DNA of 22,860 bases from IMG/VR virus record IMGVR_UViG_3300025781_000084, positions 1-22,860 of that record; one strand, written 5' to 3'. The notes under the pieces are model-generated. The model was not told the origin of the DNA. It saw only the letters and a program-made list of their open reading frames with translations, and did no database searches. Positions 1 to 22,860 of this stretch are shown one piece after another (positions within the stretch are counted from its first letter, which is position 1; each line of letters begins with the position of its first letter). The DNA comes from a virus. The translations under genes were made by a program, and so were the position numbers.

Positions 1-1587
1 GTTGACCTCCTTGTTAAGGCAGCTCGTTTTGTAAAAATTGAAAATAATGTTTCAGAATTAGAAAAAATATTCAATTCTATTAAAAAATTGTTTTATTCTA
101 ATTCTAAAATAACTAAAGATATAGAAAAATTAGAATTACAATTAGAGAATATTCCGCCTTCAGCTAAGGCTAAAGGTGGATGTTCAAAGTGTGTCGAAAA
201 ACAAAATGATCCTATAACAGAATTTTTTAAAAAATTAGAAGGACTTAAAAAAGTTATTGCTCAATTTGTTATTATGTTACTTCCTATGATATTAGCAGTA
301 TCAAAAAAAATGATAGATTGGTTTTGTAAATTAATATCAGATGCTATAACCCCTATAGTTAATATAGTTAATGCTATTATAAAAACATATGCGGATTTTT
401 ATTCTATGTTAATTAGTGGACCTTCTAATGTTATTGCAAATATGCTTGATTGGATAGGAGATAAAGCTGCTCATATTCCAATTTTAGGTAAAAAATTAGC
501 CAAAGGATTTCATGCAACGGCTAAATCTATTAGAGCTGGTGCTAAAGCTGCAATTGTTGTTATACAATCTGGGGCAAAAGAACTTGAATCTGAAGTTTCT
601 TCAGTTGGATCTTCAATAAAATCTACAATAACACCACCACCAGCTGAATCTGGTGGTGCATCTAAAACAGCTGGTGGAGTAAGTGAAAGTTCAGGTGCTG
701 GTATTTCTTCATCATCAGGAAGTGGATCTAGTAGTAAACAAGCAACTGGAGCACAAGAAGCTACAGGCAAATCAAGTGCTGGTGTTTCTTCAGGAGCTGG
801 TGCTGATATTTCTCCAAGTGCTGGAAAACCTGGAATATCTACAGATAAAACATCAGGACAAGGAGCCCCTTCAGCTTCATATACAGCACCAGCCGGTGTA
901 GGTAAAAAACCAGCTAATGTAACTCTTGGACCTCTTGCTGATATATCAAAAGTTGAACCTGCTTTACTTTCTAATTTTTATGCTGCTGCAGAAGAATATG
1001 GAAAACCATTAAAAATTGAAATGGGATATCGTGGAGATGAATATCAAGCTCAACTTTGGGTTCGTGCAAATATATTAAATGAACCAGGTATTCATAGTCC
1101 AGCTAAACCAAGAAATAATATTACCATTACATATAAAGGACAATCTTATCAAGTTTCAGGTTCTGGAAAAGGAAGTGCTCACTCATTAGGTCAAGCATTA
1201 GATGTGACGCCAACAGCACCAGAAGGACAAGATGCTCCATTAGATGCATTTCTTAAAAAGCATGGATTATGGAGACCATTTATTAGAGGCATGGGTAGAA
1301 CAAAGGCGGATCCTCCTCATGTTCAATTAGCCGGAAAATTTGGTGCCGACCAAGAAGAAGGCGCTAAATTTATGAAAAAACTAAATGGATCAAGTCCTCA
1401 AACTGATACTAGTAAAAGTTCAATGCCAGCAGCAGTGTCCTCTTCATCTAGTTCAAGCCAAGCCAAAGCTAAAGGTATTGGTCAAAGCTTTGATGGAAAA
1501 AATCAAAGAGCAACTGGACCAAGTATGGATCAACATTTTGGAACAAATGAACCAAAATATGGAAACTCTAGAAATTTAGGTACTTAA
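1..1587 (+). CDS. 5'-truncated late protein with C-terminal M15-type peptidase domain
   Basis: The reading frame is open from base 1, so the gene starts outside the window; the TTG at 88 is only an internal codon. The visible N-terminal part is helical with one hydrophobic stretch (around bases 250-320, VIAQFVIMLLPMILAV). A long Ser/Gly/Ala-rich linker covers about 590-900. The C-terminal domain has the zinc peptidase signature of the M15/VanY-like fold: a SAHSLGQALD block (SxHxxGxAxD) near 1175-1203 and a DPPHVQL block near 1309-1329. Such domains cut peptidoglycan peptides (D,D- or L,D-bonds). A second Ser-rich tail follows. The membrane-like region plus a peptidase fits a virion-associated or lysis-related murein hydrolase, but the missing start prevents a firm assignment. 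The stop is one base before the next start. Confidence 0.75.
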   Translation, partial: VDLLVKAARFVKIENNVSELEKIFNSIKKLFYSNSKITKDIEKLELQLENIPPSAKAKGGCSKCVEKQNDPITEFFKKLEGLKKVIAQFVIMLLPMILAVSKKMIDWFCKLISDAITPIVNIVNAIIKTYADFYSMLISGPSNVIANMLDWIGDKAAHIPILGKKLAKGFHATAKSIRAGAKAAIVVIQSGAKELESEVSSVGSSIKSTITPPPAESGGASKTAGGVSESSGAGISSSSGSGSSSKQATGAQEATGKSSAGVSSGAGADISPSAGKPGISTDKTSGQGAPSASYTAPAGVGKKPANVTLGPLADISKVEPALLSNFYAAAEEYGKPLKIEMGYRGDEYQAQLWVRANILNEPGIHSPAKPRNNITITYKGQSYQVSGSGKGSAHSLGQALDVTPTAPEGQDAPLDAFLKKHGLWRPFIRGMGRTKADPPHVQLAGKFGADQEEGAKFMKKLNGSSPQTDTSKSSMPAAVSSSSSSSQAKAKGIGQSFDGKNQRATGPSMDQHFGTNEPKYGNSRNLGT

Positions 1588-1588
1588 A

Positions 1589-1840
1589 ATGAATATAGAA
1601 TTTATTGATAAAGTATTTAGAGATGTAGATGGTGAGCCTTCATCAAAAAGAATTATCGTATTCATATGTGTTATAGTATTATCAATTATGGCTTTAATAG
1701 AACAAATATTTGGATGTAAAATTGATATTAAAATCTTTGATATTTTTAAACATATTATAATAATTGGTCTTGGAATAATTGGTTCAGAAAAATTTACAAA
1801 CCGTCCAGTAAAAAAAGAGGGGGAAGCTTCCCCCTCTTAA
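1589..1840 (+). CDS. Small two-helix membrane protein, holin-like
   Basis: 83 residues with two hydrophobic helices (about residues 22-41 and 52-66), a polar N-terminus (FRDVDGEPSSKR) and a charged C-terminus. Size and topology resemble class II holins, and the neighbour encodes a peptidoglycan peptidase, which suggests a lysis cassette; this is inference because no holin signature can be seen by eye. ATG follows the upstream stop with a TTAGG ribosome site 8 bases before it. The final codons (KEGEASPS) are encoded by a perfect 24-base palindrome that is the transcription terminator of the convergent gp32 gene. Confidence 0.6.
   Translation: MNIEFIDKVFRDVDGEPSSKRIIVFICVIVLSIMALIEQIFGCKIDIKIFDIFKHIIIIGLGIIGSEKFTNRPVKKEGEASPS
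1811..1838 (-). terminator. Rho-independent terminator of the gp32 operon, inside the holin-like CDS
   Basis: A perfect palindrome at 1815-1838 (AAGAGGGGGAAG and its complement) is followed, reading the minus strand, by six T residues (1816-1811). The hairpin lies 25 bases past the gp32 stop. On the plus strand the following bases are not T-rich, so it acts mainly on minus-strand transcripts. Confidence 0.85.
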
Positions 1841-1862
1841 GTAATCAATTTATAATATTAAA

Positions 1863-2789
1863 TTATTCAGATGCTAGCTTTCGAAAATAAGCCATGTCAT
1901 CATCATCTTCTTCAGCGTTCCACGGAACATCATCTTCTTCTACTACTGGAGACTTCGTAGGAGCCGCTCGAGGAGCACGAGCTTCTGCTCGTGGCATCTC
2001 ATCTGCATCATCTACATGAGAAGTCTTATTACCACCAGCAAGACCAAGTACTGTATTAAGCTTCTTCTTTAGAGTATCATAATCCTTATAATTAGAAGGA
2101 TTTAGAAATTCTTGTAGAGAATATTCTGATTGCCAAATCTTTTCTAGCTTTTCATCATCATTCATAAGAGGACTACGAGAATCGAATTCTGACTTATCAT
2201 AATTTCGATAACCTTCGACATTACGAATCTTGATTTTAAAGTTTGCACCTTCCCACATATCAAAAGGATTTAGAGGCTTTTCATCATCAAATTGAGGATT
2301 CATAGCTTCATTTAGCTTATCAAAGATCTTCTTGCCGTATTTAAAGAGCTTTACCTTACCTTCATTTTGAGGATTAGCAGGATCTTTAACTACATAGATG
2401 TTTGAGATATAAGATAACTTACGCTTCTGATCTCGAGCTTGCTTACGAGCAGGTGAATTATCATCTGTTGTAGAATTCCAGAGTTGGCTATTATATTCAG
2501 AAACAGGATCATTTTGGCCAATGGTTGTTAAAGAATTTTCAATATACCAAAGACCAGAAGGTCCCTTAAATCCATGATTCCAGACTCGTACGAATGGAAC
2601 ATCTTCATTACCTGGAGCTGGAAGGAATCGAATTACAGCGTAACCATTTCCGGTCTTATCTACATCAGGATACCACATACGATCATCTGAAGATGATGTT
2701 GTTTCATTTGTGGTGACCTTCTTAATTTGATCAGCTAGCTTATTTAGTTCATTATTACGATTGCGCTTTAGTGTTGCAAAATCTACCAT
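1863..2789 (-). CDS. 32: Single-stranded DNA-binding protein (T4 gp32 type)
   Basis: 308 residues; T4 gp32 has 301. It coats single-stranded DNA during replication and recombination. The N-terminal basic segment (MVDFATLKRNRNNELNKL) matches the cooperative-binding domain. The core holds the gp32 blocks GYAVIRFLPAP, ISNIYVVKDPANPQNEGKV, FKYGKKIFDKLN and WEGANFKIKIRNVEGYRNYD. The tail is acidic (EEDDDD), as needed for partner binding. The start at 2789 is chosen because the protein begins like gp32 and GGAG lies about 8 bases upstream; an open frame continues to 2897 but adds nothing gp32-like. The protein has no cysteine, so the zinc site of T4 gp32 (His plus three Cys) is absent; the corresponding loop reads GQNDPVSEYNS. 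gp59 lies just upstream. Confidence 0.95.
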   Translation of the reverse strand: MVDFATLKRNRNNELNKLADQIKKVTTNETTSSSDDRMWYPDVDKTGNGYAVIRFLPAPGNEDVPFVRVWNHGFKGPSGLWYIENSLTTIGQNDPVSEYNSQLWNSTTDDNSPARKQARDQKRKLSYISNIYVVKDPANPQNEGKVKLFKYGKKIFDKLNEAMNPQFDDEKPLNPFDMWEGANFKIKIRNVEGYRNYDKSEFDSRSPLMNDDEKLEKIWQSEYSLQEFLNPSNYKDYDTLKKKLNTVLGLAGGNKTSHVDDADEMPRAEARAPRAAPTKSPVVEEDDVPWNAEEDDDDMAYFRKLASE

Positions 2790-2807
2790 GTGTATTCTCC
2801 GTGTGTT

Positions 2808-2826
2808 TGTCCTGTATGAGCGGACA
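2808..2826 (-). promoter_or_regulatory. Hairpin in the gp32 leader, possible autoregulatory site
   Basis: The minus-strand leader can form a 5-bp hairpin (TGTCC/GGACA, 9-base loop) at the predicted 5' end of the late transcript. It is followed by an A/C-rich stretch that runs through the GGAG ribosome site. T4 gp32 represses its own mRNA by binding a 5' pseudoknot and then the unstructured leader. A similar role here is inference. Confidence 0.3.
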
Positions 2827-2829
2827 TGA

Positions 2830-2837
2830 TATTTATA
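2830..2837 (-). promoter_or_regulatory. T4-type late promoter for gp32
   Basis: An exact TATAAATA box on the minus strand overlaps the gp59 stop codon and lies 41 bases before the gp32 start. T4 gene 32 also has a late promoter. Confidence 0.7.
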
Positions 2838-3429
2838 CATTCTCATATGAAGCTTCAAAATGTTTATAAGCAATCTTACGCATTTTAGAAACATCATATT
2901 CTAGAAATGAACGATATTTTTTAAAAATCATAAAGATTTCTTTCCACAATGGATCATTCATTAATTTATTATTCCATAGATTAAAGAAATCAAGTAGATC
3001 ATCAAGAATTATAATGGTTTCTATTGATATCTTTTTTCTTAGAAATAATTTCAGCAAATGTGGATGCTGATTATCTTTTATACTAATATTTTCTGCAATA
3101 TTTGTCAACAGATTATTCAAATCTTCTTCAAAATAATAGCTAAGAGATTGTCTTCGTTTATTCCAATCAGTATATACTTTTTCGGTACTAGAATTATTAA
3201 CCAAATCTCCTATCCAAATATTTGGGCCATTCTCTATAAAATTTGCTATAAGAAAATCTTTTGGATTCTTATGTTTAGCTAATTTTGCAAAAAAGAATTT
3301 ATCTTTACGAGATTCAAAAGATTCAACAGTAAGTTTCATCTTACCTTGATATTTTATAAAATCATATGATTCACGAATAAAATGGGTTTTAAGAGCAGAA
3401 TATAAGACATATGCCTCATATGGTGTCAC
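2833..3429 (-). CDS. 59: Replicative helicase loader (T4 gp59 type)
   Basis: 198 residues; T4 gp59 has 217. It loads the gp41 helicase onto gp32-coated forked DNA. The N-terminus MTPYEAYVLYSALKTHF and the blocks RKDKFFFAKLAKHKNPKDF and IANFIENGPNIWIGDL are typical of gp59. It starts with GTG that overlaps the gp33 stop by 4 bases (GTGA), so the two are translationally coupled. Its stop codon lies inside the late promoter of gp32, with which it interacts in T4. Confidence 0.85.
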   Translation of the reverse strand: MTPYEAYVLYSALKTHFIRESYDFIKYQGKMKLTVESFESRKDKFFFAKLAKHKNPKDFLIANFIENGPNIWIGDLVNNSSTEKVYTDWNKRRQSLSYYFEEDLNNLLTNIAENISIKDNQHPHLLKLFLRKKISIETIIILDDLLDFFNLWNNKLMNDPLWKEIFMIFKKYRSFLEYDVSKMRKIAYKHFEASYENV

Positions 3430-3659
3430 ACCGGCAACCTCGCAACCTTTGGAAGAAAATTAAGAACTTCGGCTTCTGATTGAATCTTTGATTTTAGATC
3501 AGCGTTCATCTTAATAAGAGAAGCTGCAGTTTCTAATTCTAAATTATTCATTTCACAATAGATTATAATTGCATCGATATATTCAATATCATGCTTCCAA
3601 ATAAGATCTTCAATATCTGCAGCAAATTCTTTTGGTGACTTAATCTTTAATTCTTGCAT
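3426..3659 (-). CDS. 33: Late transcription co-activator (T4 gp33 type)
   Basis: 77 residues from the ATG at 3659, which has GAGGT 5 bases upstream; an ATG 15 bases earlier has no ribosome site. gp33 links the sliding clamp and RNA polymerase at late promoters, which fits the TATAAATA boxes in this window. The small helical protein (FAADIEDLIWKHDIEYIDAI, then YCEMNNLELETAASLI, ending NFLPKVARLPV) resembles gp33 homologues of marine T4-like phages. T4 gp33 is longer (112). Order gp33-gp59-gp32 supports the call. Confidence 0.75.
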   Translation of the reverse strand: MQELKIKSPKEFAADIEDLIWKHDIEYIDAIIIYCEMNNLELETAASLIKMNADLKSKIQSEAEVLNFLPKVARLPV

Positions 3660-3660
3660 A

Positions 3661-4503
3661 TCATACCTCATCATTTAAAAATCTCATAATAGAATTTTCT
3701 GGAATTGATATCATTTTATTTTTTTTAGTAGATCTGGTTCTTTTTTCAGAAATAACTGATTGTGTCTTAACTCCGGCAGTACCAGCAAGCAATAAGATAA
3801 TTGCTAATGGATCAAATACAATCACAATAGAAAATATAACAAATCTTACTGCTTCATCAAAATGCTGAGGAGCATCTTTACCATAAATGACTTCAGCAAT
3901 ATACTTTAAAGGTCCAACTTCAGAAGTTTCTGTTGCCTGTTTTGTCTTTAATGGTAAAAGCTTAGCATTAATATTTTCAAGATTAGTAGAAGCAGACTGA
4001 ATTTCTAAATTTAAATTTTCTCGTTCTACTTTTTGATGAGATCTAATAGATACTGAATTCTTTACATCTAAAGAATTTACTTGTTTATCTAAAGTATCAA
4101 GTGCCGTTTGAGCATTTTTTAGCTTACGTTCTTCAAGTTGAAGTTGATATTCTAATGGTTGAATTTGTAATTCTGATCGATTTACATTATCTGCGGTTGC
4201 TAGATGCGCTCTAGACAAATAACCAAAAGTACCCATTGAAGTCAATAAAATAAGAATTCCCGTGGCTACTACAAGATATGTTCTAATAATCTTGGAGCAA
4301 GTATTCCAATTATATTGAAGCCATGCGGCAGAAACTACTTTACTAAATTCTAATGCAGAAGCCATAACAATAGCTGCAGTACTAGCACCAGAAAATAGTA
4401 TAGACATACCTGCTACAGAAAAGTATGCTGATACACAAGATAAAAATAATGCAGAAATTATAGCAAAATGACTGCTAGTAAATGATGTTTTTAATCCTGG
4501 CAT
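3661..4503 (-). CDS. Multi-pass membrane protein with central coiled coil
   Basis: 280 residues. About four hydrophobic segments in two groups: residues 10-55, 73-95 and near 217-245 (FVIFSIVIVFDPLAIILLLAG). Between them lies a long charged helical region (about 105-195, rich in Glu, Lys, Leu and Gln) that should form a coiled coil. The C-terminal tail is basic. I cannot assign a function. Similar proteins lie near gp33/gp59 in marine T4-like phages, as far as I recall. The gp33 start follows two bases after its stop. Confidence 0.7.
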   Translation of the reverse strand: MPGLKTSFTSSHFAIISALFLSCVSAYFSVAGMSILFSGASTAAIVMASALEFSKVVSAAWLQYNWNTCSKIIRTYLVVATGILILLTSMGTFGYLSRAHLATADNVNRSELQIQPLEYQLQLEERKLKNAQTALDTLDKQVNSLDVKNSVSIRSHQKVERENLNLEIQSASTNLENINAKLLPLKTKQATETSEVGPLKYIAEVIYGKDAPQHFDEAVRFVIFSIVIVFDPLAIILLLAGTAGVKTQSVISEKRTRSTKKNKMISIPENSIMRFLNDEV

Positions 4504-4505
4504 GA

Positions 4506-4685
4506 TTAAGATTTATTCTTATTGCAGCAAAATAAATTACATTCAGAATACATTTTAACTTTATTACAAATTTTACAAAGTTCGGTATCTACTACTTTAG
4601 CATAATTATCTTTATAGCGCTTAATGCCATATCCATCATAAATCCAATCTCTATGAACAGGATCTGCATAAAATTTATCAGTCAT
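4506..4685 (-). CDS. Small cysteine-rich protein, unknown
   Basis: 59 residues. Cysteines at 37, 40, 49, 53 and 54 (CKIC, then CNLFCC) could bind zinc. The ATG at 4685 overlaps the stop of the gene before it by 8 bases (ATGACTGA), the same arrangement as at several other gene junctions here, which is the main reason to accept it. No family recognised. Confidence 0.6.
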   Translation of the reverse strand: MTDKFYADPVHRDWIYDGYGIKRYKDNYAKVVDTELCKICNKVKMYSECNLFCCNKNKS

Positions 4686-4917
4686 AATTAGGCAATTCCT
4701 CTAATTCGAATCCAAGTTTGTCTATAATTTCATGTAAAACATCACGTTCATTATAACTTACGCCATTATAGCAGTGCGCAATAGGTTCTTGTAAGATAAT
4801 AATAGGAGGTTTGTCTTCATAATAAATGGTAGTTTTTGCTCCATAAGAACTAGAAGGTCCACATTGTTCACATTCGTATAAATCTTCTAACCATTCGATG
4901 GTAATTTTATTAGGCAT
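4678..4917 (-). CDS. Small unknown protein
   Basis: 79 residues, acidic. A single CEQC pair near residue 15 and no membrane segment. The start overlaps the upstream stop by 8 bases (ATGCCTAA) and the stop overlaps the next start by 8 bases, so it belongs to a tightly coupled operon with the genes on both sides. No function assigned. Confidence 0.65.
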   Translation of the reverse strand: MPNKITIEWLEDLYECEQCGPSSSYGAKTTIYYEDKPPIIILQEPIAHCYNGVSYNERDVLHEIIDKLGFELEELPNYD

Positions 4918-5347
4918 CTGCTAATTCCATACATACAAATTCACCATTCTCTACAGTGACTTGAATACGCTTTCCAGCTGAACATCGCAAATAATCACGA
5001 CCGCCATCTACCATAATACTGCCTTTTGTGCGATAATCGTGTCGATATCTAGATACCAATACTTCTCCATCATGACACAAAAGTCCAATTACAGGTTTTT
5101 CAAAACAAGATTCTGCATTTGTAATCATTACACTTTTATCATCTCTAAACATTCCAAAAAAATTGGAATGCCCTTTAGATCGATCAGGATTTTTAACATA
5201 AAATACATCTACAGGAATATCATTCCATCCACCGGAAAGACGCTTGGTGCACCAATATCCAAGATACTTACCATTATATTTATCTTCAATAATTTTAATT
5301 TGAGATTCATTAAAATGAAATCCATTTTTAGGAATACTAATGTACAT
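4910..5347 (-). CDS. Unknown soluble protein, first gene of its operon
   Basis: 145 residues with mixed alpha/beta composition and several Cys (CTKRL, ESCFEK, LLCHDG, LRCSAG). It starts at 5347, 8 bases after AGGA, and lies downstream of the early promoter at 5363-5391. No family recognised. The operon runs from here towards gp32. Confidence 0.65.
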   Translation of the reverse strand: MYISIPKNGFHFNESQIKIIEDKYNGKYLGYWCTKRLSGGWNDIPVDVFYVKNPDRSKGHSNFFGMFRDDKSVMITNAESCFEKPVIGLLCHDGEVLVSRYRHDYRTKGSIMVDGGRDYLRCSAGKRIQVTVENGEFVCMELADA

Positions 5348-5362
5348 AATATTTTCCTGTTT

Positions 5363-5391
5363 ATAATATATTCATTGTGTGATTGTGTAAA
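5363..5391 (-). promoter_or_regulatory. Early sigma70-like promoter
   Basis: On the minus strand TTTACA (5391-5386), a 17-base spacer and TATTAT (5368-5363), 16 bases before the start codon at 5347. It directly follows the displaced tmRNA module. Confidence 0.6.
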
Positions 5392-5394
5392 TGA

Positions 5395-5469
5395 AAGTTG
5401 ATTCTGTTTCCACGCTCAACTTCCAAAGCGCAGTAGAGATTAAGCTGCTAGAGCCATCTCTACATAATT
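5395..5469 (-). ncRNA. Displaced tmRNA 3' module (tag end, P5, pseudoknot)
   Basis: The minus strand encodes a tmRNA-like tag ending NYVEMALAA followed by TAA. The stop lies in the loop of a perfect 8-bp hairpin (GTAGAGAT 5463-5456 with ATCTCTAC 5440-5433), as in tmRNA helix P5. An H-type pseudoknot follows: stem 1 CGCT (5430-5427) with AGCG (5416-5413), stem 2 AAGTTG (5422-5417) with CAACTT (5400-5395). No resume codon, PK1 or tRNA-like part lies upstream. It matches in architecture the module at 6069-6151 and is best read as the original tmRNA 3' end, separated from the rest by the endonuclease gene. Confidence 0.65.
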
Positions 5470-5474
5470 GTATA

Positions 5475-5482
5475 TATAAATA
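5475..5482 (+). promoter_or_regulatory. T4-type late promoter for the homing endonuclease
   Basis: Exact TATAAATA on the plus strand, 62 bases before the endonuclease ATG. It lies a few bases outside the displaced tmRNA module. Late control of homing endonucleases is known from T4 (I-TevI). Confidence 0.65.
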
Positions 5483-5543
5483 TAATGTAGATCGCGGCAA
5501 CGTCCCTGAAGCCCACCTACTCTAGAAACCAGGAGAATCCAGC

Positions 5544-6122
5544 ATGTCTATTTATACAGGTTACGTATATCTTTGGTATGACACCAAAGCTAAATTCTTT
5601 TATCTTGGCGGCCACAAAGGAAAAGTTGAAGACTCTTATATATGCTCTAATATAATGATGTTAAGAGCATATAAAAAACGGCCAAAAACTTGTAAATTTC
5701 GTGTTCTAGAGTATGTTTATGGTGACAATAAAGATTTACGTGAAGCAGAACAACGTTGGTTGAATCTTATCAAAGATGAGGAGCTTTACTGGACACAAAA
5801 CATTTACAATAACACAGCTAAATATTATAATAAAAAGAAATTTTCTGCTGGAGGTAATGGTTCAGCTAACAAAGGTAAAATCAGATCTGATGAAACCTTA
5901 CGTAAGATGAGCGAAGTACAAAAAAATAAAATTCCATGGAATAAAGGTAAAAAAGGTTTACAAAAATCAAAAATGAAAGGAAAAAATGGAACGTTTATTT
6001 ACTCTGAAGATCTCAAAAAAAGAATGTCTGAAAAGAAAAAGGAATATTGGAAAAATAAAAAAATAAGTGATGCTGTTTATTTGACAGAGCACAGCATCAA
6101 AGCTCCGAATGATTTAGATTAG
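5544..6122 (+). CDS. GIY-YIG homing endonuclease with NUMOD3-like repeats, inserted in the tmRNA locus
   Basis: 192 residues. The N-terminal GIY-YIG-like nuclease domain has TGYVYLWYD (5-13) and FFYLGGHKG (18-26); the second motif reads YLGG. The candidate catalytic Glu is in REAEQRWL. Residues about 100-170 hold basic NUMOD3-like DNA-binding repeats (NKGKIRSDETLRKMSE, PWNKGKKG, KMKGKNGTF). AGGAG precedes the ATG by 8 bases. It is the only plus-strand gene between 1841 and the window end. Its last 20 codons (after KKISDAV) are antisense to the P5 hairpin, pseudoknot and terminator of the tmRNA, and its stop overlaps the tmRNA tag stop. On its other side lies a second tmRNA 3' module. This suggests the endonuclease entered the tmRNA gene and carried a replacement 3' end. 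Confidence 0.85.
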   Translation: MSIYTGYVYLWYDTKAKFFYLGGHKGKVEDSYICSNIMMLRAYKKRPKTCKFRVLEYVYGDNKDLREAEQRWLNLIKDEELYWTQNIYNNTAKYYNKKKFSAGGNGSANKGKIRSDETLRKMSEVQKNKIPWNKGKKGLQKSKMKGKNGTFIYSEDLKKRMSEKKKEYWKNKKISDAVYLTEHSIKAPNDLD

Positions 6123-6403
6123 GCAGCCATTTTCATAGCTACAAAATCATTATCATTGCTAGCAATAAAGTTAGCATTTACAGTTTTGGACTAATTGGCG
6201 GCCGTTCCTTGCCGTGTCCTACTCTCGCCTCTTCCTATCCGTCGAAATCTAGGTCAGGCCCATAAGAAGATACATGCTTGCCCAAGGTTGCGACCCTTTA
6301 CGGACTTACTGCAGCATAACCAGTGCTGACTGCATGTATCTACTGGTGGACCTGCGGGGAATTGCACCCCGGTCCGAATAGATATTGGTCTGGATCAACA
6401 GAC
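6048..6403 (-). ncRNA. ssrA: Phage-encoded circularly permuted (two-piece) tmRNA
   Basis: tmRNA rescues stalled ribosomes and tags the nascent protein. Reading the minus strand: a 5' hairpin GTCTG/CAGAC (6403-6388); then the acceptor piece with a T-arm CGGGG-TGCAATT-CCCCG (6371-6355) ending CAGGTCCACCA at 6344. An 82-base intervening segment (6343-6262) is closed by a perfect 10-bp stem (6341-6332 with 6277-6268). The coding piece begins GGGCCTG at 6261, which pairs with CAGGTCC to form the 7-bp acceptor stem, followed by the conserved ATTTCGACGG. Helix P2 joins CGGATAG (6241-6235) to CTATTCG (6381-6375). PK1: GGCG/CGCC (6229-6226, 6200-6197) and GGAC/GTCC (6219-6216, 6191-6188). Twelve bases later is the resume codon GCT (6175). 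The tag is ANFIASNDNDFVAMKMAA, stop at 6119. P5 AATGATTT/AAATCATT (6151-6144, 6115-6108) and a second pseudoknot (6106-6069) follow. The 3-piece order is that of alphaproteobacterial permuted tmRNA. The T-loop has G where U55 is usual. Confidence 0.9.
6049..6098 (-). terminator. Terminator / terminal pseudoknot of the tmRNA precursor
   Basis: GATGCTGT (6098-6091) pairs with ACAGCATC (6076-6069), followed on the minus strand by a T-rich tract (6068-6049, seven T in a row). The stem is also stem 2 of the tmRNA pseudoknot. It lies within the endonuclease coding sequence. Confidence 0.6.
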
Positions 6404-6408
6404 AAACT

Positions 6409-6416
6409 TATTTATA
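6409..6416 (-). promoter_or_regulatory. T4-type late promoter of the tmRNA
   Basis: Exact TATAAATA on the minus strand. A start about 6 bases downstream would fall at 6403, exactly at the 5' hairpin of the acceptor piece. Confidence 0.75.
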
Positions 6417-6542
6417 TTAATCTCTTTCAAAATGATGAGTAGTGCTTTGATCAACTATATTAGAATATACTCGTTTATTATTTTCAGATGTTTCTTTATA
6501 TCTCCAGCCTTTATCAGCCATTGATTTTCTAAAATGTTTATT

Positions 6543-6959
6543 TTACATCAAATGATTATACATTACACCTAAACGAGGATCAGCACCTTTAAATTTGATA
6601 TGTTTGATATTGAGATTATTTGCAATATGATGCACCACATACATAGTTTTACCAAATGCACTTATAGGATTACTGTGTGGTTGTCTATTGTCACTGTAAT
6701 CCCACATACTTGTTGAATGCTTTTTACTTGATCCTATACCCACGTCACCCTTAGACGTAACAAATACGCAATGATGCATACCTTTATGCTTAAAGAACGT
6801 GTGATGCATTCCTAAATCAGAATTAATTTTGCTATTGTTCATTTCAGCATTAGTGCCAAATTCTGTTGGAGTATCTACAATAGATTCAGAAAGACACCAT
6901 TGATCAAATGATAATAGTTTTTTATCACCTTCTATATAAATTACGTAAAATGACGTCAT
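6543..6959 (-). CDS. Unknown phage protein, probably truncated by an ochre stop
   Basis: 138 residues from the ATG at 6959 (MTSFYVIYIEGDKK). An upstream in-frame extension would run into the tRNA repeats and is rejected. Not recognised; blocks SSKKHSTSMWDYSDNR and HIKFKGADPRLGVMYNHLM. The TAA at 6545-6543 is followed in the same frame by 41 further codons (NKHFRKSMADKGWRYKETSE...) to a second TAA at 6419-6417. These read like a natural C-terminus, and one base change (AAA to TAA) would create the break. Either the gene is decaying or the stop is tolerated. The late promoter of the tmRNA begins right after the second stop. Confidence 0.55.
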   Translation of the reverse strand: MTSFYVIYIEGDKKLLSFDQWCLSESIVDTPTEFGTNAEMNNSKINSDLGMHHTFFKHKGMHHCVFVTSKGDVGIGSSKKHSTSMWDYSDNRQPHSNPISAFGKTMYVVHHIANNLNIKHIKFKGADPRLGVMYNHLM

Positions 6960-6968
6960 ATGTTTATT

Positions 6969-7004
6969 TCTACTTCTTATTCCATGCGGTCTGCCCCTAT
7001 AATT
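6969..7004 (-). repeat. Partial second copy of the degenerate tRNA 5' half
   Basis: The 36 bases 7004-6969 (minus strand) match 7089-7054 at 28 positions, offset by 85 bases. All eight differences are transitions, mostly G to A. It begins with the same AATTAT spacer and lacks the rest of a tRNA. It looks like the remnant of a tandem tRNA duplication cut off by the gene at 6959. Confidence 0.6.
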
Positions 7005-7005
7005 G

Positions 7006-7084
7006 ACGGGGGTCCTGGATTTGAACCAGACTCGAGATATGTAGGTATGGACTCCTACCTCCTGCTCCATGCAGCCTGCCCCCA
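7006..7084 (-). tRNA. Degenerate tRNA (isotype unresolved)
   Basis: A T-arm with a canonical loop (TCTGG-TTCAAAT-CCAGG), an acceptor stem with five G-C pairs (TGGGGGC with ACCCCCG), a D-like arm (GCTG/CAGG) and an anticodon-like stem GTAGG/CCTAC. The loop of that stem has 8 bases (AGTCCATA) instead of 7, U8 is missing, one acceptor pair is mismatched and the 3' end reads TCA rather than CCA. It follows tRNA-Ser after a 4-base spacer. Probably a pseudo-tRNA; an expanded-loop tRNA cannot be excluded. Confidence 0.4.
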
Positions 7085-7088
7085 TAAT

Positions 7089-7180
7089 TGGCGGAAGCGG
7101 TAGGATTTGAACCTACGGAACCCTTTAAGGTCCATTCGCTTTCAAGGCGAGTGCATTAAGCCAGACTCTGCCACGCTTCC
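7089..7180 (-). tRNA. tRNA-Ser(UGA)
   Basis: Class II tRNA with acceptor stem GGAAGCG/CGCTTCC, anticodon loop CTTGAAA (anticodon TGA), a long variable arm (GGACC...GGGTTCC) and T-arm GTAGG-TTCAAAT-CCTAC. Discriminator G and an encoded CCA (7091-7089). It should read UCA and related Ser codons, which are common in this AT-rich genome. Confidence 0.93.
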
Positions 7181-7185
7181 AATAT

Positions 7186-7344
7186 TGCTGGGTACTACCA
7201 TATCCGTTTAAGGATCAACCTAAATCGATCCCCCTAGACTGAACCTTCGTGTTTGCACCACTCCCTGTATACAGGTGCTCTCTTGCTAGGGTGTTGATCT
7301 CCCTCGGTAGTTAGGGTCTTGCGTTCTTCAGCTCGGGCCCAGCA
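7186..7344 (-). ncRNA. Structured RNA of unknown class, upstream of tRNA-Ser
   Basis: A 159-base rod of nested perfect helices without a reading frame: TGCTGGG/CCCAGCA (7344-7338 with 7192-7186), ACTACC/GGTAGT (7311-7306 with 7199-7194), GATCAAC/GTTGATC (7299-7293 with 7219-7213), CCCTAG/CTAGGG (7291-7286 with 7237-7232) and GCACC/GGTGC (7278-7274 with 7259-7255). The outer helix starts about 5 bases after a late-promoter-like box and ends 5 bases before the tRNA-Ser 5' end, so a single transcript cut by RNase P would release it. It is not an SRP, RNase P or tmRNA by the signatures I know. Confidence 0.6.
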
Positions 7345-7348
7345 TAAC

Positions 7349-7356
7349 TATTTATG
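7349..7356 (-). promoter_or_regulatory. Late-promoter-like box of the RNA/tRNA cluster
   Basis: CATAAATA on the minus strand, one base off TATAAATA, overlapping the stop of the SWIM protein gene. The predicted start (about 7343) coincides with the 5' end of the structured RNA. Confidence 0.55.
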
Positions 7357-7558
7357 CACACATTTTTTCATGACAAGAAATTATGTGTTTGCACTTACCA
7401 TGATAAACAAATCCATTACATTCACATGTCCAACCTTTATTAGTCAAAGATACAAGATATTCTTGACTAGTCATTGGCCATGCCATGCCAATATAAAAAG
7501 ACTTCTTATAATCAATGCCTTGTAATTTAAGAGGCTTACGATTAAACTTGCGACTCAT
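7352..7558 (-). CDS. Small SWIM zinc-finger protein
   Basis: 68 residues. The C-terminal half has the SWIM pattern CxCx8CxH (C45, C47, C56, H58: CECNGFVYHGKCKH), a zinc-binding module that mediates DNA or protein contacts. The N-terminal 35 residues are basic (MSRKFNRKPLKL). GAGGA lies 4 bases before the ATG. The gene is preceded by a leader of about 130 bases from the promoter at 7695-7722. SWIM domains usually sit in larger proteins, so this is a stand-alone finger. Role unknown. Confidence 0.75.
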   Translation of the reverse strand: MSRKFNRKPLKLQGIDYKKSFYIGMAWPMTSQEYLVSLTNKGWTCECNGFVYHGKCKHIISCHEKMCA

Positions 7559-7694
7559 ATTGTCCTCAAAAAATTCTTTGGCTGGTGCGCTTATATCATC
7601 ACACCATTTAAATCACTGTCACAGATTGCACTCACGAGTTCAAAGCTCGGACTACAATAGCTCTGCCGTGTTTCACCTCATCTTTACATTTTCT
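7559..7694 (-). promoter_or_regulatory. Long structured leader of the SWIM gene
   Basis: No gene. The minus-strand leader can form hairpins CGAG-CTTTGAA-CTCG inside TTGTA/TGCAA, and GGTGTG/CGCACC with a 10-base loop shortly before the ribosome site. I cannot match it to a known riboswitch. Confidence 0.35.
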
Positions 7695-7722
7695 ATTCTA
7701 TCATATATGAATTTATTGTCAA
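7695..7722 (-). promoter_or_regulatory. Sigma70-like promoter
   Basis: TTGACA (7722-7717), 16-base spacer, TAGAAT (7700-7695) on the minus strand. The -35 box overlaps the stop codon of the preceding gene. Confidence 0.6.
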
Positions 7723-8030
7723 CTAGCCATATAAGCCTTTTGTGCATTTCTCAATTGGAGGGCTGCATTGTGTAATTCAAAAAGATGAGTACGAAGAATT
7801 TCAATTTCATTGTTCATATTAACATCCTCATAAGTCATATCAAAAATATCTGGTTTACATGGATAAAATTCACCTTTAACACCTTTAATTATCCAATCAC
7901 CAAAAGAAGCTTCAATTTCTCCTTCGAGTGTATCAGTTCGAATAACTCGTTCAGAAGGATCTAGCATCATTCCTCTAAGTTTACCATTACACCATCTAGC
8001 CAAGAGCTCTTGTTGGTTAGTTTTTTCCAT
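7719..8030 (-). CDS. Conserved small phage protein, unknown function
   Basis: 103 residues. The block TLEGEIEASFGDWIIKGVKGEFYPCKPDIFDMTYE resembles a widespread phage protein family of unknown role. It is followed by a helical C-terminus (NNEIEILRTHLFELHNAALQL). The ribosome site before 8030 is weak. It is separated by 56 bases from the DUF932 gene upstream, so both may share the promoter at 9070-9097. Confidence 0.7.
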   Translation of the reverse strand: MEKTNQQELLARWCNGKLRGMMLDPSERVIRTDTLEGEIEASFGDWIIKGVKGEFYPCKPDIFDMTYEDVNMNNEIEILRTHLFELHNAALQLRNAQKAYMAS

Positions 8031-8086
8031 ATCAAAGCGTCTTGCTTCAATGACAATGGGTTTTTTCGAAAATAAGACATTTGTTT

Positions 8087-9034
8087 TTACGCCGCAGAGG
8101 CCATTTCGACCGCAAGGTCGATAGCACGAGTCTTAAGAGTCTTATTGGCACCAAACCAAGCACTAGTTAGACGTGCATCCGCAGATCTACCAATAACATG
8201 ATCAGTCATATGAGTAACGCTATTAAGAGCAGACCACCACGTACCTTCAGCAAATTGATGACCAGGCTGAGTGTCAAGCAGTGCTAGGCCAATACGAGCA
8301 TTCTTAGATAGTTCCTTCTTAGTTGAGGTACCAGGAAAGATTCTCTTGAAATATGATACTACATCTTCTTCAGTATAACGCTTTGCTCCTAGAAAAGCAG
8401 CCATTTCCTTATAAGTGGCAAGCTTTTCTTTTGCAATACCTAGAGTTTCCTTAACTTCATCAGCACAAAATTGACTTCGATGAGAAATTTTAGTCATTTG
8501 AGATGCCTTTGTATTAAGAGAAAGTGTAAGAGTATTATTACATACAACTCGAATAGGAGTAAAGCGAATATCGATAGATTGGCCATAAGTGTGTGGATTA
8601 GTAAAGAGAAGATAAGAATCTACCTTGTCACCATCAAATAGTTCAAAAGAATCATGAACTTTTGCAAGTGCCCATACAATCTTACCATTCTTTAGCGAAC
8701 CTGCAGTATGCATTTCCATATCACCGGCAGCAATGAAATCATTAAAAAATTCAAAAGCATCCAGATTCTGACAAGGATTCCAATCATCCGTGATAATATC
8801 CAGAATTTGATTATCAGATGATCGAACCAATGCAGAGTGACCTGTAGAAATATGTTGATCATTAATATTAACATATGCAGGAATCTTGCTAACTGACCAA
8901 TCGAGTTGAGCAGCTTCAAGCATTTGAATTGGAGTCAGATCATTAGGAACCTTTACACCAAGTCCGTGCCAAGGGGTTTCGCCAGCATATGCCATGGCAG
9001 CACCACGGGCGGTCATTTCAAGTTCATGTGCCAT
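8087..9034 (-). CDS. DUF932 family (phage/plasmid-like, TIGR03299-type) protein
   Basis: 315 residues, close to the family length. Typical start MAHELEMT and early block YAGETPWHGLG; further family blocks are DIITDDWNPCQNLDAFEFFNDF, FTPIRVVCNNTLTLSL and the C-terminal HQFAEGTWWSALNSVTHMTDH. The biochemical role of the family is not established; members occur in phages and plasmids. AAGGA lies 9 bases before the ATG. It is the first gene after the early promoter at 9070-9097, and its codons use C and G more often than the neighbours do. Confidence 0.9.
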   Translation of the reverse strand: MAHELEMTARGAAMAYAGETPWHGLGVKVPNDLTPIQMLEAAQLDWSVSKIPAYVNINDQHISTGHSALVRSSDNQILDIITDDWNPCQNLDAFEFFNDFIAAGDMEMHTAGSLKNGKIVWALAKVHDSFELFDGDKVDSYLLFTNPHTYGQSIDIRFTPIRVVCNNTLTLSLNTKASQMTKISHRSQFCADEVKETLGIAKEKLATYKEMAAFLGAKRYTEEDVVSYFKRIFPGTSTKKELSKNARIGLALLDTQPGHQFAEGTWWSALNSVTHMTDHVIGRSADARLTSAWFGANKTLKTRAIDLAVEMASAA

Positions 9035-9069
9035 TATGTAATTCCTTTGTGTGTTTGGTTGATAATATC

Positions 9070-9097
9070 ATTATATCAAATTCTAATTTAATGTAAA
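9070..9097 (-). promoter_or_regulatory. Early sigma70-like promoter of the DUF932 gene
   Basis: TTTACA (9097-9092), 16-base spacer, TATAAT (9075-9070). The sequence ATTTACATTAAAT and TATAATGA is shared exactly with the promoter at 20050-20077. Confidence 0.8.
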
Positions 9098-9136
9098 TGC
9101 TTTTTTTAAAAAAAATATGTTATTGAAAACACACAT

Positions 9137-9161
9137 AAAAAAGCCCTCCAAATTGGAGGGC
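9137..9161 (-). terminator. Rho-independent terminator after the GIY-YIG gene
   Basis: GCCCTCC/GGAGGGC (9161-9155 with 9149-9143), loop of five, followed on the minus strand by six T. It lies 10 bases past the stop at 9171 and separates this operon from the DUF932 promoter. Confidence 0.9.
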
Positions 9162-9170
9162 CTATGAATT

Positions 9171-9605
9171 TTAATCGGAAAATATCGAGACTGTTTTATT
9201 TTTCTTTCTATACCATCTAGATAAAATATTGTCATTATAATATTCTTCACTATTTAAAACATCACGAATGACTTGTTCTCGCATTTCATGATAATTAACA
9301 TCACCTCTAGAAACATGAAGTGATAATATAGTCCTACTAAAGGACTCTTTACCATATAAAATTATATCTTCTTTAAGAGACTTTGAACTTCCATAATACG
9401 TTTTCCAGTCAGAATATTTACGTACAATTTTTCTTCTGGTTTTACCTTTTTGTACTATTCTGTTTGTGGAATAGAAGTATTTTCTTCCGATATATTTTTT
9501 ATTCGTAATTTTATTCTGTATAAGATATACAAAACCAAAATAATCGCAGATATGCTCTTCTGTAAAAGGTGCATTGTTCCAAAGCCAGGGATTCTCATAC
9601 TCCAC
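9171..9605 (-). CDS. GIY-YIG family nuclease
   Basis: 144 residues. GFVYLIQNK (24-32) and KKYIGRKY (36-43) are the GIY and YIG motifs. The block KTRRKIVRKYSDWKTYYGSS, then GKESFSRTIL and the helix with MREQVIRDVL (candidate catalytic Glu) are like a nuclease family common in T4-like phages. There is no separate DNA-binding domain, so it may be a free-standing endonuclease. It starts with GTG that shares its G with the TAG stop of the zinc-ribbon gene. Confidence 0.8.
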   Translation of the reverse strand: MEYENPWLWNNAPFTEEHICDYFGFVYLIQNKITNKKYIGRKYFYSTNRIVQKGKTRRKIVRKYSDWKTYYGSSKSLKEDIILYGKESFSRTILSLHVSRGDVNYHEMREQVIRDVLNSEEYYNDNILSRWYRKKNKTVSIFSD

Positions 9606-9751
9606 TATTCTTCATCATCTTCGTCTTCATCTTCATCTTCTATTTCAATTTCTGATCCACAAAATGGACAGTATTCAATATCAGATTGACTTACCAAAGA
9701 TACAACTTTAAATTCTGAGTCACAGACTCTACACTCAATCCAATCACTCAT
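9605..9751 (-). CDS. Small zinc-ribbon protein with acidic tail
   Basis: 48 residues. Two CxxC pairs (CRVC at 7-10 and CPFC at 28-31) form a zinc ribbon. The C-terminus is a run of Glu and Asp. Its start overlaps the preceding stop by 8 bases (ATGAGTGA) and its stop overlaps the next gene's GTG. Tails of this sort often bind basic proteins or mimic DNA; the role here is unknown. Confidence 0.75.
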   Translation of the reverse strand: MSDWIECRVCDSEFKVVSLVSQSDIEYCPFCGSEIEIEDEDEDEDDEE

Positions 9752-10214
9752 CTTCTTTCCTCTTTTTTATAAACTTAGAAAAATCTTTTTCGTCTTTATA
9801 AGGAGTTAGATCTAAATTTGGTGGTGAATATTTCAAATTTTCGTGATCTAATGTCTTGACGTATTTATCGATATATCTACAATAATCTTTCCAATCTAAA
9901 CCATCATTAACAACGGCATTTCTTTCAACATGAGTTGCAATATGATGTGCCTGTTGATATTTTAATTTATATATATTAAGTAAAGCTTTTTCTGTAATTT
10001 CATGTATAACTAAATATTTTGTAATATCTTTTCCATTCCAATTTGATTCAAAATGCCGATCTATATAAATTTCTTTACCATCTTTAGAATAACCGGCTAC
10101 ATATGGAATATCATATTTACGAATAATGCTCACTGATTTTTGGAGTTCTTTTCGAAACTCTTTATCAGTGAGCATTTTATGTACTTTAAAACTATAGACT
10201 TTCGGTAGTTTCAT
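9744..10214 (-). CDS. Putative zinc metallopeptidase-like phage protein
   Basis: 156 residues. The helix VIHEITEKALL (H71, E72, E75) followed by AHHIATHVE (H90, H91, E97) looks like a metal site of the HExxE type. HExxH is not present, so catalysis is uncertain. A beta-rich segment precedes it (IPYVAGYSKDGKEIYIDRHF). The C-terminus is charged. It overlaps the upstream acyltransferase-like gene by 23 bases. Confidence 0.55.
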   Translation of the reverse strand: MKLPKVYSFKVHKMLTDKEFRKELQKSVSIIRKYDIPYVAGYSKDGKEIYIDRHFESNWNGKDITKYLVIHEITEKALLNIYKLKYQQAHHIATHVERNAVVNDGLDWKDYCRYIDKYVKTLDHENLKYSPPNLDLTPYKDEKDFSKFIKKRKEDE

Positions 10215-10884
10215 TTAATAATCCAGCTAAATCTTGAAGAGTTTTAATATTTTCATCTCGGTTACAGATTTCAATATATTTATTAATGTCCGTAGACCAT
10301 TTAGTTCCTGTCCACCATTCAAACCCATCAAAATTAGATTTATAGATTCCAATATTTTCATATCCAGAACCTACATATAAATGCGGCAAATTTAATGTTT
10401 TTACTAGATTTATTTCATATGGCAATAGATTACGTCCAATTGAAGCTTTTGGTTCTGAATAATCCCAAGCGGTAAATTGAGTCTCTATTCCTCCATCGTA
10501 TTTAATCATCTTAGAAAATGCAACAAGATCCTCACCCTTATGAACGAGAATCCAACTAGCTCTTTCTTTATCTGTATCTATATTATATAATTGGTTTACA
10601 TTTCTTTTAGAAATGAAAATATTAAAAACTCTTTTTATATCACTATAATCTTCAATATGATTTACATATGTAAATTCATATCCTTTTATTTTTTTAGGCT
10701 GTTTATTGAAACGTGATACATCTATTCTCACTGATCGAGAACTATACCATTGATTTTCAAATATTAACCAGCCTTGTTCTAATGCTTCTTTTTCCGATGA
10801 ATTCTCTAAATCAAGTGTTAACTTATAAACTTGTAAATCAATTTCAGACATATTGCCGAATATCTGATTTATTTTGGTCTTCAT
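10192..10884 (-). CDS. Acyltransferase-like protein (GNAT / arginyl-transferase-like fold)
   Basis: 230 residues. The second half (ASWILVHKGEDLVAFSKMIKYDGGIETQFTAW, NLPHLYVGSGYE, IYKSNFDGFEWWTGTKW) resembles the GNAT-like half of aminoacyl-tRNA-protein transferases, where a YLG/YKS...EW.TG pattern recurs. This is remote similarity by eye. AGGAG lies 5 bases before the ATG at 10884. It overlaps the upstream GNAT gene by 41 bases, an unusually long overlap for this genome. Confidence 0.5.
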   Translation of the reverse strand: MKTKINQIFGNMSEIDLQVYKLTLDLENSSEKEALEQGWLIFENQWYSSRSVRIDVSRFNKQPKKIKGYEFTYVNHIEDYSDIKRVFNIFISKRNVNQLYNIDTDKERASWILVHKGEDLVAFSKMIKYDGGIETQFTAWDYSEPKASIGRNLLPYEINLVKTLNLPHLYVGSGYENIGIYKSNFDGFEWWTGTKWSTDINKYIEICNRDENIKTLQDLAGLLNETTESL

Positions 10885-11302
10885 TTAAACTCCTACGTAA
10901 AAAGTATGCGGATTCTCCTTCATCGTAAAAGTTATCTTCCATCCCAATAATATGAAAACCATTGGAAGTATATAATGCAAGAGCAATGCTATTGTCTATA
11001 TGACAATGTAAACTACATGGCCCTTTAGAATTTTTAATATAGTGATTTAAAAGTAATTTTGAATAGCCATTACTTCTATAATTTGGATCAATTTCTATAG
11101 TTTCTAGATAATAAGATAAATCTTCTTCCAAATAATATGAAATATAAAATCCAACTATAATATTATTTACTTCTAATAAAAATGGATCATAGCCATAGAG
11201 ATCTTCTAAAGCGATCAAATTAGAATCAAAAGAAGCTTTTTCTATTTCAATAAGTCTAGAATAATCTTCTTCTATTGCTCTACGTATATTTATATGAGTC
11301 AT
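10844..11302 (-). CDS. GNAT family N-acetyltransferase
   Basis: 152 residues. RimI-like layout: N-terminal IRRAIEEDYSRLIEIEKASF, beta strands with IVGFYISYYLEED, the acetyl-CoA loop IDPNYRSNGYSKLLL (RxxGxS/A) and the C-terminal SIALALYTSNGFHIIG. Substrate unknown; phage GNATs may modify host or phage proteins. A TATAAATA box lies inside codons 3-5 but would start transcription within the gene. Confidence 0.8.
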   Translation of the reverse strand: MTHINIRRAIEEDYSRLIEIEKASFDSNLIALEDLYGYDPFLLEVNNIIVGFYISYYLEEDLSYYLETIEIDPNYRSNGYSKLLLNHYIKNSKGPCSLHCHIDNSIALALYTSNGFHIIGMEDNFYDEGESAYFLRRSLNEDQNKSDIRQYV

Positions 11303-11354
11303 TACTACAACGTAAAATTAACGAAAGTATTTTCTGTTTGTTTAGCATATTTAA

Positions 11355-11624
11355 TTAATAATCAATTCTAACATATTTTTTTATAAGATTTGTTTCTATA
11401 GTATAAGCTAAACATTCATCTTCAATATTTTGAGCATAAAATTCAATAATAGGAGAATATCCTAATTTTTTTAATTTTCTTATTTTTGCATTTTTTCTAT
11501 TATTTTCAGAACATAATAATTCATTTTCTCTAAAATGAGATAGAGCTTTATCATCTTTTCCTTTACCAATATAGAATACTTTATTATTTCTTGGATCGAT
11601 TAGCCCATACACATAATAGGTCAT
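11355..11624 (-). CDS. Possible separately expressed GIY-YIG nuclease (internal start)
   Basis: An in-frame ATG at 11624 begins MTYYVYGLIDPRNNKVFYIG, exactly where the GIY-YIG domain begins, giving an 89-residue stand-alone domain. AAAGGA and a late promoter precede it. This would give the fusion protein early and the bare nuclease late. Confidence 0.4.
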   Translation of the reverse strand: MTYYVYGLIDPRNNKVFYIGKGKDDKALSHFRENELLCSENNRKNAKIRKLKKLGYSPIIEFYAQNIEDECLAYTIETNLIKKYVRIDY

Positions 11625-11972
11625 TTCAGTATCCTTTATTTTATTTATAAAGACTGTACCATCTACATATGTAATATGTTCTTCAGTATGATTCGTATTA
11701 AAACAAAAAATATTATATTTTCTATAATCTAAAGTTGGAGTAACATCAATTAATTGATCACCAGTATTAAGCACTGAATGCTTGAATGCATGCAAAATAT
11801 TATGACTATCTTTTACTATATAATATCCTAAGACCGGATTTATTTCACAATTTTTATGGCATAAGAATGGTTGATCAGTCTCTCTTGGAGAGATAATTAT
11901 TTCTCGTAATTGTGTTGCACCTAAAGCTTTAGCAAAATCTATACATTCTTCAATATCAGGAATAAAATACAT
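11355..11972 (-). CDS. Fusion: Cys/His/Asp-triad domain plus GIY-YIG nuclease domain
   Basis: 205 residues. Residues 1-112 resemble small proteins with a conserved CHxNC...GYYIVK...HAFKHSV...LIDVTP pattern; C38 (or C42), H65 and D76 could form a thiol-hydrolase-like triad (inference). Residues 117-205 are a complete GIY-YIG domain of the LEM3-like kind (YYVYGLIDPRNNKVFYIGKGK, with E193 in the late helix). At the junction there is an internal ATG (11624) with AAAGGA 7 bases before it and an exact TATAAATA box upstream. The start codon overlaps the nrdB stop (TAATG). Confidence 0.65.
   Translation of the reverse strand: MYFIPDIEECIDFAKALGATQLREIIISPRETDQPFLCHKNCEINPVLGYYIVKDSHNILHAFKHSVLNTGDQLIDVTPTLDYRKYNIFCFNTNHTEEHITYVDGTVFINKIKDTEMTYYVYGLIDPRNNKVFYIGKGKDDKALSHFRENELLCSENNRKNAKIRKLKKLGYSPIIEFYAQNIEDECLAYTIETNLIKKYVRIDY
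11642..11649 (-). promoter_or_regulatory. T4-type late promoter inside the fusion gene
   Basis: Exact TATAAATA on the minus strand, ending 17 bases before the internal ATG at 11624. The predicted start falls directly before AAAGGA. Confidence 0.5.
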
Positions 11973-13078
11973 TATAGTGTAAAGCTTTTGAATGTTTCTT
12001 CTGTAACATCTTGTTTAATTCCTCCGGAAACATAACTAGTAATTTGTGTTTGCTGTGGTGCAACTTGAACATCAGATCCTGCAATCCATTTGGCAGTCCA
12101 AGGTAAAGGATTGTTTGTAGTTTTAACACCAATACCAATAGCATTCATACGCTTAGATGCAATAAAATCAACATATTCACATAATAATTGTTCATTTAAT
12201 CCAATAATTGATCCATTTTTAAATAGATATTTTGCCCACAGTTTTTCCTGATCAATTACAGAATTAAACATATTAATACATTCATTTTTTGTTTCTTCTT
12301 GAATTTTTGCAAAATCAGGATCTTCTTTAGGAAGAATCTTAATAAGATTTTGAGTTGAAGCCAAATGAACATTTTCATCTCGAGCGATTAACTTAATAAT
12401 CTTAGCATTACCTTCCATCTTCTTGACTTCAGCAAATGCCCAAGAACAAGCAAATGATACATAGAAACGAATGCCTTCTAGTGCATTAACTGCATTGAGG
12501 CAGAGCCATAGAGCTTTCTTATGGTTATATATTCCACCATAATTCATAGCTGCGTAATTATATGTGCCTATTAATTTTGAAGAATTGTTTTCTTCAATAA
12601 GTGCATCATAATACTTACTAATATCATTTGCACAATCTACAATTTCTTGAATATCAAGCATCTCATCAAAAATCTTTGATGGATCTGAATAAATATTGCG
12701 AATGATATGAGTGTAAGAGCGAGAATGGATTGTTTCAAAAAAAGCCCATGTTTGAATCCATGTTTCAAGCTCTGGCAATGAGCAAATAGGAAGGAAAGCC
12801 ATTGTTGGAGCTCTTCCTTGTACTGAATCCAAGAGGATTTGACGTTTAAGATTACTTGTGAAAATGTGTTTTTCATGAATCGATAATCCTTTAAAATCTT
12901 TACCATCACGTAAACAATCAATTTCAGTTGGTTGCCAAAAGAAACCATTTTGTTTTTCTGTAAGTTTTTCAAAAATAGGATATCGTTGTTTATCATATCT
13001 AGCAATGTTTACTGAATTACCAAAAAAACAAAGCTGCTCTGTTGCGTCAAATTTTTTATTGTTAAAAACTGTCGTCAT
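11972..13078 (-). CDS. nrdB: Class Ia ribonucleotide reductase, beta subunit
   Basis: 368 residues. Supplies the tyrosyl radical for NrdA and so makes deoxynucleotides for phage replication. The di-iron ligands and radical site fall at the E. coli positions: D84, E115, H118 and Y122 (FETIHSRSYTHI); then E201 (NALEG), E235 and H238 (RDENVH). The C-terminal tail that docks on NrdA is present (GGIKQDVTEETFKSF). nrdA lies about 0.9 kb upstream with two small genes between, an unusual separation for a pair that is often adjacent. Confidence 0.97.
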   Translation of the reverse strand: MTTVFNNKKFDATEQLCFFGNSVNIARYDKQRYPIFEKLTEKQNGFFWQPTEIDCLRDGKDFKGLSIHEKHIFTSNLKRQILLDSVQGRAPTMAFLPICSLPELETWIQTWAFFETIHSRSYTHIIRNIYSDPSKIFDEMLDIQEIVDCANDISKYYDALIEENNSSKLIGTYNYAAMNYGGIYNHKKALWLCLNAVNALEGIRFYVSFACSWAFAEVKKMEGNAKIIKLIARDENVHLASTQNLIKILPKEDPDFAKIQEETKNECINMFNSVIDQEKLWAKYLFKNGSIIGLNEQLLCEYVDFIASKRMNAIGIGVKTTNNPLPWTAKWIAGSDVQVAPQQTQITSYVSGGIKQDVTEETFKSFTL

Positions 13079-13079
13079 T

Positions 13080-13409
13080 TTAGAGTTTCTTTCTTGTTTT
13101 AGTATTGATAAGTGTATGCAAATCTTTATGCAATTCTTTAATTTCTGATAGTTCTTCTAGAAGAGTCTCATGATCTTCTTCAGCTCGTTTTTCTGATTTT
13201 CTATTTAAAATATCTTGACCTACCATAATCAATGGTAAAAGTATCAATTGAAGAAAAGAAGAACTAATATACATAACAATTGTTTGAGTAGCTGGAAAAA
13301 ATAATGGAATTATAACCAAAATAGCAAATGCATATACACACCACATAGTACCTACCATGAGTGTTATATATTTTGCTATCAATTCATTTATGGTTTTAAT
13401 GTTTAGCAT
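13080..13409 (-). CDS. DUF1003-like two-helix membrane protein
   Basis: 109 residues. Two hydrophobic helices (about 17-38 and 43-65) and a charged C-terminal helix. The segment PLIMVGQDILNRKSEKRAEEDHE resembles the DUF1003 hallmark (ILMSQNRQ followed by a charged helix with a DxE motif). Role unknown. The start overlaps the upstream GNAT gene by 14 bases, and the stop is one base before the nrdB start. Confidence 0.6.
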   Translation of the reverse strand: MLNIKTINELIAKYITLMVGTMWCVYAFAILVIIPLFFPATQTIVMYISSSFLQLILLPLIMVGQDILNRKSEKRAEEDHETLLEELSEIKELHKDLHTLINTKTRKKL

Positions 13410-13866
13410 TAAGTATAATCTCCATTAAATATGCGTCTAATGATTGTTTGCTATTATAAAAACCATAATGATTTATAATATAATCTATTTTTTCAAATCC
13501 AAGATTTTTATATAGATTAATAGCACATTTATTCATAACATAGACATGGAGTCTGCAGCTTATTATATTACGACTTTTTAAAATGTCAATGGCATATTCA
13601 ACAAGTTTTTTAGCACAACCTTTTTTACGAAATGCTGGTAATATAGCTAATTCTAAAATATAAGATGTATTTTTCTTAAGATTAGTATCTATCCAAATAT
13701 ATCCTGCAATTTCATAGCCTATAACATAGACATATATCTTTTTTTGTTTTAAGGCTATGAAAAGCGGTTTATTTCTATTTTCTGATCCAATATTGAAACA
13801 TTGTTTTTCAATATGTGCAACATCATAAAGATCTAATGTATCTCCTAGTCGAATCTTGTGTTCCAT
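13396..13866 (-). CDS. GNAT family N-acetyltransferase (RimI-like)
   Basis: 156 residues. Acetyl-CoA binding loop LPAFRKKGCAKKLVEYA (RxxGxA), preceded by ILELAIL and followed by RLHVYVMNKCAINLYKNLGF, the usual C-terminal GNAT block. Substrate unknown. It lies between nrdA and nrdB; a GGAG sits close before the ATG. Confidence 0.85.
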   Translation of the reverse strand: MEHKIRLGDTLDLYDVAHIEKQCFNIGSENRNKPLFIALKQKKIYVYVIGYEIAGYIWIDTNLKKNTSYILELAILPAFRKKGCAKKLVEYAIDILKSRNIISCRLHVYVMNKCAINLYKNLGFEKIDYIINHYGFYNSKQSLDAYLMEIILNAKH

Positions 13867-13959
13867 GATTATACTCCTTTTTTAAAGATATAATAACCAT
13901 GAAGATCTTATTATGATCCTAACTGTCAATTAAAATGCGAATATGATTCATAATGTATT

Positions 13960-16230
13960 TTACAATTTACAAGAATCACAATCTACTTCTTCTTCAATTT
14001 TTGTTGATGGAAGATCTTTTATTTCCATTTCACCAGATTGATCATTTGTATTAAAATAATATAAAGTCTTAATCCCATATTTATATGAATACAAAAGATG
14101 CTTTAGCATTTCACTTAGAGGAATCTTTTCATCTGGATAAAATTTTGGATTATACGAAGTATTAACAGAAATAGCTTGATCGATATATTTTTGTAATACT
14201 GCACAAATATTTAAATATCCTTCAGGAGATTCAATATTCCAAAGTAATTCATATTTATTTTTAAATTTCCTAATATTAGGAACTACCTGTTTAAGAACTC
14301 CATCTTTAGATTGTTTAATACTAATTAATGCTCGTGGAGGTTCAATGCCATTAGTAGAATTAGAGATTAGTGCAGAAGTTTCAGCTGGCATAAGAGCCAT
14401 CAAAGTAGCATTACGAATACCATATTGCATTAATTGATTCCTTAATTCTTGCCAAGGCATTCGTTCTTTATGTGGTACTAATCCATCTACATCTTTCTTA
14501 TAGGTATCAATTGGAAGAATGCCAGTAGAGTATTTTACATTATCTGTAAGCTGTAATGAACCCTGCTCTTTAGCTAAATCTGCAGAAGCTTTAATCAAAT
14601 AATATGACCAAGCTTCAGCGAATTCATCAAGCTTTTCAAGGTTTGGCTTGCTATAAGTCATATCATTGAGCACCATCCAATATGCAAGATTAATAATACC
14701 AATGCCTAATGGACGATAAGCCATACTGTGTTGTTTAGCCGCTTTTACTGGATAATTTTGATAATTTAATAATGCATCTAAACCTCTAACAGCTAATATA
14801 CATGGCTTTTCAAAATCAGATGGAGATTTAATTTTACCCCAATTAATTGCCGAAAGTGTACATAAAGCAATCATTCCATTTTCATCATTAATATCATTAA
14901 GTGGAACGGTAGGAAGAGTAATTTCTTGGCAAAGATTGCTCATTCTAACCGGAGCTTTTTCTTTTACAAATGAACCATGATCATTACAATGATCTACATT
15001 CATTAAATAAATTCTTCCGGTATCCTTTCGTTCTTGAATAACGTTTGAAAAGAGTACTCTGGCTGAAATAGTCTTTTTTCTAATTTTTGATTTTTCATAG
15101 TTTGTGTAAAGGGTTCTAAACCTATCGACATCTGTAAAGAACGCCTCATAGAGATCTGGAACATCGTGTGGTGAGAAGAGAGTGATGTTCCCATCATTAA
15201 TAAGTCTTTCATATATCACCTTATTAAATTGAACTGAATAATCCATATGACGAATACGATTTTCTTCAGTACCTTTATTATTTTTAAGTACTAAAAGATC
15301 TTCTATTTCATAGTGCCAGATTGGATAGTGGAGTGTTGCCGATCCGCCTCGGACCCCACCTTGACTGCACGACTTAACAGCAGATTGAAAATGCTTATAA
15401 AAAGGAATAACTCCAGTATGAGAAGCATCGCCATTGCGAATAGGGGAGCCAATAGCGCGAATACGACCAGCACCGATGCCGATGCCAGCCTTTTGAGATA
15501 CATATTTAATAATTGATGAAGATGTTGCATTTATAGAATCCAGTGAATCGTCCGTTTCGATAAGGACACAAGAGGAATATTGGCGTTGAGGAGTACGTAC
15601 TCCTGCCATGATTGGTGTAGGAAGACTAATATCGAAGAGAGAAATTGCATCATAATAGTCTTTTACCCATTTAATTCGATTTTCTTTATAAGAAGAAAAT
15701 AGTGTCATAGCAATAAGCATAAATGTCATTTGTGGAGTTTCATATAATTCTCCAGTGACACGATTTTTAATCAAATATTTATTTCTAAATTGCTCCATAG
15801 CTGCGTATGTAAGCATATTATCTCTATCGTGTTCAATATATTTATTGAGTTCCATCCATTCGGCTGAACTATATTTTGTATCTAATTCAGAATCATAATA
15901 ACCCAAATTAGAAATTTTGCTCCAATGATCATATAGAGAAGGTGGTTCATATTGTCCATATACTTCTTTACGAATATGATAACTAATAAGTCGACCAGCT
16001 ACATATTGATAATTTGGTGTTTCTTCAGTAATTAATTCTGCTGTAGCTTTAATAATAATTTCTTGAATATCTGTAGTCTTAATTTTATCATACAATTGAA
16101 CATGAGATTTAAGAGCTATTTCAGAAATTGAAACATTGGTCACACCTTCGCATGCCCAATTAATTACACGATGAAACTTTTCAATATTAAGGGGTTCTTT
16201 TGAACCATCTCTTTTAATTACATTAATCAT
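13960..16230 (-). CDS. nrdA: Class Ia ribonucleotide reductase, alpha subunit
   Basis: 756 residues, usual length. Reduces ribonucleoside diphosphates. Active-site pattern: C221 (YSSCVLIETDDS), N432-x-C434-x-E436 (SNLCQE) and C457 (ALCTLS) match C225, N437/C439/E441 and C462 of E. coli. The radical-transfer tyrosine pair is in KTLYYFNTNDQ, and the C-terminal shuttle is CDSC. An N-terminal ATP-cone-like region is present (INVIKRDGSKEPLNIEKFHRVINWA), so allosteric control is likely. The start overlaps the previous stop by 8 bases (ATGATTAA). Confidence 0.97.
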   Translation of the reverse strand: MINVIKRDGSKEPLNIEKFHRVINWACEGVTNVSISEIALKSHVQLYDKIKTTDIQEIIIKATAELITEETPNYQYVAGRLISYHIRKEVYGQYEPPSLYDHWSKISNLGYYDSELDTKYSSAEWMELNKYIEHDRDNMLTYAAMEQFRNKYLIKNRVTGELYETPQMTFMLIAMTLFSSYKENRIKWVKDYYDAISLFDISLPTPIMAGVRTPQRQYSSCVLIETDDSLDSINATSSSIIKYVSQKAGIGIGAGRIRAIGSPIRNGDASHTGVIPFYKHFQSAVKSCSQGGVRGGSATLHYPIWHYEIEDLLVLKNNKGTEENRIRHMDYSVQFNKVIYERLINDGNITLFSPHDVPDLYEAFFTDVDRFRTLYTNYEKSKIRKKTISARVLFSNVIQERKDTGRIYLMNVDHCNDHGSFVKEKAPVRMSNLCQEITLPTVPLNDINDENGMIALCTLSAINWGKIKSPSDFEKPCILAVRGLDALLNYQNYPVKAAKQHSMAYRPLGIGIINLAYWMVLNDMTYSKPNLEKLDEFAEAWSYYLIKASADLAKEQGSLQLTDNVKYSTGILPIDTYKKDVDGLVPHKERMPWQELRNQLMQYGIRNATLMALMPAETSALISNSTNGIEPPRALISIKQSKDGVLKQVVPNIRKFKNKYELLWNIESPEGYLNICAVLQKYIDQAISVNTSYNPKFYPDEKIPLSEMLKHLLYSYKYGIKTLYYFNTNDQSGEMEIKDLPSTKIEEEVDCDSCKL

Positions 16231-16390
16231 ATGCTATCTCTTTTAAAATAAATGTTCCATCTTCATTATCAATCCATTCAATCTCAGTACCTTCATTCCA
16301 GCCCATAGTGATTACTATATCATTTGGAATTTCTATATAAGATAGCCCCGTTGAAGGATCTTCTTGTACTACTATAGAGTATTTGTACAT
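16223..16390 (-). CDS. Small AbrB-like protein
   Basis: 55 residues: MYKYSIVVQEDPSTGLSYIEIPNDIVITMGWNEG and then EIEWIDNEDGTFIL. The pattern (beta strand, IP-x-D, a GW-x-EG turn, W, then a DGTF strand) is that of swapped-hairpin AbrB-type proteins seen widely in phages and bacteria. DNA binding is possible but not shown. The start shares one base with the previous stop (TAATG). Confidence 0.7.
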   Translation of the reverse strand: MYKYSIVVQEDPSTGLSYIEIPNDIVITMGWNEGTEIEWIDNEDGTFILKEIAYD

Positions 16391-16548
16391 TAAGAAATTC
16401 TACCTAGTCTATGATAAAGATGTAGCATAGTTTGAATTTTTTGTTCATCTTCATCAACAGACCTATCGGTAATATAATGAAGTAAAGCTTCTTTTATAAG
16501 ATCATAATCATTGATGCTAAAGACTGCTCTAGATCTTTCTTCATTCAT
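16390..16548 (-). CDS. Small helical protein, unknown
   Basis: 52 residues from the ATG at 16548. The ATG at 16557 lies directly on the AGGAGG ribosome site, whereas 16548 has proper spacing (9 bases) and gives an ATGA overlap with the upstream gene. Acidic helical protein (INDYDLIKEALLHYITD). No function assigned. Confidence 0.65.
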   Translation of the reverse strand: MNEERSRAVFSINDYDLIKEALLHYITDRSVDEDEQKIQTMLHLYHRLGRIS

Positions 16549-16709
16549 TTTGTCCATCCTCCTGGTGGTGCTGGTCGTTGTCTTCCTATATTTAATGTAT
16601 CTCTGTGTTCATCAAAATATTCATCTAAATGAAGAATTTCACCAGTCTTTGCATCAATATAATATACCCAAGCATTAGGCACATAATCTTCACATACTGA
16701 TCTAGTCAT
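16545..16709 (-). CDS. Small unknown protein
   Basis: 54 residues (MTRSVCEDYVPNAWVYYIDAK...), with a YIDAKTGEIL strand-turn-strand and a Pro-rich C-terminus. The AGGAGG serving the next gene is inside its last codons. No family recognised; accepted because it fits exactly between two neighbours. Confidence 0.6.
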   Translation of the reverse strand: MTRSVCEDYVPNAWVYYIDAKTGEILHLDEYFDEHRDTLNIGRQRPAPPGGWTK

Positions 16710-16712
16710 TAT

Positions 16713-16883
16713 TTAGAATGCTTTTTCAGATTTTAGCATCAACTCTTCAAACTTTTTTTCAAATTCTTCTGTTTGATACTTTGAAGGTGCAGATAAATGT
16801 GGATTCATTCTACGTTCTACAATAAACTCACATACTGTCCAAATATAATTTCTTAAAACATTGAGTTGTTCTTTAGTCACCAT
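16713..16883 (-). CDS. Small helical protein, unknown
   Basis: 56 residues, mostly helical and charged (MVTKEQLNVLRNYIWTVCEF, then FEKKFEELMLKSEKAF). The start lies 11 bases inside the end of the upstream gene, with GGAT before it. No function assigned. Confidence 0.6.
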   Translation of the reverse strand: MVTKEQLNVLRNYIWTVCEFIVERRMNPHLSAPSKYQTEEFEKKFEELMLKSEKAF

Positions 16884-17301
16884 TTAAATCCTTATACTTT
16901 ATACTATAAAATAAATTAGTATAATAAACATCATTCAATTTCTTATATGCTTTGCGTAAAATATCTTTTAAATTATTAATATTTTCTAATTGTTTTTTAA
17001 TAGTCTGATCACGCTGTTTAAGCAATTCATTCTGAATACGAACTTGCTCTTTCCATACTTCTTCAGTTTCAATAAGTTTTTGTTCTAGCTTAGCAAGTTT
17101 AACAGGAAAGTTCCAATCATCCAATTGAGCTTGTAATGATGCCATGACAATCTTATAACTTTCCACGGCATCACGCAATTCTGCATTTTCTGCAAAAAGA
17201 ATAACAATATCATCAATAGCACTTATATCAAGGCCATCATATTTGCTTAATTCTGCTTGCTTTGCGATCCATTCTTCTCGTGTTTTACTTAATTTAGTCA
17301 T
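16873..17301 (-). CDS. Coiled-coil protein, unknown
   Basis: 142 residues. From about residue 35 to 125 it is a continuous charged helix with heptad-like Leu and Ile, likely a coiled coil. Tyr-rich end (YYTNLFYSIKYKDL). No enzyme motif. Its start overlaps the stop of the tiny upstream gene by 8 bases (ATGACTAA). Confidence 0.65.
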   Translation of the reverse strand: MTKLSKTREEWIAKQAELSKYDGLDISAIDDIVILFAENAELRDAVESYKIVMASLQAQLDDWNFPVKLAKLEQKLIETEEVWKEQVRIQNELLKQRDQTIKKQLENINNLKDILRKAYKKLNDVYYTNLFYSIKYKDLNGD

Positions 17302-17404
17302 TGCTCATTTTTCCAAGCATATATGTAAACCGAAAAACTACTATTACTAATGTAACCGCAAATACACCAGTTGCAAATGAACCAGCATCAAAATGATCAG
17401 TCAT
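17294..17404 (-). CDS. 36-residue single-helix membrane peptide
   Basis: One hydrophobic helix (FATGVFAVTLVIVVFRFTYML), short polar ends. The start overlaps the thyX stop by 8 bases (ATGACTGA), and its stop overlaps the next start by 8 bases. The two exact overlaps argue that it is a real gene. Function unknown. Confidence 0.55.
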   Translation of the reverse strand: MTDHFDAGSFATGVFAVTLVIVVFRFTYMLGKMSND

Positions 17405-18053
17405 TTTTCAAAGCCTCTACAATATATGGAAAATGAACACCAATAATATCCCAACATTGATCGGCAACTTCACGATGTTCTTTTTGAGTTGCCTGATCTC
17501 TACGAAGTTCACAATAATGAATCCAGCTACGAAGAGTTCCACTCATGTATAAAGTAGTCTCAGTCATACCTTCTGGCAATACTGCTCGTGCTTGTTCTTT
17601 AGCAATACCTTGCTTTAGAGCCCATTGATATGCAGCTACAGCTTCATTTCTTGCACCAAGTTGCCGATAACGCCATTCTTCTTGAAGTACTCGATCTTCA
17701 GTTTCAATAGAGTTTTGGCGATTCTTATTATCTTGAAGCCGTGCTTCACGAGTAACAAATTCTTCTGATACAGCATACCGTTGACTAAATTCTTGAAAAC
17801 TAAATGAACGATGCCGAAGAATTTGTCTAGAAATATCACGAGTAGTCTTAATTTCGACTATCATATGAACCATTTCTAGAGGGCTCCAATGGGCGTTATT
17901 AATAAGATATCGAATCAGCTTTCCAGCAGTTGCTGTATTATTTTGATTTGCTGGATTAGATACACGAGCAGCATATGCTACAAGTTCTTGTGCTGTATTA
18001 CACCCAGTATATGCACTAGGCTTTGTTAGCCCAATTAGATTTACACTACTCAT
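17397..18053 (-). CDS. thyX: Flavin-dependent thymidylate synthase
   Basis: 218 residues. Makes dTMP from dUMP with methylenetetrahydrofolate and FAD. The ThyX signature RHRx7S is present (RHR 80-82, S90: RHRSFSFQEFS). Further family features are HWSPLEM and the C-terminal TLRSWIHYCELR block with the substrate-binding Arg residues. It works with NrdA/NrdB in nucleotide supply. It replaces the folate-type ThyA (td) that T4 has. Confidence 0.97.
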   Translation of the reverse strand: MSSVNLIGLTKPSAYTGCNTAQELVAYAARVSNPANQNNTATAGKLIRYLINNAHWSPLEMVHMIVEIKTTRDISRQILRHRSFSFQEFSQRYAVSEEFVTREARLQDNKNRQNSIETEDRVLQEEWRYRQLGARNEAVAAYQWALKQGIAKEQARAVLPEGMTETTLYMSGTLRSWIHYCELRRDQATQKEHREVADQCWDIIGVHFPYIVEALKND

Positions 18054-18068
18054 CTTATTCCTTACTAA

Positions 18069-18572
18069 TTAATTAACGGATAGAGGAAATGGTGATACAA
18101 TAACTCTAGGTTCAATATACACTGGAACAGTTTTATGCTGATTTGGATCAGAACAAAGAACCCATGTTCCTTCAGTAGATGCTGGAGAATATAAACCATT
18201 TGGATCTGCTTGAGGAACAACTACGTTTCCAGTTTCTTGAGTTTCATCTCTATTAGCAACTCTTTGTGGATTAGTATATTGTGTTGCTGCAGAAATACCA
18301 TAACCTACAGAATCACACATCTTATGTAGATGACCATTCATATCTTGTGTATATGTGTATGTACGAATTTGAGTATCGCGAAGTTCAAGAATATCCTTCA
18401 AAATGCGCTTTTCTTGAAAATTTACAATAGATGGCATACCTACAGTTTGTACAGCTTGTTTATTGACTTGTTCTTGCTTTTGGTTTTGAATTTGATCAGA
18501 AGATCCTGTTTCTTCTACACAAGCAACAAGAGACATAGAAGCGAGAGAAATTAGAATTACATTACGAAACAT
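18069..18572 (-). CDS. Putative phage lipoprotein
   Basis: 167 residues. Signal peptide MFRNVILISLASMSLVAC with lipobox LVAC and Cys18 as the modified residue. The mature part is Gln-rich at first and then has PSIVNFQEKRILKDILELRDTQIRTY. It probably sits in the outer or inner membrane. Role unknown; it might act in lysis control or exclusion. The start shares a base with the stop of the upstream membrane gene (TAATG). Confidence 0.7.
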   Translation of the reverse strand: MFRNVILISLASMSLVACVEETGSSDQIQNQKQEQVNKQAVQTVGMPSIVNFQEKRILKDILELRDTQIRTYTYTQDMNGHLHKMCDSVGYGISAATQYTNPQRVANRDETQETGNVVVPQADPNGLYSPASTEGTWVLCSDPNQHKTVPVYIEPRVIVSPFPLSVN

Positions 18573-18895
18573 TAGTTAGCTCCACGAATTGATTCATAAA
18601 AATTACGAAGGTTAGGGGGAAGACGATTTTCATCATATACTTCAAAGCGATGAATAATAATTGGCTTTAGTGCTTGCTTACCAGCAGTATCTGTTTGCTG
18701 ATATTGCAATTCTAAATTTTCCAAATCACGTAACATTCCATCATTATATTGTACAGATTGCTTAAATACTTTAGCATCTACTGCAGTATAACGTTGAGCA
18801 AAAAATGCATATGATTGTAAACTATAATAATTTAGTGCAAAAATAAGCAATAGAAAAGCTACAATTGCACCAATAATATATAAGGCAGATTTCAT
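18572..18895 (-). CDS. Membrane-anchored small protein
   Basis: 107 residues, one N-terminal membrane helix (ALYIIGAIVAFLLLIFALNYY) and a soluble helical part (FAQRYTAVDAKVFKQSVQYND...). Coupled to the lipoprotein gene, so the two may act together across the envelope. No family recognised. Confidence 0.65.
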   Translation of the reverse strand: MKSALYIIGAIVAFLLLIFALNYYSLQSYAFFAQRYTAVDAKVFKQSVQYNDGMLRDLENLELQYQQTDTAGKQALKPIIIHRFEVYDENRLPPNLRNFYESIRGAN

Positions 18896-18918
18896 TTCAA
18901 TTTCCTATATTGATATTA

Positions 18919-19011
18919 TTAATGAAAAAATTCATTATAAACGATGAACAGACCACACATACTTACAATACTACAAAATACTACCAATAAAACATTATTA
19001 ATATTTTTCAT
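18919..19011 (-). CDS. 30-residue single-helix membrane peptide
   Basis: MKNINNVLLVVFCSIVSMCGLF and a short tail; one hydrophobic helix. The ATG overlaps the primase stop by 4 bases (ATGA), which supports it. Very short, so it remains tentative. Confidence 0.45.
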   Translation of the reverse strand: MKNINNVLLVVFCSIVSMCGLFIVYNEFFH

Positions 19012-20018
19012 ACTTTTTTCCAATTCATTAATTCAACTTTAGCAGACAATCCATTAAATGTTCTCTTATCGATAACAATTTTGATATGTTCGGCATTAGC
19101 ACCATTAAGTATCATATCATTAATATCTTTACCTTTAAAGGTATTATCCCATATAACTACATTATACCCTTTATCAATAAAAGTGTCAATACGCTTTACG
19201 ATTTCTTTATTGCGTGGTTCATTATCAAAAATATACACAGGGTCGATAAAGGATGAGTCAAGATGAATGTCAGCACCGGCCATAGCAATAGAATTATTAA
19301 TAAACATGCTATCAAATGGACCTTCAAATACATACACCCGTTCTTTCTTATTTACAAGATCCAAACCAAAAATCTTTGGCCTATCTTCAAGCATTATAGT
19401 TATATATCTCATCTTAGATTTAGGATCTAATGATCTACCTTGATATCCAAACATAGTTCCATCTTCTTTAAGAAAAGGAATAATGATTCTAGAATGTTCA
19501 TTCTTCAATTCAAGTTTATCTGGAATCATAGAATTTGTCCATTCGCCAAATCGTTCACAGAAAAACAATCTAGCATGCCAAGGAGTATCAATCTTTCTAG
19601 ATACAATATATTTCTTAGCTGGATGATATGATGGAAGATTTGAAATCTTCTTTAGCTTACTAAGTGGTGCACCAGAAGCTAAAAATTTTGGAGGATTTAG
19701 ATTAGTAATACTTGGACGTTCTGGAGCTTTTTCTTTATTAATAAAAGCTTCTACAGAATATTCCTCATAAAGTATTGGATCTAATCTTTTAATAAAACTT
19801 GGAAACGTACATGCAATACCACAATTATGGCATTTATAATACATATTTCCTTTATTTTGATAAAGATATCCTCTGGCTTTAAATTTATTTTTTTCAGAAT
19901 CACCACAAATAGGGCATCTGAAATTAGCCATGTATGGATTAGTTTTTTTAACTTTGTAAAGTTCTAGCCGGCTAGAAACCAATCCAGCATACTTAGTATC
20001 TATCCAAGCCGTATTCAT
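19008..20018 (-). CDS. 61: DnaG-type primase (T4 gp61 type)
   Basis: 336 residues; T4 gp61 has 342. Makes RNA primers at the replication fork with the gp41 helicase. The N-terminal zinc ribbon has C35-x2-C38 and C63-x2-C66 (CPICGDSEKN, YYKCHNCG). The TOPRIM domain has E232 (VYVFEGPFDS) and D265-x-E267 (YIFDNEPRN). An early promoter lies at 20050-20077. It is the first gene of an operon that appears to continue to thyX and nrdA. Confidence 0.93.
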   Translation of the reverse strand: MNTAWIDTKYAGLVSSRLELYKVKKTNPYMANFRCPICGDSEKNKFKARGYLYQNKGNMYYKCHNCGIACTFPSFIKRLDPILYEEYSVEAFINKEKAPERPSITNLNPPKFLASGAPLSKLKKISNLPSYHPAKKYIVSRKIDTPWHARLFFCERFGEWTNSMIPDKLELKNEHSRIIIPFLKEDGTMFGYQGRSLDPKSKMRYITIMLEDRPKIFGLDLVNKKERVYVFEGPFDSMFINNSIAMAGADIHLDSSFIDPVYIFDNEPRNKEIVKRIDTFIDKGYNVVIWDNTFKGKDINDMILNGANAEHIKIVIDKRTFNGLSAKVELMNWKKV

Positions 20019-20049
20019 ACTCTATACCTATATTATTACTGATATACTC

Positions 20050-20077
20050 ATTATAACTGGTATAGATTTAATGTAAA
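20050..20077 (-). promoter_or_regulatory. Early sigma70-like promoter of the primase operon
   Basis: TTTACA (20077-20072), 16-base spacer, TATAAT (20055-20050) on the minus strand. Shares ATTTACATTAAAT and TATAATGA with the promoter at 9070-9097. Confidence 0.8.
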
Positions 20078-20091
20078 TAGGTATTTTTAAC

Positions 20092-20448
20092 TTAATTTAA
20101 GAATGGTGGCATCCAAGGAATAATTCCCATTTTAAAAAGAATAAATGCTATCAAAACACCAATTATTAAAAATCCCATCTTATGACGCACTAGTGCATCC
20201 TTTATAGAAATTAATTCTTCACGATTAATTTTATTTTCTGATTTAATTTCTTTAAGTGTTGTATGAATATTTGAAGTAATATCATCTTGTTGAGAAATTT
20301 TAATTTCATGAACAGCAAGAAGCTCTTTGATTGAAGATGAGACATCAGAAAGCTTATCCATAGTAGTATCTAATTTTGTAAAAAAACCAGTCATCTGATC
20401 AATATCTCTTTCGAGAATAGCTACTCTTGTTTCGATTTCTTCTGCCAT
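20092..20448 (-). CDS. Coiled-coil protein with C-terminal membrane anchor
   Basis: 118 residues: a long polar helix with heptads (residues 5-85) and a C-terminal hydrophobic helix (MGFLIIGVLIAFILFKMGIIPW). Similar tail-anchored proteins occur beside lysis genes in marine myophages. No function assigned; it lies 6 bases after the spanin gene stop. Confidence 0.65.
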   Translation of the reverse strand: MAEEIETRVAILERDIDQMTGFFTKLDTTMDKLSDVSSSIKELLAVHEIKISQQDDITSNIHTTLKEIKSENKINREELISIKDALVRHKMGFLIIGVLIAFILFKMGIIPWMPPFLN

Positions 20449-20454
20449 TTTTTC

Positions 20455-20721
20455 CTACTTACAAAAAGTGTTGACCCAATCGATCAATCCATTATGATCG
20501 ACATTTAAATTATTATAACTTTTTGTATCAACAATCCATTGATCTAATATTTGTTTTTCAGATAAACTTCCTTTTGGAAGTGATTTTAGATCAGAATACT
20601 TAAGCATATAATCTTGCGGTGGATGACACGACTTAGTGACTACCGGAGGTGGAGCGTAGATTGTTGAGCATGCTGACAACATCAGGAGTGATATCGCAGC
20701 TAGTATTGTCTTTAATTTCAT
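20455..20721 (-). CDS. Putative outer-membrane spanin lipoprotein (Rz1-like)
   Basis: 88 residues. Signal peptide with lipobox LSAC, Cys18, then a Pro-rich start of the mature part (STIYAPPPVV). Its first 89 bases overlap the end of the i-spanin-like gene in another frame, the typical overlapped spanin layout. It would join the inner-membrane partner to fuse the membranes at the end of lysis. It is longer than many Rz1 proteins. Confidence 0.75.
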   Translation of the reverse strand: MKLKTILAAISLLMLSACSTIYAPPPVVTKSCHPPQDYMLKYSDLKSLPKGSLSEKQILDQWIVDTKSYNNLNVDHNGLIDWVNTFCK

Positions 20722-21043
20722 TTGTGACTACCGTTGTTGCATTATCAGCAGCTTGCTGAATATCTTGTTTCTTCTTATTTATTACAACAATTGTTTTAGT
20801 TCCTGCGGCTATTTGATCTTGAAGATTTTTTTCTTTAAGTTTTTCTGCTTCTAATTGTGACTGGATGGCCGCCTCATGGCATTTATTAGCTGCAGCAATA
20901 TAACCTAAATGGTAGATAAAGAAGCCACCAGAAGCTACTCCAGCCAACACTGCACATATAATACCAATGCTCATAGCTTTGCTGGTACCACCAAAAAAGC
21001 TTTTAAAGATTAATCCAAAAATAAAAGAAACAATCTTATTCAA
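20633..21043 (-). CDS. Putative inner-membrane spanin (Rz-like)
   Basis: 136 residues. N-terminal membrane helix (about 24-48, MSIGIICAVLAGVASGGFFIY), then a periplasmic coiled coil (EAAIQSQLEAEKLKEKNLQDQ) and a C-terminal CDITPDVVSMLNNLR, like the end of Rz proteins. C115 could form the intermolecular disulphide. The overlap with the lipoprotein gene supports a spanin pair. Confidence 0.78.
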   Translation of the reverse strand: MNKIVSFIFGLIFKSFFGGTSKAMSIGIICAVLAGVASGGFFIYHLGYIAAANKCHEAAIQSQLEAEKLKEKNLQDQIAAGTKTIVVINKKKQDIQQAADNATTVVTNEIKDNTSCDITPDVVSMLNNLRSTSGSH

Positions 21044-21440
21044 CGTTAACTCCAGTTACCATTTTTCTTAATGCATTAGCTGTATCTTTAACCCCTTTTG
21101 CATTTTTAGTTTTATATTTTGTTTTAAAAACTGGAGGATTGTCTATACTTGGTTTAATGCCCATAGTATTATTTGTTGGAGATCCAGAAGAAGAACCAGA
21201 ACCAGGAGCTCCTGCTGCAGGCGCTGCTCCTCCAGGTGCTGCGCCATCTTCTTGTAAATTACCACCACGACGAGAAATTTCTCGTTCTGCAGCATCTCTT
21301 GTAGTAAAAATTCCTACAGGATTTGGCTTAACTCTACCAGAAACTATATGATGTACTGAATGTTTATTTGGTGAATTAGAAACAATTTTGAAATTTTTAC
21401 TTTCATGAAGTTCTAATCTTAAATCTTTAAATGTTTTCAT
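21036..21440 (-). CDS. Unknown phage protein with Gly/Ala/Pro linker
   Basis: 134 residues from the ATG at 21440, which shares a base with the preceding stop (TAATG); a longer start at 21455 is less likely. The N-terminal domain (KTFKDLRLELHESKNFKIV...VHHIVSGRV) is followed by a low-complexity linker (GAAPGGAAPAAGAPG...) and a basic C-terminus. The linker suggests a two-domain virion or assembly protein (inference). Confidence 0.65.
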   Translation of the reverse strand: MKTFKDLRLELHESKNFKIVSNSPNKHSVHHIVSGRVKPNPVGIFTTRDAAEREISRRGGNLQEDGAAPGGAAPAAGAPGSGSSSGSPTNNTMGIKPSIDNPPVFKTKYKTKNAKGVKDTANALRKMVTGVNVE

Positions 21441-22306
21441 TAGTGGCAATTCCATCTACGAAGTGACATAGCTTTACGAGTTGGTCTGCCTTTTTCATCT
21501 TTCATAGGACCAGGCATACCACTCATTCTTGCGCAAAAAGATTTTCTACGCTTAGCGGCTTTACTATTTGGCTTTAATTTGCTTGGAGGAGTTGTGACTG
21601 CAGTCTTAACACCAAAATGCTTTGCGCCTTTACGAGTTAGACCTGCACCAGATTCAGTAGAACGCTTATATCCTTTAGAATCTTCACCACGTTCATTTAA
21701 AAGATCTTCACTAACTTCAACACAATTAGGTACCATCTTTTTATTTTTTTTCTTAACACCAACTTGCTTATAGCCTTTCCAGCATGCTTCATAAATCTCT
21801 TCATCTATATTCTCATCAAACATTTGATGATATTTTAAAGTATATTTGCTTGGTTTGGTTTTAGCAGTAGCATCTCCAGGAGCCGGCTCATATGCGGCAG
21901 GATCACTATCAGACATCTTACTAGTTTTTCTAAAGTGTGCTGCTCTGGCTTCTTTTGTTGATTTTGATTTTATACCAGCAACATATTTTTTTGATAATCC
22001 AGTATCTTCATCTTTTGCTACTTCTAAAAGTTCTTCTTCATGAAGATCTTTATCAGCTCCACCATATGTTCCCTTACCATGAGTAATATAAGAGTTCACA
22101 CGAGCCATACCCCATTGCTGTGGAGTAGTTCCTGGTCGATGACCAGAATTCCATGCAGCAACGCCTCTGCGATATACTTTACGAAGTGTATCAATTGAGA
22201 TACCGCTTTTTTTAGCTTTTGCCGCAAGTCCAGCTTCTGCTACTTCACAAATTGTAGCAGAAGTTGAATCATTTAGCATTTCACAAAAGATAGAAAATGT
22301 TTGCAT
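21440..22306 (-). CDS. Conserved marine-phage protein (DUF5824/DUF6321-like)
   Basis: 288 residues. An N-terminal module (GLAAKAKKSGISIDTLRKVY, then RGVAAWNSGHRPG and QQWGMARVNSY) resembles DUF5824. A middle EACWKGYKQVGVKKKNKKMVPNCV block also recurs in such phages. The C-terminal basic module (GLTRKGAKHFG, RRKSFCARMSGM, RKAMSLRRWNC) resembles DUF6321. The family names are from memory. Function not known; it may be packaged or DNA-binding. Confidence 0.75.
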   Translation of the reverse strand: MQTFSIFCEMLNDSTSATICEVAEAGLAAKAKKSGISIDTLRKVYRRGVAAWNSGHRPGTTPQQWGMARVNSYITHGKGTYGGADKDLHEEELLEVAKDEDTGLSKKYVAGIKSKSTKEARAAHFRKTSKMSDSDPAAYEPAPGDATAKTKPSKYTLKYHQMFDENIDEEIYEACWKGYKQVGVKKKNKKMVPNCVEVSEDLLNERGEDSKGYKRSTESGAGLTRKGAKHFGVKTAVTTPPSKLKPNSKAAKRRKSFCARMSGMPGPMKDEKGRPTRKAMSLRRWNCH

Positions 22307-22596
22307 TAGTGTTCTTCGTGTGTTAGCATATAATCAGATACAGTTTGAACATAATCAGCTGCTAGTGTAATTTTGCTGCTAACCCATTCTGGAAGATCAG
22401 TATCAGGTTTAAGCACTGACATAAGTTCTCCTAAATGATGCTCAATTTGCTTACATTGTGAGATTGCCATTTCACCTTTATAACCAATTTCTGTCTTATC
22501 TACTACAGCTTCGCTCATCTTCTTAGAACAAGAGCATTCCATTTTTTTACATGCTGAACATGGCATATTTTTTTTAAATTCTTTAAACTTTTTCAT
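22306..22596 (-). CDS. Small protein with Cys-rich N-terminus, unknown
   Basis: 96 residues. CSACKKMECSC near residues 13-23 could bind a metal. The rest is helical (HHLGELMSVLKPDTDLPEWVSSKITLAADYVQTVSDYM), a pattern common in T4-like marine phages. A TATAAATA late promoter lies 53 bases upstream, inside the preceding gene. Start and stop both couple to neighbours. Confidence 0.7.
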   Translation of the reverse strand: MKKFKEFKKNMPCSACKKMECSCSKKMSEAVVDKTEIGYKGEMAISQCKQIEHHLGELMSVLKPDTDLPEWVSSKITLAADYVQTVSDYMLTHEEH

Positions 22597-22860
22597 TAAA
22601 TTCTCCTCAATTTCTCTGTTATATTATCATCAGAAAAGATGTCTTGATTATTTATATTTTCACCTTTTAGCCCAATATTCATTATCTTATCAGGCATATA
22701 ATTAAGAAGTTCTAAGAATGGTTTAAGATATTCTTTATATTCATATAATTTAAAAAATAACATCCTTGTAGCCGGTATGACTCCAAAGACATTATAGATT
22801 ATAATAATATGATTAAGTATAAGCCGTTCTTTAAGTTCATTAGTCTCAGCATATATATTA
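22596..22860 (-). CDS. C-terminal part of an unknown conserved phage protein
   Basis: The frame is open to the window edge, so the start is missing; 87 codons are visible. Features: ETNELKERLILNHIIIIYNVFGVIPATRMLFFKL, then LKPFLELLNYMP. Similar proteins occur in marine T4-like phages, as far as I recall. Its stop shares a base with the next start (TAATG). Confidence 0.65.
   Translation of the reverse strand, partial: NIYAETNELKERLILNHIIIIYNVFGVIPATRMLFFKLYEYKEYLKPFLELLNYMPDKIMNIGLKGENINNQDIFSDDNITEKLRRI
22649..22656 (-). promoter_or_regulatory. T4-type late promoter
   Basis: Exact TATAAATA on the minus strand, inside the partial gene at the window end and 53 bases before the start at 22596. 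It would drive 22596 and the genes after it, including the spanins. Confidence 0.6.

Follow-up and report, generated by a model that had tools for sequence, protein, structure and literature searches.

tmRNA, a ribosome-rescue RNA, is encoded by an RNA gene of nearly all bacteria. The window analysed here, i.e., the whole stretch of DNA under study, is a 22.9-kb virus record with T4-like genes (gp32, a primase-like gene, NrdA and Thy1, assigned with PHROGs and Pfam), in which a homing endonuclease gene lies between two tmRNA 3' modules. The locus raises the question of how an endonuclease gene can split a tmRNA gene and leave a complete tmRNA behind. The comparisons described below point, with a probability that we place at roughly 90%, to an intron-less homing element that is dedicated to the permuted tmRNA genes of phages and would insert in the tag region together with a carried replacement.

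A complete permuted tmRNA gene in the window

On the minus strand, ARAGORN detects a permuted tmRNA (tmRNA*) at 6436-6028, with the acceptor part first and the coding part last, and the Rfam family of the permuted, two-piece type (RF04321) matches at 6404-6119 (-) with 99.3 bits (E=1.4e-18) over its complete model (1-213). T-arm, CCA and tag region are found in the permuted order, and the T-loop is uninterrupted in the RF04321 alignment. The current tag, ANFIASNDNDFVAMKMAA followed by a stop codon, lies at 6119-6175 (-) according to ARAGORN and the alignment with relatives, by which its start, the resume codon, was placed. Its frame ends in small hydrophobic residues and stops inside the P5 loop, as is expected of a permuted tmRNA. 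The tag alignment reveals conserved N-D-N codons (6149-6157, minus strand), before which the window tag is extended in the same manner as the tags of relatives with the same element type. A conserved stretch, CAAAACTGTAAATG, precedes the resume codon (6175-6188, minus strand); it is recognised from the tag alignment and from the unit shared by loci L239 and L240, of which it marks the left border, and it probably represents the left homology arm of the element.

The functional 3' module is antisense to the endonuclease C-terminus

The functional 3' module, which we regard as element-borne, consists of P5 around the tag stop and an H-type pseudoknot (6068-6151, minus strand). P5 pairs 6151-6144 with 6115-6108 (8 bp), stem S1 pairs 6107-6102 with 6090-6085 (6 bp) and stem S2 pairs 6099-6091 with 6076-6068 (9 bp). 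None of 500 dinucleotide shuffles equalled this pseudoknot, and the folding z-score of the module is -5.5; together with the RF04321 match, these values bear out the claim of the sequence-only reading that a functional module on the tmRNA strand is antisense to the endonuclease C-terminus. The stop codons of the two genes, TAG of the endonuclease (6120-6122, plus strand) and TAA of the tag (6121-6119, minus strand), share two bases in antisense (6119-6122). The overlap between the endonuclease reading frame and the module measures 54 nt, i.e., the last 18 codons (17 codons and the stop), so that the earlier figure of 20 codons was only approximately right. A terminator, which had also been proposed for the tmRNA strand, is not supported: no terminator-like site is found at the functional module, and the T-run that follows the pseudoknot is lost in L098, L107 and L240.

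Because a first pseudoknot search that was anchored on the predicted P5 proved fragile for diverged modules, the final search was run without this anchor. Covariation of stem pairs, which had been suggested as a check on both modules, is present in the native as well as in the element-borne type.

A stranded native 3' end beyond the endonuclease

The second module (5390-5472, minus strand) lies upstream of the endonuclease promoter, in the interval between this promoter and the neighbouring gene. It shows the same order of parts, with P5 at 5463-5456/5440-5433 (8 bp), S1 at 5432-5428/5415-5411 (5-6 bp) and S2 at 5425-5416/5401-5392 (10 bp), and it encodes N-Y-V-E-M-A-L-A-A-stop (the first N being placed in brackets in our feature list), which closely resembles ANDNVATYEMALAA, the tag of the endonuclease-free L175, L181 and L184. 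A covariance model of native modules was built from 14 3' modules of endonuclease-free permuted tmRNAs collected by a DNA pattern; in their alignment 95% of the pairs are formed and 23 cells are changed on both sides. In the window, this model matches 5472-5390 (-) with 59.1 bits (E=6.9e-15), and the only other match listed reaches 11.4 bits (E=0.086). The pseudoknot is equalled by none of 500 shuffles and the folding z-score is -3.8. A tmRNA 3' end stranded beyond the endonuclease, as the sequence-only reading had described it, is therefore well supported. The functional module is absent from the listed matches of the native model, and since only the stranded module is listed, the two belong to different types.

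Complete stranded native modules are located directly beside the endonuclease promoter at eight distinct loci (window, L107, L216, L227, L234, L240, L248 and L254). Statistically, the window, L227 and L234 are strongly supported, and L107, L240 and L254 moderately so. On structure alone, the support is weak for L216 and L248, whose shuffle results are the poorest (50 and 85 of 500 shuffles, respectively). The native model also misses the diverged stranded modules of L107, L216 and L254, which are identified by their anatomy and by the pseudoknot tests. In the L098 family, the native 3' end is reduced to a pseudoknot relic.

The two modules, which flank the endonuclease with the same order of parts and in the same orientation, could also be copies of a single tmRNA 3' end that was locally duplicated in tandem, with an unrelated endonuclease landing between them. 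The dissimilarity of the two window modules, only one of which is found by the native model, speaks against this. In addition, the functional module matches endonuclease loci (L200, L239 and L240, with 80-84% identity), whereas the stranded one matches endonuclease-free tmRNAs, and module and endonuclease travel as one segment. We thus consider a tandem duplication extremely improbable, and favour the displacement of a native 3' end by a homing element.

Empty, occupied and loss alleles

The proposed insertion calls for relatives in which the tmRNA is uninterrupted and carries a 3' part of the stranded type. A search for such relatives, as the sequence-only reading had suggested, yielded many (L061, L172, L175, L178-L181, L184, L186 and others). 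A gene for a 145-amino acid protein (4910-5347, minus strand) serves as a synteny marker: in the endonuclease-free L061, the tmRNA is directly followed by this gene and then by gp32, while it comes after the stranded module in the window and after the relic in L098. At the sequence level, the right flanks of L178, which is empty and has an intact native tmRNA, and of the occupied L098 agree at 96.9% over 127 nt, and L098 shares 95.5% over 66 nt with L205, which has a replaced module and lacks the endonuclease. Likewise, the right flank of L107, which is occupied and contains a stranded native module, is 95.4% identical over 367 nt to that of L199, which lacks the endonuclease; the replaced modules of L107 and L199 are identical letter for letter. 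Occupancy is sporadic, and a single site can exist in empty and occupied forms (L178/L098/L205; L107/L199), as is characteristic of homing. Stranded native 3' ends start directly after the codons equivalent to N-D-N in most lineages. The stranded part, the synteny of L061 and the flank identity of L178 and L098 together support the view that the endonuclease inserted within the tag-coding part and displaced the original 3' end.

An endonuclease-free relative with a module of the 6151-6069 type had been named in advance as evidence against an insertion, and among the relatives collected L195, L199 and L205 formally are such cases. They could suggest that the endonuclease-type module is an older natural variant of tmRNA, to which the endonuclease is merely adjacent, with L199 and L205 as the ancestral state. 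However, L195 retains a scar from the 3' end of the endonuclease gene and, after it, a remnant of a native-type module, and L199 agrees in module and flank with the occupied L107, where a stranded native module is retained. These three loci are for this reason best read as having lost the endonuclease. Furthermore, an older variant would leave the stranded native modules unexplained, and we regard it as quite unlikely compared with the insertion and later loss of a homing element.

When the flanks of the insertion are joined in silico, ARAGORN recognises a tmRNA in L227, L234, L248 and L254, with the ordinary tags VASNDNFVAYGEMALAA, ANSNGALALAA, ANDNRLVAVAA and ANDNALEMAA, respectively. ARAGORN recognises none of the joined flanks of the window, L107, L216 and L240; for L107, L216 and L240, it also finds no tmRNA in the unjoined locus. 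A search for a nearby empty site returned the L175 group only and no endonuclease-free locus closely related to the window, so that we infer the window's own empty site from more distant loci.

As a separate observation, the right flanks of L178 (5470-5580), L098 and L205 contain a long hairpin, CTTAGATGAACC...GGTTCTTCTAAG, after the native tmRNA, and matching changes on both of its arms are seen in the related L061 and L179.

A mobile unit that crosses unrelated tmRNA genes

The extent of the element can be mapped where it occurs in otherwise unrelated surroundings. L239 (333-kb contig) and L240 (102-kb contig) have a 929-bp unit in common with 92.5% identity, which approaches 100% across the tag, P5, the pseudoknot and the 3' half of the endonuclease. 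The unit extends from CAAAAAACGTAAATGC, immediately ahead of the resume codon, into the endonuclease leader; outside of it, the tmRNA bodies and the right flanks are unrelated. The tmRNA 5' bodies are 58% identical, compared with 99% for the module. By correspondence with this unit and by blastn against relatives, the mobile unit of the window maps to 5475-6188 and comprises the left homology patch, the whole tag, P5 and the pseudoknot on the minus strand, and the endonuclease with its leader and late promoter on the plus strand. The sequence-only reading had proposed that the endonuclease restores the tmRNA with its own copy of the 3' end; this remains valid, but the unit is larger than assumed: with a start just ahead of the resume codon, it supplies the tag in full.

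The window shows the same discrepancy. Compared with L200, L205, L199, L239 and L240, its tmRNA body is 55-64% identical and its 3' module 80-84%, whereas the 554 pairs with a body identity of at most 66% average 60% (sd 8) in the module. The tmRNA gene of the window (6028-6436, minus strand) is thus, judged by its sequence, a chimera. In line with this, the endonuclease N-terminus of the window is 87% identical to that of L098, compared with 68% for gp32 and about 53% for the 145-amino acid protein, as is expected for horizontal spread.

A further possibility is that a cassette of a whole foreign tmRNA and the endonuclease replaced the resident tmRNA except for its 3' tip, in which case the tmRNA would not be the target of the endonuclease. 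A complete tmRNA does adjoin the stranded tip, and the left recombination points could be located anywhere upstream. Nevertheless, the identity between L239 and L240 ends just before the resume codon, with divergent tmRNA 5' bodies; the retained tips mostly begin after the same codons in many lineages; and the endonuclease clade is almost always found at tmRNA 3' ends. A cassette replacement therefore appears very unlikely. The duplicated modules, the unit shared by L239 and L240 and the empty, occupied and loss alleles instead argue that the element homes into tmRNA genes and displaces the native 3' end.

The endonuclease, its promoter and its leader

The endonuclease gene (5544-6122, plus strand) encodes a putative 192-amino acid protein of the GIY-YIG/NUMOD3 kind. 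It matches the homing endonuclease family phrog_314 (E=6.9e-10) and the DNA-binding module NUMOD3 (PF07460) with 26.9 bits at a cut-off of 20.4. Sequence comparison of eight diverse members revealed the invariant GIY-YIG-type residues G-Y-x-Y, Y-x-G-G-H, R46, E69 and N86. The Pfam GIY-YIG domain itself is matched in three of eight relatives, with E=0.0034 at best, and the window protein matches NUMOD3 alone. The assignment to the GIY-YIG type is suggested by motif and family matches.

The gene is preceded by TATAAATA (5475-5482, plus strand), the T4 late-promoter word, which also forms the right border of the mobile unit, and by a structured 5' leader of the mRNA (5483-5543, plus strand). In nearly all family members, TATAAATA is found at the same place and is followed by a two-stem leader and a ribosome-binding site. 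The two-stem leader (5483-5530, plus strand, in the window) is conserved with strong covariation: across its homologues 97% of the pairs are formed, 57 cells are changed on both sides, and none of 500 shuffles equals it. It is also present in L264, L269 and L277, which are cousins away from tmRNA, and thus belongs to the endonuclease family and not to the tmRNA. Possibly, it acts as a translational operator.

Extension of the clade by a protein-alignment search yielded about 24 distinct phage lineages, nearly all of them antisense to the 3' end of a permuted tmRNA. Of the members that share a similar N-terminal domain, almost all are convergent with a permuted tmRNA. In all 24 lineages compared, the endonuclease stop is located in or directly beside the tag, P5 or pseudoknot region. 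The C-termini vary between the lineages, because each one is read from a different tmRNA module. In the stretches retrieved, the distant cousins L264, L269, L277, L278 and L281 are located away from tmRNA genes; the cultured relatives in Sinorhizobium and Rhizobium phages (<60% identity) likewise lie elsewhere, flanked by other genes and without a tmRNA match. Scanning bacterial genomes with the endonuclease alignment revealed no relative, and comparing the locus with annotated phages at the DNA level gave nothing useful.

L200 (= L265 2728-3441) has an N-terminal domain of the HNH/homing-endonuclease type (phrog_655, phrog_12434), while the rest of the protein matches the tmRNA endonuclease and is followed by the same tmRNA module. 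By these matches, L200 is a catalytic-domain swap in the same niche. In other loci (L114-L116, L284-L287), the endonuclease is decayed and the tmRNA module intact.

Some further observations count against the main reading. Occupied loci such as L091, L110, L112, L230, L231, L237, L239 and others have no stranded module, which implies that the relics were lost or that some copies spread with larger segments. In L091/L093, the module carried in the endonuclease strand is native-like.

The tags also differ in length, those of the element type being usually longer before N-D-N. Twelve of the distinct tag types listed show the longest spacing there, and every one of these comes from a locus that bears the endonuclease or has lost it, while the shortest spacing is seen in endonuclease-free native tags, with one ambiguous call (L061).

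A proposed homing mechanism and its consequences

From this arrangement we infer the cut site, the order of repair, the timing of expression, the function of the tmRNA and a self-protection through the tag. The unit would be laid out as two converging and overlapping parts, with the pre-resume stretch, the full tag, P5 and the pseudoknot on one strand, and the late promoter, the leader and the endonuclease on the other. The endonuclease would cut the empty tmRNA gene of a co-infecting phage near the conserved N-D-N codons. The left end would be resected and repaired from the donor via the homologous resume-codon region, with co-conversion of the tag start, and the right end would be joined at the native tag end of the recipient, for which, in donors that retain a stranded native module, this module possibly supplies homology. 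The recipient would thereby gain the endonuclease and the replacement 3' end, and its tmRNA would be complete with a new tag. Its own native 3' end would be left stranded downstream, where it would decay, as in L098, or disappear, as at many loci. At a later stage, the endonuclease may decay, as in L114-L116 and L284-L287, or be lost, and the replacement 3' end would persist.

A cut near N-D-N with co-conversion to the left fits the observation that native parts begin after N-D-N and that the donor part reaches the resume-codon region. One-sided co-conversion is known for I-TevI (PMC2988022). The longer tag before N-D-N and the changed downstream sequence may protect the donor from its own enzyme.

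We consider it likely that these elements constitute an undescribed class of phage selfish elements, which would home into a structured RNA gene, remain harmless by carrying the whole tag and the 3' domain in antisense, spread new degradation tags and resist cutting through the extended tag. Such elements would add a third way for mobile DNA to inhabit tmRNA, beside self-splicing introns and integrase islands, and would explain how phage tmRNA tags can change in one step. Across some two dozen lineages, each with its own C-terminus, one DNA stretch has to serve both a protein end and a pseudoknotted RNA, which provides a natural test bed for overlapping constraint. The elements are also a warning that gene finders can misplace the 3' ends of phage tmRNAs.

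Relation to known mobile elements

The closest parallels are the mORFs, mobile ORF elements of fungal mitochondria, which are known from atp6 in Allomyces (Paquin 1994, as cited in PMC3630166) and from atp6, atp9, cox2 and nad3 in Glomus (PMC3630166). Both systems combine a free-standing homing endonuclease with a foreign replacement terminus and a native end stranded downstream. In contrast to the phage element, mORFs reside in protein genes of mitochondria, their endonuclease is on the same strand and it is mostly LAGLIDADG (one GIY-YIG). The phage element targets a structured RNA and has an opposite-strand endonuclease with an antisense C-terminus; it works like the mORFs, but is not a member of them. 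To our knowledge, the replacement-end strategy is otherwise known only from these fungal mitochondrial protein genes; that it also occurs in phages, with an RNA gene as the target, suggests a general and overlooked strategy.

SegA-SegG of T4-like phages resemble the endonuclease described here by their GIY-YIG type, their phage context and their intron-less homing, and middle or late promoters are known for some T4 endonucleases; in contrast, they are intergenic genes that cut hundreds of bases or more away, and the available part of the source reports no replacement end of a target gene (PMC2988022).

In tmRNA genes, group I introns of the T-loop, some with LAGLIDADG genes, are also homing elements, but they restore the RNA by self-splicing, whereas the phage element is intron-less, sits in the tag region and relies on a carried copy (PMC11915505). 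Integrase islands share the logic of an insertion that keeps the tmRNA complete (PMC11915505). The phage element differs from them in having no integrase and no att repeat, and the end that it carries is a divergent allele, with which the tag changes as a whole. Since both kinds of insertion are known in tmRNA genes (PMC11915505), one of them might be present here as it is in bacteria. Yet no group I intron family is among the Rfam matches of the window, no integrase is among the window ORFs examined, and the flanking modules are divergent and unlike the direct repeats of att sites; this explanation can practically be dismissed in favour of an intron-less element with a carried replacement. 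The two-piece (permuted) tmRNA of Melnitz belongs to the same RNA class and occurs in myophages, with no homing endonuclease mentioned (PMC9004378). In the searchable open literature, absence from which is no proof, no report of free-standing endonucleases in tmRNA was found.

Additional observations

Three features were noted beside the main locus. L239 has a match to skipping-rope RNA (Rfam RF02924, 46.8 bits) at 3974-4066 (-), within the tmRNA region. In the window, 9171-9605 (-) encodes a SegE-like GIY-YIG endonuclease (PF19835, E=1.7e-37), and its PHROGs label, NAD synthetase (phrog_447), is probably a mislabel. Directly behind the NrdB-like gene of the window, the reading frame at 11355-11972 (-) has a C-terminal part that matches a LEM-3-like GIY-YIG domain (PF22945), and its product may be a fusion of a phage protein with a further endonuclease.
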